Shown in pieces: positions 1-64,000 of a DNA stretch of 64,000 bases; position 1 is the stretch's first letter, and the number at the start of each line of letters is the position of its first letter. A model generated the notes under the pieces. The model was given only the letters and a program-made list of their open reading frames with translations, did no database searches and was not told the DNA's origin. The stretch covers positions 2,542,001-2,606,000 of the forward strand of contig NZ_CP081958.1 of NCBI RefSeq assembly GCF_019823105.1, given 5' to 3'. Both the position numbers and the translations under genes were made by a program. Origin of the DNA: Halobaculum magnesiiphilum. GTDB taxonomy: Archaea > Halobacteriota > Halobacteria > Halobacteriales > Haloferacaceae.

Positions 1-2
1 AC

Positions 3-440
3 TACCGGCTGTCGGACGCGACCCCGGTTTCGACGGGGAAGAAGATCCTGCTCAACAGCGACGAGGCGTCGCCCAACGTCGTCGTCCCGCTCACCGACGT
101 GGCGCCGGAGTACGCGCCCGAGGGCGAACAACTGCTGTGTGCGACGTTCCTCGGCGACGACGCGCGCTTCCGGGACGCCGAGGACCTCGCGGCCGACACG
201 CGCGCGGCGCTGTCCGCGTGGTACCCCGAGCGGAGCTTCGGCGGCCTGGAGCCGATCCACACCGACCGCATCGAGTTCGCGCAGTTCGCCCAGCCGCCTG
301 GCGTCCACGCGGAGCTGCCGGACGCGACGGATCCGGAGGGGCCGGTGTACCTCGCCGGCGACTACACCGAGTGGTCGTCGATCCAGGGGGCGATGAAGAG
401 CGGGCGCGTCGCCGCCGAGGCGGTTCTCGACGGGAGATAA
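3..440 (+). CDS. FAD-dependent oxidoreductase, C-terminal part (5' end outside window)
   Basis: The reading frame is open from base 3 and ends in TAA at 438-440. The visible 145 residues end with a GPVYLAGDYTEWSSIQGAMKSG block. That is the usual C-terminal FAD-contacting segment of the amine oxidase / carotenoid desaturase / protoporphyrinogen oxidase superfamily (LAGD..., then a serine and a helix ending SG..AA). The N-terminal Rossmann motif lies upstream of the window, so the substrate cannot be stated. It converges on the K+ channel gene, and a doubled palindrome lies between them. Superfamily assignment is likely, exact enzyme unknown. Confidence 0.75.
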   Translation, partial: YRLSDATPVSTGKKILLNSDEASPNVVVPLTDVAPEYAPEGEQLLCATFLGDDARFRDAEDLAADTRAALSAWYPERSFGGLEPIHTDRIEFAQFAQPPGVHAELPDATDPEGPVYLAGDYTEWSSIQGAMKSGRVAAEAVLDGR

Positions 441-465
441 CACGAGGGGATCGCGCTGGACCGCG

Positions 466-525
466 CCGGTCGGGAGCCGACCGGGTCCAACCTGCTCCGA
501 CAGGCTCCGGTCGGGAGCCGACCGG
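466..525. terminator. Two copies of a 19-base palindrome between convergent genes
   Basis: CCGGTCGGGAGCCGACCGG occurs perfectly at 466-484 and again at 507-525. Each folds into an 8-bp stem with a GAG loop. They sit between the stop codons of two convergent genes (440 and 537), which fits a bidirectional terminator or transcript end stabiliser. There is no U-run, as is common in GC-rich haloarchaea. Confidence 0.5.
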
Positions 526-536
526 ACCGAGCCGGA

Positions 537-2222
537 CTACTTCTCGATCGGCCGCGGCGACACGTCGAACGTCGTGAGGAAGCGCTGCACCGCCTCGTCG
601 GTGCCGACGATCACCAGCCGGTCCTCGGCCGCGATCGTCCGATCGGGATCGAGGCTCGTGGTGAGTTCGCCCTCGTGTTCGAGGGCGATGACGCGACAGC
701 CGGTTCGCTCGTAGATCCCGCTCTCGGCGAGCGTCTTCCCGGCGAACGGCTCGGCCGACACCCGGTCGATCCGGATCTGGCTGCCGGCGCCGAGCACCTC
801 CTCGCCGCGAAGCTCCCGGGCGACCATCCGGGCGCTGATCCGCGGGACCGAGAGCACGTAGTCGGCGCCGGCGCGAAGCGCCTTAGTCGTCGCCTTCGCG
901 TCGCTCATCCGCACGAGGATCTCGATGTCCGGGTTCAGCGACCGCGCGAGCACCGCGGTCAACAGCGCCGTCGAGTCGTTCGGGACGCACACGAGGATCA
1001 CCCCGGCGTCCTCGATGCCCGCCTCCCGGAGCGTGTCGCGGGAGCTCACGTCGCCGACGACGTCGACCTCCGGACCGTCGTCGATATCGATCGTCGTGGC
1101 CGGGATGTCGCCCTCCTCCTCGACGACCGACAGCGCCGCCCGTCCGACCTCGCCGAGTCCCGCGACGACGACGCCCTCCTCGCGGCCTCGGGGCCGGACG
1201 GGGCGGGCGGTCTCCCCGAGTTCCTCCAGCGCCTCGTGGTCGCCGGACACGAGCAGCACCGTGTTCGCGCCGATGACCGCGTCGGGGTCCGGCGGGAGCT
1301 GGAGCTCGCCGTCGATCCACGCGCCCACGACGTTGGCGCCCGTCCGCTCGCGGATGCGCGAGTTCCGGATGCTCGTCCCCTCGAGGGGGCTGCCGCGGCT
1401 GACGGATATCTCTGTCACCTCCAGCCCCTCGGCGATGCCGACCGTGTCGTGCAGCTCCGAGGTGTACAACGACATTGCCTTCCGCGCGAGACGCTGGCCG
1501 AGGACCGCACGCGGGGAGACGACGCTATCGGCGCCGGTCGCGAGGAGCACGTCCCGCAGGGTGCTGTCGTCGGTCAGCGTGATGATCTCCACGTCGGAGC
1601 GGACCGACCGAACCGTGAGGATCGTGTCGACGTTGGCCTCGTCGGCGTCGGTGATGACCGCCCGGGCGCTGGCGATGCTCGCGCGTTCGAACGTGGCTTC
1701 CTCCTGCGGCGACCCGTGGATCGCCGAGTACCCCTCGTCGGAGAGGTCGATCGCCTCCTCCTCGTCCGAGGAGATGAGCACGTAGTCGATCCCGAGCTGT
1801 TCGAGCTCGTCGAGCAACACCGCGGAGTCCCGGTCGTACTCGCAGATGACGACGTGGTCGTTCTTCGGCGACAGCCGGCTGTCGAGGTCGACCTCGGCGC
1901 CGGTGAACAGCGGGATGACGATCACCCGGAGCGTGAAGAAGCCGACGCCGATGCCGCTGAGCTGCATGAACACGACGAAGAGGTTCATGATCGGCGTCTC
2001 CCACGGGGAGTCGGCGCCGTACCCAGTCGTCGTCATCGTCTCGGTGACCGTCTGGAACGACCGGAAGATCGACTGCGGCCGCCCCTCCAGCACGCTCATC
2101 CCGGTGTTGTAGATGACCGTGTACGTCAACACGAGCGCGGTCAGCCCGATCAGGTAGTAGATGACAAGCCGATGCCGGCGCGAGAGGTCGCCGGTCCGGA
2201 TCGAGCGAGGGAGGAGCGACAT
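537..2222 (-). CDS. K+ channel with two cytoplasmic RCK/TrkA modules
   Basis: A 561-residue ligand-gated potassium channel. TM1 spans about residues 18-38, a pore helix and the selectivity filter TTTGYG lie near 64-69, and TM2 spans about 79-104. A first TrkA-N nucleotide-binding domain follows from about 123 (VVICEYDRDS), then a TrkA-C-like region, a second TrkA-N (GVVVAGLGEVG near 350) and a C-terminal TrkA-C. This 2TM-pore plus tandem RCK plan is that of MthK/Kch-type channels with two fused RCK units. TGYG is the canonical K+ filter. A role in osmotic K+ homeostasis is expected for a salt-in halophile. The gene lies 100 bases downstream of the E1-alpha gene on the same strand and may be transcribed separately. 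Confidence 0.9.
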   Translation of the reverse strand: MSLLPRSIRTGDLSRRHRLVIYYLIGLTALVLTYTVIYNTGMSVLEGRPQSIFRSFQTVTETMTTTGYGADSPWETPIMNLFVVFMQLSGIGVGFFTLRVIVIPLFTGAEVDLDSRLSPKNDHVVICEYDRDSAVLLDELEQLGIDYVLISSDEEEAIDLSDEGYSAIHGSPQEEATFERASIASARAVITDADEANVDTILTVRSVRSDVEIITLTDDSTLRDVLLATGADSVVSPRAVLGQRLARKAMSLYTSELHDTVGIAEGLEVTEISVSRGSPLEGTSIRNSRIRERTGANVVGAWIDGELQLPPDPDAVIGANTVLLVSGDHEALEELGETARPVRPRGREEGVVVAGLGEVGRAALSVVEEEGDIPATTIDIDDGPEVDVVGDVSSRDTLREAGIEDAGVILVCVPNDSTALLTAVLARSLNPDIEILVRMSDAKATTKALRAGADYVLSVPRISARMVARELRGEEVLGAGSQIRIDRVSAEPFAGKTLAESGIYERTGCRVIALEHEGELTTSLDPDRTIAAEDRLVIVGTDEAVQRFLTTFDVSPRPIEK

Positions 2223-2324
2223 GACGCGTTGCCCTCGATTCAGGGTGGGGCCACGAAACGTTTTCTGTCGATCCGCCCGGCACGGTCGTCGGCCCGGGGG
2301 GCGGTTCGGTCGCCGGCCCCCCGA

Positions 2325-3524
2325 CTACTCCTCGCGCAGGAACGCGTCCTCGCCGTGACGCTCGATCGCCGCGAGCAGCCCCTCCCGCTGGCGCTCCAGT
2401 TCCGGCGTCGTCTCGGCGTAGACGTCCGCGAACATGTCCGCGGGGTCGGCCTCGAAGTCCTCGGCGGCGTCGATGACCTCGGCGACCCGGTCGTCCGCCG
2501 CCTCGCGTACCGACTCGATCAGGTCGTCGTCGGCGATCCCCTCACGGCGGAGGAACCCCTCCATCCGCGGGATCGGGTCCCACGCGCGCCACGGTTCGGC
2601 CTCCTCGTTCTCGCGGTACTGGCTCGGGTCGTCCGCCGTGGTGTGGGCGCCGAAGCGGTACTCGACAGTCTCGACCAGCGTGGGTCGGTGGCCGTAGCCG
2701 CCGGCGTCGGGGTTGTCGTCGGCGCCCTCGGCGTCCGCGGTACCCGGGCCGTCGCCGCCGGCTCGCGCCTTCCGGGCCGCCTCCGCGACGACCGCGTATA
2801 CGGCGAGGGGATCCATCCCGTCGACGCGGACGCCCTCGAAGCCGTAGGCTTCGGCCTTCTCCGCCAGCGTCGGGCTCGCGGTCTGCTCGTCGCGGGGGAT
2901 CGAGATGGCCCACCCGTTGTTGTGACAGACGAAGACGCTCGGCGGGTCGAACACGCCCGCGAAGTTCAGCGCCTCGTGGAAGTCGCCCTCCGAGGTCGCG
3001 CCGTCGCCGAAGTGGGCACAGGCGACGCGGTCGTCGCCGCGGTAGTCGAACGCCATCGCCGCACCCACGGCGTGCGGGATGTGCGCGCCGATGCCGATGT
3101 TCAGCGGGAACACGTCGATGTCCGCGAGGCCGGCGGTCCCGGACTCGTGGCCCATCCAGTAGGCGAGGTACTCCGGCGGGAACCCGCGGGCGATCACCGC
3201 GCCGTGTTCGCGGTACTGGTAGAAGATCGGGTCGTCCTCGCGCAGGGCGTGCGTGGCGGCGACGGAACTGGCTTCCTGCCCCTCGATGGCGGCGTAGGTG
3301 CCGATCCGTCCCTGTCGCTGGAGGCTGATCGCCCGCTCGTCGAAGCGGCGCGCGGTCACCATGTCGCGGTAGATGTCGACCAGCGTCCCCTCGGGGAGGT
3401 CCGGCACCTCGCCGACGACCTCCCCGTCGGGGCCGAGCACGCGGTACACGTCGCCCATCGGGTCCGGCGGGGCGTCGGTGTCGCTCTCCCCGCCCGAACC
3501 GGATCCGGCGTCGGCGTCGCTCAT
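2325..3524 (-). CDS. 2-oxoacid dehydrogenase E1 component, alpha subunit (no beta subunit nearby)
   Basis: A 399-residue thiamine-diphosphate enzyme subunit of the pyruvate / branched-chain 2-oxoacid dehydrogenase E1-alpha family. The TPP motif GDGATSEGDFHEALNF starts at residue 173 and ends in HNN at 201-203; YREH is at 104-107. An acidic low-complexity N-terminus and an insert near 260-285 (acidic, Gly/Asp-rich) are haloarchaeal embellishments. E1-alpha normally works as alpha2beta2 with E1-beta plus E2 lipoyl transacylase and E3. None of these lies next to it: the flanks are a K+ channel and an alcohol dehydrogenase. It either pairs with a beta subunit encoded elsewhere or acts in another context. 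Substrate not determinable. Confidence 0.85.
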   Translation of the reverse strand: MSDADAGSGSGGESDTDAPPDPMGDVYRVLGPDGEVVGEVPDLPEGTLVDIYRDMVTARRFDERAISLQRQGRIGTYAAIEGQEASSVAATHALREDDPIFYQYREHGAVIARGFPPEYLAYWMGHESGTAGLADIDVFPLNIGIGAHIPHAVGAAMAFDYRGDDRVACAHFGDGATSEGDFHEALNFAGVFDPPSVFVCHNNGWAISIPRDEQTASPTLAEKAEAYGFEGVRVDGMDPLAVYAVVAEAARKARAGGDGPGTADAEGADDNPDAGGYGHRPTLVETVEYRFGAHTTADDPSQYRENEEAEPWRAWDPIPRMEGFLRREGIADDDLIESVREAADDRVAEVIDAAEDFEADPADMFADVYAETTPELERQREGLLAAIERHGEDAFLREE

Positions 3525-3611
3525 ACGGGCGTGTCAGAGTGCAACAGGGTAGCCGTTTCGGCACCGGCACCGACTGACCGGCGCCGGTACCGTCCGGGAG
3601 AGTGCCTCGCC

Positions 3612-4652
3612 TCAGGGGGTGATGACCGCCCGCCCCTCGATCTCGCCGTGTTCGAGCCGTTCGGCGACGGTGTTGATCTCGTCGAGCGGGTAGCGACTCG
3701 TCCGCAGCTCGACCTCGCCGCGGTCGACGAGCGCGACGAGTTCCTGCAGCTCGGTGTAGCGGCCGACGAGCGTCCCCTTGTAGCTGAACTCGCCGTCGAC
3801 GAGCGACTGGGCGGGCTCGTGAATGTGGCCGCCGTAACCGATCACGTGGTGGTCGCCGCCGGCGGCGACGATGTCCGGCGCCAGCGCGGTCGTCTGGTCC
3901 GCGCCGACGAAGTCGAGCACCTGCTGGGCGCCCACGTCGTCGGTGAGGTCGGTGACCACGCCCGCAACGTCCTCGTTCGCTGGATCGACCGTGTGGCGTG
4001 CGCCGAGTTCCGCGGCCAGCTCCCGCGCCGACTCCTTGAGGTCGAGCGCGACGATGTCGGCCGCGCTCATCGCGTCGAGACACTGCAGGCCGATGTGACC
4101 GAGCCCGCCGACGCCGATGACGACGGCGGTGTCGCCGGGGTTCAACTCGCGAACGGCCTTCTTCGTCGCGTGGTACGCCGTGATCCCGGCGTCCGCGTGG
4201 GGTGCGATGTCGGTGGTGTCGACGCCGCCCGGGAGGGGGATCACCGCGCGCTCGTTCGTGTGGAGGAACTCCGCGAAGCCGCCGTCATGGGTGAGCCCCG
4301 GGAAGCGGACGTTCTCGCAGTACATGTCCTCGCCCTGGCGGCACGGCCGACAGGTCCCGCAGGTCATCACCGGGTGGCAGATCACGCTGTCGCCGACCTC
4401 GACCGTGTTCACCTCCGAGCCGACCTCGACGACGGTGCCGGCGTTCTCGTGGCCCAGCGTGAGCGGAAGCTCCTGCGGAACGTACTCCTGCCACATCCCC
4501 TCGATGATGTGATTGTCAGTCTGACACCACCCCGCGCCCTCCACCTCGACGATCACGTCGTCGGACGCCTCGGGGGCCGGTCGATCCACCTCGTCGATGC
4601 TGAGGGCGGTCGCCATGTCGTCGGTGTAGTCGTGGAGTCTGGCTGCTTGCAT
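3612..4652 (-). CDS. Zinc-dependent alcohol dehydrogenase (MDR family)
   Basis: A 346-residue medium-chain dehydrogenase. Catalytic zinc ligands appear as Cys43 (GWCQTDNH) and His68-Glu69 (LGHEN). The structural zinc lobe uses Cys98, Cys101, Cys104 and Cys112. The Rossmann motif GVGGLGHIG is near 180-188. I chose the ATG at 4652 (MQAARLHDY) because it gives the normal family length; the frame continues upstream to 4805 but that part is arginine-rich and lacks family features. It is divergent from the amidohydrolase and DUF59 pair, a trio also seen around bacterial propane/alkane monooxygenases, where such an ADH oxidises the alcohol product. No monooxygenase is present here, so the substrate is open. 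Confidence 0.9.
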   Translation of the reverse strand: MQAARLHDYTDDMATALSIDEVDRPAPEASDDVIVEVEGAGWCQTDNHIIEGMWQEYVPQELPLTLGHENAGTVVEVGSEVNTVEVGDSVICHPVMTCGTCRPCRQGEDMYCENVRFPGLTHDGGFAEFLHTNERAVIPLPGGVDTTDIAPHADAGITAYHATKKAVRELNPGDTAVVIGVGGLGHIGLQCLDAMSAADIVALDLKESARELAAELGARHTVDPANEDVAGVVTDLTDDVGAQQVLDFVGADQTTALAPDIVAAGGDHHVIGYGGHIHEPAQSLVDGEFSYKGTLVGRYTELQELVALVDRGEVELRTSRYPLDEINTVAERLEHGEIEGRAVITP

Positions 4653-4814
4653 CCTGTTAGCACCTATCAGGGGTTCGAAAGCTGAGACCAAAAAGCCACG
4701 CGGTCGTGTGAACCGCGCCTCCGTCCTCTCGGGAGCGTCGCGGTTCCGGCCGACGAGGTCGGAGCGTCGGCGACGGGCGTCCGCCCCGATAACTGTGCGA
4801 AACAATCATGATGT

Positions 4815-5909
4815 ATGGAAACAAGTCACATACGGACCATGTACGTCACCGACGACGGGGAGGAGCTGTTCGTGATCGACTCGCACGTCCACCTGTGGGA
4901 CGCGAGCGAGGAGAACATCACCCACGAGGGAGGCGAGCAGTTCATCCAGTGCTTCTACGACTACCACACCGGGTTCACGCCGGAGGAGAAGCAGTGGGAC
5001 CTCGACGAGTACCGGCAGTACGGCGCCGACCGGATGGCCGAGGACCTGTTCGGGAACGCGGCCGTCGACATGGGGATCTTCCAGCCGACGTACCTGAACG
5101 ACTTCTACGCGGACGGGTTCAACACCATCGACGACAACGCCGAGTTGGCCGAGCGCTATCCGGAGCGGTTCGTGCTCAACGGTCGGTTCGACCCCCGCGA
5201 CGGCGAGGCGGGCATGCGGGAGCTGGAGCGCCAGAAGGAGGAGTACGACATCCAGGGCGTGAAGCTGTACACCGCCGAGTGGAACGGCGACTCGAAGGGC
5301 TGGCGCCTCGACAGCGAGGAGTCGTTCAGGTTCCTCGAGAAGTGTTCCGAGCTGGGCATCGAGAACATCCACCCGCACAAGGGGCCGACGATCCGCCCGC
5401 TCAACCGCGACGCCTTCGACGTGGCCGACGTGGACGACGCGGCGACCTCGTTCCCGGAGCTGAACTTCGTCGTCGAGCACGTCGGGCTCCCCCGGCTCGA
5501 CGACTTCTGCTGGATCGCCGCCCAGGAGCCGAACGTCTACGGCGGGCTCGCGGTCGCCGCGCCGCTGGCGGTCCACCGGCCGCGCAAGTTCGGCGAGATC
5601 ATGGGCGAACTCCTCTTCTGGCTCGGGGAGGATCGGTTGCTGTTCGGCTCCGATTACGCGCTGTGGAACCCCGACTGGCTCGTGGAGACGTTCATGGACG
5701 CGGAGCTCACCGACGAGCAGCGCGACGAGTACGGCGTCGAACTCGATATCGAGACGAAGCGGAAGATCCTCGGCGAGAACGCCGCCGAGCTGTACGACAT
5801 CGACATCGAGGCGAAGAAAGAACAGTTCCGCACCGACGGCGTCGCCGACGACTTCGACCTCGGGGACCACTACGCGGGCGGAACGAGCGCAACGCCCGCG
5901 GACGACTGA
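4815..5909 (+). CDS. Amidohydrolase-2 family metal-dependent hydrolase
   Basis: A 364-residue TIM-barrel protein of the amidohydrolase-related (ACMSD-like) family. Metal-site candidates are IDSHVHLWD (His24, His26), Lys150 in GVKLYTAEW, HPHKGP (His186, His188), VVEHVGLP (His222) and Asp280 in FGSDYALW. The family contains hydrolases and decarboxylases, and the reaction cannot be read from motifs. Its stop overlaps the ATG of the DUF59 gene (TGATG), so the two are translationally coupled. Members of this subfamily accompany diiron monooxygenase operons in actinobacteria, where they are needed for, or co-occur with, monooxygenase maturation. That context is inference here. Confidence 0.85.
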   Translation: METSHIRTMYVTDDGEELFVIDSHVHLWDASEENITHEGGEQFIQCFYDYHTGFTPEEKQWDLDEYRQYGADRMAEDLFGNAAVDMGIFQPTYLNDFYADGFNTIDDNAELAERYPERFVLNGRFDPRDGEAGMRELERQKEEYDIQGVKLYTAEWNGDSKGWRLDSEESFRFLEKCSELGIENIHPHKGPTIRPLNRDAFDVADVDDAATSFPELNFVVEHVGLPRLDDFCWIAAQEPNVYGGLAVAAPLAVHRPRKFGEIMGELLFWLGEDRLLFGSDYALWNPDWLVETFMDAELTDEQRDEYGVELDIETKRKILGENAAELYDIDIEAKKEQFRTDGVADDFDLGDHYAGGTSATPADD

Positions 5910-6817
5910 TGTCCTCGGAGCACTCGCCGTCGGAGCACTCGCCCTCGACCGACACGGAGCCGGCCGCCGCGACGACGCCGGCGGCGGTCCGGGAGCGACT
6001 CGACCGCGTCACCGACCCGGAGCTGGACACTTCCATCGTCGAGCTGGACTACGTCGAGGAGATCCAAATCCACCCCGCCGGCGACGAGGGGAACGCCGAC
6101 CGCACGGGGGACGCCGACGGCGACGAGGTGTTCGTCGCGTTCACGCTCCCGACCGCGTGGTGTTCGCCAGCGTTCGCCTGGATGATGGCCGGCGACGCTC
6201 GCACCGAGGTCGAGTCGCTTCCCGGCGTCGCCCGCGCGGCGATCGAACTCCGCGACCACATGCACGAGCGAGAGATCAACCGCGGCATCAACGAGGGGCT
6301 TCCCTTCGAGGAGGCGTTCCCCGACGCCGACGGAGGCGTCGAGTCCGTCCGGCTGGAGCTGGACCGCAAGGCCCGCACCGCCCGCCAGCACGACGCCACC
6401 GGCGCGCTGCTGGAGGCGGGGCTGACCCGCGAGCAGCTCGCCGGGGTGACCCGGTCGGACCTCGACTTCGGGGACGCGCCCGAGGGCAGGGTCCGCGTGT
6501 GGGTCCGCGAGGGCGCGGTCGCGGTCGAGACGGACGCCGACCCCGTCGAGCGATACCTGCGGAAGGCCGAGGCGACCGGCGTGCTCGACGACGAACATCC
6601 CGAGCTGTTCCGGACGCCCGAGGAGGAGCCGTTCGACGGCGACGAGGTGGAGCTCGTGCGCCAGCGGACCCGGCTCGCCGGGGTCAACATGGGCGGACAG
6701 GGGACCGTCTGCGACGCGCTCAACGACGCCCGCCACGCCGAGGACCGCCCGCCGCTGTCGATGCGTGAGGGTACGCCGGTTCGCCCGAGCGAGGAGGACC
6801 GGGCGGACGCCGACTGA
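5909..6817 (+). CDS. DUF59/MIP18-like iron-sulfur (metal-sulfur) assembly protein
   Basis: A 302-residue protein whose first half is a DUF59 domain: VRERLDRVTDPELDTSIVEL carries the family DPELD motif, and LPTAWCSP holds the single conserved cysteine. DUF59 proteins act in Fe-S or metal-cofactor assembly. The C-terminal half (about 130-302) is an extension without a motif I can name. The ATG at 5909 overlaps the upstream amidohydrolase stop and sets the start. The same amidohydrolase-DUF59 pairing occurs next to propane monooxygenases in mycobacteria and rhodococci. Its stop is directly adjacent, tail to tail, to the stop of the zinc-ribbon gene at 6818. Confidence 0.8.
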   Translation: MSSEHSPSEHSPSTDTEPAAATTPAAVRERLDRVTDPELDTSIVELDYVEEIQIHPAGDEGNADRTGDADGDEVFVAFTLPTAWCSPAFAWMMAGDARTEVESLPGVARAAIELRDHMHEREINRGINEGLPFEEAFPDADGGVESVRLELDRKARTARQHDATGALLEAGLTREQLAGVTRSDLDFGDAPEGRVRVWVREGAVAVETDADPVERYLRKAEATGVLDDEHPELFRTPEEEPFDGDEVELVRQRTRLAGVNMGGQGTVCDALNDARHAEDRPPLSMREGTPVRPSEEDRADAD

Positions 6818-7057
6818 TCAGAAGCCGAGCAGTCCCTTCGGCCCCGGCGGCGGGCCGCGCGATCCCCCGTCGCGGTCGTCGCCCGCGCCGTCACGGTCGG
6901 CGTCGCCCCCGTCCTCCGGTTCGCCGTGGCCCTCCTTCGCCAGCCCGTAGCGCCCGCGCTCGCTGAACTCGGCCGGGCTCCACCCGCACTCGGGGCAGTC
7001 GCCGTCGCTGTGGTCGAAGTCCACGCCGCACCCGAGGCACTCGTTGATCGCGGCCAT
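6818..7057 (-). CDS. Small zinc-ribbon protein
   Basis: A 79-residue protein starting MAAINECLGCGVDF. The N-terminal half has two CxxC knuckles (CLGCG and CPECG, about ten residues apart), a rubredoxin-like zinc ribbon. The C-terminal half is a Gly/Asp/Pro-rich tail ending GPKGLLGF. I place the start at 7057, where the conserved ribbon begins; the frame reaches 7111 but the extra 18 residues look untranslated. Small CPxCG proteins are numerous in haloarchaea and mostly uncharacterised. Function unknown. Confidence 0.7.
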   Translation of the reverse strand: MAAINECLGCGVDFDHSDGDCPECGWSPAEFSERGRYGLAKEGHGEPEDGGDADRDGAGDDRDGGSRGPPPGPKGLLGF

Positions 7058-7118
7058 CGGTAGCACGTGACATGCCTCGACGCAAAAGCGTTGCTCGCAC
7101 GGCGCGCTCACCGACGAC

Positions 7119-7859
7119 TCACAACAGTCGCCGGAACTCGCGGAGCGGCGGGAACGTCATCGCCTCGCCGTCCTCGCGGGCGACAACGGGGCACAGCGCG
7201 CCGGCGTCGGTGACGAACGGCGACTGGAACTCCCGGGCGGTCATGCCGTTCACCGTGACGCCGGCGGCGAGGCGTGTGAACGCCGGGAGCATGAGCACGT
7301 CCGCGTCGCGGAACCCGCGCTCGGCGTAGAGCCAGCAGGGGTGGCGCTTCCCCTCGATCTCGATGGTCGGGTGGTCGTGGCCGACGACGTACAGCCCCGC
7401 GGACTCGTCCTCCGGAGGCGCCTCGTGGCCGTGGCGGACGACCACGGGAGCGCCGCGAACGTTCCCGTCGAGCTCGTACGCGTCGTGGACGGGGGCGTCC
7501 CAGGCGTTCGAGGCCGTCGCGTCGCCGACGGCCGTCCCGCCGAGAGCCCCGTCGTGGTTGCCGCGGACGAACACGGGTCGCGCGCCGGCGTCCCGGCAGA
7601 CGTCGACCAAGCCGGCGAGCGACCGTTCGGCGGCGACAGAGACGCGGTCGAAGCGGTGGAGCGCGTCGCCGGCGACCACGACCTCGCTGGGCTCGAACCG
7701 ATCGAGCAGCGATCGGAGACGGCCCGACAGGTCCGACGCCTCGCCGAGCGGGTACGACACGTCGGAGGCTTCCGCGCGACCGACGTGGAGGTCCGCGACG
7801 ACGAGCGTGTCGGCCGCCCGAATGTACGCGCCGCGGTCGTGGAAGGCGGCGTTCAACAC
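7119..7859 (-). CDS. Metallophosphoesterase (calcineurin-like)
   Basis: About 246 residues from a GTG at 7859. All five metallophosphoesterase blocks are visible: ADLHVGR (DxH, near 22), GDALH (near 64), GNHDG (near 100), RHGHE and GHDHP. These bind two metals and hydrolyse phosphoesters. The frame is open up to 8159, but the upstream 100 residues are Ser/Thr/Arg-rich and lie antiparallel to codons of the PsiE-like gene in the same region, so they are a frame shadow. GTG at 7859 is the first plausible start that keeps the DxH domain whole; a nearby alternative start is possible. It follows the PsiE-like gene on the same strand. Family close to DNA-repair-associated ICC-like phosphoesterases; substrate unknown. 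Confidence 0.8.
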   Translation of the reverse strand: MLNAAFHDRGAYIRAADTLVVADLHVGRAEASDVSYPLGEASDLSGRLRSLLDRFEPSEVVVAGDALHRFDRVSVAAERSLAGLVDVCRDAGARPVFVRGNHDGALGGTAVGDATASNAWDAPVHDAYELDGNVRGAPVVVRHGHEAPPEDESAGLYVVGHDHPTIEIEGKRHPCWLYAERGFRDADVLMLPAFTRLAAGVTVNGMTAREFQSPFVTDAGALCPVVAREDGEAMTFPPLREFRRLL

Positions 7860-7917
7860 GGGATACCGTCCGGCGTGCTCGGGGGTAGCGTTGACGGCTC
7901 CGGGCCGCAGCGGTATC

Positions 7918-8493
7918 TCACCCGTTGGACCGCTGGTCGGCGTCCGGTGGCCGGTCGGAGTCTGGTTCGCCGCCGTTCCCGTCGTCAGTTCGGGGTTCGC
8001 CGTCGAGCCGGTGATCGTCGCGACCGCCTCGGTCGCCGCCGTCGCCCGCGAACGAATCGGGGGGCACCGCGTCGGCGTCGACTCGGCGGACGACGAAGTA
8101 CGCCGCCACGAGCACGCCCAACAGCAGCGCGAACGCGACGGCGGCGACGAACGCGTCATTGATGTTGGCGTACTCGCCGGGCCGGAACGAGATCACCTTC
8201 CGGGTGATCGCGATCAGCGCGGCGCTGATGACGATCCGAACGACCGGCTCGTCGCGCGAGAACGCCACCACGGTCTGGTGGATCTCGACGATGATCAGCA
8301 ACACGAGCACGGTGTCGATGATGTCGATCACCTGGCTCGGGTCGGTGAACTCGCCGCTGGCGAGCAGCTCGACGAGCACGAGGATGAGATCGAGAAAGCC
8401 GATGGCGAACAGCACCAGCAGGAAGTACGCCGTCCCGACCTCGAGCAGCTTCATCCCGCGCTCGGACGGTTCGACGGCGTCTTCGATCCGCAC
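7918..8493 (-). CDS. PsiE-like (phosphate-starvation-inducible E family) membrane protein
   Basis: A 191-residue membrane protein with four predicted helices (about 17-43, 58-78, 84-100 and 112-134). It begins with a short cytoplasmic segment and ends in a hydrophilic tail of about 50 residues rich in Asp, Gly and Arg. The helix pattern and length of the membrane part match the PsiE family, whose function is unclear beyond phosphate-starvation induction in E. coli. It lies 58 bases upstream of the metallophosphoesterase on the same strand, a loose phosphate-linked context. Confidence 0.7.
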   Translation of the reverse strand: MRIEDAVEPSERGMKLLEVGTAYFLLVLFAIGFLDLILVLVELLASGEFTDPSQVIDIIDTVLVLLIIVEIHQTVVAFSRDEPVVRIVISAALIAITRKVISFRPGEYANINDAFVAAVAFALLLGVLVAAYFVVRRVDADAVPPDSFAGDGGDRGGRDDHRLDGEPRTDDGNGGEPDSDRPPDADQRSNG

Positions 8494-8577
8494 ACCGGCT
8501 CATCGGACTCCCCGCGAGTAAACCCTACGGGCCAGCGAAGCGACACGCGCTTGGCCCTCGGGCCGGTTGCATCGAGC

Positions 8578-9450
8578 ATGGACGAGCCCGACGACGAGCC
8601 TGACGCCGTCGACCCGTGGGCCGGCGACGGCGACGACGATTGGGTCGAAACCGCGGACGGCGCCACGACCGACCCCGACGGAACCGCAGCCGACGCGGGA
8701 TCGGCGGACGCCGCGGGCGCGGAGGACGTCGCCGACGGTTCGACCGGCGCCGGCTCGGACCCCGCCGCATCGACGGACGCCGACGGCCTCGGCCCCCGAC
8801 GCTACCGCGTGCTCGACCGCGCCGACGGGTCGCTGGTGTTCGTCGATCTCGACACTCCCGAACCCGGACCGGGACCGGAACCCGACGAGGGGTTCGAGCC
8901 GGTTCGGGTCGCCGCCGACAGCGACGCGGCCGACCGCGACGACGAGTCCGTCGCCGACGCGGTCGCGGAGCTGGAACCCGGGTACGTCGTCACCGCGACG
9001 CTGCGGTGGCCCGACTCGACGGCCGGTGGCGACGGGGCCGCCGACGGCGACAGCCCCCTCGCGCGCGTCGAGTCGCTGACCGTCGAGCGCGAGAGCCGCT
9101 ACCGCTTCATCGACGACGCGGAGCCGATGTTCGAGGCCGCCCGCGACGCGTGGCGCGACGCCAATGCCGCCGGCGACGGCATGGGCTCTCGCGTCACGCG
9201 CGACACCGACGGCGAGCCCAACGGCGCGCTGTACGTGTTCGGCGAGGCCGGCGCCCGCGACCTGTTCGGGGAGTTCCGCTCGGGGACGACGCCGCTGGAA
9301 CCGCTGGTCGAGCGCGTGAACGACGACCTGGACGACGACCCACGCGAGGTGTTCGTCCTCCGCCCGCCGGACGGCGCGTTCGTCGCCGTTTATATCGCCT
9401 TCGAGAAGGACGGACTGCTCGCGCGGACCGTCCGCGACACGTATCTGTGA
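8578..9450 (+). CDS. Acidic haloarchaeal protein of unknown function (possibly DUF6663)
   Basis: A 290-residue protein. The first ~75 residues are an acidic low-complexity stretch, followed by a folded-looking region that begins RRYRVLDRADGSLVFVDL and ends FVAVYIAFEKDGLLARTVRDTYL. From memory this resembles the haloarchaeal DUF6663 family, but I cannot confirm it. There are no catalytic motifs, no cysteine pairs and no membrane segment. The ATG at 8578 lies 84 bases from the divergent PsiE-like start. Function not assigned. Confidence 0.65.
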   Translation: MDEPDDEPDAVDPWAGDGDDDWVETADGATTDPDGTAADAGSADAAGAEDVADGSTGAGSDPAASTDADGLGPRRYRVLDRADGSLVFVDLDTPEPGPGPEPDEGFEPVRVAADSDAADRDDESVADAVAELEPGYVVTATLRWPDSTAGGDGAADGDSPLARVESLTVERESRYRFIDDAEPMFEAARDAWRDANAAGDGMGSRVTRDTDGEPNGALYVFGEAGARDLFGEFRSGTTPLEPLVERVNDDLDDDPREVFVLRPPDGAFVAVYIAFEKDGLLARTVRDTYL

Positions 9451-9511
9451 GCGTCGCCGGCTGCGTCGAAGCAGGGGTGGCCTGACGCTCCTCGCAATGC
9501 GCCGCTACAAC

Positions 9512-9615
9512 TGGGCCCAGAGGGATTCGAACCCTCGACCGCCCGGTGTCCCATCCGACGGCCGAAGCCGATCGGAGTATGAGCCGGGTGCTATACCAGA
9601 CTAAGCTATGGGCCC
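9512..9615 (-). tRNA. tRNA with CAT anticodon (elongator Met or Ile2), 30-nt intron
   Basis: The 7-bp acceptor stem GGGCCCA pairs with TGGGCCC at the other end, with discriminator A. A D-arm with GG, an anticodon stem CCCGG/CCGGG and a T-arm GAGGGTTCGAATCCCTC are present. The loop reads CTCATA, then is interrupted by a 30-base intron (9548-9577) at the canonical 37/38 position, then continues A-CCGGG. The intron folds as TCCGA/TCGGA and CGGC-TTCG-GCCG, consistent with a bulge-helix-bulge splice site. The mature tRNA is 74 nt without CCA. CAT could be elongator Met or, with agmatidine at C34, Ile decoding AUA. The GGGCCCA body does not look like the initiator (AGCGGG). Confidence 0.9.
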
Positions 9616-9720
9616 TCGTCGCCGTCATTGTCGGGCCGCAGTCAAGTAGTTTCCCTTCCGGCGAGCGCGTGCGCGTGTCGGCCTACCTCCGGCTCACGGG
9701 TCGGAACGAAATCGAGGAAG

Positions 9721-9823
9721 CGCCGAAGCCAGGACTCGAACCTGGGACCACCTCGTTTCTGCGGGAGACAGGGGACCTGAATCCCGTAACAGCGAGGCGC
9801 TCTACCAGCTGAGCTACTTCGGC
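9721..9823 (-). tRNA. tRNA-Asn (GTT) with a 30-nt intron
   Basis: Acceptor stem GCCGAAG/CTTCGGC with discriminator G, D-arm GCTCAGCTGGTAGAGC, anticodon stem CCTCG/CGAGG and T-arm CCAGG-TTCGAGT-CCTGG. The loop CTGTTA gives anticodon GTT (Asn). It is interrupted at position 37/38 by a 30-base intron (9757-9786) with nested stems CGGGA/TCCCG and CAGG/CCTG. Mature length is 73 nt without CCA. It lies 105 bases upstream of the CAT tRNA on the same strand, so the two may form one transcript. It is divergent from the CCA-adding enzyme gene. Encoded CCA is absent in both, so both depend on that enzyme. Confidence 0.92.
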
Positions 9824-9982
9824 TCGCACCTGCATATACTGGAGTGAATTTGAAAGTGCTTTCGTTTCGCCCCGACGCGAGCGGGTGATTCGCACACCGA
9901 TTCGGTCCCCGGGTTCAACGGGCTGTGCGCCCCTCGCCGCGCGACCGACACGCTCGTTACCCGTCCGGCGGAACCCCGTCGT

Positions 9983-11443
9983 ATGACCGACCCGGACGCC
10001 GAGGCCGACGGCGACGTGGACGCCCACGATCCCGGCGACGAACCCGCCGCCGGCGACGACCTCGACGCGGTGCTTGCGGCGGTGTGCGAGCGGGTCACCC
10101 CCGACGCCGACGAGCGCGCGCGGATGGAGGCGGCCGCCGCCGACCTCGCCGAGCGCGCCCGCGACGCCGTCGCGGAGCTCCCCTCGCCCGCCGACGAGGC
10201 CGACGTGCTCACCGTCGGGTCGACCGCCCGCGGCACGTGGCTCGCGGGCGACCGCGACATCGACCTGTTCGTCCGGTTCCCGACGGCCCTCTCCCGGGAG
10301 GACCTGGAGCGGCTCGGCCTGCGCGTCGGCCACGCGGTGCTCCCCGACGGCGAGGAGGAGTACGCCGAACACCCGTACGTCGTCGGCGCCGTCGACGGCT
10401 TCGACGTGGACCTGGTCCCCTGCTACGGCGTCGACGCCGCCACCGAGATCCGCACGGCCGTCGACCGAACGCCGTTCCACAACGAGTACCTCCGCGACCG
10501 GCTGACCGACGACCTCGCGGACGACGTTCGCGTCCTCAAGGCGTTCCTGAAGGGCGTCGGCGTCTACGGCAGCAACCTCCGTACCCGGGGCTTCTCCGGG
10601 TACCTCACCGAGCTGCTCGTGCTCGAACACGGCGGCGCCCGCGGGACGCTGGAGGCGGTCGCCGACTGGCACCCGCCGGTCCGGTTCGACCCGGAGGACC
10701 ACGGCACCGCCGAGTTCGACGACCCGCTCGTCGTCGTCGACCCGACCGACCCCGAGCGCAACGTCGCGGCCGTGCTCTCGGGCGACAACCTCGCCCGTCT
10801 CCAGCATCACGCGCGCGACCTGCTCGCGGACCCGCGGACGGACCCGTTCTTCCCCGAGCCGACCGAGCCGATCTCGCCCGAGGAGGTCCGCGAGCACGTC
10901 CGCCGCCGCGACACCGCCCCCCTGGCGGTCGCGTTCGACGCGCCCGACATCGTCGACGACCAACTGTACCCGCAGCTCCGCCGCTCGCTGGCGGGTATCG
11001 AGCGTGAACTCGACGGACTGGGGTTCGACGCGCTCCGGTCCGCGACGTTCGCGGCCGAACGCGACGACGCCGGCGGCGACCGGCGCGCGGTGCTGCTCGT
11101 CGAACTCGCCGACCGGGAACTCCCGGCTATCGAGCGCCACGAGGGGCCGCCGGTCCACGTCCGCGAGCACGCCGCCGGGTTCCACAGGAAGTACGCCGAC
11201 GACCCCGACGCGTACGGCCCGTTCGTCGCCGACGGCCGCTACGTCGTCGAGCGCGAGCGCGACCCCGCCGAGCGCGACGCGGTCGCCGTCCTCGAATCCG
11301 GGCGGGTCTTCGACGCCGCCCTCGGCGCGCGCGTGGAGTCGGCGCTGGAGCGCGGGTACGACGTGCTCGCCGGCGAGGCGGTCGCGACGCTGGCCGACGA
11401 GTTCGGCGCGGACCTGCGAGAGTACTTCGAGCCGTCGGTGTAG
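9983..11443 (+). CDS. cca: CCA tRNA nucleotidyltransferase (archaeal class I)
   Basis: A 486-residue enzyme that adds or repairs the 3'-CCA of tRNAs without a nucleic-acid template. The nucleotidyltransferase signature GSTARGTWL (from 79) is followed by the metal-binding DID (92-94), and the third carboxylate sits in DVDLVPCYG near 139. Length and order match archaeal class I CCA enzymes, after a ~30-residue acidic N-terminal extension typical of halophiles. The neighbouring tRNA genes lack encoded CCA. It is convergent with the histone-deacetylase-family gene. Confidence 0.93.
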   Translation: MTDPDAEADGDVDAHDPGDEPAAGDDLDAVLAAVCERVTPDADERARMEAAAADLAERARDAVAELPSPADEADVLTVGSTARGTWLAGDRDIDLFVRFPTALSREDLERLGLRVGHAVLPDGEEEYAEHPYVVGAVDGFDVDLVPCYGVDAATEIRTAVDRTPFHNEYLRDRLTDDLADDVRVLKAFLKGVGVYGSNLRTRGFSGYLTELLVLEHGGARGTLEAVADWHPPVRFDPEDHGTAEFDDPLVVVDPTDPERNVAAVLSGDNLARLQHHARDLLADPRTDPFFPEPTEPISPEEVREHVRRRDTAPLAVAFDAPDIVDDQLYPQLRRSLAGIERELDGLGFDALRSATFAAERDDAGGDRRAVLLVELADRELPAIERHEGPPVHVREHAAGFHRKYADDPDAYGPFVADGRYVVERERDPAERDAVAVLESGRVFDAALGARVESALERGYDVLAGEAVATLADEFGADLREYFEPSV

Positions 11444-11476
11444 CCAAGAGGCGGCTACGGCTGCTGTCGCTACAGC
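11440..11476 (+). terminator. Paired hairpins after cca
   Basis: GTAGCC (11440-11445) pairs with GGCTAC (11453-11458), and GCTGT (11463-11467) pairs with ACAGC (11472-11476) across a CGCT loop. The first stem begins inside the cca stop codon. Placed in the short gap between convergent genes, these are terminator or 3'-end candidates. No U-tract is seen. Confidence 0.35.
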
Positions 11477-11509
11477 GGCCGCATGGGTCGACCCGGCGGG
11501 ATCGACGGA

Positions 11510-12523
11510 TCAGTCCAGATCGAACCGCTCGCGCAGGTCCTCGACCAACGGTGCGCTGCTCGACTCCGGCTCTTTGTCCGGCTCGATCGGCGGCCGACCG
11601 TCGAACGTCTCGTGGACCATCGCGACGCCTTCCGACAGCGTGTCGAGCCCGTAGCCGCCCTCCAGCACGAACCCGAGGCCGGCGTCGACCTCCTCGGCGA
11701 TGGTACGCACGCGATCGGTCATCAGCGCGTACCCCTCCGAGGAGACGCGCATCCGCGAGATCGGGTCGTGGCGGTGGGCGTCGAAGCCGGCGGAGACGAG
11801 CAGGAGGTCGGGATCGAAGCGGTCGAGCACGGGGTCGAGCAGGTCGTCGATCGCGAGCAGGAAGTCCGCGTCGCCGGCGCCGGCGGGCAGCGGGACGTTC
11901 AGGGTCGTCCCCTCGCCGTCGCCCTCACCGACCTCGGTTTCGTCGCCGGTGCCGGGGTAGAGGCCGTCCTCGTGGATCGACGCGTACAGCACGTCGCCGC
12001 GGTCGTAGAAGATGTCCTGCGTCCCGTTGCCGTGGTGCACGTCCCAGTCGAAGATCGCGACGCGGTCGGCGCCGGCGTCGTCGAGCGCGGACTGGGCGGC
12101 GACGGCGGCGTTGTTGACGAAACAAAAGCCCATGGCGTCGTCGTAGACTGCGTGATGGCCCGGCGGCCGGCCGAGCGCGAACGGGGTGTCGCGGCCGGGG
12201 GCGCCGGCGTCCGCGAGCGCCTCCTCGGCGGCCCACTGCGCCTGGCCGGCTGCCGCGCGGGCGGCGTCCCAGGTGCCGCCGGAGGCGACGGTGTCGGGGT
12301 CCCAGTTGCCGCCTCCCGATTCGCAGAAGTCGACGACTTCGTCGACGTAGTCGGACTCGTGAACCGCGTCGATGGCGGCCCGCGAGGCGGGGTCGGCCTC
12401 GACGTACTCGACGCCGTGTTTGCGCTTGAGCCCCTCCCTGATCGCGCGGAGGCGGTCCGGATTTTCGGGGTGGCGATCCCCGGTGTCGTGGTCGAGACAC
12501 GCCTCGCTGTAGCCGAACCGCAT
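11510..12523 (-). CDS. hdaI: Histone-deacetylase / acetoin-utilisation (AcuC) family deacetylase
   Basis: A 337-residue zinc amidohydrolase of the arginase/deacetylase superfamily. Catalytic features are GRPPGHHA (His123-His124), FDWDVHHGNGT (Asp161, His163 zinc/charge-relay region), SAGFDAHRHDP (second zinc Asp) and a C-terminal EGGY tyrosine loop. Family members remove acetyl groups from lysines or polyamines. The gene starts 2 bases after the histone stop codon, so the two are almost certainly co-transcribed, with an RPA-like gene upstream. The symbol follows the Haloferax gene of this type. That the histone is its substrate is only inference; this histone has few lysines. Confidence 0.88.
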   Translation of the reverse strand: MRFGYSEACLDHDTGDRHPENPDRLRAIREGLKRKHGVEYVEADPASRAAIDAVHESDYVDEVVDFCESGGGNWDPDTVASGGTWDAARAAAGQAQWAAEEALADAGAPGRDTPFALGRPPGHHAVYDDAMGFCFVNNAAVAAQSALDDAGADRVAIFDWDVHHGNGTQDIFYDRGDVLYASIHEDGLYPGTGDETEVGEGDGEGTTLNVPLPAGAGDADFLLAIDDLLDPVLDRFDPDLLLVSAGFDAHRHDPISRMRVSSEGYALMTDRVRTIAEEVDAGLGFVLEGGYGLDTLSEGVAMVHETFDGRPPIEPDKEPESSSAPLVEDLRERFDLD

Positions 12524-12525
12524 CG

Positions 12526-12960
12526 CTACCCCTCGAACAGCGCGAAGTACGTCTCGATGTCGTCGGCCTGGACGGTTCTGCGGTCGGCGTGGCGCGCGAG
12601 GAGGGCGGCCGCGCGGGCGACGTTGTCGGCGTAGTCCTCGAGGATGTCCGCGAGCGCGATGCGGGCGTCCATCGAGACGCGGTAGGAGTCGTCGATGTCG
12701 AGGCGCGCGATCCGGTCGACGGGCGCGATGGGCAGCGTCAGCGTCGAACGCTCGACCACCTGCTCGACGCCGAAGTCGGCCGGCATCAGCGTCTTTCGTC
12801 CGTCCGCGGCCGCCCGCTCGGCAGCGTCGGCCGCCAGCGACGCCCCGTGCCGTTGCACGCGTCCGGCCAACTCCTCGGCCGCGCCGGCGCTGACCCGGAG
12901 GTCACCCGCGTTCCGTCGGATGACGTCGTCGACGGGCGCGAACGGCAACTCGACAGTCAT
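12526..12960 (-). CDS. hstA: Doublet archaeal histone
   Basis: A 144-residue protein with two histone folds in one chain: residues 1-66 (LPFAPVDDVIRR ... KTLMPADF) and 76-140 (LPIAPVDRIARL ... RTVQADDIETYF). Fused histone pairs of this kind are the usual halophile form. The chain is acidic and poor in lysine, unlike methanogen histones. I chose ATG 12960: a TATA-like TTATAC on the minus strand (about 12984-12990) is 25-30 bases upstream, which fits a leaderless transcript, and the longer frame to 13020 adds non-histone residues. It is followed 2 bases later by the deacetylase. It may act as a regulator more than a compaction factor, as reported for haloarchaeal histones. Confidence 0.93.
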   Translation of the reverse strand: MTVELPFAPVDDVIRRNAGDLRVSAGAAEELAGRVQRHGASLAADAAERAAADGRKTLMPADFGVEQVVERSTLTLPIAPVDRIARLDIDDSYRVSMDARIALADILEDYADNVARAAALLARHADRRTVQADDIETYFALFEG

Positions 12961-13059
12961 ACACATACGCCGGTGTGTGGCGTGTATAACGCTTTCCGTT
13001 GGCGTGGTTACCGCCCCCACGCGGCCGGCGGATCCGACGCGGCGAGTCGCAGACCCAAC

Positions 13060-14511
13060 TCAGAACACGTCGTCGGCGTCGATGGTCCCGTCGCGCTCGA
13101 CGCCGCGGACGGTGACCTCCTCGCCGAGACGGAGGTTCGCCGAGGTCTCGACCGACCGCGTCTGCGTCCCGTCGTCGAGGACGATCGGGTCGCCCGCCTG
13201 CACGACCGTCCCGGTGAACTCCACGACGCCGCCGTCGTCGCTCGCGTCCGCGCCCGTCGCCTCGTCGCCGTCGGCCTCGGCCGTCGCCGCGGCGGTCGAC
13301 TCGGACGAACTGTCGGCGGACGAACCGGTCGACTCGAAGGAATCGAGGCCGCCCTGACCCGCGTCGCGGCCGCTCGCCCCAGCCGCGTCGTCGGCGGTTC
13401 CGCCGGCGGCGTCCTCCAGCACGGTCACCGAGGAGCGCCAGCCGGCGGAGGCTTCGAGGTCGTCCTGCCAGCCGTCCTGGACCTCCACGTCGGTGAAGAC
13501 GACGCGGTCCGCGAGGTCGATGTCGCGGTCGGCCTTGTCGCCCCACAGGGCCACCCGGATCTCGCCGGTGTCGTCCTTGATTCGGACGTTCCTGACCTGT
13601 CCCTGCGAGCCGTCGTCGCGGTCGAACGTACGCTTCTCGCTCGTCTCGATGACGCCGCCGGCGATGTCGACCACGTCCTCCAGCTCCAGGTCGTCGATGT
13701 CGGTCGTCTCGGGGACGTACTCCACGTCCTCGTCGACCTCCTCGATGGCGCCCCGGGAGCCGACGTGGAGCTCGAGGTCGCCGTCGCGCTCGCGGACGTA
13801 GCCGTCGACGACCTCGACCGTCGTGCCGGCCGCCAGTTCCTCGACGCGGTCGGCCATCTCGTCCCACATGGTGACGCGCACGCGGCCGGTCTCGTCGCCG
13901 ACGGTCATGTTCGACACCTTCCCCTCGGTGCCGTCGTCGCGGTCGAACGTCCGGACGGTGTCGGTGTCGAGGATCACGCCCAGCAGGTCCACGTCGGAGG
14001 CGCCCATCGTGAGGTCCTCGACGCGGTACTGTTCGACCGCCTCCACGTCGACCTCGGCGTCCGGGTCGGGTTCGACCTTGTCGACGGCGACCTCCAGCCC
14101 GCTGTACCCCTCCTTCGGGCGACCCATGATCCGGAGCACGTCGCCCGCCTGGAGGTTCTCCTTCGCGTCGACGGCGACCTGGTCCCACAGCGAGATGGTG
14201 ATCCGGCCGGACTCGTCGGCGACCTCGACGTTGAGGACGTGGCCGTCCTCGTCCTCGCCGTCGCGCTCGAAGGTGCGCACCTCGCCGACGGTCATCACCT
14301 TCGCGAGGAACTTCACGTCGTCCATCCCCGGCTCGATGTCGGCGACGCTGTTGACCTCCTCGTCGCGCAGCTCGTGGGCGATGAGCATCGCCGCGGTCTC
14401 CTCGTCGGCCAGCCCGCCCATGTCCTCGACCTTCTGCTCGACGGCGGCCTCGAACTCCTCGAAGGGGACGTCGGCGTCCAGGTCGTCGTAGACGTCCTCG
14501 ATAGCGCCCAT
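13060..14511 (-). CDS. rpa2: Multi-OB-fold single-stranded DNA-binding protein (RPA-like)
   Basis: A 483-residue protein with an N-terminal helical segment (1-55) and three OB folds at about 62-147, 172-255 and 282-370. Each carries the repeating pattern VRTF(E/D)RD-DG, a V/I-rich strand, then ...SG/TGR(I/V)...(L/M/A)W. An acidic Ser/Gly/Ala linker and a small beta domain (about 425-483) follow. This matches haloarchaeal RPA2, an essential ssDNA-binding protein. There is no zinc finger. ATG 14511 is preferred over 14631, because a minus-strand CTTATG at 14542-14547 is the right distance for a promoter and the upstream 40 residues are not conserved-looking. The histone and deacetylase genes lie downstream on the same strand. 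Confidence 0.9.
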   Translation of the reverse strand: MGAIEDVYDDLDADVPFEEFEAAVEQKVEDMGGLADEETAAMLIAHELRDEEVNSVADIEPGMDDVKFLAKVMTVGEVRTFERDGEDEDGHVLNVEVADESGRITISLWDQVAVDAKENLQAGDVLRIMGRPKEGYSGLEVAVDKVEPDPDAEVDVEAVEQYRVEDLTMGASDVDLLGVILDTDTVRTFDRDDGTEGKVSNMTVGDETGRVRVTMWDEMADRVEELAAGTTVEVVDGYVRERDGDLELHVGSRGAIEEVDEDVEYVPETTDIDDLELEDVVDIAGGVIETSEKRTFDRDDGSQGQVRNVRIKDDTGEIRVALWGDKADRDIDLADRVVFTDVEVQDGWQDDLEASAGWRSSVTVLEDAAGGTADDAAGASGRDAGQGGLDSFESTGSSADSSSESTAAATAEADGDEATGADASDDGGVVEFTGTVVQAGDPIVLDDGTQTRSVETSANLRLGEEVTVRGVERDGTIDADDVF

Positions 14512-14669
14512 AGTCGTACCGGGACCCAGGCAACTCCCGCGCATAAGGGTTCTCGTTCGTCCGGATCCCTCGCTCGCGCTGTCGGCCCCGGCGTCGTCGG
14601 CGGCACCCGCGATCGGCGACTCGTCGGTCATACGCGGGCTGTGTCGGGATCGTATTTGAGGCTACGCGC

Positions 14670-15188
14670 TCACCGCGTCACGTCGGTCACGGTTCGGACC
14701 TCGTCCATCGACTCGTGTTCGACGACGACGCTCGCCGGGAGGCCGCCCTCGAAGGCGACCGTCGCCTCGTAGCCGCGGTAGACGATCTGCTGGGTGCAGA
14801 CGTCCCCGCCCTCCCGGACCGTTTCCACGCGGACGCGGAGTTCGTCGGCGTCGGCATCGTACTCGGCCGCCTTCAGCGACGCCTGCATGCAGCCGTTCTT
14901 GCCCGAGATGACGCCCGACACCGTCACCGCGTCGTCGCCGAACGCGACGCTGGCGGACTCGCCGGGCTCGCTAACGTCGCCGGTGCGGGCGAACGACCGG
15001 TCGACGACCGACGGCGATCCAGTCTCCGTGCCGGTCGGCGTCCCCGTCCCGATCGGCGTCTCCGTGGGCGACTCCGACGGTTCGTTCGTCGGCTCCTCGC
15101 CGCCGCCCGATCCACCGCCGCCGGTGCAGCCCGCCAGCGCGGTCGACCCGGCACCGGCCACGAGCCCGAGGACGGTGCGTCTGTCCAT
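14670..15188 (-). CDS. Tat-exported lipoprotein of unknown function
   Basis: A 172-residue protein. The N-terminus MDRRTVLGLVAGAGSTALAGC has a twin-arginine pair at 3-4, a short hydrophobic core and a lipobox LAGC with Cys21 as the likely lipidated residue. This is the common haloarchaeal Tat-lipoprotein export route. A Gly/Ser/Thr/Pro linker to about 60 precedes a compact domain with two cysteines (GKNGCMQA and DVCTQQI) that may form a disulfide. I do not recognise the domain. It is divergent from the tRNA-Arg gene. Confidence 0.75.
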   Translation of the reverse strand: MDRRTVLGLVAGAGSTALAGCTGGGGSGGGEEPTNEPSESPTETPIGTGTPTGTETGSPSVVDRSFARTGDVSEPGESASVAFGDDAVTVSGVISGKNGCMQASLKAAEYDADADELRVRVETVREGGDVCTQQIVYRGYEATVAFEGGLPASVVVEHESMDEVRTVTDVTR

Positions 15189-15288
15189 GTTTCACCGGTC
15201 ATCGGCTGAACGCAAAAGTCCGACGTAGGCACAAGCGGGCCTTTGTGCCACGGCGGTCGGTCGCACGGGTCGGTCGGATCGGAATCCC

Positions 15289-15294
15289 TTTACG
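15289..15294 (+). promoter_or_regulatory. TATA-like box for tRNA-Arg
   Basis: TTTACG is centred about 28 bases upstream of the tRNA-Arg 5' end in an otherwise GC-rich gap, the expected position for an archaeal TATA box. Confidence 0.45.
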
Positions 15295-15318
15295 TGGCCC
15301 CGGCGTCGGTTGAGTTGA

Positions 15319-15391
15319 GTCCGGGTAGGGTAGTGGACTATCCTCTTGGCTTGCGGAGCCAGGGACCGGAGTTCAAATCTCCGTCCGGACG
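15319..15391 (+). tRNA. tRNA-Arg (GCG)
   Basis: Acceptor stem GTCCGGG/TCCGGAC (with one G-T pair) and discriminator G. A D-arm, an anticodon stem TTGGC/GCCAG around loop TTGCGGA (anticodon GCG, reads CGC/CGU) and T-arm CGGAG-TTCAAAT-CTCCG are present. There is no intron and no encoded CCA. Its 3' end is repeated twice downstream (15512-15536 and 15661-15678), as at integration sites. Confidence 0.92.
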
Positions 15392-15678
15392 TTTTCGAGG
15401 CGCAACGACGACGAGCGAAGCGAGTCGTCCGCGCCGAATTTTAGTCTATACACGGAGATTTGAATCGAACAGTCGCAGCCCGCGAGCGAGGCGAGCGGGA
15501 CCGTCTGTTCAGAGTTCAAATCTCCGTCCGGACGTTCCTTCACTCACTTCGTTCGTTCAGTCACGTCCGGCCGTGTTCACACTCGCTCGTTCACGGGTCG
15601 CTTCGCTCCCCGTTCACAGTCGCGGTCTCACTGCGTTCGACCGCGCACCGCTCGCGTGAACTCCGTCCGGACGTTTTC
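15369..15678 (+). repeat. att-like direct repeats of the tRNA-Arg 3' end
   Basis: The 25 bases at 15369-15393 (tRNA T-arm, acceptor and two further bases, beginning GAGTTCAAATC) recur perfectly at 15512-15536. A shorter copy beginning CTCCGTCCGGACGTTTTCG is at 15661-15679. A 12-base inverted piece, CGGAGATTTGAA, is at 15453-15464. A second motif, AGTCTATACAC, occurs near 15442 and again near 15725, so larger blocks were duplicated. These are what integration or excision at a tRNA gene leaves behind. No integrase gene is in the window. Confidence 0.7.
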
Positions 15679-15800
15679 GGCGAGACAACGCGACGAGCGG
15701 AGCGAGGAGCCGTGTCGCCATTGGAGTCTATACACGAGTTGCGCACCGAACGAGCGACCGCCACGGACAGACTGAAACGCGCGCCCGTCCGAGTTCCGCT
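15392..15800. other. Gene-free stretch after tRNA-Arg
   Basis: This region of about 400 bases holds the partial tRNA copies described at 15369-15678, separated by GC-rich, CG-skewed sequence with many short GCGAGCG/CGCTCGC runs. Open frames exist here but have no start context, no recognisable protein and they run through the repeats, so I do not call genes. Confidence 0.6.
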
Positions 15801-16532
15801 GTGACCACCAGCGACGCCCCGGCTCCGGACGACTCCGCTCGCGTCGCGGCGCTGCGTGCCGGCCTCGCGCTGTACGCGGCCGGCGAGTACCACGCCGCCC
15901 ACGACCCGTGGGAGGCGGTGTGGCTCGACATCAGGAGCGCCGTCGCCGGGGCTGGAGACGACGCCGGCGACCCGGACGCGTCCACTAACACCGCCGATGA
16001 CGCGGCGACCGACACACTCGCCAGCGACGAGGCGCTGTTCCACGGGCTGATCCAGTTCACTGCAGCCCAGTACCACGCCCGCGAGCGCAACTGGTCGGGG
16101 GCGGTCGGCCTCGCCGAGAGCGCCCGCGGGTACCTCGCCGACGTGCCGGACGACTACCGCGGCGTCGACGTGGCGGCCGCGCGCGACGCGCTCGCCCGAC
16201 TGCGGGCCGACCCGGAACGCGTCGAACGCGAGACCGCGCCCCATCTACCCCACGAGGGCGAGCGCGTCGCCGCCGAGTCGCTGTCACTGACGGCCGTGGG
16301 ACTCGCGGCGGAGGCGCTCGCCGAGGAGCACGGACTCGACGCCGACGCGGTCGCGGACGCGGCGCGGTTCGCCCGCGTGGAGGAGGCGGCCGGCCGCTCG
16401 CGGTTCGCGGCGCTGCTCTTCGACTTCGTCCGCGCCGGCGACGCGGGATCGCGGGGGATCGTGTACGACCGGCTCACGGGGCTGGTCGAACAGGAGCGGC
16501 GCAAGGAGGAGGACGTGGAGGGACTGTTCTGA
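15801..16532 (+). CDS. DUF309 family protein
   Basis: A 243-residue protein with a GTG start. The N-terminal domain has the DUF309 signature: a helix ending YHAAHDPWEAVW (His, Glu and Trp conserved), then after an acidic insert LFHGLIQFTAAQYHARERNW. The remainder is an all-helical, acidic C-terminal half without a named domain. DUF309 proteins are small helical bundles of unknown function found in bacteria and archaea. Convergent with azf. Confidence 0.8.
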   Translation: MTTSDAPAPDDSARVAALRAGLALYAAGEYHAAHDPWEAVWLDIRSAVAGAGDDAGDPDASTNTADDAATDTLASDEALFHGLIQFTAAQYHARERNWSGAVGLAESARGYLADVPDDYRGVDVAAARDALARLRADPERVERETAPHLPHEGERVAAESLSLTAVGLAAEALAEEHGLDADAVADAARFARVEEAAGRSRFAALLFDFVRAGDAGSRGIVYDRLTGLVEQERRKEEDVEGLF

Positions 16533-16572
16533 GCGTCGTCGCGTCGGGGATGGCGGCGCGGATCGAGGGCGA

Positions 16573-17376
16573 CTACGCCGAGTCCGGCTCGACTTCCTCC
16601 CGCGGCTCCCCGCCGAAGGTGTACTCCGCGGAGTTGTCCTGCGGATCGTAGCCGAGCACCTCGCGGGCGCGCTCGATGGAGTAGTACTTGCGGTCGTTGT
16701 CGGAGATGCCGTAGACGATCTCGTAGCCGTAGTCGGCCGCGAGACAGCGGTCGAACAGGTGCGCGCAGTCACGGTGGGAGAGCCACATCGCCTGTCCGCG
16801 CTCGTACTCCTTCGGCGGGTGACCCTTCGTGAGGTTGCCGATGCGGACGCACGCGACCGTCAGGTCGTGCGTGTCGTGGTAGTAGCGTCCGAGCGTCTCG
16901 CCGGCGGCCTTCGAGACGCCGTAGAGGTTCGACGGTCGGGGAAGCTCCGAGCCGTCCAGGCGGAACTCGTCGTCCTTGCGGTACATGTGGGGGGTCCGGT
17001 CGTCGGTCTCGTAGGCGCCGACGGCGTGGTTCGAGGAGGCGAAGACGAACCGGTCGACGCCGGCGTCGACGGCGGCCTCGAACATCGTCTGCGTGCCGTC
17101 GATGTTGTTTGCGAGGACGGAGTCCCACGGCGCGTTCGGCCGCGGGTCGCCCGCGAGGTGGACGACCGCGCCGACGCCCTCGACGGCCTCGCGGACGCCG
17201 GCGTCGTCGGTCACGTCCGCGACGAACACGTCGTCGTCCGTGACGCCGTCGGGCAGCGCGTCGGCGGCGACGGGCTCGCGGTCGAGGAGTCGCCAGTCGT
17301 ACGCCTCCCCGATGCCGGCGAGGATGGCGCGGCCGACGCGGCCGCCCGCCCCGGTGAGCAGTACCGGTTCGTCCAT
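16573..17376 (-). CDS. azf: NAD-dependent glucose-6-phosphate dehydrogenase, archaeal Azf type
   Basis: A 267-residue extended short-chain dehydrogenase. TGAGGRVG (8-15) binds the dinucleotide. FASSNHAVGAY and LYGVSKAAGE (Tyr/Lys pair) give the catalytic site, and YGISDNDRKYYSIERAREVLGYDPQDNSAEYTF is near the C-terminus. The chain closely follows my memory of Haloferax volcanii Azf, which oxidises glucose-6-phosphate to 6-phosphogluconolactone with NAD+ in the haloarchaeal oxidative pentose phosphate pathway. A uronate-dehydrogenase-type activity would be the alternative in this subfamily. It is monocistronic as far as seen. Confidence 0.85.
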   Translation of the reverse strand: MDEPVLLTGAGGRVGRAILAGIGEAYDWRLLDREPVAADALPDGVTDDDVFVADVTDDAGVREAVEGVGAVVHLAGDPRPNAPWDSVLANNIDGTQTMFEAAVDAGVDRFVFASSNHAVGAYETDDRTPHMYRKDDEFRLDGSELPRPSNLYGVSKAAGETLGRYYHDTHDLTVACVRIGNLTKGHPPKEYERGQAMWLSHRDCAHLFDRCLAADYGYEIVYGISDNDRKYYSIERAREVLGYDPQDNSAEYTFGGEPREEVEPDSA

Positions 17377-17524
17377 TCGGTGAGATATCCGACGAGCGCG
17401 GGTAAGTAAGGTGCGGTTCGACCGGCGTTCTCATCCCGGCTGACACGTCGCTCGGACGGACGACCCGCGGGTTCGGACGCAGTCACTCGGTACGCCTTTG
17501 CCCGAGCCCCGTCCACCGTCGGCC

Positions 17525-17875
17525 ATGGCTACCGACGCCCAGCAGGCGTGTTTCGAGGCCGGCATTAAGTTCGGCTCGCTGTACCATCAGTTCGCGGGAA
17601 CACCCGTCTCCCCCCGAAGCACGCGCTCGCTGGAGACGGCGATCGCCGAGTCGATCGAGAACCAACCGTACTGCGAGTCGGTGACCGTCGCCATCGACGA
17701 CGACGCCGTCGCGGCGGACATCGACCACGAGAACGGCTACACCGAGCTGTCCGGCCACCTGATGGAGGTCGAGATGCGCGTCGCGTACGAGGGGGTCACC
17801 GTCCGCACGCGCATGGAGATGGAGGACGGCTACCCGCTGATGAAACTCGTCGAGGTCGTCGAACCGGACGACTGA
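17525..17875 (+). CDS. mptD: Dihydroneopterin aldolase, archaeal MptD type
   Basis: A 116-residue protein beginning MATDAQQACFEAGIKFGSLYHQFAGTPVSP. The (FEAGIK)-G-(L)-YHQF-GTP segment and the length match archaeal MptD (formerly DUF372), the aldolase that makes 6-hydroxymethyldihydropterin in tetrahydrofolate or methanopterin-type cofactor synthesis. It is unrelated in sequence to bacterial FolB. ATG 17525 gives the family N-terminus; the frame begins 27 bases earlier without support. It stands alone, divergent from azf. Confidence 0.85.
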   Translation: MATDAQQACFEAGIKFGSLYHQFAGTPVSPRSTRSLETAIAESIENQPYCESVTVAIDDDAVAADIDHENGYTELSGHLMEVEMRVAYEGVTVRTRMEMEDGYPLMKLVEVVEPDD

Positions 17876-17968
17876 CCCGCGGATTCGACCGGCTCGGTCC
17901 GCGCCGCCGCCGATTTCACTTTCACTTTCGGGCGACCGCTTAAGAAGGTCCCCGGCGAACCCGGAGGT

Positions 17969-18412
17969 ATGCCGCAGTCTACCTTCGACGACGACGACCT
18001 GTTCGGGGAGGCGGCCGACGAGATGCGCGAGGACGTGGAGACGCACCTCCGGGCCGCGAAGGCGACGCTGCCGGACGCCGACGCCGTCTGGGAGACGGAC
18101 GCCGACAACGTGCTCGGCGCCCTCAACGGGCTCCGGTCGGCGCTGGACACCGGCGACGCCGTCGAGGAGCTCCGACAGGCGAAAAAGCAGTACGTGCTGG
18201 GCGAGCGCGCCGGCGCCTTCGAGGACGACGAGGAACTGGCCGCGGAGATCGACGAGCTGCAGGAGCTGGTCGAGACGCTGGAGGAGGCACACGAGCAGGT
18301 CGGCGAGCTGACGAGCGTCGTCCCGCAGATCAAAGGCGACCTGGAGGACGCCCACGCCGAGGGCGTCGACCCGGACGCGGACGCCGACGACGTGGAGGAG
18401 GCGGAGGCGTAA
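17969..18412 (+). CDS. DUF5790-like acidic coiled-coil protein
   Basis: A 147-residue, very acidic protein. The N-terminal half (DDDLFGEAADEMREDVE...LPDADAVWETDADNVLGALNGLRSAL) resembles the haloarchaeal DUF5790 family as I recall it. The second half is a predicted coiled coil (about 85-125) that ends in an Asp/Glu-rich tail. No enzyme motifs. GCTTAAGA about 30 bases upstream is a TATA candidate. Function unknown; restricted to halophiles as far as I know. Confidence 0.75.
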   Translation: MPQSTFDDDDLFGEAADEMREDVETHLRAAKATLPDADAVWETDADNVLGALNGLRSALDTGDAVEELRQAKKQYVLGERAGAFEDDEELAAEIDELQELVETLEEAHEQVGELTSVVPQIKGDLEDAHAEGVDPDADADDVEEAEA

Positions 18413-18445
18413 CCGTCGACCCTCGGCCGGCGGTCCCCGCCGTTC

Positions 18446-19231
18446 TCAGCGCTCCCGGTCGACGACCGCACGGGCGACATCACACAGCGCGTCGCTCGCA
18501 CGCTCCAGCAGTTCCGCTCCGAGCTCGGCCGTCCCCTCCGTCGGGTCGCCGACGACGCCGTTCCCGGTGAACTCGTCGCTGTCGTGCGCAAGGTTCACCC
18601 CGCGAACCCACTCCCCCCAGCGGTCGCTTCCCCCGTCGCGCGCCTCCTCGACCCGGTCCTCGCGGACGAGATCGGGGGCGACGTGGCGCACCATTGCCGT
18701 CTCCAACGGCCCGCCGTGGCCCATCCTGCTCGCGTGCTCGCCGACGGCCTCGAACCACGTGAACGAGACCGCGTAGGCGTCGGTCGCGTCGTCGCGCGAG
18801 ACGCGGCGGGCGACCTCCGCGAGCGCCTCGACGTTGCCGCCGTGGCCGTTGACGAGGACGACCCGGTCGATCCCGTGACTCGCGAGGCTCTCCACGGTCT
18901 CGCGGACGTACGCGCGGAACGTGTCGGGCGACACCCACAGCGTGCCGTCGAACGCGCGGTGCTCCTCGGCGACGCCGACGTGGACCGGCGGCGCGACGAG
19001 CAGGTCGCCGCCGGCGACGGAGTCGTCCGCGTCGCTCGGGTAGCTGTCCGTGTCGCTCGCGCGGTCGTCCGCCCACTGCACGGCGGCCGCGTCGGCGACG
19101 ACCTCGGCGGTCAGTGCGTCGGTTCCCAGCGGCGCGTGCGGGCCGTGCTGTTCGGTGCTCCCGACGGGGAGCAGCGCGGCGGCGAGGTCGGCGTCGCGGA
19201 CCGCCGTCCACGTCGCCTCCGAGAGCTTCAT
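18446..19231 (-). CDS. Creatininase family hydrolase
   Basis: A 261-residue metal amidohydrolase. The N-terminal LLPVGSTEQHGPHAPLGTD supplies Glu27, His29 and Asp38 as metal ligands. VLVNGHGGN (near 121) and a later MGHGGPLETAM with conserved Glu complete the creatininase signature. Besides creatininase, the family includes archaeal FAPy deformylase ArfB (riboflavin and F420 synthesis) and mycofactocin enzymes, so the substrate is not fixed. Divergent from the methyltransferase with a 138-base shared promoter region. Confidence 0.85.
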   Translation of the reverse strand: MKLSEATWTAVRDADLAAALLPVGSTEQHGPHAPLGTDALTAEVVADAAAVQWADDRASDTDSYPSDADDSVAGGDLLVAPPVHVGVAEEHRAFDGTLWVSPDTFRAYVRETVESLASHGIDRVVLVNGHGGNVEALAEVARRVSRDDATDAYAVSFTWFEAVGEHASRMGHGGPLETAMVRHVAPDLVREDRVEEARDGGSDRWGEWVRGVNLAHDSDEFTGNGVVGDPTEGTAELGAELLERASDALCDVARAVVDRER

Positions 19232-19369
19232 GTCCGTCCCTCCGTCCCGGTCCGACTTGTAGGCGGCTATGCCGAGCGATGCCGACGCGCGCGTCGCCCG
19301 GATCTCACGTTCCCTCGCCCGGACGGGGTTCCGTGGGGGTTATGACCGGCCCGTCCCAACGCGAGCGCA

Positions 19370-20011
19370 ATGGGTATCCTCGAGGACAAGGACAACGCGC
19401 GGCTGTTCTACCGGTACTTCTCGCGCGTCTACGACACGATCAACCCGTACATCTGGGACGACCGGATGCGAAACCAGGCGCTAGAGTGGTTCGACGCCGA
19501 CCGCGACGACCGCGTGCTCGACGTGGGCGCGGGCACCGGATTCGCCACCGAGGGGCTGCTCAACCACGTGGACGAGGTGTACGCCCTCGACCAGTCGCGC
19601 GGCCAGTTCGAGCAGGCGTTCCGGAAGTTCGGCAAGCACGGGAAGGTCCACTTCCACATGGGCGACGCCGAGCGCCTCCCGTTCACGGACGACAGCTTCG
19701 ACAAGCTCTGGTCGTCGGGCTCCATCGAGTACTGGCCCGACCCCGTCGCCGCGCTGCGGGAGTTCCGCCGCGTCGTCAAGCCCGGCGGGACAGTACTCGT
19801 CGTCGGCCCCGACTACCCGAAGCTGCGCGTCTTCCAGAAGCTCGCCGACGCGATCATGCTGTTTTACGACGCCGAGGAGGCCGAGGAGATGTTCAGCGAG
19901 GCCGGCTTCGAGGGGACCCGCCACTTCATCCAGCAGCGACACCGCGGCGCCCCGCGGGCGATCACGTCCGTCGCGACGGTGCCGGAGTCTGACGAGCCGA
20001 ACGACGGCTGA
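19370..20011 (+). CDS. SAM-dependent methyltransferase, quinone-methyltransferase (MPBQ/UbiE) like
   Basis: A 213-residue class I methyltransferase. Motif I is VLDVGAGTGFAT (50-60). An acidic residue follows at the end of beta-2 (ALDQSRGQFE), then GDAERLPFTDDSFD (motif II) and WSSGSIEYWPDPVAALREFRRVVKPGG. The N-terminal FYRYFSRVYDTINPYIWDDRMR and the SIEYWPDP segment resemble plant and cyanobacterial MPBQ/MSBQ methyltransferases. A role in menaquinone ring methylation is therefore plausible, since halophiles use methylated menaquinones. Not proven by sequence. Confidence 0.8.
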   Translation: MGILEDKDNARLFYRYFSRVYDTINPYIWDDRMRNQALEWFDADRDDRVLDVGAGTGFATEGLLNHVDEVYALDQSRGQFEQAFRKFGKHGKVHFHMGDAERLPFTDDSFDKLWSSGSIEYWPDPVAALREFRRVVKPGGTVLVVGPDYPKLRVFQKLADAIMLFYDAEEAEEMFSEAGFEGTRHFIQQRHRGAPRAITSVATVPESDEPNDG

Positions 20012-20031
20012 ACTACCCGTCGCGCGTTCGC

Positions 20032-20595
20032 TCACGTCGCCGCCGCGGTCGGCGCGGCCAACCGGTGGGACCCGACGAACAACGTCACCTCGACGGTCGT
20101 TCCCGGCCGGATCCGCGGGCGGTTCGTCCCGGCTGGCGTCACCGTCGTGGACTCCCCGGCTGACCACGCGTGGTCGCTGGCGAGGTTGAACGGCCCCGTC
20201 GGCCCGCTCACGAACCCCCGCGCCGCGAAGAACGGCACCGGCGGCTGGTGACGGAGGCGCGTTCCGTCGACACGGATCACGACGCGGAGTCGGCGCACGT
20301 CGAGAGTGTCGCCGCCGCGGTGCGTGAGCGTGATCGTTCCGTCCGCGACCGTGACTCCGATGACGGCGGCGACCGGGGCCGACCGCGGTTCCGACGCGGC
20401 CGGATCCCCCGATCCGTCCCCCGTGGTCGCTTCGCCGACCCCGGCGGTCGACAGCGTCGCCGCCCCGACCGTCGCCGAGAGCGCGACCGCGGCGAGTACT
20501 AACAGGACGACGCCGACCGAGGAGGCGGCGGCTCGCCGGTCACGGTCGCCCGCGGAACCGCGTGCTGTCGAACCCGCCGTGGCGTCTCGATCCAT
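20032..20595 (-). CDS. Type IV pilin-like protein
   Basis: A 187-residue protein. After a 22-residue positively charged N-terminus comes a single hydrophobic helix (about 24-48: AAASSVGVVLLVLAAVALSATVGA) and an extracellular beta-rich domain (VAAVIGVTVADGTITLTHRGGDTLDVRRLRVVI). This plan matches archaeal pilins, where PibD cleaves before the hydrophobic segment. The invariant SP(V/I) of many haloarchaeal pilins is replaced here by SSV, so processing is less certain. A minus-strand TTTATC at 20625-20630 is a promoter candidate. Confidence 0.65.
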   Translation of the reverse strand: MDRDATAGSTARGSAGDRDRRAAASSVGVVLLVLAAVALSATVGAATLSTAGVGEATTGDGSGDPAASEPRSAPVAAVIGVTVADGTITLTHRGGDTLDVRRLRVVIRVDGTRLRHQPPVPFFAARGFVSGPTGPFNLASDHAWSAGESTTVTPAGTNRPRIRPGTTVEVTLFVGSHRLAAPTAAAT

Positions 20596-20667
20596 CGACG
20601 GCCGAAGGTGGTGCCGGTATCGGTGATAAACGATCGCCGCGGACGACGAACACCCGGGCGTCGGTTG

Positions 20668-22011
20668 TCACCCGGTGGCGTTCGACGATCCGGAATCGTC
20701 GGCGGAGGTGAACGCCTCGTCGACGGTGACGGCGTCGGTCGGGGCGACGTTGATCGTCGACACCTCGGTCGAGCCGACCTCGACGACGGTGACGACGAAC
20801 TCTCCACGGGGAGAGACCGTCCAGAGGACTCCGTCCGTGCCCGTCGTCCCGACGTCGGTGCTCTCGCCGCCCTCGCGACCGATCTTCACGACCGCGTCGA
20901 CGGGCTCGCCGGTCTGCGGGTCGGTGACGGCGACGCGAAGCGGGCCGCCGGGGAACGTCCGATTCACGGTCAGCGCGAGATCGAGCGTTCTCGTGACGGC
21001 CTCGCCGCCGGAGACCGCCGCGAGGTCGACGCGCTGGTGTTCCATGAACACCCGCTCGGTCCCGCCGCCGACGAACGCGGTCAACGTTCCGTTCGGGTAC
21101 GAGAGATCGAACAGGAACGTCCCGCCGGACCCCTGCCCGGCGACCGAGCCGCCGGTGGCGGCCCACACCTCCGGGTAGCTCCGCGCGGTGACGTTCTGGG
21201 CGGTCTCCTCGTCGATGCTCGTGTCGTCGCGTTCGCGGAGGTCGCCGCGGAACGCCTCGCGAACGTACCGGCCGTCCGCGACCGTCGAGAGGACGATCCC
21301 CGACTCGGTCGCCTCGACGTACACCCGCGTCGACGCCCCGGGCTCGCCCTCGAGCGCCGCGGTGGTGCGCGAGCGTACGGGCCCGTCGAACGTGCGGAGG
21401 TCGTACACCACGGGGAACACGCGGCTGTCGTCCAGGGCGAAGTCGTCCGTCTCCTCGGCGAGCCGGTCGAGCATACGCACCCGATCCTCGAGGACCGCCG
21501 CCTCGGCGCGGACACGCGCCAGCTCGATGAGGAACTCCCGCGCGGAGATCTCGCCCGCGTGGTAGGCGGCGACCGCCTCGCGGTGACGGCTGTGGAGGGT
21601 GATGAGGTCCTTGTCGACCTCGTTCAGCCCGTCGAGGATCCGTATCTGGCGCTCGTCGCTGGTGTTCGCGCTCGCGATCCGCTCGCGCAACGCGATCGTC
21701 TCGATGCGTTCGGCCGAGGCGTTCGCGCCGAAGGTGGTCGCGGTTCCCGCGTCGACGGTCACCACGTCGATGTCGGAGGCGACGCTGCCGTTGCCCTCCA
21801 GCGAGAGGACGCGGATCGGCGCCGTCCCGTTGATCGCGGCCACGGTGGCCGTGGACGCCGATTCGGCCGCGTCGGGCGTCTCGGTCGCCGTTGTCGTGGT
21901 CGGGCTGTCGGGGACGGCGGATGTCGTTCCGCCCCGGTCGGGGACCGCGAGCGCGCCGCCGACGGCGACGGACACCAGGAGGACCGCAACGAGGACGGGG
22001 ATGACTCGCAT
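20668..22011 (-). CDS. Secreted protein of unknown function
   Basis: About 447 residues with a signal peptide (MRVIPVLVAVLLVSVAVGGALA). A Ser/Thr linker leads to a helical, coiled-coil-prone region (about 110-190) and beta-rich domains. The C-terminal region (about 360-430) is like a carboxypeptidase-regulatory or Ig-like fold with TDPQTGEPVDAVVKI...GTDGVLWTVSPRGEF. I set the start at 22011 rather than 22032: a TTTTTTATC block at 22036-22044 is 25-30 bases from 22011 and would overlap the upstream ATG's leader. It is divergent from a gene for a second exported, membrane-anchored protein, and the two may be co-regulated. No family recognised. Confidence 0.7.
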   Translation of the reverse strand: MRVIPVLVAVLLVSVAVGGALAVPDRGGTTSAVPDSPTTTTATETPDAAESASTATVAAINGTAPIRVLSLEGNGSVASDIDVVTVDAGTATTFGANASAERIETIALRERIASANTSDERQIRILDGLNEVDKDLITLHSRHREAVAAYHAGEISAREFLIELARVRAEAAVLEDRVRMLDRLAEETDDFALDDSRVFPVVYDLRTFDGPVRSRTTAALEGEPGASTRVYVEATESGIVLSTVADGRYVREAFRGDLRERDDTSIDEETAQNVTARSYPEVWAATGGSVAGQGSGGTFLFDLSYPNGTLTAFVGGGTERVFMEHQRVDLAAVSGGEAVTRTLDLALTVNRTFPGGPLRVAVTDPQTGEPVDAVVKIGREGGESTDVGTTGTDGVLWTVSPRGEFVVTVVEVGSTEVSTINVAPTDAVTVDEAFTSADDSGSSNATG

Positions 22012-22035
22012 CGGTGGTGAGTACCGAGTCATCCG

Positions 22036-22044
22036 ATAAAAAAC
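22036..22044 (-). promoter_or_regulatory. TATA-like box that fixes the downstream start
   Basis: On the minus strand this reads about TTTTTTATC, the most A/T-rich spot in the divergent intergenic region. It is 25-33 bases before ATG 22011, consistent with leaderless transcription from that codon. Confidence 0.5.
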
Positions 22045-22169
22045 CGGTCCACACGAACGGGGATGGGGCCAAGACCGACGGCCGCCCGGGATCGACGTCC
22101 GTCGTCACCCTTCGGCCGACAGCCCGGAAGTCGGTGGTGGCGCCGCGATCGCGACCCCCGATGGAAAGG

Positions 22170-22182
22170 GTTTTGCCAAAAC
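22170..22182. promoter_or_regulatory. Odd palindrome GTTTTGCCAAAAC before the winged-helix membrane gene
   Basis: GTTTTG-C-CAAAAC is a perfect odd-length palindrome centred about 28 bases before ATG 22204. It covers the expected TATA/BRE position, so it could be an operator or simply the core promoter. Confidence 0.4.
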
Positions 22183-22203
22183 GCCAAGAGTCGCATACAC
22201 AGC

Positions 22204-23592
22204 ATGCGGTACGTCGCCCTCCTCGCCGCGCTCGCCCTTCTCGTCTCGCTTGTCGCGGGCGCGACGACCGCGGCAGCCGTCCAGCCGGCGAATTCGCCGC
22301 CTCCCGCGGACCTCCACGCCGGCGGGGCCGATGCCGGCCACGCGATCGCGCCGCCGGCGGACGGCACGCCCTCCCAGCTCGCCTCGACCGTCGGCGCGCC
22401 GCGAACGAACTTCACCGTCTCCCTCCGGGAGGACGGCTCGGCCCGGTGGACCGTCGAAACGCGGGTCCGGCTCGACGACGAGCACGCCCGCGACGCCTTC
22501 CGTGAGTACGCCCGCGCGTACGAGGCGGGCGAGGCGGCGGGTGGACCGACGGTCGAGCCGTTCGAGAACGCCGCGGCCGCAGCCGCGGAGGCCACCGGCC
22601 GCGAGATGTCGATCGAGCGGGTGAACCGGACGGCGACGCTGGCGAACCGATCCGGCGTCCTCAGGCTGCGGTTCACCTGGACGAACTTCCTCGAAACGGG
22701 CGACGACGGCGTCCTCGCGCTCGGGGACGCGTTCCGGACACCGAGCAACGGCACGTGGTTCGGCTCGCTGTCGGCCTCCCAGCGGCTCGTCATCGAGCCG
22801 CCCGCGGACTACGAGGTCAGCGACGTATCGCAGGGATTCAGCTACTCGATCAGCGACCGCCGGATCGTCGCCGAGGGTCCCCAGCAGTTCGAGGCCGACG
22901 ACATCTCGGTCCGGTACGAGCCCGGCGATCCCGAGCCGGAGTCGTCGTTCCTGCTCGAACTGCTCGCCGGGGCCGGCGTCGTGCTGCTGTTCGCCGTCGC
23001 GGTGTTGGCGTACCGCCGCGGCGGCGTCGCCGGCGGGAGCACGGACGCCAACGCCGACACCGGGACGGGATCGACGCCCGAAGGCGCCCGTCGCCCGACC
23101 GAGGGCGCCGCCACGGACGGGCGCGATGGTGGATCCGCGGGCGCCCCGCCCGATCGAGCGGAGGGCGGCGAGGGATCGCCGCGCAGCGCCGGTACCGGCG
23201 GCGCGACCGCCGCGAGCGACGGGACGGACCGCGACGGTACTGCCGCCGCCGGCGCGGACGGGACCGACGGCGCCGCGGAACCCGAGGAGGATCTGGAACT
23301 CCTCTCGGACGAGGAACGCGTCGAACGGCTCCTCGACGCTCACGGCGGTCGGATGCGCCAGGGGACCATCGTCGACGAGACGGGGTGGTCCGACGCGAAG
23401 GTGTCGCAGCTGCTGTCGGCGATGGCCGACAACGGCCGCGTCGAGAAACTGCGGCTCGGCCGGGAGAACCTCATCTCGCTGGTCGACGACGACGGTGGCG
23501 ACGACGACGGGGAGAACGGGAACGGCGATGACGGGTCGGGCGGGGACGGATCGGACGGTGACGGACCTGACGGGAACGGAACGGCGAGATAA
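22204..23592 (+). CDS. Membrane-anchored winged-helix protein with exported sensor-like domain
   Basis: A 462-residue protein. It has a signal peptide (1-25), an exported domain (about 60-250) with WTVETRVRLDDEHARDAFREYA and FSYSISDRRIVAEGPQQF, one transmembrane helix (about 257-278), a long Gly/Asp/Ala low-complexity linker, and a C-terminal winged helix (about 365-425: LLDAHGGRMRQGTIVDETGWSDAKVSQLLS...GRVEKLRLGRENLISL). The order suggests an outside signal relayed to a cytoplasmic DNA-binding domain. This architecture recurs in haloarchaea but is uncharacterised to my knowledge. A glycine/aspartate tail ends the protein. Confidence 0.75.
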   Translation: MRYVALLAALALLVSLVAGATTAAAVQPANSPPPADLHAGGADAGHAIAPPADGTPSQLASTVGAPRTNFTVSLREDGSARWTVETRVRLDDEHARDAFREYARAYEAGEAAGGPTVEPFENAAAAAAEATGREMSIERVNRTATLANRSGVLRLRFTWTNFLETGDDGVLALGDAFRTPSNGTWFGSLSASQRLVIEPPADYEVSDVSQGFSYSISDRRIVAEGPQQFEADDISVRYEPGDPEPESSFLLELLAGAGVVLLFAVAVLAYRRGGVAGGSTDANADTGTGSTPEGARRPTEGAATDGRDGGSAGAPPDRAEGGEGSPRSAGTGGATAASDGTDRDGTAAAGADGTDGAAEPEEDLELLSDEERVERLLDAHGGRMRQGTIVDETGWSDAKVSQLLSAMADNGRVEKLRLGRENLISLVDDDGGDDDGENGNGDDGSGGDGSDGDGPDGNGTAR

Positions 23593-23646
23593 CGGGACCG
23601 TCGACCTCGACCGACGCCTCGCCCGTTGCCGGCGGTTCCGAAACTG

Positions 23647-23652
23647 TTTACC
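23647..23652 (+). promoter_or_regulatory. TATA-like box of the etf operon
   Basis: TTTACC within CTGTTTACCCCC lies 25-30 bases before ATG 23677. It supports that start over the in-between ATG at 23660, which is in another frame. Confidence 0.45.
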
Positions 23653-23676
23653 CCCGACCATGGCAACGTTTGCGCG

Positions 23677-24468
23677 ATGAAGATCCTCGTCACGGTCAAG
23701 GAGGTCGCGGAGGCGGCCGACGACTTCGAGATCGAGGGGACAGACATCGGGGAGCAGTTCCTCGAGTACGACCTCAACGAGTGGGACGACTACGCCGTCG
23801 AGGCGGCCGTCCAGCTCTCGGAGGAGTACGACGACGTGGAGGTCGTCTCGGCCACCATCGGCCCGGAGCGCTCCGAGGAGACGATCCGGATGGCGCTCGC
23901 GAAGGGCGTCGACCGCGCGATCCGCGTGTGGGACGACGACGTCGCCGCCGCCGATCTGGACGTGGCCGCGAAGACGCGGCTGTTCGCGTCCGTCGTCGAG
24001 GAGGAGGAGCCCGACCTCGTGCTCTCGGGCGTGCAGGCGGCCGACGACGGCTTCGGCGCCACCGGCGTCTCGCTGGCCGACGAGATCGGCTTCGACTGGG
24101 CGGCCGTCGTCAACCGCCTCGACACCGACGACGACCTGTCGACGGCGCACGTCCACCGCGAGCTCGAGGGCGGGATCGAGGAGCTGACCGACGTTGACCT
24201 CCCCGCGGTGCTCACGATCCAGACGGGGCTGAACGAGCCGCGATACGCCAGCCTGCGCGGCATTCGCCAGGCCCAGGGCAAGGAGATCTCCGAGTTCGGC
24301 CTCGCCGACCTCGGCCTCGACGCCGACGCGGTCGCCTCGCCAATCGAGCGCACCGCGATGTACGAGCCCGAGACGGAGTCGGACGCGACGTACTTCGACG
24401 GCTCGGCCGACGAACAGGCGGCGCAGTTGGCTGACGTGCTCCGCGACAAGGGGGTGGTGTCGGAATGA
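23677..24468 (+). CDS. etfB: Electron transfer flavoprotein, beta subunit
   Basis: A 263-residue protein with the ETF-beta N-terminus (MKILVTVKEV...YDLNEWDDYAVEAAVQL) and the signature DLPAVLTIQTGLNEPRYASLRGIRQAQGKE in the C-terminal third. ETF accepts electrons from acyl-CoA and other flavin dehydrogenases and passes them to the quinone pool. The stop overlaps the etfA ATG by four bases (ATGA), so translation is coupled. Whether it belongs to the simple or the bifurcating FixAB type cannot be settled here; no FixCX is adjacent. Confidence 0.92.
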   Translation: MKILVTVKEVAEAADDFEIEGTDIGEQFLEYDLNEWDDYAVEAAVQLSEEYDDVEVVSATIGPERSEETIRMALAKGVDRAIRVWDDDVAAADLDVAAKTRLFASVVEEEEPDLVLSGVQAADDGFGATGVSLADEIGFDWAAVVNRLDTDDDLSTAHVHRELEGGIEELTDVDLPAVLTIQTGLNEPRYASLRGIRQAQGKEISEFGLADLGLDADAVASPIERTAMYEPETESDATYFDGSADEQAAQLADVLRDKGVVSE

Positions 24469-25418
24469 GCGACGTGCTCGCGGTCGCCGACCACCGACGC
24501 GGCGAGCTTCGGGACGTGAGCTTCGAGATCGTCCGCGCCGGACGCGAGCTGGCGGCCGACCTCGGCGGCGACCTCCACCTCGCGGTGATCGCCGGCGACA
24601 CCGAGGCGTTCGCCGACCGGCTCTCGCTTGCGGGCGTCGACGCGATCCACACCGTCGACGCGGGCGCCGAGTTCAACCACGACCTGTACGCCGGCGCGAC
24701 GGCCGCGCTGTTCGAGGAGCTGTCGCCGACGGCGGTCCTGATGCCCAACTCCGTCAACGGCCTCGACTACGCGCCCGCGGTCGCCAACCGGCTCGACGTG
24801 CCGCTGGTCGCCGACGCGGTCGGCCTCGCGTACGACGGGGGGTTGGAGGCGACCCGCGAGATGTACGGCTCGAAGGTGGAGACGGCCGTCGAGGTGAGCG
24901 AGGAGCCGTTCGCCGTCACCGTCCGCGGGGGCGAGTGGGCCGCCGTCGAGGAGACGGCCGACGTGCCCGTCGAGACGTTCGACTACGAGTTCGACGAGTC
25001 GGCCTCCGGCGCCCGCGTGCAGGGCTTCGAGGAGGTCGGTGCCGGCGACGTGGACATCGCCGACGCGGAGTTCCTCGTCTCGATCGGTCGCGGCATCGAG
25101 GAGGAGGAGAACCTCGAACTCATCGAGGAGCTCGCCGAGGTCACCGGCGCGACGCTGTCGTCCTCGCGGCCGATCGTGGACAACGGCTGGCTCCCGAAGA
25201 ACCGGCAGGTCGGCCAGTCCGGCAAGCAGGTGACGCCGGACGTGTACCTCGCGATCGGCATCTCCGGGGCCGTCCAGCACGTCGCCGGGATGAAGGGTGC
25301 CGAGACGATCATCGCGATCAACACCGACCCGAACGCGCCGATCTTCGACATCGCCGACTACGGGATCGTCGGCGACCTGTTCGACGTGGTGCCGGCGCTG
25401 ATCGAGGAGTTCAATTGA
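24465..25418 (+). CDS. etfA: Electron transfer flavoprotein, alpha subunit
   Basis: A 317-residue protein. The C-terminal FAD domain carries LSSSRPIVDNGWLPKNRQVGQSGKQVTPDVYLAIGISGAVQHVAGMKGAETIIAINTDPNAPIFDIADYGIVGDLF, the ETF-alpha signature (residues about 225-310) with the Arg, Ser and Gln contacts to FAD. Co-translated with etfB. Ten bases after the stop begins the first copy of the four-hairpin element (25431-25595), which probably lies in the etf 3' UTR. Confidence 0.93.
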   Translation: MSDVLAVADHRRGELRDVSFEIVRAGRELAADLGGDLHLAVIAGDTEAFADRLSLAGVDAIHTVDAGAEFNHDLYAGATAALFEELSPTAVLMPNSVNGLDYAPAVANRLDVPLVADAVGLAYDGGLEATREMYGSKVETAVEVSEEPFAVTVRGGEWAAVEETADVPVETFDYEFDESASGARVQGFEEVGAGDVDIADAEFLVSIGRGIEEEENLELIEELAEVTGATLSSSRPIVDNGWLPKNRQVGQSGKQVTPDVYLAIGISGAVQHVAGMKGAETIIAINTDPNAPIFDIADYGIVGDLFDVVPALIEEFN

Positions 25419-25430
25419 ACCTCTTTTCTG

Positions 25431-25595
25431 ACGGGGGTTTCCTCGCTCGCTGACGCTCGCTGCGGGAACCCCCGTTGAAAACCCGTTCATGTCGTCGGAT
25501 TCCGCAGGAATCCGACTGCTGACGGGAAATCTTCGATTTCCCGTAATGCCAAAACTACCGCTCGCTCGCCAGCCTGGCGGCTGGCTCGCTCGCGG
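25431..25595 (+). repeat. Four-hairpin non-coding element, copy 1 (downstream of etfA)
   Basis: In order: H1 stem ACGGGGGTTTCC (25431-25442) with GGGAACCCCCGT (25464-25475). A linker AAAACCCGTTCATG follows. H2 is GTCGGATTCC (25494-25503) with GGAATCCGAC (25507-25516). H3 is ACGGGAAATC (25522-25531) with GATTTCCCGT (25535-25544). An AAAA spacer precedes H4, CCAGC/GGCTGG flanked by GCTCGCTCGC on both sides and CCGC/GCGG outside. The same order and linker occur in inverted orientation at 26926-27077 with different H1 and H3 stem sequences. H1 may serve as terminator; the rest is unexplained. Confidence 0.75.
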
Positions 25596-25689
25596 TGCAG
25601 CGCGTAGTGTCACCGCCGACCGCGACCGCCGGCGACCCCCGCTCCCGCATCCGGTACCCTCTTTTCCGACCGGACCCGAACACGCGTCA

Positions 25690-26532
25690 ATGGAGTATCT
25701 GGAGCGTCGGGTCGCGATGGCCGACGAGCGCCTCGCGGAGGTGACCGGGGCGATCGAGCCGTCGGAACTCGGCGAGGAGATCGAGCACGTCGCGCTCGCG
25801 GGCGGCAAGCGCGTCCGCCCGACCGTGACGCTCCTGGCGTGTGAGGCCGCCGGCGGCGACCCCGAGGACGCCGTCGACTTCGCGGTCGGGGTCGAGCTCG
25901 TTCACAACGCCTCGCTGGTCATCGACGACATCATCGACCGCTCGGACGTGCGCCGCGGCACCCCCTCCGCGTGGGCGGCGTTCGGCTACGGTCCCGCGAT
26001 CGTCGCCTCCGACGGCATGCTGGGGGAGGCGTTTCACCTCTTCTCCGCCAACGAGCAGGCGATGCAGGTCGTCGCCGAGGCGATGGTCGAGCTCGGCGAG
26101 GGCGAGGCGACGGAGCTGGTCGCGAAGCCCACGAACGAGGAGGAGTACATGACGCTCGCGCGCCGCAAGACGGGCGCGCTGTTCCGCGCGGCCGCCGAAC
26201 TCGGCGCCGTCGCCGCCGGCGCCGACGGCTTCACGATCGAGGCGTTCGGCGAGTACGCCGAGCGCGTCGGCGTCGCCTTCCAGATCCGCGACGACGTGCT
26301 CGACGCGACCGCCGACGCCGACGAGTTGGGCAAGCCCACCGGCGTCGACGAGGCCGTCGACCGCCCGTCGCTGCTACAGGTGACGGACCTCACCCCGGAG
26401 GAGGCCGACCAGCGCGCCCGCGACCAGGCCGATGCGGCGCTGGAGGCGCTGGAGACCGCGGGGATCGGCGAGTCGGACGCTCGCGGGTACCTGCGGGATC
26501 TGGCGGAGTTCGTCGTGGTTCGGGAGCGGTAG
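25690..26532 (+). CDS. Polyprenyl (geranylgeranyl-type) diphosphate synthase
   Basis: A 280-residue trans-prenyltransferase. GGKRVRPT (38-45 region) binds isopentenyl diphosphate. The first Asp-rich motif is LVIDDIIDRSDVRRG (DDxxD), and the second is FQIRDDVLDAT. These assemble C20 or longer isoprenoids for ether lipids, menaquinone or carotenoids. At 280 residues it is shorter than typical IdsA (about 340), so chain length is uncertain. The ATG at 25690 is the first in frame with the domain. It sits between the two inverted hairpin elements. Paralogues are expected elsewhere in the genome. Confidence 0.85.
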   Translation: MEYLERRVAMADERLAEVTGAIEPSELGEEIEHVALAGGKRVRPTVTLLACEAAGGDPEDAVDFAVGVELVHNASLVIDDIIDRSDVRRGTPSAWAAFGYGPAIVASDGMLGEAFHLFSANEQAMQVVAEAMVELGEGEATELVAKPTNEEEYMTLARRKTGALFRAAAELGAVAAGADGFTIEAFGEYAERVGVAFQIRDDVLDATADADELGKPTGVDEAVDRPSLLQVTDLTPEEADQRARDQADAALEALETAGIGESDARGYLRDLAEFVVVRER

Positions 26533-26644
26533 GCCCCGGGCCGGAATCGCGACGGCCGAACTCCCGTCGTACCGGGGAGAAGACACCGCGGATCGACGGT
26601 GCGAGGGATCTCCCCGGGTAGGAACGGGTAGCCCATGCACCGTC

Positions 26645-26650
26645 GTTTAA
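26645..26650 (+). promoter_or_regulatory. TATA-like box of the 49-residue zinc protein
   Basis: TTTAAG lies 25-30 bases before ATG 26675 and supports a leaderless transcript for the small gene. Confidence 0.5.
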
Positions 26651-26674
26651 GCATAGACCGTTCCAGTGTCCTGT

Positions 26675-26824
26675 ATGGGTCCGTCGGCGCCGAGTCCGAA
26701 GTTGAACTCCGGCCTCGTCTCGGCACTCTGTTGGGTTCGTGGCCACGACTGGCCGGACGACGCCGACGGCGACGAGTGTCCTTCTCCGGTCCGGTGTCGG
26801 TTATGTAACAAACGAAAGCAGTGA
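26675..26824 (+). CDS. 49-residue cysteine-rich (zinc) micro-protein
   Basis: An ATG-TGA frame of 50 codons. The peptide starts MGPSAPSPKLNSGL, then has ALCWVRGHDWPDD and ends CPSPVRCRLCNKRKQ. Four cysteines plus a histidine (Cys19, His24, Cys35, Cys41, Cys44) can form a zinc site, and RCRLC is a typical knuckle. A TATA-like TTTAAG lies at the leaderless distance. It is too short for standard gene callers. Haloarchaea have many such zinc micro-proteins, several implicated in regulation of motility, biofilm or stress. Function here unknown. Confidence 0.65.
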   Translation: MGPSAPSPKLNSGLVSALCWVRGHDWPDDADGDECPSPVRCRLCNKRKQ

Positions 26825-27091
26825 CGCGGTCGAGGGAATCGCCGGCAGAAGGTACTGTGAACCACGAGATCGGGCGATCTATCGACCAGTACTCTCGGAA
26901 TTCAGCGGAGCCCCTACGTACCGTACCGCGAGCGAGCCAGCCGACAGCTGGCGAGCGAGCGGCCTTTTGATCATCATCAGAATCGCTTCGCGATTCTGAT
27001 TAGCAGTCGGATTCGAAGAATCCGACCGCATCGACGGGTTTTGGCGGGGGTCGAGCGCCGAAGGCGCGAGGCCCCCGTGAAAAGTGGTCGG
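26825..27091. other. Intergenic stretch between the zinc micro-protein and korB
   Basis: The right part is hairpin element copy 2 (26926-27077). The left 100 bases (26825-26925) are lower in GC than the surroundings, with no gene or motif I can support. A longer open frame here (26739-26999) runs into the hairpins and looks non-coding. Confidence 0.5.
26926..27077 (-). repeat. Four-hairpin non-coding element, copy 2 (downstream of korB)
   Basis: Read on the minus strand from 27077: H1 CGGGGGCCTCGCGCC... closes 27045-27050 against 27072-27077, with an inner stem GCGCC/GGCGC at 27055-27067. The linker is AAAACCCGTCGATG. H2 is GTCGGATTC (27006-27014) with GAATCCGAC (27018-27026). H3 is ATCAGAATCGC (26976-26986) with GCGATTCTGAT (26990-27000), a perfect 11-bp stem. 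An AAAA spacer leads to H4, CCAGC/GGCTGG with flanking GCTCGCTCGC (26926-26962). H2, H4 and the linker match copy 1 closely. H3 differs in sequence yet still pairs perfectly. It begins 15 bases after the korB stop. Confidence 0.75.
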
Positions 27092-27958
27092 TTAGTAGAA
27101 CTCTCTCACGAGGTCCATCGCGCCCTCGGGGGCGCCCTCGTGGTCGATGTCGCTCATGTTCGAGTCGAGGCCGTGGGTCTGCTCGTACGACTGGCTCTCC
27201 TCGTCCTGATAGAGCACGCCCATGTACTCCTTGTCGGCGTCGAGAACCTTCTCCTTGGCCGCCTCGCGGTCGGTCGGGTCGTAGTCCTCCTCCCCGAGGT
27301 CGACCAGCGAGTCGCGGAAGTAGTCGTAGGTGTCCACGTCGTTGAACGTGACACACGGCGAGAACACGTTGACGAAGCCGAAGCCGTCGTGCTCGATCGC
27401 CTGCCGGACGATCTCCTGGTGACGCAGGGCGTCGCTGGAGAACGACTGGGCGATGAACGTCGCGCCCGAGGCGAGCGCGAGCGCGAGCGGGTTGACGGGG
27501 GGCTGCTGGGGCCCCTCCGGCGTCGTCGAGGTCTCGAAGTCCTCGCGCGAGGTCGGCGAGGCCTGCCCCTTCGTCAGCCCGTAGATGCGGTTGTCCATCA
27601 CGACGTAGCTCATGTCGACGTTCCGGCGGACGGCGTGGACGAAGTGCCCCGCGCCGATGGAGTAGCCGTCGCCGTCGCCGCCCGCGACCATCACTTCGAG
27701 GTCGGGGTTGGCCATCTTCACGCCCGCGCCGACCGGGAGCGCACGGCCGTGGACGCCGTGGATCGCGTAGCTGTGCATGTACGTGCCGATCTTGCCCGAA
27801 CAGCCGATGCCGGCGACCACGAAGGTGTTGTCGGGGTCGTTGCCCGTCTCCGCGAGCGCCTTCATCATGCCGTTCATCGTCCCGAAGTCGCCGCATCCGG
27901 GACACCACGTGGGCTGCTTGTCGGATTTGAAGTCGGTGAACCTGACCTGGGAACTCAT
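27092..27958 (-). CDS. korB: 2-oxoacid:ferredoxin oxidoreductase, beta subunit (2-oxoglutarate type)
   Basis: A 288-residue thiamine-diphosphate subunit. WCPGCGDFG (Cys19, Cys22), GIGCSGK (Cys53) and FSPCVTFN (near 200) are the four ligands of its [4Fe-4S] cluster. VAGGDGDGYSIGAGHF (from 91) is the TPP/Mg motif. It oxidises a 2-oxoacid with CoA and reduces ferredoxin in the halophile TCA route. Its ATG overlaps the korA stop (ATGA at 27955-27958). Assignment to 2-oxoglutarate rather than pyruvate rests on resemblance of KorA to haloarchaeal KorA as I remember it. Confidence 0.88.
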   Translation of the reverse strand: MSSQVRFTDFKSDKQPTWCPGCGDFGTMNGMMKALAETGNDPDNTFVVAGIGCSGKIGTYMHSYAIHGVHGRALPVGAGVKMANPDLEVMVAGGDGDGYSIGAGHFVHAVRRNVDMSYVVMDNRIYGLTKGQASPTSREDFETSTTPEGPQQPPVNPLALALASGATFIAQSFSSDALRHQEIVRQAIEHDGFGFVNVFSPCVTFNDVDTYDYFRDSLVDLGEEDYDPTDREAAKEKVLDADKEYMGVLYQDEESQSYEQTHGLDSNMSDIDHEGAPEGAMDLVREFY

Positions 27959-29727
27959 GCTTCCACCTCCTGGCCCTCGTCGGGGGCCAGGGTCTCCTTG
28001 ATGTCGTCGGCGAGCTCGTCCGCCTTGAACTGCACGCCGTTGTACTTGTTAACCCGTTTCACGCGCTGGAGCGTGTCGTGCTCGACCACGTCGGCGAACT
28101 GTCCCGTCGCGTTACACTCGACGACGACGACCTCGTCGGCCGCCTCGAACTCCTCGGTGAGATCCGGACGCGGGAACAGGTACGGCACCGAGAGGATCCG
28201 CACGTCGATGTCCTCCTCCTCGAGGAACTCCAGCGCCTCGACGAGGGTCCCCTCGTTGGACCCCCACGTGACGACGAGGTTGTCCGACTCGGGGTTGCCG
28301 AACTCCCGCGGCGAGAAGTCCTCGCGCTCGCGGGCGGTCTCGACCTTGCGGTTGCGCTTGTCGACCTGCTTGACGCGCATCTCCGTGTCCTCGGTCCGGC
28401 GGCCCTGCTCGTCGTGCTCCAGGCCGGTGGACATGTGCGCGCCGCCCTCCGTGCCGGGGAACGCGCGCGGGGAGACGCCGTCCTCGGTGAGCTCGTGCGG
28501 CTTGAAGCCGCCAGACTCGGTCTGGTGGTCCTCGATCGTGTCCTCGTCGACGACCTTGCCGCGGTCGATCTCGACGGCGTCCATGTCGAAGGCGTCGGGC
28601 TCGAACGTCTGCTCGGTGACCGCCATCGCGAGGTCGGCCGCGAGGTAGACGGGCGTCTGGTACTTCTCGGCGAGGTTGAACGCCTCGACGGTCTTCCAGA
28701 AGCACTCGTCGACGGTCGTGGGCGCGACGACGAACCGCGGGATCTCGCCGTGCCCGCCGTACAGCATCATGTTGAGGTCGCCCTGCTCCTGCTTGGTCGG
28801 CATCCCCGTCGAGGGACCCGAGCGCATTACGTCGACGATGACCAGCGGCGTCTCGGAGGTCGCGACCAGGCCGAACGTTTCGGTCATCAGGTCGATGCCG
28901 GGCCCGGAGGTCGCCGTCATCGAGCGCGCGCCGGCGCGCGCGGCGCCGAGCGCCAGGTTGATCGCAGCGAGCTCGTCCTCCGCCTGGACGACGTGGCCGC
29001 CGAAGTTCTCGATGCGGCCCTTCAGGTACGTCATCACGTCCGTCGCGGGCGTGATCGGGTAGCCGGCGTAGTACTTGCAGCCGGCCGCGATGGCGCCCAT
29101 GCCGATCGCCTCGTCGCCGTTGAGCAGGACGTAGTCGTTGTCGGTGGTCTCCAGGTCGTAGTCGAACTCGATGTCGGAGTACTCCTCCTGAACGTACTCC
29201 TGGCCGAGGCGGGCCGCCTGCTTGTTGTTGTCGACGAGCGCCTGTCCCTTGTCGCCGAAGCGCTTCTTCAGCGAGGAGTCGAGGTGCTCGATGTCGAAGT
29301 TCGTCGCCTCGCAGGCGGCGCCCAGCGCGACGACGTTGCGCATGATGGCGCCGCCGGCGTCCTCCGCGAGGCTCTTGAGCGGCACGTCGAGCCCGATCAT
29401 CCCGTCCGGGATCTCGACGTCGGCCATCGTCGTCCGCTCGCCGTCGTAGATGATGACCGAGCCCTCGTGGAGCTCGTCGAGGTTCTCCTCGATCGTTCGG
29501 GGCGTGAGCGCGACGAGGACGTCCAGCCGGTCGACGACCGACCGGACCTTCTCCGTGGACGTGCGCACCTTGTACGCGGTGTAGCCGCCCCGGATCCGGG
29601 AGGCGAAGTCCTTCGACGTGAAGACGTGTCGACCCGCCCGGGAGAGCGCCTGCGCGAAGATCTTCCCGGTGGAGTCGATGCCATCGCCGGCCTCCCCGCC
29701 GATGGCCCAGTTGAAGTCCGCTGGCAT
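27955..29727 (-). CDS. korA: 2-oxoacid:ferredoxin oxidoreductase, alpha subunit (fused gamma-alpha)
   Basis: A 590-residue protein beginning MPADFNWAIGGEAGDGIDSTGKIF. The N-terminal gamma-type domain (about 1-190) is fused to the pyrimidine-binding alpha domain (about 205-400), with YAGYPITPATDVM and a GPSTGMPTKQEQGDL segment, then a C-terminal transketolase-like domain. The start at 29727 is where conserved sequence begins; the frame continues to 29988 without protein-like content. Just before it, GGAAGGTGTGACC on the minus strand could base-pair with 16S rRNA. Haloarchaeal pyruvate PorA begins quite differently (RIAGGSGDGIDSTSQNF), so 2-oxoglutarate is favoured. Confidence 0.88.
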   Translation of the reverse strand: MPADFNWAIGGEAGDGIDSTGKIFAQALSRAGRHVFTSKDFASRIRGGYTAYKVRTSTEKVRSVVDRLDVLVALTPRTIEENLDELHEGSVIIYDGERTTMADVEIPDGMIGLDVPLKSLAEDAGGAIMRNVVALGAACEATNFDIEHLDSSLKKRFGDKGQALVDNNKQAARLGQEYVQEEYSDIEFDYDLETTDNDYVLLNGDEAIGMGAIAAGCKYYAGYPITPATDVMTYLKGRIENFGGHVVQAEDELAAINLALGAARAGARSMTATSGPGIDLMTETFGLVATSETPLVIVDVMRSGPSTGMPTKQEQGDLNMMLYGGHGEIPRFVVAPTTVDECFWKTVEAFNLAEKYQTPVYLAADLAMAVTEQTFEPDAFDMDAVEIDRGKVVDEDTIEDHQTESGGFKPHELTEDGVSPRAFPGTEGGAHMSTGLEHDEQGRRTEDTEMRVKQVDKRNRKVETAREREDFSPREFGNPESDNLVVTWGSNEGTLVEALEFLEEEDIDVRILSVPYLFPRPDLTEEFEAADEVVVVECNATGQFADVVEHDTLQRVKRVNKYNGVQFKADELADDIKETLAPDEGQEVEA

Positions 29728-30095
29728 ACTGGTCACACCTTCCCACGGTCGGTGGAAAAGCCTTCTGAATGGGGGGAGGACGGGACACTTGTGGATCGTC
29801 GGATAGTTCACCGCTTCAAACGACGAATGTAAGTTCTTCTCGGCTGATAGCGGCGATTCGACGGACGAACGATCGGTTTTCGTTGTCTCGCGGCACGGGT
29901 CGTGCCCTCGGGCGAACGCCCCCGATTCCCGGTACGACAGGCGTATTAGCGGGGTTCGACGGGTGACGACGATCCGGCGACGGTGCACGGGATACCCGGA
30001 CCGGGGATCCGGGATCGGGGATCGGGACTCCCGCCACGTGGCGTCGGGGCTCCGGAAGCGACACCTTCGGGTACCCCCGCGCGCAACCGACGCGC
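29728..30095. other. Gene-free region between divergent korA and flavin reductase
   Basis: About 370 bases with promoters for both directions. Visible features are an A/T-rich patch near 29755-29850 serving korA, and three tandem GGGATC-type heptamers (30003-30023: GGGGATC, CGGGATC, GGGGATC). No open frame with protein character and no RNA gene were recognised. Confidence 0.5.
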
Positions 30096-30722
30096 ATGGA
30101 CGCCACAGTCGCGGTGCGGTCGGTCGCGGAAGTCGGTCCCGATACGGTCGCGGTGACGCTCGATTCGCCCGCGGAGTTCGACGGGAGACCGGGGCAGTTC
30201 GTGAAGCTCACCGCCGTCGTCGACGACGAGGAGGTGTCGCGCTTCTACACGATCTCCTCGCCCGACACCGACGGCGAGTTCGAGACGACCGTCGGCCTCG
30301 ACGGCGGCGACTTCTCGGCGTACCTCGCGGCCCTGGAGGCCGGCGACGAGATCGAGATGGCCGGTCCCTTCGGCGACGACTACTACCGGGGCGAGGCGCG
30401 CGCGGTCGTGCTCGCGGGCGGCCCGGGCGTCGGCCCCGCGGTCGCCATCGGGGAGGCGGCGCTGGAGGCTGGCAACGAGGCCGCCGTCGTCTACCGGGAC
30501 GACGCGCCGGCACACACCGAGCGCCTCGACGCCCTGCGCGAGCGCGGCGCGAGCGTCGTGGTCACCGACGGCGACATCGCCGACGCGGTCGCCGAGGCGA
30601 TCACGGGCGCCGACGGCGAGCAGGCGTTCGTCTACGGCTTCGCCGACTTCGTCGACACGGCGACCGCGGCGCTCTCGGCGGCGGGGTACGCGGGCGACGC
30701 GAAAGTCGAGAACTTCGGGTAA
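30096..30722 (+). CDS. Ferredoxin-NADP reductase-like FAD/NAD oxidoreductase
   Basis: A 208-residue flavoprotein. The FAD-binding beta-barrel contains RFYTISSP (49-56, the RxYS/T motif), and the nucleotide domain opens with LAGGPGVGPAVAIGEAAL near 105. There is no [2Fe-2S] domain and no heme domain, so this is a stand-alone reductase module as in ferredoxin:NAD(P)H reductases or flavohaemoglobin reductases. Being divergent from korAB, it could recycle ferredoxin reduced by KOR; that link is only positional. At about 210 residues it is slightly short for the family. Confidence 0.82.
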   Translation: MDATVAVRSVAEVGPDTVAVTLDSPAEFDGRPGQFVKLTAVVDDEEVSRFYTISSPDTDGEFETTVGLDGGDFSAYLAALEAGDEIEMAGPFGDDYYRGEARAVVLAGGPGVGPAVAIGEAALEAGNEAAVVYRDDAPAHTERLDALRERGASVVVTDGDIADAVAEAITGADGEQAFVYGFADFVDTATAALSAAGYAGDAKVENFG

Positions 30723-30763
30723 TCGAAAACGTCGGATACCCCGTCGGTCGACGGCCGACCGAC

Positions 30764-32110
30764 TCAGACGAGGCTGGCGCCGTCGAAGTCCGCGCGGGCG
30801 TAGTCCACGTCCATCAGGTCGAGGATAGTCGGCGCGATGTCGAGCAGGTCGGCGTCGGCGATCGTCGCGTCGGGGTCGTCGACGAACAGGGTCGCGTTCT
30901 CGAAGCTGTGCATCCCGTTTCGCGGCCCCGTCGAGAACACGCCGTCGTCGTGGGGCTTGAACTTCGCCTTCAGGTCGAAGCCGTGGTTCGGAATGATCGT
31001 CAGGTCCGGCGCGATGTCGTCGTGGTCGCCGCGGAACGCCTCCTCCTTCTCGACGACGCGCTTGGCGACGGGCGTGCCGTCGGGGCCCTCGAGCGCCTCG
31101 ATGTCGGCCTTCAGTTCGTCGCGGACCGCCTCGTAGTCCTCCTGGGGCACCGACCCGCGGGGCTCGCGGCCCTCCAGGTTGAGGTACAGGCGGCCGGGAA
31201 TGAGCGAGTACGCGCGCGCGCTGTCGGCGATGTCGCCCAGTTCCTCGTGGTCGTCGTCCTCGAACTCGAGCCACCCCTCGTTCTGGAGCCACCGGTTGAT
31301 CTCGACCTCGTAGTCCTGCACGGTGAAGCCGTGGTCGGAGGCGACGACGAGCGTCACGTCCTCCGGGAGCAGCTCGCGGATCTGCCCGACGTAGTCGTCG
31401 ACCTTCTCGTAGAACTCCATGAACTCCTCGTAGTACTCGCCGTCGCGGGCGTAGTCCTCGAACAGGAAGTGGTTCACCCGGTCGGTCGTCATGAACACGC
31501 CGAAGAACAGGTCCCAGTCGTCCTGCTCGATGTAGTGGGTGAACGCCTCGAAGCGCTTGTCGAGGGTCTCATGCGAGACCTCGAGGAACTCGCTCTTGTC
31601 GTCGTTGTGCCCGAGCTTCGCGTTCGTGTCGATCCGGTAGTCGATCGACTCGAGGTACTCCCGGAGGTCGTCGGGGTAGGCCGCCTTGTCGACGCCCGGC
31701 GAGAGGAACCCCGAGACCATCCGCTGGACGTTGCGCTGGGGCGGGAACGTCACCGGGACGTTCAGCACGCTCGCGTCGCGGCCGTCCTCGGCGACCCGGT
31801 CCCAGATGCGCGTCGCCTGCACGTCCCGACCCATCGGGACGTACGTGTCGTAGCTCCCGACCTCCCGGTCCTGGAAGCCGTACACGCCCGTCTCGCCGGG
31901 GTTGACGCCGGTCGTGAGCGCCGGCCAGCACGCCGACGACTCCGGCGGAACGATGGAGTCGATGGCGGCGGACGAGCCCTCGTCGGCGAGCGCGGCGAAG
32001 TTCGGGAACCGGTCGGGGTGTTCCGCCAGCAGCGAGTTGGGCACCCCGTCGATACCGATGAACGCGACTCGGGGATCGTCGTCCCCGCGGAGCCGGTCGA
32101 ATAGTCCCAT
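30764..32110 (-). CDS. Alkaline-phosphatase superfamily phosphodiesterase / nucleotide pyrophosphatase
   Basis: A 448-residue protein with the type I phosphodiesterase fold. FIGIDGVPNSLL (metal Asp20) opens the chain, SSACWPALTTGVNPGETGVYGF gives the nucleophile Ser/Thr loop, and VVASDHGF (Asp-His) is near 260. No signal peptide, so cytoplasmic. This subtype (AP-like with GVNPGETGVYGF) is common in haloarchaea with undefined substrates. An acidic insert runs near 285-300. Convergent with the flavin reductase and divergent from the MFS gene. Confidence 0.85.
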   Translation of the reverse strand: MGLFDRLRGDDDPRVAFIGIDGVPNSLLAEHPDRFPNFAALADEGSSAAIDSIVPPESSACWPALTTGVNPGETGVYGFQDREVGSYDTYVPMGRDVQATRIWDRVAEDGRDASVLNVPVTFPPQRNVQRMVSGFLSPGVDKAAYPDDLREYLESIDYRIDTNAKLGHNDDKSEFLEVSHETLDKRFEAFTHYIEQDDWDLFFGVFMTTDRVNHFLFEDYARDGEYYEEFMEFYEKVDDYVGQIRELLPEDVTLVVASDHGFTVQDYEVEINRWLQNEGWLEFEDDDHEELGDIADSARAYSLIPGRLYLNLEGREPRGSVPQEDYEAVRDELKADIEALEGPDGTPVAKRVVEKEEAFRGDHDDIAPDLTIIPNHGFDLKAKFKPHDDGVFSTGPRNGMHSFENATLFVDDPDATIADADLLDIAPTILDLMDVDYARADFDGASLV

Positions 32111-32322
32111 AGGGGGCTCATCTGCGGGGGCGCGTAAAGTAATTCAGGTTCTGTCGGTCGGTGCCGACGCTCGCCGACGCCGGCGATTCTCGCCGGTGGG
32201 GGCGCGGCGGTGTCGCACCGATCGCCGCACGCGGTCGGCCGTCGCGACCGCGGGCGACCGCGGGCGATCACAGCCGACCGCACCCGGTACGGTTTTGCAC
32301 CCGCCACCCGCAGTCGTCGGTG

Positions 32323-33660
32323 ATGCCGGACGATTCCGGGGCGGGCGTCGACGCGCCGACCGACACGGACCCCGAACCGGACCCCTTCGACTCCTTCCGG
32401 CAGTTCGCCGCCCTCCCGGGCGACGTGTTCGTGCTCTCGCTTGCGATGTTCGCGTTCAGCCTCGGCTTTCAGGCGACCGGACGGTACCTGCCGCAGTATC
32501 TCGCGGTGCTCGGCGCCTCCAGCCTCGCGCTCGGCGCCTACGGCTCGGTCGGCAACCTCATCTCCGCGGTGTTCCCGTACCCGGGGGGCGCGCTGTCGGA
32601 CCGCCTCGGCTCGCGCACGTCGCTGACGCTGTTCGGCCTCGCGTCGACGCTCGGGTTCCTCGTGTGGTGGGCGGCCGACCCGTTCCGGACGGTGCCCGTC
32701 GGCCCGACGAACCTCGCGGTCGTCATGATCTTCCTCGGGCTGTTCCTCTCGCAGGCGTGGAAGTCGTTCGGGCTGGGCGCGACGTTCGCGGTGGTGAAAC
32801 AGTCGGTGCCGACCGACCGGCTCGCCTCCGGGTTCGCCGCCACGGAGACGTTCCGGCGGACGGCGTTCCTGCTGGGGCCGCTGCTCGTCGCCGGCGTGCT
32901 CTCAGTGTACGCGTTCACCGAGGGGTTCCGCCTCGTCCTGCTGGGCGCGGCCGTCGTCGGGGCGATCGCGACCGTCGCGCAGTTCGTCCTCTACGACGCC
33001 TCGAACGACTCGATCGGCAAGTCGTTCCAGGGCGTCGGCATGGTACTCGAAGACCTTCGGTCGCTGCCGGAGACGCTCGGCCCGCTGCTCGTCGGCGACA
33101 CGCTGGTGCGGTTCGCCAACGGGATGGTGTACGTGTTCTTCGTGCGCGTCGTCGTCGACGTGCTCGCCGTGGGCGCGACGCTCCCGGTCGTGGGCGAGCT
33201 CTCCCCGGAGGCGTACTTCGGCGTCCTGCTGGGGATCGAGATGGCGGTCGCCCTGCTCACGATGGTGCCGGTCGCACGCCTCGCGCGGTCGGTCGGCCTC
33301 AAGCCCGTGGTCGCGCTCGGGTTCGCCGTCTACGCCGTGTTCCCCGCGATGTTGATCTTCGCGCCGCCGGACGCGACGGTGCTGGCGGTGCTGTTCGCGT
33401 TCTCGGGGCTCCGGTTCGCGGGCCTGCCCGCGCACAAGGCGCTCATCGTCGGGCCGGCCGAGGCCGACGCCGGCGGGCGCGTGACGGGCACGTACTACCT
33501 CGTCCGCAACGTGATCACCGTCCCGAGCGCCCTCGTCGGCGGCTGGATCTACGGCCGCTCGCCTGAGGTCGCGTTCGCCCTCGCGACGGTCGTCGGCCTC
33601 GTCGGCGTCGGATACTTCCTCCTGCGCGGACGCGAGTTCGAGGCGTACGCGAGCGCCTGA
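32323..33660 (+). CDS. MFS transporter
   Basis: A 445-residue major facilitator with 12 predicted helices. The acidic cytoplasmic N-terminus (1-30) ends before FVLSLAMFAFSLGFQ. The loop 2-3 motif is seen as PGGALSDRLGSRTSL (variant of G-x-L-(S/A)-D-R-x-G-R). ATG 32323 places the start just before the acidic tail; the frame upstream to 32161 is Arg/Pro-rich and unlikely. No substrate prediction possible. Confidence 0.85.
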   Translation: MPDDSGAGVDAPTDTDPEPDPFDSFRQFAALPGDVFVLSLAMFAFSLGFQATGRYLPQYLAVLGASSLALGAYGSVGNLISAVFPYPGGALSDRLGSRTSLTLFGLASTLGFLVWWAADPFRTVPVGPTNLAVVMIFLGLFLSQAWKSFGLGATFAVVKQSVPTDRLASGFAATETFRRTAFLLGPLLVAGVLSVYAFTEGFRLVLLGAAVVGAIATVAQFVLYDASNDSIGKSFQGVGMVLEDLRSLPETLGPLLVGDTLVRFANGMVYVFFVRVVVDVLAVGATLPVVGELSPEAYFGVLLGIEMAVALLTMVPVARLARSVGLKPVVALGFAVYAVFPAMLIFAPPDATVLAVLFAFSGLRFAGLPAHKALIVGPAEADAGGRVTGTYYLVRNVITVPSALVGGWIYGRSPEVAFALATVVGLVGVGYFLLRGREFEAYASA

Positions 33661-33675
33661 GCCGGCTCCGACGGC

Positions 33676-34140
33676 TTACGACGATCCGCTCGGTTCGGTC
33701 CCGTCGGTCGCCGTCGCCCGCGACACGGTCCGGACGAGTGCATCCAGCGCGTCGAGGCCGTGACGCTTCGAGATGGTCCCGTCGACCCCGGCAACGTCGT
33801 CGAGGTCGTCGAGGGCGCCCGAGAGCGCGACGACCGGAACGCCGTCGTCGACGCGGCCGACCGCCGTCGCCACCTCGGCGGCGTCGGTCAGAGGCGGGCG
33901 ATGGTCGGTGACGACGCAGTCGACGCCCGACCGGGCGGCCGTGAGCGCGTCGGCGACGCCGTCCGCGTGTACGAGTTCGATCTCGGGGTACGACCGTCGG
34001 AAGTACGCGTCCGTCAACGTCGCGAACTCCTCGTCGGATTCGACGTGCACGACCCGGAGCGACCTCGCCGTCCCATCGTCGCCCCGGCTCTCGGCGCCCC
34101 GGTCCGCCGTCCCCGTTCGGGTCGAGTCGTCCGTCGACAT
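33676..34140 (-). CDS. Stand-alone response-regulator receiver protein
   Basis: A 154-residue protein. After an acidic leader of about 30 residues comes a CheY-like receiver: VVHVESDEEF (acidic pocket), VDCVVTDHRPP (phospho-acceptor Asp), VVALSGALDD (Ser/Thr position) and ISKRHGLDALDALV (conserved Lys). There is no output domain, so it probably signals by protein contact. The acidic pocket has Glu-Ser-Asp rather than a DD pair, a variation seen in haloarchaeal receivers. No histidine kinase is adjacent. Confidence 0.8.
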   Translation of the reverse strand: MSTDDSTRTGTADRGAESRGDDGTARSLRVVHVESDEEFATLTDAYFRRSYPEIELVHADGVADALTAARSGVDCVVTDHRPPLTDAAEVATAVGRVDDGVPVVALSGALDDLDDVAGVDGTISKRHGLDALDALVRTVSRATATDGTEPSGSS

Positions 34141-34277
34141 CCTTGGGACGCTCCCCAATGCCATGGCACTACTTAACATGATCGGCACCGTCAACCGCTG
34201 CGGGAACTGGCGCGGCGACCATCGGTGTCCGTGCCGTGGGGCGATGGGGATTTGAGGCGGGGGCCCCAACGCGGGTC

Positions 34278-34616
34278 GTGAGCGAGCAGTCACGTGATAC
34301 CGGCGACGAGTCCGCCCCCGCCGAGTCGCGCCCGGATCGTCCCCCGATCACCGGGCTGGTGGAGACGCTGTCGGTGAAGCGAAACGTGGCCGTCGGGGCG
34401 GCCGTCGGCGTCGCGCTCGCGGTCGCCGTGTACGCGGTGCGTGCGCTCGAACTGCTCGGCCCGGTCGGCGGCACCCGCGAGTATCCCGTGTTGGGTCCGG
34501 ACGGCTACTTCCTGCTGCTCGCGTTCGTGCTCGCGTCGTCGACGACGCTGCTCGTCGCGTCGGTGCTGACCGTCGTCTCCGCCGTGCGCGCGCTCCGCGC
34601 GCCCGACACCTCCTGA
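34278..34616 (+). CDS. Small membrane protein, two TM helices
   Basis: A 112-residue protein with GTG start at 34278. A hydrophilic, Pro/Asp-rich N-terminus (1-25) is followed by two hydrophobic helices (about 34-54 and 75-100). It is a haloarchaeal membrane protein of unknown function with no motif recognised. The GTG is preferred to the in-frame ATG at 34236 because the latter adds a Trp/Arg peptide that reads as upstream sequence. Confidence 0.6.
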   Translation: MSEQSRDTGDESAPAESRPDRPPITGLVETLSVKRNVAVGAAVGVALAVAVYAVRALELLGPVGGTREYPVLGPDGYFLLLAFVLASSTTLLVASVLTVVSAVRALRAPDTS

Positions 34617-34695
34617 GGGACGCGACGGGCCGGCTGAGAGACGCGACGGGCCGGCGCCGTAACGATAAGGGCTGTGCGGTGCGTGATCGATCCGC

Positions 34696-35031
34696 ATGGC
34701 CGCGAGCACGGCCGAGGCTACCGTCCGGCTCCTCCTCACGGGGGTGTTGTGTCTCGTCCCGACGGTCGCGTACCTCGGGCTGCTTCGGCTCCTCGACCGG
34801 CTCCGAAGCGACGTGCTCGTCGAGCACACGATGCGGATAGCCGCCGAGGAGGAGGCATCCGAGGTGGCGGGCGACGACTGGGACGACCCGCGACGAGCCC
34901 GTCGGCTCGTGTTGTGTTCCGACTGCGCGACGCTGCGCTCGCCCCGTCCCGGGTCGTGTCCGACCTGCGGAGCGTCGCTCGAGGAGGTCGCCGATCGGCC
35001 GGCTTTCGACCGCGGCCCGCGGGGTTCGTGA
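34696..35031 (+). CDS. Membrane-anchored zinc-ribbon protein
   Basis: A 111-residue protein. An N-terminal TM helix (about 8-32, LLLTGVLCLVPTVAYLGLL) is followed by a helical, acidic linker and a C-terminal zinc ribbon with paired knuckles CSDC and CPTC (near 74-93). This is a typical haloarchaeal one-TM zinc-finger protein; role unknown. The preceding gap contains a direct repeat of GACGCGACGGGCCGGC (near 34620 and 34642). Confidence 0.65.
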   Translation: MAASTAEATVRLLLTGVLCLVPTVAYLGLLRLLDRLRSDVLVEHTMRIAAEEEASEVAGDDWDDPRRARRLVLCSDCATLRSPRPGSCPTCGASLEEVADRPAFDRGPRGS

Positions 35032-35039
35032 GCGCGGCG

Positions 35040-36365
35040 TCAGTCCACGTCGAACTCCTCGGGCGAGCCGGCCATCGCCGTGAACCGCTCGGCGCCCGCG
35101 CGGGTTCCCTTCGCGATGAGTACGTCGCCGGCGCGCAGTCGCGTCCCCGCGCCCGGCGAGACGATCCACTCGCCGTCCCCGTTCTCCTCGTCGTCCGATC
35201 CGTCGGCCGCGTCGCCGTTCGCACGGCCGTTCACGTCGCCGTCGGCGGATCCGTCGCTGTCGCGGTCGTCCCGACGACCGCGGCGGACGGCGATGACGCG
35301 CATGCCCGTCGCGGTCTTCACCTCGCGGTCGCCCAGCGTCGAGCCCGCGAGTTCCGATCCCGCGGCGACGACCGCGCGGACGATCACCTCGTCGGACTCC
35401 TCGACGGCCTCCGCGATGACCGGGTGCGCGTCCAGCCCGCGGAGGACGCCCTCGCTGATCTCGACGGCGGCGTCGCTGATCTCCTCGGTCGCGACCGCGA
35501 GGTGGACGAGCCCGCGGAGGCTGACCGGGTCGTCGACGCGCGCGGCCGCCCGGAGCGTCCACGCCTCGAAGCGCGACTTCAGCGCGTCGACCTCCGCCTC
35601 CAACTCGGCGACCTCCTCGGCGACGCCGCGGCTGTCGAACAGCACCGCGCCGTACGCCAGGTCGACGGCCAGCTCGCTCATGTTCTTCATCAGGACGATC
35701 GAGTCGACGGCGCGCTCGAGGTCCTCGACGGCGGGGTCCGGCGACTCCGGTGACTCGTACGCGTCGCCGGAGGCCGCCTCGTACACCTCCCGCAGCCCCT
35801 CCTCGAATCCGCGGAGGATCAGCGTGTCGCCCGTGCGGAGGTCGGTGTCGCGGTCGGGGTTGGTGATCCAGCGGGCCTTCCCGGTGGCCTGATCGCGGCG
35901 GACGGCGATGACGCGAACGCCCGTCTCCGTCTCCATGTTGATGCCTGCGAGGGTCCGACCGACGTACGGCGACCCGTCGGCGACGGGGACGCGAACGAGC
36001 GTCTCGACGGCCTCCGGCAGCGCCGCGCGCATCGCCTCGGGGAGGCCGACCTCCTCGAGAACGATCTTCGCGATGTCGCCGGCGGCGTCGCTGATCGTCT
36101 CGGCGGCGCCGACGACGCCCAACACGGGTGCCAGGTCCTCCACGTCCTCCGGCGAGCGCGCGGCCATCATCACGCTCATGCGCGCCTGCAACTGGAGCAC
36201 GTCCATCCGGGACTCCAGCGCCAGCACCTCCGCCGCCAGGTCGGGGCTCCCGTGGAGCACCGCCGAGTACGACAGGTCGATGAGCAGCTCCGCGGTGTCC
36301 TTCATCTCGGCCAACACGGCCTTCACGCTCACCGGCTCGTACTCGACGGGCTCGTCTCGGTGCAT
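35040..36365 (-). CDS. Doubled PhoU-TrkA_C protein (putative K+ channel/transport regulator)
   Basis: A 441-residue soluble protein built as PhoU-like helices (about 12-110), TrkA-C (RCK_C, about 117-195), a second PhoU-like helical part (about 215-310) and a second TrkA-C (about 318-435) with an acidic insert near 365-395. The two halves align with each other: SVKAVLAEMKDTAELLIDLSYSAVLHGS versus DSIVLMKNMSELAVDLAYGAVLFDS, and TGVRVIAVRRD versus TGMRVIAVRRG. RCK_C binds small nucleotides or ions. With no membrane domain, it may regulate a channel encoded elsewhere; the RCK channel at 537-2222 is a candidate partner. Confidence 0.8.
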   Translation of the reverse strand: MHRDEPVEYEPVSVKAVLAEMKDTAELLIDLSYSAVLHGSPDLAAEVLALESRMDVLQLQARMSVMMAARSPEDVEDLAPVLGVVGAAETISDAAGDIAKIVLEEVGLPEAMRAALPEAVETLVRVPVADGSPYVGRTLAGINMETETGVRVIAVRRDQATGKARWITNPDRDTDLRTGDTLILRGFEEGLREVYEAASGDAYESPESPDPAVEDLERAVDSIVLMKNMSELAVDLAYGAVLFDSRGVAEEVAELEAEVDALKSRFEAWTLRAAARVDDPVSLRGLVHLAVATEEISDAAVEISEGVLRGLDAHPVIAEAVEESDEVIVRAVVAAGSELAGSTLGDREVKTATGMRVIAVRRGRRDDRDSDGSADGDVNGRANGDAADGSDDEENGDGEWIVSPGAGTRLRAGDVLIAKGTRAGAERFTAMAGSPEEFDVD

Positions 36366-36413
36366 CCGATGGTGGAGCGGTTCGACGGGCCGGCGGAAAA
36401 GGGTTGCTCGGGG

Positions 36414-36881
36414 CTATTCCCGGTCGGCGTCCCGGAACAGCCGGTAGGAGGTGCGGCCGACGGCCACGTCCTTCTGCTCGCCGTCCGGGGCGACGCTGGA
36501 GACGAGCGTGTCGGTGAAGCCCATCGAGCCGCCCGCGCGCAACACCTCCGCCTCGACGCGGAGGTCGTTCGTCGCGGGACGGAGGTAGGTGACGTTGAGG
36601 TCCGTCGTCGCCAGCGACCCGGTCGTCGGCTCGTCGAACGTCGACCGCAGGGCGAACCCGGAGGCGGTGTCCACCAGCGTCGCCGCGATCCCCCCGTGGA
36701 TCGAGCCCACCGGCGACCCGGGATTGACGAGCTTCTCGTCGTACGGGACCGACATGACGATGCGGCCGCGGTCCAGCTCCTCGACGGTCAGATCGAGCCA
36801 CGAGAGGAAGCCGTGGCTCTCGATGAACGCCTGCAACAGGTCGACGTGGTCGTCGTCGATGTGTGCGGGGTCGTCGCTCAT
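36414..36881 (-). CDS. PaaI-like hotdog thioesterase
   Basis: A 155-residue hotdog-fold protein starting MSDDPAHIDDDHVDLL. NPGSPVGSIHGGIAATLVDTASGFA is the characteristic (G-x-x-HGG-...-Asp) acyl-CoA thioesterase segment, with Asp in VDT as the likely catalytic residue. The C-terminal strand LNVTYLRPA also fits. It hydrolyses acyl- or aryl-CoA thioesters. ATG 36881 is preferred; the frame upstream only adds 10 residues with cysteines. Confidence 0.85.
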   Translation of the reverse strand: MSDDPAHIDDDHVDLLQAFIESHGFLSWLDLTVEELDRGRIVMSVPYDEKLVNPGSPVGSIHGGIAATLVDTASGFALRSTFDEPTTGSLATTDLNVTYLRPATNDLRVEAEVLRAGGSMGFTDTLVSSVAPDGEQKDVAVGRTSYRLFRDADRE

Positions 36882-36954
36882 GTCCCGAGTGGCGCCGTCG
36901 CAGCACTTCACCGTTCGGTTCGGCCGCGACGACGCGGACTCCGTTAGCCGTGGT

Positions 36955-37599
36955 TCAGTCGTCGGACCCGGCCTCGGTCACGTCGCTCAGGCTGGTCTCG
37001 TCCGGCGGTGACCTGCTTTCCCCCTCGCCGAAGCCGGCCGAGAGAATGCGCGTGAGCGCCTCCTCGACCTTCTCGTCGGTCTCGGTGAGGTCCTCGGATT
37101 CGATCTCCATGACGAAGCCGGTCGTGATGTTCGGCGCCGTCGGCATGAACACGACTTCGCGGCCGTCGGCGGTCGTCTTGCCGGTCTTGAACGCGGTCAT
37201 GCGCATCCCGTTCCACGGCTCGATCTTCACCGGCGTCTGGAGGTCCTCGGTCCCCGTGAGCGCGGTTTCGACGGCCAGCTTCGAGGCGTTGTAGATGACG
37301 CGCAGCCCCGGGACCCGGTTGATCGCGCCGTCGATCACCCCCTCCGCGAGTCGGCCGGCGGTCGTCCGCATGAGATACCCCGCCGAGAACACGAGCAGAA
37401 CGAACACCACGAGCGCGGTGATCACCTCCGCGAACTCGTACAGCGCGAGGTAGTCCGGGTTCGGGTTCTCGGGGGTTATCGTGGGGACGAACGGCAGCGT
37501 CGACAGGAGGTTGTACAGCCAGTTCGCGACGAAGAGGATGACGAGAAGCGGCGTGACGACGACCAGTCCGCTCGCGAAATCGCGCTTCCACGTGGACAT
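36955..37599 (-). CDS. DUF502 family membrane protein
   Basis: A 214-residue protein with two TM helices (about 11-31 and 58-80) and a conserved DUF502 cytoplasmic block: [19 protein letters not shown], then [19 protein letters not shown] and [19 protein letters not shown]. The tail (about 180-214) is acidic. DUF502 proteins occur in bacteria, plants and archaea, and function is poorly defined. Neighbours are a thioesterase and proline dehydrogenase on the same strand. Confidence 0.85.
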
Positions 37600-37715
37600 T
37601 CGAGGTTCACCCGTTCATCGGGGACGAGGGCATATCAGCCCTTCTACACGGGGATGGGCGAGCCTGTCGGGGTCCCCGTACCGGAGACTGCCGCTACCGA
37701 GGCGCTCGCGGCCGC

Positions 37716-38555
37716 TCAGACGCCGACGATCGCACGGATCGCGAACAGCGCGTTCTCCTTGCGCTCGCGAACGCGGCGGTAAAAGTACGACATCCACTTG
37801 TCGCCATAGGGGGCGTACTGCCACGTCTCGACGCCCTCGTCCGCCAGCCGGCGCTGTTCGACCTCGCGGACGCCCATGAGCATCTGCACCTCGTAGTCGG
37901 CGCCGTACTCGGCCGACAGTTCGGCCGCGAGGGAGATCATCTTCGGGTCGTGGCTGCCGACGGCGATGCCCCCCTCTCGCTCCTTGAACAGGAACTCGAG
38001 GTCCTCGCGGTACGCCTCGTTCACGTCGGCCTTGTCGGTGTAGGCGATCGACTCGGGCTCGTCGTAGGCGCCCTTCACGAGCCGTATCTTCCCCGGAACG
38101 TCCGCCAGCCGGTCGAGGTCCTCGCGGGTGCGACGGAGGTTCGCCTGCACGCACTGCCCGACGCCGCCGTCGAACTCGCGGGTCAGCTCCTCGAAGGCGT
38201 CGAGCGTCGCGTCGGTCGTGTCGGCGTCCTCCATGTCACACCAGACGAACACGCCGTGTTCGTCGCCGGCCTCGACGACCCGGCGGAGGTTCCCGTGGAA
38301 CACGTCGTCGCCGATGTCGATCCCGAGCTGGGAGGGCTTCACCGAGACGCAGGCGTCCAGGTCCGATCCGCCGATATCGCGGATCAGGGAGACGTACGCC
38401 TCGGCGTCGGCGGCGGCGGCCGAGCGCTCGCGGTAGTGCTCGCCGAGGAGGTTGAGGATCACCTTCACGCCGTCCTCGTTGGCGCGGCGAACGTGGTCGA
38501 ACGCCGCGGCCGGCGTCTCGCCCGCGACGAAGCGGCTGGCGATGGGCGGGATCAT
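37716..38555 (-). CDS. Proline dehydrogenase
   Basis: A 279-residue FAD-dependent TIM-barrel enzyme of the monofunctional ProDH family. [11 protein letters not shown] binds near the flavin, [15 protein letters not shown] is the signature segment, GSHDP follows, and VQMLMGVRE and [22 protein letters not shown] form the C-terminal active-site Tyr/Arg-Arg helix. It oxidises proline to P5C, feeding electrons to the quinone pool. ATG 38555 (MIPPIASRF) gives family length; the upstream frame to 38705 is Arg-rich. No P5C dehydrogenase is adjacent. Confidence 0.88.
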
Positions 38556-38735
38556 GTCGGTGGCAACGCTTGCCGGTCGCGTGTCTTGAGTTCCGCGGAT
38601 CCGCGTCGACCGCCGGTGCCGCGAACGTGGCGTCGACCGCCGCGCGGGTCGACGGTGCGGACCCGCGACGTTCGTCACACGCCGGCGCCCCGGAACCCCG
38701 CCCACTTAACACCGAACGCGAACCAGCCTCCGACG

Positions 38736-39284
38736 ATGGCCGGACTCGTCGAACTCGTCGCGGGCGCGCTGTGGGCGATGTTGCCGGCGTACGTTCCGAA
38801 CAACGCCGCCGTGCTCGCGGGCGGGGGCGCGGCGATCGACGGCGGGCGGACGTGGGGCGGCCGCCGCGTGCTCGGCGACGGGAAGACGTGGCGCGGCACC
38901 GCCGTCGGCACGCTCGCGGGCGTGGCACTCGCGTTCGCACTCAACGCGGTCGCGGACCCCGTCGGCGCCGCCGTCGGCGTCGACCTCCCGACGTTCCCGC
39001 CGCTGGCGGCACTCGGACTCGCGCTGGGCGCGATGCTCGGCGACATCGGCGCCTCGTTCCTCAAGCGTCGGTCGGGTCGCGAGCGGGGCGCCTCCTTCCC
39101 CGGGCTCGACCAGCTCGACTTCGTCGTCGGCGCGCTGGTGCTCGCGCTGGCGCTGGCGCCCGCGTGGACGCTCGCGACGTTCACGCTCGAACGCCTCGCC
39201 GTCGTGCTCGTCGCGACGCCGCTGTTGCACGTCGCGACGAACGTCATTGCCTACCTGATCGGCGTCAAGAACGAGCCGTGGTAG
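38736..39284 (+). CDS. carS: CDP-archaeol synthase (CDP-2,3-bis-geranylgeranyl-glycerol synthase)
   Basis: A 182-residue integral membrane enzyme (formerly DUF46) with about five helices. [31 protein letters not shown] and [33 protein letters not shown] are the CarS signature blocks with the Lys/Asp residues that handle CTP. It transfers CMP to unsaturated archaetidic acid in ether-lipid synthesis. ATG 38736 matches the family N-terminus. Divergent from proline dehydrogenase. Confidence 0.92.
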
Positions 39285-39380
39285 AACCCCTGTAGTCGAC
39301 GCGAGGACGACGCCCAACCCGAATTCACTCGTGAGAATCGGGCCGGTGCGGTTTTGAGGGCTCCCCGCGGCGGTCGGGAC

Positions 39381-39893
39381 GTGAGCGACTCGGACGTCTC
39401 GGAGTCGAGCGACCCTCCGGAGGGAGTCGAGGAGGAGGGCGAGCTGTCGCCACGCGAGCACGTCCGGGTCATGTTTCCGAGCATCGCGCTGGCGTTCATG
39501 TTGCTTGCGGCCGCCAGCGTCGCGGGGATCGGCGGCGTCGTCGCGACGGGTCTCGGCGGCGAGCCGATCGACCGGCCCGAGGGGTTCTCCTTCTCCGTCG
39601 ACGGCGAGGGTGACGACACGGCCATCGTGGTCACCCACCCCGACGGCGCCGTCCCCTCCGAGGAGCGCGTCGTCGTCGTCGACGAGGCGGGCACGAAGGT
39701 TCCGTGGACCGACCTCCGGACCGACACGGGCGAGGCGGAGATCACCGGCCGCAGCGCGCTCGCGTGTCCGACCCAGGGGGCGACCTACCGCGTCGTCTTC
39801 GAGGGTCGCGCGGCCGACCACACGGTCGGCGCCTACGAGGTCGACGCGCCCATCCCCGCGAGCGTCGTCGAGCGGTGCGAGGCGGCGAACTGA
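39381..39893 (+). CDS. Single-TM exported protein of unknown function
   Basis: A 170-residue protein with GTG start. An acidic cytoplasmic N-terminus (about 1-30) is followed by one TM helix (about 32-58) and an extracellular beta-rich domain with [34 protein letters not shown] and a late pair of cysteines ([16 protein letters not shown]) that could form a disulfide. The membrane-plus-beta arrangement resembles haloarchaeal pilin-like proteins, but no PibD site is evident. Short gap to pyrE on the same strand. Confidence 0.65.
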
Positions 39894-39988
39894 TAGGCCG
39901 AGGCGGCGGACCACGGTCCCGCTGCGACGACCTTCGGTGGCGGCCGCGGACCGATAGCCTTTCGCGGCGGCGCGCGCCTCACTCGGGT

Positions 39989-40534
39989 ATGCGCGACTCC
40001 ACCGACGACGCCGTCACGGACGCGGAGCTGATCGCCGCGCTTCGGGAGGCGGAGGCCGTCCTGTTCGGCGAGTTCGAGCTCGCCCACGGGGGGACGAGCG
40101 ACTACTACGTCGACAAGTACCGCTTCGAGACCGACCCCACCTGTCTGGGGCTCGTCGCCCGGGCGTACGCCGAGCGCGTCGGCGACGCGAAACTCGCGGG
40201 CGTCGCGCTCGGCGCCGTCCCGCTCGTGGCGGCGACCGCCGTCGAGACCGGCTCGCCGTACGTCATCGTCCGCAAGGCCGCCAAGGAGTACGGCACCGGG
40301 AACCGGATCGAGGGGGCGGTCGACGAGGGCGAGGAGGTCGTCGTGTTGGAGGACATCGCCACGACGGGGAAGTCCGCCCTCGACGCCGTCGAGGCACTGC
40401 GCGAGGCGGGCGCGACCGTGAACAGGGTGCTCGTCGTCGTCGACCGCGAGGAGGGCGCCGCGGAGCTGCTCGCGGACCACGACGTGGAGCTGGAGTCGCT
40501 GCTGACGGCGACGCGCCTGCTCGAGGACAGGTAG
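39989..40534 (+). CDS. pyrE: Orotate phosphoribosyltransferase
   Basis: A 181-residue enzyme. [25 protein letters not shown] is the OPRTase N-terminal hood and orotate segment. [20 protein letters not shown] contains the catalytic Lys loop, and [25 protein letters not shown] is the PRPP-binding loop. It converts orotate and PRPP to OMP in pyrimidine synthesis. ATG 39989 ([11 protein letters not shown]) gives the halophile-type acidic N-terminus. Confidence 0.92.
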
Positions 40535-40696
40535 CGTCCCGCCGCGCCGGAAGCGTTTCTTCGCCGGAATCTCGCTCGGGGTTCGTCTCGTCAGCCGTCG
40601 TACCCGGTCGGTGTCGCCGGTCCACAGCGAGGTAGCCACACATACGCAAGACTGGCTGATCGAGGAGTGATCGAATTCGAAGTGTTCATACTTGCA

Positions 40697-40716
40697 CGAA
40701 CGAGCATAGATCTATG
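40697..40716. promoter_or_regulatory. CGAAC box and CATAGATCTATG palindrome at the start of the HTH-PRTase gene
   Basis: CATAGATCTATG (40705-40716) is a perfect 12-base palindrome that includes the start codon. CGAAC sits just before it at 40697-40701, and TTCATAC at 40685-40691 may be the TATA box. This would suit autoregulation by the encoded HTH protein. Confidence 0.45.
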
Positions 40717-41427
40717 AACAGGGCCGAGAAGGCCGCCCTGCAGTTGCAGGCGGTCGCCGTGTTGCGGACGCTGAAGGAGACGCGAACGTACGACGAACTC
40801 GCCGAGGTGACCGGCCTGCCGGCGGGCGACCTGAACCGCTACGTCAACGGGCACGTCCTCCCGGGCGCCGAGCGCGCCCAGGAGGTCGTCGGCGGCATCG
40901 GTCACGAGACGCTCGCGGCCGAGCTTGAGGCCCGCATCGGCTTCGACGACGAGGGGTACGTCGACAACTCCGGTGTCGTGTTCGACCAGCCGTTCCTGGA
41001 CCTCGTGGCGCCCGTCGCCGCCGAGTCGTTCGAGTTCGAGACGCCGGACGTGGTGCTCACGGCCGCGACCGACGGGATCACCCTGGGCGCGGCGATGGCG
41101 AGCCACTTCGACGCCCGCGTCGCCTACGCGAAGAAGTCGAAGGAGACGGCAGTCGAGGAGTTCATCGAGTCGCGCCAGCGGCTCGCCTCCGGGATCGAGC
41201 TGACGTACTACCTCCCCGCGGGCGCCATCGACGCCGGCGAGTCCGTGCTCGTCGTCGACGACCTCATCCGGTCGGGCGAGACGCAGGAGCTGCTGCTCGA
41301 CATCGCGCTTCAGGCCGACGCCGACGTGGCCGGCGTGTTCGCGCTCATCGCCGTCGGCGACGAGGGGACCGACCGGGCGTCGGAGATCACCGACGCGCCG
41401 GTGGGTGCGTTGACGCGGTTCGAGTAG
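40714..41427 (+). CDS. HTH-phosphoribosyltransferase protein, putative purine regulator or PRTase
   Basis: A 237-residue protein with an N-terminal helix-turn-helix (about 15-60: LKETRTYDELAEVTGLPAGDLNRYVNGHVLPG) and a type I phosphoribosyltransferase domain. The PRPP loop is ESVLVVDDLIRSGETQELL (near 185-203). The HTH-PRTase fusion is the plan of Bacillus PurR and of haloarchaeal PyrE-like regulators such as GfcR. The gene downstream is a purine-type permease, which favours a role in purine salvage or its control. Enzymatic versus purely regulatory role cannot be told from sequence. Confidence 0.75.
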   Translation: MNRAEKAALQLQAVAVLRTLKETRTYDELAEVTGLPAGDLNRYVNGHVLPGAERAQEVVGGIGHETLAAELEARIGFDDEGYVDNSGVVFDQPFLDLVAPVAAESFEFETPDVVLTAATDGITLGAAMASHFDARVAYAKKSKETAVEEFIESRQRLASGIELTYYLPAGAIDAGESVLVVDDLIRSGETQELLLDIALQADADVAGVFALIAVGDEGTDRASEITDAPVGALTRFE

Positions 41428-41429
41428 GG

Positions 41430-41493
41430 CGAGGCGCGAGCGAAGCGAGCGCCTCGGACAGACGGCGGCGAGGTCTTCGTGCCGAGCCGCCCA
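41430..41493 (-). repeat. Dispersed hairpin repeat after the HTH-PRTase gene
   Basis: GAGGCGCGAGCGAAGCGAGCGCCTC (about 41430-41455, given here as a palindrome-like block with GAGGCGC and GCGCCTC arms) is followed by a block at 41463-41493 that, on the minus strand, reads GGGCGGCTCGGCAC then GAAGACC then TCGCCGCCG. Near-identical blocks are at 44873-44903 and 63727-63757. It starts two bases after the stop codon. Confidence 0.6.
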
Positions 41494-41615
41494 GAAAGGA
41501 AGCGAGGCGCGAACGCTCCGCGTCGCTGTCGGCGTCGCCGCCACAGTCAGTTTGTTTCGTGTCGCCGTCGGCGAGACGGACGGATCGGGACAACGTACTG
41601 ACGCTTCCCCTCCGA

Positions 41616-41678
41616 CTAATATCCACATTAGTGCATATATTGTCGTGAAAAAGCCGAACGCTTAAGCCAAATATGCAC
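41616..41678. promoter_or_regulatory. Candidate control region of the NCS2 permease
   Basis: CTAAT/ATTAG (41616-41631) and GTGCATAT (41631-41638) with its inverse ATATGCAC (41671-41678) form inverted repeats. CCGAACG (41653-41659) resembles the core of the Bacillus PurR box. CTTAAGCC (41661-41668) is the TATA-like box, which places transcription start near 41690 and supports ATG 41691 over 41673. Together they suggest purine-responsive control, an inference. Confidence 0.45.
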
Positions 41679-41690
41679 AAGTGTGGCGAC

Positions 41691-43145
41691 ATGGGGCTGC
41701 AACAGCAGTTGGCGGAGTACTTCAACTTCGACGAACTCGGGACGGATCTCCGGACCGAGGTCGTGGCCGGGATCACGACGTTCCTGACGATGAGCTACAT
41801 CGTCATCGTCAATCCGAGCATCCTCGCGGTGGCGATCGTGAACGGGCCGGGGCCCGACATCGGCCGGTCGTTGCCCGAGGTACAGCAGATGATCGCGGTG
41901 GTGACGCTCATCTCCGCGGCGGTCGCGACGCTCGTGATGGCGCTGTACGCGAAGCGGCCGTTCGGGCAGGCGCCCGGGCTCGGCCTGAACGCGTTCTTCG
42001 CGTTCACGGTCGTGCTCGGGCTCGGCGTCCCGTGGAACACCGCGCTCGCGGCGGTCGTCGTCGAGGGGATCGTGTTCATGCTTCTCACCGCGGCTGGGGC
42101 GCGTGAGTACGTGATCAAGCTGTTCCCCGAGCCGGTGAAGTTCGCGGTCGGGGGCGGTATCGGGCTGTTCCTCGCCATCATCGGGCTGGAGGCGATGCGC
42201 GTCGTCGCCTCCGACCCCGCGACGTACCTCCAGTTCTCGCCGGTGTTCGCGCAGGACCCGGTCGCCGTGTTGTCGGTCGTCGGCCTGTTCCTCACGTTCA
42301 TGCTGTACGCCCGCGGCGTCCCGGGGAGCATCGTCTTCGGGATCCTCGGAACGAGCGTGCTCGGCTGGATCGTGTCGACGCTCGGCTACTCGGCGTACTC
42401 CGTTCCCGACGACGCCGGCTTCGTCCTCGCCGACGCGTCGCTGTCGCCCGCGCTGGACACCCTGACGTACTCGGCGGCTGGCTATGACATCTCGCCGCTC
42501 GTGGGGGCGTTCCTCTCCGGGTTCTCGAACGTCGACGCGTTCGCGTTCGCGCTGATCGTGTTCACGTTCTTCTTCGTCGACTTCTTCGACACCGCGGGGA
42601 CGCTCGTCGGCGTCTCGCAGGTGGCCGGCTTCCTCGACGAGGACGGCAACCTCCCCGACATCGACAAGCCGCTGATGGCCGACGCGGTCGGCACCACCGT
42701 GGGCGGCATCCTCGGCACCTCGACGGTGACGACGTACATCGAGTCCGCCGCCGGCGTCGAGGAGGGCGGTCGCTCGGGCATGACCGCGCTGGTCGTCGCG
42801 GTGCTGTTCGTGTTCTCGCTGGCGGCCGTGCCGCTCGCGGCGGCCGTCCCGATCTGGGCGAGCCACATCGCGCTCGTCGCCATCGCGGTGCTCATGCTGC
42901 GCAACCTGGTCGACATCGACTGGGCCGACTACACCAACGCGGTGCCCGCCGGGCTGACGATCCTCGTGATGCCGTTCACCTACTCCATCGCGTACGGCAT
43001 CGCGGCGGGCATCGTCTCCTACCCGCTGGTCAAGGTCGCCGCCGGCGAGTACGACGACGTCCGCCCGGGCCACTGGGTGCTCGCGACCGCGTTCGTCGCC
43101 TACTTCTTCGTCCGGACGGGCGGCGTCCTCGGCGGCGCGCTCTGA
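41691..43145 (+). CDS. NCS2/AzgA-type nucleobase (purine) permease
   Basis: A 484-residue transporter with about 13-14 helices, from MGLQQQLAEYFNFDELGTDLRTEVVAGITTFLTMSYIVIVNP. APGLGLNAFFAFTVVLGLG, the PEPVKFAVGGGIGLFLAIIGLE block, TFFFVDFFDTAGTLVGVS and GTSTVTTYIESAAGVEEGGRSG are typical of the AzgA (adenine/guanine/hypoxanthine) branch of the NCS2 family. I start at ATG 41691 because of the TATA spacing. It follows an HTH-PRTase gene, consistent with coupled purine uptake and salvage. Confidence 0.9.
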   Translation: MGLQQQLAEYFNFDELGTDLRTEVVAGITTFLTMSYIVIVNPSILAVAIVNGPGPDIGRSLPEVQQMIAVVTLISAAVATLVMALYAKRPFGQAPGLGLNAFFAFTVVLGLGVPWNTALAAVVVEGIVFMLLTAAGAREYVIKLFPEPVKFAVGGGIGLFLAIIGLEAMRVVASDPATYLQFSPVFAQDPVAVLSVVGLFLTFMLYARGVPGSIVFGILGTSVLGWIVSTLGYSAYSVPDDAGFVLADASLSPALDTLTYSAAGYDISPLVGAFLSGFSNVDAFAFALIVFTFFFVDFFDTAGTLVGVSQVAGFLDEDGNLPDIDKPLMADAVGTTVGGILGTSTVTTYIESAAGVEEGGRSGMTALVVAVLFVFSLAAVPLAAAVPIWASHIALVAIAVLMLRNLVDIDWADYTNAVPAGLTILVMPFTYSIAYGIAAGIVSYPLVKVAAGEYDDVRPGHWVLATAFVAYFFVRTGGVLGGAL

Positions 43146-43242
43146 GGAGCGAACCTCGGCCAGGGTCGGGACCCCCGACCCGATTCCCGCCGCGCCGTGA
43201 CGGAGCACAAGAGTTTCCACCCCGCACCCCTCCGTTCGCAGT

Positions 43243-44661
43243 ATGGCTACCTCCCTCCCCGTCTCCCGGCGGACAGCCGCGCGGGCGCTCACCGCGCTCG
43301 TCGTGCTCGGGCTGTTCGCGCCCGCTGCCGCCCAGGCGATCGCCCCGGGCGACACGGGCACGCCGGGAACTGTCGGCCTCGAGTCCGGAACGATCGACTC
43401 GGAGGCGGACAACTCGACCGTGGTCGCGATCCAGGGCTTCCACTTCCAGGGACAGGGCTCACAGAAGAAACCCGCCCGGCTCGTCCAGGTGACGCCCGAC
43501 GGCTCCACCGACTGGGTGTACGACGGCTCGAACCTGAACGCGCGGTGGTTCTACGACGTCGACCCGTTGGCGAACGGCAACCTGCTCGTCGTCGGCACGA
43601 ACCCCACCGGGACGGTCGTCGCCGAACTCGACCGCGAGACGCGAGAACCCGTGTGGACCGAGCGCTTCGACTTCCACGACACGCACGACGTGGAGATGCT
43701 CCCGAGCGGGAACCTGCTGATCGCGAACATGCGCAACTGGAACGAGGAGGAGCAGCGCTCGGACGACCGCATCCTCGTTTACAACCGCTCGACCGAGGAG
43801 ATCGACTGGGAGTGGACGTTCCGGAACCACTACCCCAACTCGACCGACGGCGGCTTCAGCGAGGACTGGACGCACGTCAACGACGTGGACCGCATCGGTG
43901 AGGGACAGTACCTCGTCTCCCCGCGTAACTTCGATCAGGCGATCGTGGTGAACCGCTCGACCAAGGAGATCGATTACCGCCTCGGCGAGGACGACGACCA
44001 CGATATCATGAACGAGCAGCACAACCCCGACTGGCTCGTCAGCGAGGACGGCAACCCGACGATCCTCGTCGCCGACTCCGAGAACGACCGCGTCGTCGAG
44101 TACGAGCGCCGCGACGGCGAGTGGGTCGAGGTGTGGGAGGTCGGCACCGGCCAGCTCTCGTGGCCCCGGGACGCCGACCGCCTGCCGAACGGGAACACGC
44201 TCATCACCGACTCGCTCAACCACCGCGTCATCGAGGTGACGCCGCAGGGGGAGATCGTCTGGGAGTACTACGCCACCTGGGGCCCGTACGACGCCGAGCG
44301 CATCGGCACGGGCGCCGAGTCCAACGGCCCGACGATGGCCGACCAGGGCGTCTCCGGGAGCTACCAGATCTACGGCTCCGCGGGCCTCATCGAGGGCACG
44401 GGCGGCTCGCTGACGTTCGCCGGGGCGGTGCAGAACACGTTCGCGGGCACCCCCCTGGGCGGCCCGGCTCAGGAGTTCGCGACGCGGTGGGCCCACGTCA
44501 CGCCGTGGATCCGCCCGGCCTGGATGGGCTCGTGGGCGTTCGCCGGCGCCCTCGCCGGCACGATCCTCCTGTTCGGCTGGGCATTCGGGGAGGCGTTCGC
44601 CGAGCGCGACTCGATCCGACGGGGCATGCAGAAGGCGGCGCGAGACATCCGCGCGCGCTGA
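43243..44661 (+). CDS. Arylsulfotransferase (ASST)-like beta-propeller, exported and membrane-anchored
   Basis: A 472-residue protein. An N-terminal twin-arginine-like signal (SRRTAARALTALVVLGLF) leads to repeated propeller blades: GSTDWVYDGSNL, WFYDVDPLANGNLLVVG, HDTHDVEMLPSGNLLIAN, HVNDVDRIGEGQYLVSPRN, WPRDADRLPNGNTLITDSLNHRVIEV. These (D)-x-(N/G)-x-L repeats match the arylsulfotransferase family. A C-terminal TM helix (about 428-450) anchors it. The catalytic His residues of true ASST (HDTHD, HVND) are present, but activity is not certain since many members are non-catalytic propellers. Confidence 0.78.
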   Translation: MATSLPVSRRTAARALTALVVLGLFAPAAAQAIAPGDTGTPGTVGLESGTIDSEADNSTVVAIQGFHFQGQGSQKKPARLVQVTPDGSTDWVYDGSNLNARWFYDVDPLANGNLLVVGTNPTGTVVAELDRETREPVWTERFDFHDTHDVEMLPSGNLLIANMRNWNEEEQRSDDRILVYNRSTEEIDWEWTFRNHYPNSTDGGFSEDWTHVNDVDRIGEGQYLVSPRNFDQAIVVNRSTKEIDYRLGEDDDHDIMNEQHNPDWLVSEDGNPTILVADSENDRVVEYERRDGEWVEVWEVGTGQLSWPRDADRLPNGNTLITDSLNHRVIEVTPQGEIVWEYYATWGPYDAERIGTGAESNGPTMADQGVSGSYQIYGSAGLIEGTGGSLTFAGAVQNTFAGTPLGGPAQEFATRWAHVTPWIRPAWMGSWAFAGALAGTILLFGWAFGEAFAERDSIRRGMQKAARDIRAR

Positions 44662-44769
44662 GCGCAGGCGGCGCGGTATTCGGTCGTCTCGGCCGTTCGC
44701 TCCGCTCACTCGCTCGACGACGCTCACTTAATGGGCGGCTCTCCCACAAGCTCGACGACGCTTTCTCTG

Positions 44770-44800
44770 TGGGCGGAGCGGCACAGGGACCGCTCCGCCG
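44770..44800 (+). repeat. Dispersed hairpin repeat (perfect-stem form)
   Basis: GGCGGAGCGG pairs perfectly with CCGCTCCGCC across the loop CACAGGGA, a 10-bp stem. The same block with one base deleted in the loop is at 63655-63684. Confidence 0.65.
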
Positions 44801-44872
44801 TTGGTCGTCGTTTCGCTTCGCTCACGGCTCACATTCGTTCGCCGTTCGCTTCGCTCGACGACGCACACTTGA

Positions 44873-44903
44873 TGGGCGGCTCGGCACGGGGACCTCGCCG
44901 CCG
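44873..44903 (+). repeat. Dispersed hairpin repeat (variant form)
   Basis: GGGCGGCTCGGCAC-GGGGACC-TCGCCGCCG, with an imperfect stem having a 2x2 mismatch. It matches the minus strand of 41463-41493 and the plus strand of 63727-63757. Confidence 0.65.
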
Positions 44904-44977
44904 TCCCCCGTCGTCTCGCTCGTTCGCTCCGCTCACTCGCTCGACGACGCACACGACGCACGCGTTCCGCAAACACC

Positions 44978-45001
44978 TTATATCGACGTGGGCAAACCCA
45001 C
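44978..45001 (+). promoter_or_regulatory. ATP synthase operon promoter with adjacent GTGGG/CCCAC inverted repeat
   Basis: TTATATC at 44978-44984 is an excellent TATA box about 35 bases before the ahaH ATG (45017). GTGGG (44988-44992) and CCCAC (44997-45001) form an inverted repeat between the TATA box and the expected start site, where a repressor or early-transcript hairpin would act. Confidence 0.6.
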
Positions 45002-45016
45002 AGACGACGAGTATCC

Positions 45017-45349
45017 ATGCCGAGACCCGAAGTTCTCGAACGCGTGAAGGAGGCCGAAGCCGATGCCGAGGAGATCGTCGCCGAGGCCGAGGCCGACCGC
45101 GAGGCGCGGATCTCGGAGGCCCGGTCGGAGGCCGACGAGATCGTCGCCGAGGCCGAAGCCGAGGCCGACCGCATCGAGCAGGAGCGCCTCGACGAAGCGC
45201 GCGAACAGATCGAGGAGAAACGGGAGGAGACCATCGCGGCGGGCCGCCGCGAGCGGAACGAACTCGTCGACGAGGCGAGCGACCGGATCGACGAGGTCGT
45301 CGAGTTCGCGGTGGAACGGTTCGAGGAGGCGGTACATGCTCAGGCCTGA
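45017..45349 (+). CDS. ahaH: A-type ATP synthase subunit H (AhaH)
   Basis: A 110-residue, almost wholly coiled-coil protein (heptad-rich EAEADAEEIVAEAEADREARISEARSEADEIV...). It is the first gene of the A1Ao operon, the usual place of atpH/ahaH, a peripheral stalk component that pairs with subunit E. Its stop overlaps the atpI start. Coiled-coil low complexity makes homology weak on its own; position carries the call. Confidence 0.85.
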   Translation: MPRPEVLERVKEAEADAEEIVAEAEADREARISEARSEADEIVAEAEAEADRIEQERLDEAREQIEEKREETIAAGRRERNELVDEASDRIDEVVEFAVERFEEAVHAQA

Positions 45350-47600
45350 GCGGATGAGCAAGGTCTCGGTGACCGGCTCCAAGGCGTACATGGAGTCGGT
45401 CATCGAGGCGGTTCACGAGCTGAACCTCCTGCACGTCACCGAGTACGGCGGCGGCTGGGAGGGGTTCGTCCAGGGTAACCCGCAGTCGGGCGCGGAGGAC
45501 GCGGCCGACAAGCTGGTCACCGTCCGGTCGCTGAAGTCCATGCTCGGCGTCGAGGACGACGAGGCGGGTCCGACCCGCGTGCTCGACGACGACGAGCTGA
45601 CGGGCGAGCTCGAGGAGCTCCGCGAGGAGGTCAACGCGCTCGACGACCGGCGCGACGAGATCCGCTCGCAGCTCCGGTCCGTCGAGGAGCGCATCGAGGC
45701 GGTCGAGCCCTTCGCGGAGCTGGGTATCGACCTCGACCTGCTGCAGGGGTACGACTTCCTCCAGGTCGCGGTCGGCGAGGGCGACCGTGACGCCGTCGAG
45801 CGCGCCGTGCTCGACGCGCCCGGGCTCACCGAGTACCAGGTGTTCGGCGACGACGTGATCGCCGTCTTCGCGCGCCCCGAGCGTGACGCCGACGAGAGCG
45901 CCCTCACGGACGCGCTGGTGAGCGCCGAGTTCGCCGCCCACGAGGTACCCGACGTCGAGGGCGACAGCGTCTCGCCGGAGGCGTACGTCGACGACCTGGA
46001 GAGCCAGCGACAGTCGCTGGAGTCGGACCTCGAATCGGTCGAGGCCGAGATCGAGGCGGTGCGGGCGGACGCGGCCGGCTTCCTGCTGGCCGCCGAGGAG
46101 AAGCTCGCTATCGAGGTACAGAAGTCGGAGGCTCCCCTGTCGTACGCGACGACGCGCAACGCGTTCGTCGCCGAGGGGTGGATCCCCACCGACAGCTACA
46201 CCGAGTTCAAGTCGGCGGTGCAGGACGCCATCGGTAGCCACGTCGAGATCGAGGAGATCGAGCGCGCGTCCTTCGGCGCGGACGGCGAGGTGCAGGTCCG
46301 CGAGGACGTGCCGCCGGCCGTCGAGGACGCCGGTCCCGAGGAGGGCGCCGAGGCGACCGCCGACGGCGAGTCCGAGCAGCGACGCGCGGTCGCGGACGGC
46401 GGCGGCTCGGTCGTCATGCGCAACGACGACCCGCCGGTCGTCCAGGACAACCCCGGGCTCGTCTCCCCGTTCGAGGTGCTCGTGCAGGCGGTCGGGCGCC
46501 CGAACTACCGCGAGTTCGACCCGTCGGTGATCCTGTTCCTCACGTTCCCGGCGTTCTTCGGGTTCATGATCGGCGACCTCGGGTACGGGATCCTCTACAC
46601 CGCGATCGGCTACTTCCTGTACTCGAACTTCGACTCGAAGGCGTTCAAGTCCATGGGGGGCGTCACCATCGCCGCGGGGCTGTTCACCGCGGTGTTCGGC
46701 GTCTTCTACGGCGAGTTCTTCGGGCTGCACGTCATCTCGACGTACTTCTGGGAGGGCGTCGTCGGCCTCTCCAGCGCTCCGATCCACAAGGGGCTCCAGC
46801 CCGCTGACATCTACTGGGCGCAGGCGTGGCTCGTCGTCTCGACGGTCGTCGCCCTGTTCCACCTGAACATCGGGTACGTCTTCGGCTTCCTCGAGGAGCT
46901 CGAGTTCCACGGGGCGAAGGCGGCGATCACCGAGAAGGGCTCGTGGCTGCTGGGCATGAACGGCCTCTGGCTGTTCGTGTTCAGCCGGCTGTACGAGGCG
47001 AAGAAGCCCGCGTTCATCTTCACCGTCTTCGACGGCTCGGGCGCGGCGCCGGAAGCGTCCGGCGAGTTCGCCTCCACGGCGTTCGCGCTCGGCTTCAACG
47101 GGTTCTCGCCGACCGTCGGCATGCTCGGGCTCGGGCTGTTCGCCCTGGGCGCGCTCCTGCTGGTGCTCGGCGCGCCGGCGGAGATCCTCGAGATCTTCGA
47201 CGTGCTCGTGAACGTGCTGAGCTACACTCGTATCGCCGCGGTGCTGCTCGCGAAGGCGGGGATGGCGTTCGTCGTCAACCTCCTGTTCTTCGGGGCGTAC
47301 CAGACGGCCGACGGCGAGTTCCACTTCATGCTCACCCACGGCCCCGAGTACTACGCCGCCGAGTACGGTCGCGAGGCGATCATGTTCGGCGGGCTGGTCC
47401 ACGGCGGCGCGGCGGCGCTCGTGGGCGGCCTGGTGATCCTCGTGCTCGGGCACCTGCTCGTGCTCGCGCTGGGCGTCACCTCCGCCGGCCTACAGGCGGT
47501 CCGTCTCGAGTACTACGAGTTCTTCTCGAAGTTCTTCGAGGGCGGCGGCACGGAGTACGAGCCGTTCGGCAGCGAGCGGCGCTTCACCGTCAACGAGTAA
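45336..47600 (+). CDS. atpI: A-type ATP synthase subunit I (a subunit)
   Basis: A 754-residue protein. The N-terminal cytoplasmic half (1-about 375) begins MLRPERMSKVSVTG and has stalk-interacting coiled coils. A Glu/Asp-rich haloarchaeal insert lies near 325-355. About eight TM helices follow from FDPSVILFLTFPAFFGFMIGDLGYG. The conserved Arg of the proton half-channel is in the VNVLSYTRIAAVLLAK helix (near 630). It forms the ion channel against the K ring and anchors the stalk. The ATG overlaps the end of ahaH by 14 bases. Confidence 0.94.
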   Translation: MLRPERMSKVSVTGSKAYMESVIEAVHELNLLHVTEYGGGWEGFVQGNPQSGAEDAADKLVTVRSLKSMLGVEDDEAGPTRVLDDDELTGELEELREEVNALDDRRDEIRSQLRSVEERIEAVEPFAELGIDLDLLQGYDFLQVAVGEGDRDAVERAVLDAPGLTEYQVFGDDVIAVFARPERDADESALTDALVSAEFAAHEVPDVEGDSVSPEAYVDDLESQRQSLESDLESVEAEIEAVRADAAGFLLAAEEKLAIEVQKSEAPLSYATTRNAFVAEGWIPTDSYTEFKSAVQDAIGSHVEIEEIERASFGADGEVQVREDVPPAVEDAGPEEGAEATADGESEQRRAVADGGGSVVMRNDDPPVVQDNPGLVSPFEVLVQAVGRPNYREFDPSVILFLTFPAFFGFMIGDLGYGILYTAIGYFLYSNFDSKAFKSMGGVTIAAGLFTAVFGVFYGEFFGLHVISTYFWEGVVGLSSAPIHKGLQPADIYWAQAWLVVSTVVALFHLNIGYVFGFLEELEFHGAKAAITEKGSWLLGMNGLWLFVFSRLYEAKKPAFIFTVFDGSGAAPEASGEFASTAFALGFNGFSPTVGMLGLGLFALGALLLVLGAPAEILEIFDVLVNVLSYTRIAAVLLAKAGMAFVVNLLFFGAYQTADGEFHFMLTHGPEYYAAEYGREAIMFGGLVHGGAAALVGGLVILVLGHLLVLALGVTSAGLQAVRLEYYEFFSKFFEGGGTEYEPFGSERRFTVNE

Positions 47601-47740
47601 GCGTCGCGTCGGGGGTCGCTCCCGAGGCGACCCGCGCCCACGTTGCGGCTTCGGTCGGGCCGATCGGATGGGGTTGGTTGACACGGTAGCGACGCGTGAC
47701 GACCGTGTATTCGGCCGTCTCGTCGTTCGTTTTGGGAAGC

Positions 47741-47746
47741 TTTATG
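47741..47746 (+). promoter_or_regulatory. Possible internal promoter before atpK
   Basis: TTTATG in GAAGCTTTATGCACT is a good TATA candidate within the unusually long 203-base gap between atpI and atpK, the only sizeable gap in the operon besides the one before atpD. An extra promoter here would raise K-ring subunit supply. Confidence 0.45.
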
Positions 47747-47803
47747 CACTCCACAGGTGCAACCACGACTTGTCCGGAGTTAGGCATCCGCCTACCGAAT
47801 ACC

Positions 47804-48061
47804 ATGCTCGAAATCGCACCCGAACTCGCTAACGTTGTACTGCAGGAAGGTAGTAACGCCCCGGCCATCCCGTCCGCGTCCGCCGCGGCGCTGGCGGTCG
47901 GTCTGGCCGCCTTCGGCGCCGGCTATGCCGAGCGCGGCATCGGCTCGGCCGCCGTCGGCGCCGTCGCCGAGGACGAGGACCTGTTCGTCACGGGCCTGAT
48001 CTTCACGGTCCTGCCCGAGACCCTCGTCATTCTCGCACTGGTCACTATCTTCCTGGTCTAA
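47804..48061 (+). CDS. atpK: A-type ATP synthase subunit K (c-ring proteolipid)
   Basis: An 85-residue, two-helix proteolipid beginning MLEIAPELANVVLQ. Helix 1 (about 22-45) is Ala/Gly-rich with AVGLAAFGAGYAERGIGSA. Helix 2 carries GLIFTVLPETLVILALVTIF, with Glu in PET the ion-carrying carboxylate. One hairpin with one Glu per subunit is the simple c-type ring. ATG 47804 is chosen because the upstream frame encodes non-hydrophobic, untranslated-looking sequence. Confidence 0.93.
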   Translation: MLEIAPELANVVLQEGSNAPAIPSASAAALAVGLAAFGAGYAERGIGSAAVGAVAEDEDLFVTGLIFTVLPETLVILALVTIFLV

Positions 48062-48082
48062 ACCGCCCCCTCCCTTTCCACC

Positions 48083-48667
48083 ATGAGTCTGGAGACAGTC
48101 GTCGAAGACATCCGAGACGAGGCCCACGCGCGTGCGGAGGACATCCGTGAAGAGGCCGAAGAGCGCGCCCAGGAGATCGTCGCGGAGGCCGAGGAGGAGG
48201 CCGAGAGTATCGTCGAGGAACGAGAACAAGCGGTCGAGCGGCAGATCGAACAGGAGCGTGAGCAGACGCTCTCCGCGGCGAAGCTGGAGGCGAAACAGCA
48301 GCGACTCGAGGCGCGCCGGGACGTGCTCGCCGACGTGCGCGAGCGGACCGAGGCGGCCATCGCCGACCTCGAGGGCGAGGAGCGCGAGGAGCTGACCCGC
48401 GCGCTGCTCGATGCGGCGGCCCCCGAGTTCGACGACGGCGAGACGGTCTCCGTCTACGGGCGCGCCGACGACGAGGACCTGCTGACCGACGTGCTCGACG
48501 ACTACGACGGCTGGTCGTACGCCGGCGAGCGAGAGTGTCTCGGCGGCGTCGTCGTCGAGAGCGAGGAGTCGCGCGTCCGTGTGAACAACACGTTCGACTC
48601 GGTCCTCGAGGCGGTCTGGGAGGACAACCTCAAGGAGCTGAGCGACCGACTGTTCGACGATGAGTAG
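48083..48667 (+). CDS. atpE: A-type ATP synthase subunit E
   Basis: A 194-residue peripheral stalk subunit. The N-terminal ~100 residues are a long Glu/Arg coiled coil (IREEAEERAQEIVAEAEEEAESI), and the C-terminal globular part contains ECLGGVVVESEESRVRVNNTFDSVLE, the conserved E-subunit end. It pairs with AhaH as a stator. Its stop overlaps the atpC start by eight bases. Confidence 0.92.
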   Translation: MSLETVVEDIRDEAHARAEDIREEAEERAQEIVAEAEEEAESIVEEREQAVERQIEQEREQTLSAAKLEAKQQRLEARRDVLADVRERTEAAIADLEGEEREELTRALLDAAAPEFDDGETVSVYGRADDEDLLTDVLDDYDGWSYAGERECLGGVVVESEESRVRVNNTFDSVLEAVWEDNLKELSDRLFDDE

Positions 48668-49712
48668 CCGCGCCGGCACGTCGAACCCCGAGTACGTGAA
48701 CGCCCGCGTCCGATCGCGACGGGCGTCGCTGTTCGAGGAGGACGACTATCGGAAGCTGGTCAGGATGAGCCCGGCGGAGATCGCCCGGTTCATGGAGGAA
48801 TCGCCGGCGTACGAGGAGGAGATCAACGCGCTCGGGTCGCGGTTCTCGGGCGTCGACCTCATCGAGTACGCGCTGAACGCGAGCCTCGCCGACGACTTCG
48901 AGGACATCCTCCGCTGGTGTGAGGGTGAGCTGTACGGGCACGTCGCCCGCTACCTCCGCAAGTTCGACGCGTGGAACGTGAAGACCGTTCTGCGGGGCAT
49001 CTACTCGGACACCGAGCGCGAAGCCGTCGCCGACGACCTCATCCGCGCCGGCGAGTTCGACGACCGGCTGCTCGACCGGCTCCTGGACGCGGGGAGCATC
49101 GAGGAGGCCGTCGAGGTGCTCGATCGGACCGTCTTCGGCGACTCGCTCGCGGCCGCGCTCGACGACTACAAGTCGTCTGGCGTGCTGGTGCCGCTGGAGA
49201 ACGCGGTCGACCGCGCGTACTACGAACTGCTCCGCACGGACGACCTCTCCGGCGAGGCGCTGTCGGAGTACCGCGAGTTCCTCGAGGCGGAGATCGACTT
49301 CCGCAACGCGATCAACGCCCTGCGGCTGGCCCGCTCGGGCGCCGACCTGAACCCCTCGCAGTACTTCATCGAGGGCGGCGTCCTGTTCTCGGCGTCCGAG
49401 CTCCGCCAGCTCGCGTCCAACACCGACGAACTGATCGCCCGTATCCGCGAGTCGCGGTACGGCGAGCAGCTCTCGGACGCGTTGACCGAGCTCGAGGAGG
49501 CCGAGAGCCTCATCGGGTTCGAGCACGCGCTGGAGGCGGCGCTGTTGGAGTACGCGGACTCGCTCGGGCTGGTCCACCCGCTGTCGGTGACACCCGTCGT
49601 GTCGTACGTGCTCGCGAAGGAGCGCGAGGTCGACAACATCCGCGCCATCGCGCGCGGGAAGGAGGCCGGCCTCGGCCCCGAGGAGATCGAATCCGAGCTG
49701 GTGATCCTATGA
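48660..49712 (+). CDS. atpC: A-type ATP synthase subunit C (d subunit)
   Basis: A 350-residue, all-helical protein. YVNARVRSRRASLFEEDDYRKLVRM near the N-terminus and the three-fold repeated helical bundle are typical of V/A-type subunit C/d, the cap that couples the central stalk to the K ring. ATG 48660 overlaps the atpE stop. Its stop overlaps the atpF ATG (ATGA). Confidence 0.92.
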   Translation: MSSRAGTSNPEYVNARVRSRRASLFEEDDYRKLVRMSPAEIARFMEESPAYEEEINALGSRFSGVDLIEYALNASLADDFEDILRWCEGELYGHVARYLRKFDAWNVKTVLRGIYSDTEREAVADDLIRAGEFDDRLLDRLLDAGSIEEAVEVLDRTVFGDSLAAALDDYKSSGVLVPLENAVDRAYYELLRTDDLSGEALSEYREFLEAEIDFRNAINALRLARSGADLNPSQYFIEGGVLFSASELRQLASNTDELIARIRESRYGEQLSDALTELEEAESLIGFEHALEAALLEYADSLGLVHPLSVTPVVSYVLAKEREVDNIRAIARGKEAGLGPEEIESELVIL

Positions 49713-50032
49713 GTCAGGAGATCGCGGTAATCGGCAGCCCCGAGTTCACCACCGGCTTCCGGCTCGCCGGCGTCCGAAAGTGTGCGAACGTCCCCGAGGA
49801 CGAGAAGGACGACCGCCTCGACGAGGCCGTCGAGGAGACGCTCGCGGACGACGACGTCGGCATCGTCGTGATGCGCGACGCTGACCTCGACCACCTCTCG
49901 CGGACCGTCCGCAGGGACGTGGAGGGGAGCGTGGAACCGGTACTGGTCACGCTCGGCGGCGGCGCCGGGAGCGGCCTACGCGAACAGATCAAGAGAGCCA
50001 TCGGGATCGACCTGATGGACGAGGACGAGTGA
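49709..50032 (+). CDS. atpF: A-type ATP synthase subunit F
   Basis: A 107-residue protein with a Rossmann-like fold: [22 protein letters not shown] is the family start, and [15 protein letters not shown] with [14 protein letters not shown] follows. Subunit F lies on the central rotor stalk with D. It is separated from atpA by four bases. Confidence 0.93.
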
Positions 50033-50036
50033 ACAC

Positions 50037-51800
50037 ATGAGTCAGGCAACCGAAACCGAGACGACCGAAGGAACCGGACGCATCAAGAGCGTGAGCGGCC
50101 CGGTCGTGAAGGCCGTCGATCTCGACGCCCGGATGAACGACGTCGTCTACGTGGGCGACGAAGGGCTGATGGGCGAGGTCATCGAGATCGAGGGCGACGT
50201 CACGACCATTCAGGTGTACGAGGAGACTTCCGGGGTTGCCCCCGGCGAGCCCGTCGAGAACACGGGCGAACCCCTCTCCGTCGACCTGGGCCCCGGCATG
50301 CTGGACGCCATCTACGACGGCGTGCAGCGCCCGCTCGACGTGCTGGAGGAGAAGATGGACAGCGCGTTCCTCGACCGCGGGGTCGACGCGCCCGGCATCG
50401 ACCTGGAGAAGGAGTGGGAGTTCACTCCCGAGGTCGAGGCCGGCGACAGCGTCGAACCCGGCGACATCGTCGGCGTCGTGCCCGAGACGGTCACCATCGA
50501 CCACAAGGTCATGGTGCCGCCGGACTACGAGGGCGGCGTCGTCGAGAGCGCCGAGGAGGGCGAGTTCACCGTCGACGACCCCGTCGTCACGCTGGAGAAC
50601 GGCGAGGAGATCGCGATGCGCCAGGAGTGGCCGGTGCGCGAGCAGCGCCCGACCGTCGAGAAGCGCACCCCGCGCACCCCGCTGGTGTCGGGCCAGCGCA
50701 TCCTCGACGGCCTCTTCCCCATCGCCAAGGGCGGTACCGCGGCGATCCCGGGGCCGTTCGGCTCCGGAAAGACGGTCACCCAGCACAGCCTCGCCAAGTT
50801 CGCCGACGCCGACATCGTCGTGTACGTCGGCTGCGGCGAGCGCGGCAACGAGATGACCGAGGTCATCGAGGACTTCCCCGAGCTGGAGGACCCGAAGACG
50901 GGCAACTCGCTGATGGCCCGCACCTCGCTCATCGCGAACACCTCGAACATGCCCGTCGCCGCCCGCGAGTCGTGCGTATACACCGGCATCACCATCGCCG
51001 AATACTACCGCGACATGGGCTACGACGTGGCGCTCATGGCCGACTCCACCTCGCGGTGGGCGGAGGCCATGCGCGAGATCTCCTCCCGGCTGGAGGAGAT
51101 GCCCGGCGAGGAGGGGTACCCCGCGTACCTCGCCGCGCGCCTCGCGGAGTTCTACGAGCGCGCCGGCTACTTCGAGAACCTCAACGGCACCGAGGGCTCC
51201 GTGTCGGCGATCGGCGCGGTCAGCCCGCCCGGCGGCGACTTCTCCGAGCCGGTCACCCAGAACACGCTGCGTATCGTGAAGACGTTCTGGGCGCTGGACG
51301 CCGACCTCGCCGAGCGTCGGCACTTCCCGGCGATCAACTGGAACGAGTCGTACTCGCTGTACCAGGACCAGCTCGACCCCTGGTTCAAGGAGAACGTCGC
51401 CGAGGACTGGCCGGAGAAGCGCCAGTGGGCGGTCGACGTGCTCGACGAGGAGGGCGAGCTCCAGGAGATCGTCCAGCTCGTCGGGAAGGACGCCCTGCCG
51501 GAGGACCAGCAGCTCACCCTCGAGATCGCGCGCTACCTGCGTGAGGGGTACCTCCAGCAGAACGCCTTCATCGACGTGGACATGTACTGTCCGCCCGAGA
51601 AGACGTACGCGATCCTCTCGACGATCCAGACGTACAACGACGAGGCGTTCGACGCGCTCGACGCCGGCGTCCCGATCGAGGACATCACGTCCATCGACGC
51701 GGCGCCGAAGCTCAACCGGATCGCCACCCAGGAGGACTGGGAGGAGTTCGTCGAGGAGCTTCAAGCAGACATCACCGAGCAGCTCCGCTCGCTCTACTAA
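50037..51800 (+). CDS. atpA: A-type ATP synthase catalytic subunit A
   Basis: A 587-residue catalytic subunit. The N-terminal barrel includes [17 protein letters not shown] non-homologous region insert spans about 105-190. The P-loop [11 protein letters not shown] is near 238-247. The catalytic Glu lies in [13 protein letters not shown], and the adenine-site segment [32 protein letters not shown] is the ATPase alpha/beta signature. It alternates with AtpB in the A3B3 hexamer. No intein is present at the P-loop, a place where some archaea carry one. Confidence 0.96.
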
Positions 51801-51802
51801 CC

Positions 51803-53233
51803 ATGAAAGAGTACCAGACAATCACGGAAGTCAGCGGCCCGCTGGTGTACGCCGAAGTGGACGAGCCCATCGGCTACGACGAGATCGTCGAGATCGAGAC
51901 GCCGAGCGGCGAGACGAAACGCGGCCAGGTCCTCGAATCCGAGGAGGGTATCGTCGCCATCCAGGTGTTCGAGGGCACCACCGGCATCGACCGCAACGCC
52001 TCGGTTCGGTTCCTGGGCGAGACGCTGAAGATGCCCGTGACCGAGGACCTGCTCGGTCGCGTGCTCGACGGCTCCGGCAACCCGATCGACGGCGGCCCGG
52101 AGATCGTTCCGGACGAGCGCCGCGACATCGTCGGCGCCGCGATCAACCCGTACAGCCGCGAGTACCCCGAGGACTTCATCCAGACGGGCGTCTCGGCCAT
52201 CGACGGGATGAACACGCTCGTGCGCGGCCAGAAGCTCCCGATCTTCTCGGGCTCCGGCCTGCCGCACAACGACCTCGCGCTCCAGATCGCCCGCCAGGCG
52301 ACCGTCCCGGAGGAGGAGGGCGAGGGCGACGACGACGAGTCGGAGTTCGCGGTGATCTTCGGCGCGATGGGTATCACGCAGGAGGAGGCCAACGAGTTCA
52401 TGCAGGACTTCGAGCGGACGGGCGCACTGGAGCGCTCGGTCGTCTTCATGAACCTCGCGGACGACCCCGCAGTCGAGCGGACGGTCACGCCGCGGCTGGC
52501 CCTGACGACCGCGGAGTACCTCGCGTTCGACAAGGGGTACCACGTGCTCGTCGTCCTGACGGACATGACCAACTACTGTGAGGCGCTCCGAGAGATCGGC
52601 GCCGCCCGCGAGGAGGTGCCCGGCCGGCGTGGCTACCCCGGGTACATGTACACCGACCTGGCACAGCTGTACGAGCGCGCGGGTCGCCTCAAGGACCGCG
52701 AGGGCTCGGTGACGCAGATCCCGATCCTCACGATGCCCGGCGACGACGACACCCACCCGATCCCGGACCTGACCGGGTACATCACGGAGGGGCAGATCAT
52801 GATGGACCGCCCGCTCCACAGCCAGGGCATCAAGCCGCCGGTCAACGTGCTGCCCAGCCTGTCGCGGCTGATGGACGACGGTATCGGCGAGGGCCTCACT
52901 CGCGCCGACCACGCCGACGTGTCCGACCAGATGTACGCGGCGTACGCGGAAGGTGAGGACCTCCGTGACCTCGTGAACATCGTCGGCCGCGAGGCGCTCT
53001 CCGAGCGCGACAACAAGTACCTCGACTTCGCTGACGCCTTCGAGGAGGAGTTCGTCCAGCAGGGGTTCGACACCGACCGCACGATCGACGAGACGATCGA
53101 GCTCGGTTGGGACCTGCTGTCGACGCTCCCGAAGACGGAGCTCAACCGCGTCGACGAGGAGCTCATCGAGGAGCACTACCGCGAGGACGCCGCGGCCGCC
53201 GGCGACGAGGCCGAGGAAGTCTCCGCGGACTGA
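51803..53233 (+). CDS. atpB: A-type ATP synthase regulatory subunit B
   Basis: A 476-residue non-catalytic nucleotide-binding subunit. The P-loop position reads [18 protein letters not shown] in place of a Walker A, as is normal for subunit B. The PRTase-independent signature [12 protein letters not shown] ends the conserved part, and [17 protein letters not shown] is the conserved arginine-finger region. An acidic haloarchaeal insert is near 170-182. Two bases separate it from atpA. Confidence 0.95.
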
Positions 53234-53387
53234 CGAGCGAGCGCGAACACCGCGGACACCGACTTCGGTTCACTTCTTTCGACCGCCCGACCCGCGAGCC
53301 GCGGCCGTGTCGTCGACCGACCGCCTCACGCGCGCACGCCGACTAACAAGGATTAACACCCTCGCCGCGCAACCGTCTGGCAAGACT

Positions 53388-54098
53388 ATGGCGGAGGACG
53401 TCAAGCCGACCCGGAAGAACCTCATGGAGATCGAGGACCGCATCGATCTGTCCGAGCGCGGTCACGACACGCTCGAACAGAAGCGCGACGGGCTCATCAT
53501 GGAGTTCATGGACATCCTCGACCAGGCGCAGGACGTCCGCGACCAGCTGGAGTCCGACTACGACACGGCCCAGGAGAAGATCAACAAGGCCCGCGCGATG
53601 GAGGGCGACGTGGCCGTCCGCGGCGCCGCCGCGGCGCTGAAGGAGCACCCCGAGATCACGACCCAGTCGAAGAACATCATGGGCGTAGTCGTCCCGCAGA
53701 TCGAGTCCTCGAAGGTGCGCAAGGACCTCGACGAGCGCGGTTACGGCGTGCTCGGCTCCTCCGCCCGCATCGACGAGGCGGCCGACGCCTACGAGGAGCT
53801 GCTGGAGTCGATCATCCTCGCCGCGGAGGTCGAGACGGCGATGAAGAAGATGCTCGAGGAGATCGAGACGACGAAGCGCCGCGTCAACGCGCTGGAGTTC
53901 AAGCTCCTGCCCGAGCTCAACGAGAACAAGGAGTACATCGAGCAGAAGCTCGAGGAGCAGGAGCGCGAGGAGATCTTCCGCCTCAAGAAGATCAAGGCCA
54001 AGAAGGAGGAGGAGGAGAAGGCCGAGGAGGAGCGCGAGGCCGAAGCGAAGGCCGAGGCCGAGGCGCTGGAGGCCGGCGTCGCCGAGAGCGACGACTGA
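53388..54098 (+). CDS. atpD: A-type ATP synthase subunit D
   Basis: A 236-residue central rotor stalk subunit with two long coiled-coil helices. [37 protein letters not shown] is the family N-terminus, and [36 protein letters not shown] the conserved second half. A Lys/Glu/Ala tail follows. The ATG at 53388 fits the family; it is preceded by 154 untranslated bases with an ATTAAC-containing candidate promoter, so atpD may also be expressed on its own. Confidence 0.93.
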
Positions 54099-54141
54099 CG
54101 GCGCGACACCGTCCCCTGTCGACGGAGCGCTCGTTTCGGTT

Positions 54142-54208
54142 CCGTTCGCTTCGTTCCATTCGCTTCGTACCGTTCGCTTCGTTCCATTCGCTTCGTACCG
54201 TTCGCTTC
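54142..54208. repeat. Tandem 14-mer repeat after atpD
   Basis: Five head-to-tail copies (the last partial) of CCRTTCGCTTCGTW, alternating CCG and CCA versions, so that a 28-base super-unit is perfectly repeated at 54142-54169 and 54170-54197. It lies 44 bases after the atpD stop. There is no spacer between units, so it is not a CRISPR. Confidence 0.8.
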
Positions 54209-54277
54209 CGTTTCTCGTCGTTTCGACCCCCATCGTCTCTCCCCGATGTTTATGAGCCGGCGGGGGTCACGCGGTGT

Positions 54278-54688
54278 ATGAACTGTCCCCACTGTGACGC
54301 CGCGGTCGTCGCGTTCGCGGTGCCGGCGGACCTCCGCGAGCACGCCCCGGAGTCGGCGTCGACGGCGACCGTCTGTCCGAACTGTCTCGCCGTCGAGCCG
54401 GCGAACGCGGACACCGCCGAGGCGGATCCCGAGTTCTCTCGAGTGCACGACTCGTTCCCCGACGGCGACGGCGGCGTCGCGTTCGCGCTGTTGATCGGAA
54501 CGCTACCCTCGATCGTGTTGAACAAGGCGTCCGCGCGGGCGCTTCGCGAGCGCGCCGAACACGAGGGCGTCGACACCGCCCTCGCGTTCGACCGCCTGAT
54601 CGACGCCGTCCACGACGCCGAGATCGTGCCCGAGTTCGACCTCCAGCGGCGGGTCCGACAGCTCGACTCGCTGTTGGACCGTTCCTGA
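54278..54688 (+). CDS. Zinc-ribbon haloarchaeal protein (DUF6276-like)
   Basis: A 136-residue protein starting MNCPHCDAAVVAFAVPADLREHAPE, with a second knuckle CPNCLAVEP near 39. The C-terminal half is helical (ALLIGTLPSIVLNKASARALRERAEHEGVDTALAFDRLI). From memory it matches the halophile-specific DUF6276 family, function unknown. A TATA-like GTTTATGAG at about 54250 is the right distance upstream of ATG 54278. Confidence 0.7.
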   Translation: MNCPHCDAAVVAFAVPADLREHAPESASTATVCPNCLAVEPANADTAEADPEFSRVHDSFPDGDGGVAFALLIGTLPSIVLNKASARALRERAEHEGVDTALAFDRLIDAVHDAEIVPEFDLQRRVRQLDSLLDRS

Positions 54689-54805
54689 GCGGGCGCGCCG
54701 GTTCCCCGCCCCCGATCGGCCGAGGTGTTGGACCGTCCCCCAATCGGACCGGGGCGAACGGCAAGACGTATCCCGGCGGTCGGCCTCCGATCCGAACACG
54801 AACCG

Positions 54806-55693
54806 ATGGACAGCGACAGGGTCGGCAGTCTCCTCGTGCTCGCGTCGGCGGCCGCCTTCGGCACGCTCGGCGTGCTCGGCGAGGTCGCGTTCCGCGAGGG
54901 GCTGTCCGTGCCGTCGGCGCTCGCCTTCCGCTTCGTCCTCGGCTCGTTCGTCGTCTGGGTCGGGGTTCTCGGCTACCGCGCGACGACCGGCGGCGACGCC
55001 CCGGCGCTCGGGTTGCCGCCCCGCGAGGCGGTCACCGCGATCGCGTTGGGCGCGGTCGGCTACGCGGGCGTCAGCTACGGCTTCTTCGTCGGCGTCGAGC
55101 GGATGAGCGCTGGACTCGCCGCGGTGATCCTCTACACGTACCCGCTGTTCGTCGTCGCGCTGGCGGCGACGTTCCTCGACGAGCGCGTGGGCCTCCGGAC
55201 CGCCGTCGCTGCGGGGCTCACCCTCTCGGGGGTGGTGCTGATCTCGTGGACCGGAGCGGGAGCGTTCGACCCACTCGGCGCTGCCGCGACGCTCGCGGCC
55301 GCGGGGCTGTACGCGGCGTACATCGTCGTCTCGCGGGTGATCTTGGAGTCGGCCGACGAGCGCGTGCTCACGGCGTACGTCGCCCCGGCGGCGGCCGCGT
55401 CGCTGGCGCTCGTCGCGACCGCGACGGACGCGGTCACGTTCCCGACGACCGCCGTCGGCTGGGGGGCCATCGCCGCCCTCGGCGTCGTCGCCACCGCGTT
55501 CGCGATGTTCGCGTTCTTCGCCGGGCTGGCGCGCGTCGGCGCCGGGCGCGCGGGCGTGCTCTCGACGGCGGAGCCGACGGTGGCGGTCGCGCTGGGCGCG
55601 GCCTTCCTCGGCGAGCCGGTGACGCCGGCGATGCTCGCGGGCGGATCGCTGGTCGTTGTCGGCGTCGTGCTGGTTCAGACTGCCGAGGAGTGA
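54806..55693 (+). CDS. EamA/DMT family transporter
   Basis: A 295-residue protein with ten predicted helices in two EamA repeats (1-about 140 and 150-295). The second repeat has LSTAEPTVAVALGAAFLGEPVTPAMLAGGSLVVVGVVL, the conserved (E)P-x-x-(A/V)-...-GE end of EamA domains. The family exports metabolites or amino acids; substrate unknown. ATG 54806 (MDSDRVG) follows a non-conserved upstream frame. Confidence 0.85.
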   Translation: MDSDRVGSLLVLASAAAFGTLGVLGEVAFREGLSVPSALAFRFVLGSFVVWVGVLGYRATTGGDAPALGLPPREAVTAIALGAVGYAGVSYGFFVGVERMSAGLAAVILYTYPLFVVALAATFLDERVGLRTAVAAGLTLSGVVLISWTGAGAFDPLGAAATLAAAGLYAAYIVVSRVILESADERVLTAYVAPAAAASLALVATATDAVTFPTTAVGWGAIAALGVVATAFAMFAFFAGLARVGAGRAGVLSTAEPTVAVALGAAFLGEPVTPAMLAGGSLVVVGVVLVQTAEE

Positions 55694-55738
55694 GAGCGAC
55701 GCGGGTGAGGGGGACGAGGAGGGGTCAGTCGTCGGGGG

Positions 55739-57004
55739 TTACACGCCCGTGGAGTAGCGGAGAATGCCGGCGACGCCGCCGAAGGCGTCCATGAGCTGGT
55801 CGCCCTTCTCGAAGTCGGTGGAGATGAACTTCGTCTCGGTGCCGCGCTGCTCGGCGATCTCGATGAGGTGCTCGACGATGTCCTCGCGCTCGCCGGCCTC
55901 GTTCGCCGAGACCGTCTCGCCGCACTCCCCGCACTCGTGGTCGGGGGTCGAGTGGCGGCGCTCGACGACCTCGCGCTCCTCGTGGCCGTTCGGGCACTCG
56001 TAGGTGATCACGTCGTGGTGGAGGTCCTCCGAGAGGAGGAGGCGCTCGACCGAGCCCATGATCAGGTTGCGGCGGGTCTCCTCGAAGCCGTAGGTGGCCT
56101 TGTCGCCGCTGTGGAGGTTCTCGAAGAACTCCTCCATCTCCCGCTTGTCCTTCATCACTTCCTGGTCGGCGAGCACGTCGCTCGCGGCGTCGACCAGGTC
56201 GTACAGGCCCGACTCGTCGGTGTATGCCACGTCGAACTTCCCGATGACGTGGTCCTGCAGCTCGTGGTGGAGGTAGTCGCCGTCGAGGAACTCGTCCTTC
56301 GTGGGCGAGGGGCCGCCCACGAGGATGCCCTCGAGGTCGTGGCGCTTGTCGACCATCAGGTCGTTCGCCATCCCCGCGACCTCCTGATAGAAGTTGTCGA
56401 TGGCCTCCAGGCGCAGGCGGGCGAACCGCTGTGCCGACTGACCACCCTTCCGCTGCTTCCCGGGCACGAGCGAGGAGGCCGACTTGACGGGCTCGACGCG
56501 CTTGCCCTTGAGCCAGCCGACGTTCGCCTCCCGCCGGTCGAGGACGATGAGCCCGAACAGGCCCTTGTCGGTCATCATGTCCTCCAGCGGCCCGGTCAGG
56601 AAGTTCGAGTCGCAGTGGTAGCGGAACGACTGGATCGGTTCGGGCGGCGACTCCAGCACCTTCGTCACCATCTCGGTTTGTCCGCCGCCGGAGTCGACCG
56701 CGCCCGAGAAGATCACGATGCCGTTGTCCGGCGGGTAGACGTCGTAGTAGCGCAGGCGGTCCTTGATGCTGGTGAGCGCGTCCTGCACGGCCGTCCGGGT
56801 CTGCTTGGACTTGATGTTGGACGCCTCGCTGTGCTCCTGGGTGACGTGAGCGACCACGTCGGAGATCTGCTTGTCGTCGGGGATGTAGATCGTGACGAGC
56901 TGGGTGCCCGAGCCCTCGAAGTCGTCGAGCTCGTCGAGGACCTTCCGGAACTCGTACTTCCGGCGGTCCTCGCTCGCCTGCCCCTCCTGGGCGTCGCTGC
57001 TCAT
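55739..57004 (-). CDS. prf1: Archaeal peptide chain release factor aRF1
   Basis: A 421-residue translation termination factor. NIKS at 63-66 reads stop codons. GGQ at 187-189 (KQRKGGQSAQRF) triggers peptidyl-tRNA hydrolysis. The C-terminal domain retains a zinc-finger-like region (YECPNGHEE..., HECGECGET). Length and motif order are typical of archaeal/eukaryal class I release factors. Convergent with the EamA gene. Confidence 0.96.
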   Translation of the reverse strand: MSSDAQEGQASEDRRKYEFRKVLDELDDFEGSGTQLVTIYIPDDKQISDVVAHVTQEHSEASNIKSKQTRTAVQDALTSIKDRLRYYDVYPPDNGIVIFSGAVDSGGGQTEMVTKVLESPPEPIQSFRYHCDSNFLTGPLEDMMTDKGLFGLIVLDRREANVGWLKGKRVEPVKSASSLVPGKQRKGGQSAQRFARLRLEAIDNFYQEVAGMANDLMVDKRHDLEGILVGGPSPTKDEFLDGDYLHHELQDHVIGKFDVAYTDESGLYDLVDAASDVLADQEVMKDKREMEEFFENLHSGDKATYGFEETRRNLIMGSVERLLLSEDLHHDVITYECPNGHEEREVVERRHSTPDHECGECGETVSANEAGEREDIVEHLIEIAEQRGTETKFISTDFEKGDQLMDAFGGVAGILRYSTGV

Positions 57005-57144
57005 TACGCTCTAGTTCGCCGGCCGCGGGGTAAGTACCTGTTGAATACCACGGTGACACACCGCATGCGCGCCGCCGCCGGCCGGATCGTCGGCCGCAGA
57101 TCGTGAAGCCGCTCCGGCTCCGGGGGAGAGCGACGGGACCCACA

Positions 57145-57150
57145 TTTATC
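57145..57150 (+). promoter_or_regulatory. TATA-like box of the MinD-like gene
   Basis: TTTATC in CACATTTATCACG is 25-32 bases before ATG 57177, supporting that start. Confidence 0.45.
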
Positions 57151-57176
57151 ACGTGTGACCGCAGTAGCAACGGTAA

Positions 57177-58484
57177 ATGCCGAAGATCTACGCCGTCGCG
57201 AGCGTGAAGGGGGGTGTCGGCAAGACGACGACGGCCGCCAACCTCGCGGCCACGCTCGCGGCCGCCGGCTACGAGACCGTCGCGGTCGACGCCGACCTCG
57301 GATCGGCCAGCCTCGGCCCGTCCCTGGGCGTCGACCCGGAGGGGACGACGCTGCACGACGTGCTCGCGGGCGAGGCCGACCCCGCCGAGGCGACCCGCGA
57401 GGGGCCACACGGCCTCGCGGTGCTCCCCGGGGGCGACAGCCTGGAGCACTTCCGGAAGGCCGAGCCGAGCGAGATCGTCGACGTGCTGGAGGAGATCACG
57501 GGCGTCGACTACGTGATCGTCGACACGGGCGCCGGGTTGACCCACCAGACGGCGCTCCCGCTGTCGGTCGCCGACGGCGTCCTCCTGGTGTCGACGCCGA
57601 CGCGCGACGGACTCGCGAACACCCGCAAGACCCAGGACCTCACCGAGAAGCTTGAGGGCGAGGTCGTCGGCCTCGCACTCAACGAGGCCGAGGGCGACGA
57701 GGAGACCGGCGACATCGACGTGCCCGTGTTGGGCGCGATCCCGGACGATCCCCTGGTCGCCGAGGCGCAGGCGGCCGGCAGTCCCCTCTCGGCGTACGCC
57801 CCCGGCAGCGACGCCGCGGCGGCGTTCCGGTCGCTGGCGTCCTCGCTCACCGGCGAGCCGATCCGGCCCGCGGTGACGCCGGACAACTCGGAGGCGACGC
57901 CGGAGGACCCGGCGTACGACACGATCCCCGCGGCCGACGAGGCACCCGAAGCCGCGCTCGACCTGCCCGAGGTCGACGAGGAGGCGGACTCGGCGGATGA
58001 GACACCGGAGGAGACGCTCACGGAAGCCGAGTCAGTCGTGGAAGCCGAGTCGGACGTGGAGGCCGACGCGGAAGCGGAAGCTGACGCGGAAGCGGAAGTC
58101 GACCCGGACGCGGACGCCGAAGCGGAAACCGACGCGGACGCGGAGGTCGACCCCGAGCCGGATGTCGACGACGCCGTCATCCTCGACGACGAGCCCGCCG
58201 GCGACGACGCCGAGGACGACGCGGCCGTCGCGGCCCGGACGACGGTGCTCGACGAGGCGGAGTACGACGCCCGCCGGAACGACGACGAGGACGAGGTCGC
58301 GACCGTCGAGGACGCCGAGTCGGGCGAGTCCGCCGACATCGGCGAGGACGTGATCCCCTTCGCCCAGCAGAGCAAGGAGCGCACGGAGGAGGCGAAACAG
58401 CAGCGCGACGGCGACGAGAAGGATGAGAGGGACGACGGCCGCGACGGGGGCGGCTTCCTCGGTCGGCTGTTCCGGTCGTCGTAG
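57177..58484 (+). CDS. MinD/ParA-family ATPase with a long acidic C-terminal tail
   Basis: A 435-residue protein. The deviant Walker A KGGVGKTTTA (11-20), VAVDADLGSASLG, DYVIVDTGAGL and a LNEAEGDEE segment define a MinD-type ATPase core of about 225 residues. From about 235 to 420 the chain is a disordered, extremely acidic tail with alternating EAE/DAEA/DPD repeats (about 280-325). It ends GGGFLGRLFRSS, which could be a short amphipathic membrane-targeting helix. MinD proteins here position structures such as chemoreceptors or archaella rather than only FtsZ. Haloferax MinD4 also has a long tail and oscillates. Orthology to MinD4 is a suggestion, not established. Confidence 0.82.
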   Translation: MPKIYAVASVKGGVGKTTTAANLAATLAAAGYETVAVDADLGSASLGPSLGVDPEGTTLHDVLAGEADPAEATREGPHGLAVLPGGDSLEHFRKAEPSEIVDVLEEITGVDYVIVDTGAGLTHQTALPLSVADGVLLVSTPTRDGLANTRKTQDLTEKLEGEVVGLALNEAEGDEETGDIDVPVLGAIPDDPLVAEAQAAGSPLSAYAPGSDAAAAFRSLASSLTGEPIRPAVTPDNSEATPEDPAYDTIPAADEAPEAALDLPEVDEEADSADETPEETLTEAESVVEAESDVEADAEAEADAEAEVDPDADAEAETDADAEVDPEPDVDDAVILDDEPAGDDAEDDAAVAARTTVLDEAEYDARRNDDEDEVATVEDAESGESADIGEDVIPFAQQSKERTEEAKQQRDGDEKDERDDGRDGGGFLGRLFRSS

Positions 58485-58540
58485 GCCGCCGCGGGAGGCG
58501 GATCGGGAGTTTCTTTTCGTCGCCGCCACCTCTCGGGAGT

Positions 58541-58681
58541 ATGAGCGAAGCAGGCAACGACTCCGTGCCGATCTGGTGGATCCTCGTCTTCATCGTCCTC
58601 GCGCTCGGGCTGGGCGCTATCGCGGTGCTCTCGGTCGGCGGGAGCCTGATCGATCCGGCGATGCTGCTGCCGCTGGCGTAA
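58541..58681 (+). CDS. 46-residue single-TM membrane peptide
   Basis: ATG at 58541, TAA at 58679-58681. The sequence has a hydrophilic start MSEAGNDSVP, a TM helix (about 11-35, with WWILVFIVLALGLGAIAVL) and ends DPAMLLPLA. It follows the MinD-like gene by 56 bases on the same strand and may be co-transcribed. The composition is convincingly coding (a clean TM helix, sensible start). Function unknown; too short for default gene finders. Confidence 0.55.
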   Translation: MSEAGNDSVPIWWILVFIVLALGLGAIAVLSVGGSLIDPAMLLPLA

Positions 58682-58718
58682 CGACGAACCCAACGACGAC
58701 CGGAACTGGCAACGACGG

Positions 58719-58934
58719 CTACGACGACGACTCTTTCCCCCGTCTCACTCGGAGATATCGCCACGAGAGCACGAACGCGACGCCGCCGGCGAGCCCGGCC
58801 ACCGCGACGGTCGAGGCGACGCTCGACAGCAGCGCGTCGGCGACGACGAACACGAGCAGCCAGATCGTGACGACGGCGAGCGACTCGCCGGAAACCAGTT
58901 CGGAGGACACGCCATTCGCGCCGGGGTCGGTCAT
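58719..58934 (-). CDS. Small two-TM membrane protein
   Basis: A 71-residue protein with an N-terminal polar part and two hydrophobic stretches (about 18-38 and 40-60), ending in a basic-to-serine tail WRYLRVRRGKESSS. The positive-inside rule would put the C-terminus in the cytoplasm. Unknown family, convergent with the 46-residue peptide gene and located just downstream of argS on the same strand. Confidence 0.6.
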   Translation of the reverse strand: MTDPGANGVSSELVSGESLAVVTIWLLVFVVADALLSSVASTVAVAGLAGGVAFVLSWRYLRVRRGKESSS

Positions 58935-58996
58935 GCCGGCGGCACATCAGGAGGCCGTATCAGCTTTTTGGCCTGCCACCCCCGTCTCGCCCCGCC

Positions 58997-60757
58997 TTAC
59001 ATCGACTCCGGCGCCTCGACCCCGAGCACGTCGAGGGCGTTGGCGACCGTGTGGCGCGCGGCGGCGACGAGCGCGAGGCGCGCCTCCCGGGTCGCCTCGT
59101 CGTCGGCCGTGAGCACCGGACACTCCCGGTAGAAGGCGTTGAACGTCTCCGCGAACTCGCGGGTGTAGGTGGCGATCCGGTGGGGTTCCAGGTCCTCGGC
59201 GGCCTCCTCGACGACCGCCGGGAAGCGCGCGACGACCTTCAGCAGGTCGCGCTCCTCGGGCGTGGACAGCGCCTCCGGGTCGACGGCGGCGTCAGGGGCC
59301 AGTCCCTCCTCGCCGGCTTCCGAGACGATCCCGCAGCAACGCGCGTGGACGTACTGGACGTACGGCGCCGACTGGGCCTCGAAGTCGAGCGCACGGTCCC
59401 ACTCGAAGGTGATCGACTTCGTGGGCTGCTTGCTGACGATGTCGTAGCGGACGGCGCCGATGCCGACCTGCCGGGCGATGCGTTCGACGTCCTCCTCGCT
59501 CAGGTCGTCGTCGCGGATGCGGTCGTCCATGCGCGACTCCACCTCCTCGCGGGCGCGGTCGATCGCCTCGTCGAGCAGGTCGTCGAGGTTCACCGCCGTG
59601 CCCGCGCGCGTGGACATCTTCCCCTCGGGGAGGTTCACGTACGAGTAGAACATCGACTGCAGGCGGTCGGTGTCGTTGCCGAGGAGCTCGAGCGCGGCCT
59701 GAAGCTGGCCGGCCTGGAGCTTGTGGTCCTCGCCCAGCACCGTCACCGCGCGGTCGTAGTTCTCGAACTTCCACTCGTGGTGTGCGAGGTCCCGCGTCGT
59801 GTACAGCGAGGTACCGTCCGAGCGGAGGAACACGAGCTTCTTCTCGTAGCCGTGCGCCGAGAGGTCGACCTGCCAGGCGCCCTCCTCGAGGACGGACTCG
59901 TCGAGGTCCTTCAGGCGCCGTGCCACGTCGTCGCAGGAGCCGTCGCGGATGAAGCGCGTCTCCTTGACGAACTGGTCGAACTCGGCGGGCAGGCGCGCGA
60001 GCGACGCCTCCATCCCCGAGAGCACCGTGTCGACGACCTCGCCGACGCGCTCGTAGGTGTCCTCGTCGCCCGATTCGAGCCCCTGGAGGATCGAGGCGAT
60101 CTCCGCCTCGGCCGCCTCCACCGTCTCCTCGTCGCCCTCCTCCAGCACCTCGTTGCCCTTGCGGTAGTAGCGCACGAGGTCGTAGTCGGGCTTGTCGCGG
60201 GCGGGCTCGGGGAGGTCGGACTCGTCGAACGTCTCATAGGCCCACGTGAAGATCGCCATCTGGCGGCCGGCGTCGTTGACGTAGTAGTGGCGGTCCACGT
60301 CGTAGCCGGCGTATTCGACGGCGTTGGCGACTGCGTCGCCGATGATGGGGTTGCGCGCGCGGCCGACGTGAACCGGGCCAGTCGGGTTCGCGGAGGTGTG
60401 CTCCACGACGACGGACTCGTCCTTCCGCGGGAGTCGGCCGAACTCGGCGTCACGGGCGGCGTCGAGCGTGTCCGCGAGGTAGGCGTCGTCGACGAAGAAG
60501 TTCACGTACGGGCCGCTGGTGTCGACGCGCGCGAGGTACTCCGTGGCCGCCACGTCGACCGCCTCGGCGACCTCGCCGGCGACCTGCGGCGGCGGCGCGC
60601 TCGCCTCGCTCGCCAGCCGGAAGGCGACGCTGGAGGCGAGCGTCGCGTCGACGCCGTCGGGCGGGTCCTCGATTCCGAGGTCGTCGGTCGGGTAGCCGAG
60701 GTCGGCGAGCGCGTCCGAGAGCGCCGCCGCCACGGCCGACCGGAACTGTCTGAACAT
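58997..60757 (-). CDS. argS: Arginyl-tRNA synthetase
   Basis: A 586-residue class I synthetase. The N-terminal Add-1 domain (1-about 110) recognises the tRNA D-loop. The HIGH-type motif is [14 protein letters not shown] (near 123-136), the KMSK-type loop is [10 protein letters not shown] (near 380), and the C-terminal anticodon-binding helical domain ends [44 protein letters not shown] in family fashion. A minus-strand CATTTATC near 60780-60787 is a promoter candidate about 25-30 bases upstream. Confidence 0.95.
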
Positions 60758-60950
60758 GCGCGTGGCTTTCCCCGCCGCCGATAAATGGGTTTCCGAACCG
60801 CACCGCCGACCGCGGCGGCAACCGCGTCCCGTTCTCGTTCCCGTTCACCGGACGCGACCCGGCTCGCCGGCACCGACGCCTTTTGGTGTATCGCGCCCAC
60901 AGCATCGGTACGAATCCCGGTCGCGTGACGCTCCGTAACGATTCTGTTAT

Positions 60951-60970
60951 GCATACCGAATTCGGTATGC
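60951..60970. promoter_or_regulatory. Perfect 20-bp palindrome, likely RbkR operator
   Basis: GCATACCGAA followed by its exact reverse complement TTCGGTATGC, 30 bases before the ribK ATG. It lies where TBP/TFB would bind, so occupancy would block transcription. The downstream gene encodes a winged-helix riboflavin kinase of the RbkR type, known in archaea to repress riboflavin genes from palindromic sites. This is the classic autoregulatory arrangement. Confidence 0.8.
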
Positions 60971-61000
60971 TTTTGGGTCGCGCCCCCCGAACTGTGGGCA

Positions 61001-61756
61001 ATGAGCACTTCCACGACCGCCGTCGGCCACGACGAGGTGGCCGCGCTGAAGACGGTCGCGCTCCGGGGCGGGCTCCGCGAGCCGGTGAAGGTCTCCTGTT
61101 CGACGCTCGGCGAGCGCCTCGACGCCTCCAGCCAGACGGCCTCGCGGCGGCTCCAGCGGCTCGAATCCGCCGGACTGCTCGAACGCGACGTCGTCGGCGA
61201 CGGGCAGTGGGTGACGGTGACCGACGCCGGCGAGCGTCGCCTGCGCGGCGAGTACGCCGACTACCGCCGCCTGTTCGAGGGCGAGGCCGGCCTCTCGCTG
61301 TCGGGGACGGTCACCTCCGGGATGGGCGAGGGCCGCCACTATATCCAGCTGTCGGGCTACCACGAGCAGTTCGTCGAGCGCCTCGGCTACGAGCCGTTCC
61401 CGGGCACGCTGAACGTCGAGCTCTCGGAGGCGGCCGTCCGCGCCCGCGCGGGGCTGGACTCCGTCGACGGGATCCCGATCGACGGCTGGGAGGACGAGGA
61501 GCGCACGTTCGGCCCGGCGACGTGTTACGCCGCCGAGGTGCGCGCCGACGGCGACGCGTTCGCGCCGGCGCACGTGATCGTGCCCGAGCGCACCCACCAC
61601 GACGAGGACCAGCTCGAACTCATCGCGCCCGCGAAGCTGCGCGAGGAGCTGGACCTGGCCGACGGCGACGAGGTGCGCGTGCGCGTCACCGACGCCGAGC
61701 GCGCCGACGAGCCGGCCCCGTCGGCCGAGGCCGCTGACGCCGGGGGGTCGGCGTGA
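61001..61756 (+). CDS. ribK: Winged-helix / CTP-dependent riboflavin kinase (RbkR)
   Basis: A 251-residue bifunctional protein. An N-terminal winged helix (about 8-85: [10 protein letters not shown]...[30 protein letters not shown]) is fused to an archaeal CTP-using riboflavin kinase (about 93-225: [37 protein letters not shown]...CYAAEV...[15 protein letters not shown]), ending in an acidic tail. It makes FMN and, as RbkR, senses flavin status to repress its own operon. The symbol here denotes the kinase. The stop overlaps the ribB GTG. Confidence 0.93.
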
Positions 61757-62427
61757 GCCGGCAGGCCGGCCGGTTGGACCGCGCGCTCGCCGCCTTCCGC
61801 GCTGGCGAGCCGGTGCTCGTCCACGACTTCGACGACCGCGAGGGGGAGACGGACCTCGTGTACCCCGCGGGCGCCGTCGAGCCGGCGGACGTGGCGCGCA
61901 TGCGCAACGACGCCGGCGGGCTGATCTGCGTGGCCGTCTCCGACGCCGTCGCCGACGCCGCCGACCTCCCGTTCCTCGAAGCGGAGATCGACCACCCGGC
62001 GGCCGCGAGCCACGACCTCGCGTACGACGACCGTTCGTCGTTCTCGCTGCCGGTGAACCACCGCGACACCTTCACCGGGATCACCGACGACGACCGCGCG
62101 CTGACGATCACGGAGCTAGCCTCGATGGCCTCCGCCGTCGAGGCGGGCGTCGAGTACGGCCCCGACGAGTTCGCCGCGGAGTTCCGCGCGCCCGGCCACG
62201 TTCACGTGCTCCGGGGCGCCCCCGACGGGCTCTCGGACCGACTGGGGCACACCGAGCTGGGGCTCGCGATGGCCGCCGAGACCGGGCAGCCGCCGGCGGC
62301 GGTCGTCTGTGAGATGCTCGACGACGAGACCGGCCGGGCGCTGTCGACGCGGGCGGCCCGCGAGTACGCACAGCGCCACGGGTTCCCGTACGTCGAGGGC
62401 GAGGAGCTGGTCGAGGCGCTGCGGTAG
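61753..62427 (+). CDS. ribB: 3,4-dihydroxy-2-butanone-4-phosphate synthase
   Basis: A 224-residue RibB-type enzyme that makes the four-carbon riboflavin precursor from ribulose-5-phosphate. [18 protein letters not shown] holds the conserved acidic metal/substrate site (usually DxEDRENEGD, here DDREGETD as in archaea). [17 protein letters not shown] and GHVHVLRG / [25 protein letters not shown] follow in order. The GTG start at 61753 overlaps the ribK stop, so both are translated together. Confidence 0.92.
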
Positions 62428-62452
62428 CGTCCACGTTCCCGCCGCCGGCGAC

Positions 62453-63514
62453 TCAGCCGAGCAGCCCGAACAGCCCGAGTACCCATCGACCGATCTCCGA
62501 CCCCGCGAACAGCGCGCCCTCCGGACGGGAGAGCCGTCGCCCGGTCCACAGCGCGGCGACCATCAGAACCGTGACACCGGCCAGCCACGCTAACGTCTCC
62601 AGCGCGTTCGCGGACACGGCCAGCGGCCGGACGAGCGCCGCCGCCCCCATGATCCCCGTGATGTTGAACACGTTGCTGCCGACGACGTTGCCGACGGAGA
62701 CGCCGAGGCTCCCCCGGCTCAGCGCCACCAGCGACACCGCGAACTCCGGAGTCGACGTGCCGGCGGCGACGATGGTCCCGCCGATCACCCACTCGGAGAT
62801 CCCGGCCCCGCGCGCGAGCGTCGACGCCGCGGCGACCATGTAGTCGCCGCTCACCAGCACCAGCGCCAGCCCGCCGACGAGCACCAGCGCGTCGCGACCG
62901 CGGAACGACACTCGCCCCGTGATGTCGGTCGTCGCCGCGTCGCCGGGGAACGTCCCCGGATCGGATCCGGGTTTCACGTCCGAGGGGGCGGAGCCCGCCT
63001 CGGGCTCCACTTCCGGCTCTTCGTCCTCGGTCTCCGCTCCCGCCGCCGTGGACCCGCCTTCGGCCCGGAGCAGATAGGCGGTGTACGTGACGAACAGCCC
63101 GGCGAGCACGGCGCCCTCGACGCGGGAGATGGCGAGGTCGACCAGCGCGATCCCGCCGACGGCGGTGCTCGCGAGCAGCGCGAGGCCGTCCCGGTGAACC
63201 AGCGTCTCGGCGATCGGGATCATTCGGATCAGCGCGACGACGCCGAGGACGAACGCGAGGTTGTAGACGTTCGACCCGAGGACGTTCGCGACGGCGATGT
63301 CGCCGAGGCCGTTGGTCGCGGCGTCGAGCGAGACCGACAGCTCCGGCGTCGACGTGCCCATCGCGACGACCGTGAGGCCGATGGCGAGTTCGGAGAGCCC
63401 GAACCGCCGGGCGAGCCGTATCACCGCGTCCACGAGGAGGCGCGCGCCGATCCACAGCCCCAGCACCGACACGACGATGACCCCGACCTGCACGAGCGTC
63501 CCGCCCTGTATCAT
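62453..63514 (-). CDS. Calcium/sodium antiporter (CaCA/YrbG family)
   Basis: A 353-residue exchanger with ten TM helices in two inverted repeats. The alpha repeats are AIGLTVVAMGTSTPELSVS with VANVLGSNVYN, and VIGGTIVAAGTSTPEFAVS with VGNVVGSNVFN. GTSTPE and GSN(V)xN are the ion-coordinating signatures. The acidic cytoplasmic loop (about 150-200) is unusually Glu/Pro/Asp-rich. It would export Ca2+ or exchange Na+. Convergent with ribB. Confidence 0.92.
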   Translation of the reverse strand: MIQGGTLVQVGVIVVSVLGLWIGARLLVDAVIRLARRFGLSELAIGLTVVAMGTSTPELSVSLDAATNGLGDIAVANVLGSNVYNLAFVLGVVALIRMIPIAETLVHRDGLALLASTAVGGIALVDLAISRVEGAVLAGLFVTYTAYLLRAEGGSTAAGAETEDEEPEVEPEAGSAPSDVKPGSDPGTFPGDAATTDITGRVSFRGRDALVLVGGLALVLVSGDYMVAAASTLARGAGISEWVIGGTIVAAGTSTPEFAVSLVALSRGSLGVSVGNVVGSNVFNITGIMGAAALVRPLAVSANALETLAWLAGVTVLMVAALWTGRRLSRPEGALFAGSEIGRWVLGLFGLLG

Positions 63515-63654
63515 CGTTCGACCGTACCGTCCGGATGTCGAGGAATCAACCTTCGGGCCGGGGGAGCGTGGTCGCCGGTCGAGATCCGGGACCGGGCGGT
63601 CGGAACGCCCGCGTCGTTCCCGGGGGACCCCTCCGGTCGACCTTGTGTCGGTTA

Positions 63655-63684
63655 TGGGCGGAGCGGCACAGGACCGCTCCGCCG
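63655..63684 (+). repeat. Dispersed hairpin repeat (perfect-stem form), second copy
   Basis: GGCGGAGCGG/CCGCTCCGCC with loop CACAGGA. It matches 44770-44800 apart from one missing loop base. Confidence 0.65.
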
Positions 63685-63726
63685 TACTCCGAGACGCTCG
63701 GCTTCGCCTCGCGTCGCGCCCGATTC

Positions 63727-63757
63727 GTGCGCGGCTCGGCCCGAAGACCTCGCCGCG
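63727..63757 (+). repeat. Dispersed hairpin repeat (variant form), third copy
   Basis: Reads TGCGCGGCTCGGCCCGAAGA then CCTCGCCGCGG. It aligns with 44873-44903 and with the minus strand of 41463-41493, with a few substitutions. Confidence 0.55.
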
Positions 63758-63793
63758 GTTCTTCCGAGACGCTCGCTTCGCTCGCGTCTCGCC

Positions 63794-64000
63794 TCAGTCG
63801 TCCGCGGGAACGGCCCCCGCCGGCGCCTCCGTCGGCGTCGTCGCCCGCCCGGCCAGCGCGAGCCCGACCAGCGCCAGCACCGACAGCGGCCCGAAGAAGT
63901 AGTACGGGACGAACGCCCACGACGACTCGAAGCCGAGCGCGGCCGCCATGAAGACCGCGCCGGCGTGCCACGGGAACAGCGGTCCGGTGGGGGTGCCGGC
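63794..64000 (-). CDS. Na+/H+ antiporter, NhaC family, C-terminal end (5' part outside window)
   Basis: The minus-strand frame enters from the window edge and ends in TGA (63794-63796). The 68 visible residues begin AGTPTGPLFPWHAGAVFMAAALG, continue FVPYYFFGPLSVLALVGLALAG and end in a short acidic tail. The P-x-x-PW ... (Y/F)-x-PYxFF pattern followed by a last TM helix resembles the C-terminus of NhaC-type Na+/H+ antiporters. The call rests on this piece alone. Confidence 0.55.
   Translation of the reverse strand, partial: AGTPTGPLFPWHAGAVFMAAALGFESSWAFVPYYFFGPLSVLALVGLALAGRATTPTEAPAGAVPADD

Follow-up and report, generated by a model that had tools for sequence, protein, structure and literature searches.

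Neighboring tRNA-Asn and putative tRNA-Ile2 genes of Halobaculum magnesiiphilum each carry a 30-nt intron that is recurrent but patchy among haloarchaea

Within a 64,000-nucleotide stretch of the 3.7-Mb genome of Halobaculum magnesiiphilum (hereafter, the window), two tRNA genes spaced 105 nt apart lie on the minus strand next to the divergent gene for the archaeal CCA tRNA nucleotidyltransferase (cca), which serves as a synteny marker. The features of the locus are as follows.

9512 to 9615, minus strand: tRNA-CAT gene, most likely tRNA-Ile2 (AUA decoder); Rfam RF00005, 60.1 bits
9578 to 9615, minus strand: tRNA-CAT 5′ exon, through position 37
9548 to 9577, minus strand: tRNA-CAT intron, 30 nt, canonical hBHBh′
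9512 to 9547, minus strand: tRNA-CAT 3′ exon, from position 38 to the discriminator
9721 to 9823, minus strand: tRNA-Asn(GTT) gene; Rfam RF00005, 61.1 bits
9787 to 9823, minus strand: tRNA-Asn 5′ exon, through position 37
9757 to 9786, minus strand: tRNA-Asn intron, 30 nt, hBHBh′, by alignment a homolog of the Asn introns in other lineages of haloarchaea
9721 to 9756, minus strand: tRNA-Asn 3′ exon, from position 38 to the discriminator
9983 to 11443, plus strand: archaeal CCA tRNA nucleotidyltransferase gene (cca), divergent neighbor; TIGR03671, 469.5 bits

Each intron lies directly 3′ of position 37, and the rest of each tRNA is normal according to the Rfam match, with spliced lengths of 74 nt for tRNA-CAT and 73 nt for tRNA-Asn. 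An initial annotation of this DNA had placed two 30-nt introns at position 37/38, with a CCA-adding enzyme gene alongside in divergent orientation. Both intron intervals proved exact, and the product of the neighboring gene exceeded the TIGR03671 cut-off (281.3 bits) and matched Pfam families PF09249, PF21133, and PF01909. This protein is nearest to those of Halobaculum (85 to 86% identity over the best segment with H. saliterrae, H. litoreum, and H. gomorrense). Beyond cca, positions 11510 to 14631 of the window encode, on the minus strand, a histone-deacetylase-domain protein, an archaeal histone-fold protein, and a replication factor A-type single-stranded DNA-binding protein. ARAGORN run without its intron option detected neither tRNA gene of the window, and with introns allowed it miscalled the tRNA-Asn gene of H. 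saliterrae as Tyr. Annotation must therefore permit introns, or such genes will be missed or misnamed.

The anticodon CAT is by itself indecisive, and the initial annotation had set this tRNA beside elongator tRNA-Met. tRNA-Ile2 (CAU) bears agmatidine at C34, a modification introduced by TiaS. The spliced tRNA-CAT matched the tRNA-Ile(GAT) of the same genome at 59 of 74 positions (80%), the closest of the five own tRNAs compared, and the 75-nt initiator at 44 positions (59%). In addition, the orthologue beside cca was intronless in all eight named Haloferax loci with the gene in the flank, whereas elongator tRNA-Met of H. volcanii is interrupted by a 75-nt intron, as given in the accessible text of PMC7714728. 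Because of this Ile-GAT-like body and the contrast between the intronless Haloferax orthologue and the intron-bearing elongator tRNA-Met, the gene most likely encodes an AUA-reading tRNA-Ile2, in place of the earlier assignment. It is unlikely, in our estimate, that it encodes elongator tRNA-Met, although one of three expected CAT tRNAs remains unaccounted for: an initiator-type CAT tRNA was found in the genome (L042), and three pattern searches of the genome failed to locate an elongator tRNA-Met gene, which leaves some doubt on the Ile2 reading. The only match of one of these searches was a chance match beside an intronless tRNA-Gln(CTG) gene (near C1 1766580; L167); that tRNA-Gln gene was itself missed by the Rfam-based genome search.

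The initial annotation had noted nested hairpins in both introns and had named the absence of a bulge-helix-bulge as refuting; both introns fit such a fold. In the canonical register, all four central-helix pairs form in both the CAT and the Asn intron, followed by an uninterrupted h′ helix of 6 and 4 pairs, respectively; both helices occurred together in a fraction of 4.5 × 10⁻⁵ (CAT) and 3.1 × 10⁻⁴ (Asn) of composition-shuffled introns (200,000 trials each). When the precursors were folded freely (z = −3.1 for CAT and −4.1 for Asn), the CAT precursor adopted exactly the anticodon stem, 3-nt bulges, and 4-bp central helix. The Asn precursor reached the canonical shape with one pair shifted, such that an intron C1-G25 pair replaces the pairing of U35 and the central helix is 3 bp long; its D and T arms were misfolded as well. 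Across 26 distinct Asn introns, pairing of U35 with intron position −6 is possible in every one, whereas intron position +1 is C in 14 (G in 9, A in 2, and T in 1), so the comparison favors the canonical register over the shifted fold for the Asn intron.

The same comparison extends to the fold as a whole. All 26 distinct Asn and all 17 distinct Ile2 introns, which come from related loci, have the full 4/4 central helix. The h′ helix varies among relatives, with pairing retained at its first positions: the +4/−9 pair of the Asn introns occurs as five standard pair types and is paired in 25 of 26, and the +3/−8 pair of the Ile2 introns occurs as four pair types and is paired in 17 of 17. Short h′ helices of 2 bp were seen in one other genome (G037, L162) and in the Arg-TCT intron of H. 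magnesiiphilum. The Lys-TTT and Arg-TCT precursors of H. magnesiiphilum have lowest-energy folds without the canonical register, though its pairs are available to them. The window introns, at 30 nt each, are distinct from tRNA-Trp-type introns, which are 103 to 104 nt long and contain a C/D guide.

From these features, we predict that both are almost certainly protein-spliced tRNA introns of the ordinary archaeal kind. Bases 32 to 35 of the anticodon loop would, in the precursor, pair with bases −6 to −3 of the intron and leave a 3-nt bulge on either side, one comprising positions 36 and 37 and intron +1 and the other comprising intron −2 and −1 and exon position 38. The splicing endonuclease would then cut within the bulges, RNA ligase would join the exons into mature tRNA-Ile2 and tRNA-Asn, and the excised intron would be a small RNA, probably circular. 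According to the accessible text of the H. volcanii studies, EndA of that organism strictly requires hBHBh′ (PMC7714728), repression of endA placed three intron-bearing tRNAs among the most reduced genes (PMC7714728), and the introns of all three intron-bearing tRNAs lie at 37/38 (PMC2584109).

The identical length of the two introns was examined against other introns of the same genome and of other haloarchaea. Besides the Asn and CAT introns, the H. magnesiiphilum genome contains short introns in tRNA-Arg(TCT) (30 nt; gene at C1:1789388-1789494) and tRNA-Lys(TTT) (34 nt; gene at C1:1545879-1545986), together with a 104-nt intron in tRNA-Trp (C1:1090672-1090849). Thirteen Gln-TTG, Arg-TCT, Lys-TTT, Ile2, and Asn precursors from six other genomes had introns of 29 to 38 nt, and Asn introns at cca loci reached 36 nt. 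These results support a soft size class, mostly 29 to 38 nt, for the short haloarchaeal introns of five tRNAs; by comparison, median intron lengths across archaea are mostly 12 to 25 nt per isodecoder in the accessible text of a review (PMC4090602). A size of about 30 nt may reflect the room taken up by the central helix, the bulges, and the h′ hairpin, elements that need about that length and that EndA of H. volcanii strictly requires.

Given such a class, an exact length match within one genus is unremarkable. At loci where both introns were found, nine Halobaculum-type genomes (the own genome counted once; some of the nine may be duplicates) had Asn/Ile2 lengths of 30/30. Lengths elsewhere differed: Saliphagus had 31/29, Natrinema zhouii had 33/31, and two genomes from a different genus (G152 and G179) had 32/33. 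The exact shared length emphasized in the initial annotation is thus a feature of Halobaculum-type genomes that does not hold beyond them, and the length constraint that it suggested stands as a soft size class, with a specific 30-nt constraint disfavored by lengths of 28 to 38 nt. We regard it as very unlikely that function specifically demands 30 nt, as it might if the excised intron acted as a small RNA in its own right. Three of the four short introns in this genome do have that length; however, lengths vary among the precursors measured and down to 28 nt in the CAT gene of G038, intron bodies differ from family to family, and the Asn intron is precisely missing from close relatives. All four short introns of H. 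magnesiiphilum lie in ANN-reading tRNAs. An apparent restriction of short introns to such tRNAs (U36-A37), judged by eye from the true tRNA introns among the matches listed, was rejected as an artifact of a query pattern that, within the H. magnesiiphilum genome, fits almost only these tRNAs; counter to it, an Rfam census of six other genomes, independent of that pattern, found Gln-TTG introns in three.

A shared length had also been taken to suggest that the two introns have a common origin. Aligned with each other, the Asn and Ile2 introns of the window scored −4.5, compared to −1.6 ± 2.7 for structure-preserving shuffles, 88% of which scored as high or higher. Likewise, Asn introns of 15 lineages compared with Ile2 introns of six lineages scored −3.87 versus −3.53 ± 0.28 for structure-preserving shuffles. 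Among themselves, in contrast, the Asn introns of the 15 lineages had a mean alignment score of 3.68 versus −2.55 ± 0.36 for structure-preserving shuffles (0 of 2,000 as high). By this measure the Asn introns of 15 lineages are homologous, their likeness lying far beyond what the helices demand. The Ile2 introns of six lineages were not clearly alike (−3.3 versus −4.15 ± 0.73; 13% of shuffles as high). A common origin of the neighboring introns, for instance through one having been copied into the second gene, a route proposed for Thermoproteales, would fit their equal length and position and the short distance between the genes. Given that neither the window pair nor the wider comparison rose above structure-preserving shuffles and that each intron is found at its own gene in other families too, we rejected this origin as extremely improbable. 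The transposed introns of Thermoproteales likewise involve several tRNAs of one genome, but there similar intron sequences occur across different tRNAs, whereas here the Asn and Ile2 introns, the only pair compared, are dissimilar.

To determine how widespread these introns are, we surveyed cca loci and genomes of haloarchaea. A tRNA-Asn gene lay within 3 kb of cca at 78 of 80 named haloarchaeal cca loci, and a tRNA-CAT gene of the same type did so at 45 of the 80; introns were present in 13 of the 78 and 10 of the 45, respectively. Judged by this gene order, the cca-tRNA neighborhood is evidently old. A pattern search detected a tRNA-Asn intron of 1 to 61 nt in 14 of 60 genomes, the own genome included; this first pattern required at least one intron base and so counts intron-bearing genes only. 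Its matches in two further genomes of that set were not tRNAs and were discarded. A pattern allowing 0 to 60 nt matched in all 194 genomes searched, with Asn introns in at least 17 genomes of three families among the matches listed. For tRNA-CAT, 60 of 145 genomes had an intron of about 29 to 59 nt, though some matches of this class (G125, G096) may be other CAT tRNAs, and 71 had a shorter form, of which 70 were intronless and one (G038) had 28 nt; G096 fell into both classes and 15 genomes into neither. Asn and Ile2 introns in haloarchaea are recurrent but patchy, neither unique nor universal. The distribution that the initial annotation had named as refuting, Asn introns of such length throughout the haloarchaea, was not seen. 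A comparison of the joint presence of the two introns covered five independent pairs.

Several loci received individual treatment in these counts. L138 and L143 were left out, as no tRNA-Asn was found there, and L152 had no cca match. L149 and L150 were scored as Asn intron-bearing by hand and enter neither the alignment-based intron counts nor the Asn Mantel test; the Ile2 intron of L074 was shortened by one base, the 3′ part being one base longer than assumed. Two Rfam tRNA matches longer than 90 nt in G041 (L170, 98 nt; L183, 179 nt), which fit no known intron-bearing tRNA, enter no count. Among the papers listed by searches of the open-access literature, none was seen to deal with Asn or Ile2 introns in haloarchaea, a result of little weight.

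We next considered how the Asn intron acquired its patchy distribution. For seven mature tRNA-Asn sequences, genes with an intron and genes without one exist, the exons being identical; one of these carries the intron in the window, H. saliterrae, and H. gomorrense and lacks it in H. litoreum, which has an Ile2 intron. In H. elongans, two tandem tRNA-Asn copies with the same exons differ in that one has an intron and the other does not. As compared across these sequences, the state of the Asn intron flips precisely and often. On a quickly built cca tree of 98 rows, in which 29 of 94 inner branches are open, the window and the 78 named loci together required at least 10 state changes; the minimum rose to 16 when extra loci, partly picked for their state, were added. 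With a single gain, no transfer, and loss as the sole later event, the window and the named loci would require 22 losses. tRNA-Asn genes with T32 carried an intron in 0 of 12 cases and those with C32 in 16 of 70 (named loci and the window), a pattern as expected if the exon were freed after intron loss; with related species involved, the comparison is no test.

Two tandem tRNA-Asn genes adjoin cca at four loci of Haloferax and its near kin (L113, L115, L116, and L154). In H. elongans and G201, a 31-nt intron interrupts one copy but not the other; in H. larsenii and H. marinum both copies have an intron.

The homology of the Asn introns argues for loss. We tentatively propose, at somewhat less than even confidence, that a single ancestral haloarchaeal Asn intron beside cca was removed exactly and repeatedly, including from one tandem copy in H. 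elongans. It is also possible, if rather doubtful, that lineages acquired the Asn intron several times, by gain or by exchange of intron-bearing tRNA genes, instead of inheriting and losing it. The number of state changes on the cca tree is in keeping with such exchange, as is the weak correlation of intron similarity with the tree across 16 lineages (Mantel r = −0.23, p = 0.08; one of two identical introns, L163/L094, dropped). Moreover, the best-scoring partner of the window Asn intron came from a Natrialbaceae metagenome-assembled genome (L103) at a large tree distance. Against exchange, the correlation was clear with 25 loci (r = −0.47, p = 0.0002), although it leans on close relatives, and the near-constant position of tRNA-Asn beside cca fits vertical descent.

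Two further tRNA loci of H. magnesiiphilum were noted. A divergent tRNA gene cluster adjoins a TROVE/Ro60-type gene (PF05731) at L050:7172-10757 (C1:722171-725756); ARAGORN counts seven tRNAs, including one that follows the gene. TROVE/Ro60-type proteins 95 to 97% identical are found on plasmids of Haloplanus, Halosimplex, Halorussus, Natrinema, and Halobaculum roseum; identity is 74% with Haloarcula halophila and 45% with halovirus HGTV-1. The chromosomal cluster looks reduced by its gene count, as 14 tRNAs are present at each of three of these plasmid loci and 23 in Haloarcula halophila. TROVE genes with tRNA clusters have already been described (20 of 29 archaeal clusters, in the accessible text of PMC6333295). 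On the 271-kb second contig, a tRNA-Glu(CTC) gene (C2:233311-233385; L022) had a low Rfam score of 40.9 bits.

In relation to known systems, the window introns resemble those of H. volcanii, which belongs to the same order of archaea, in position 37/38 and in hBHBh′. The accessible text of PMC7714728 and PMC2584109 gives such haloarchaeal introns for Trp, elongator Met, and Gln, and in H. volcanii reports tRNA-Trp (103 nt), elongator tRNA-Met (75 nt), and tRNA-Gln(UUG) (31 nt) as the only three intron-bearing tRNAs. The Gln-UUG intron falls in the same size class as the window introns, whereas the isoacceptors differ, being Asn and Ile2 in the window. More broadly, a review (PMC4090602) states, in its accessible text, that no isodecoder of sequenced archaea is without introns, that about 8% of euryarchaeal tRNA genes carry them, and that the canonical type in Euryarchaeota is a single intron at the canonical position with a bulge-helix-bulge, as in the window.

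Taken alone, the intron pair is ordinary, and its modest interest comes from a conserved locus at which introns are patchily distributed yet exactly present or absent. Short introns extend across haloarchaeal tRNA-Asn, tRNA-Ile2, tRNA-Arg(UCU), tRNA-Lys(UUU), and tRNA-Gln(UUG), those of Asn and Ile2 being recurrent, so that H. volcanii with its three introns gives a partial picture. If the Asn intron was indeed ancestral and repeatedly removed, the locus would constitute a natural series of precise intron losses that may reveal the mechanism of removal, for example, conversion, whether by an intronless allele or by a reverse transcript of the mature tRNA.
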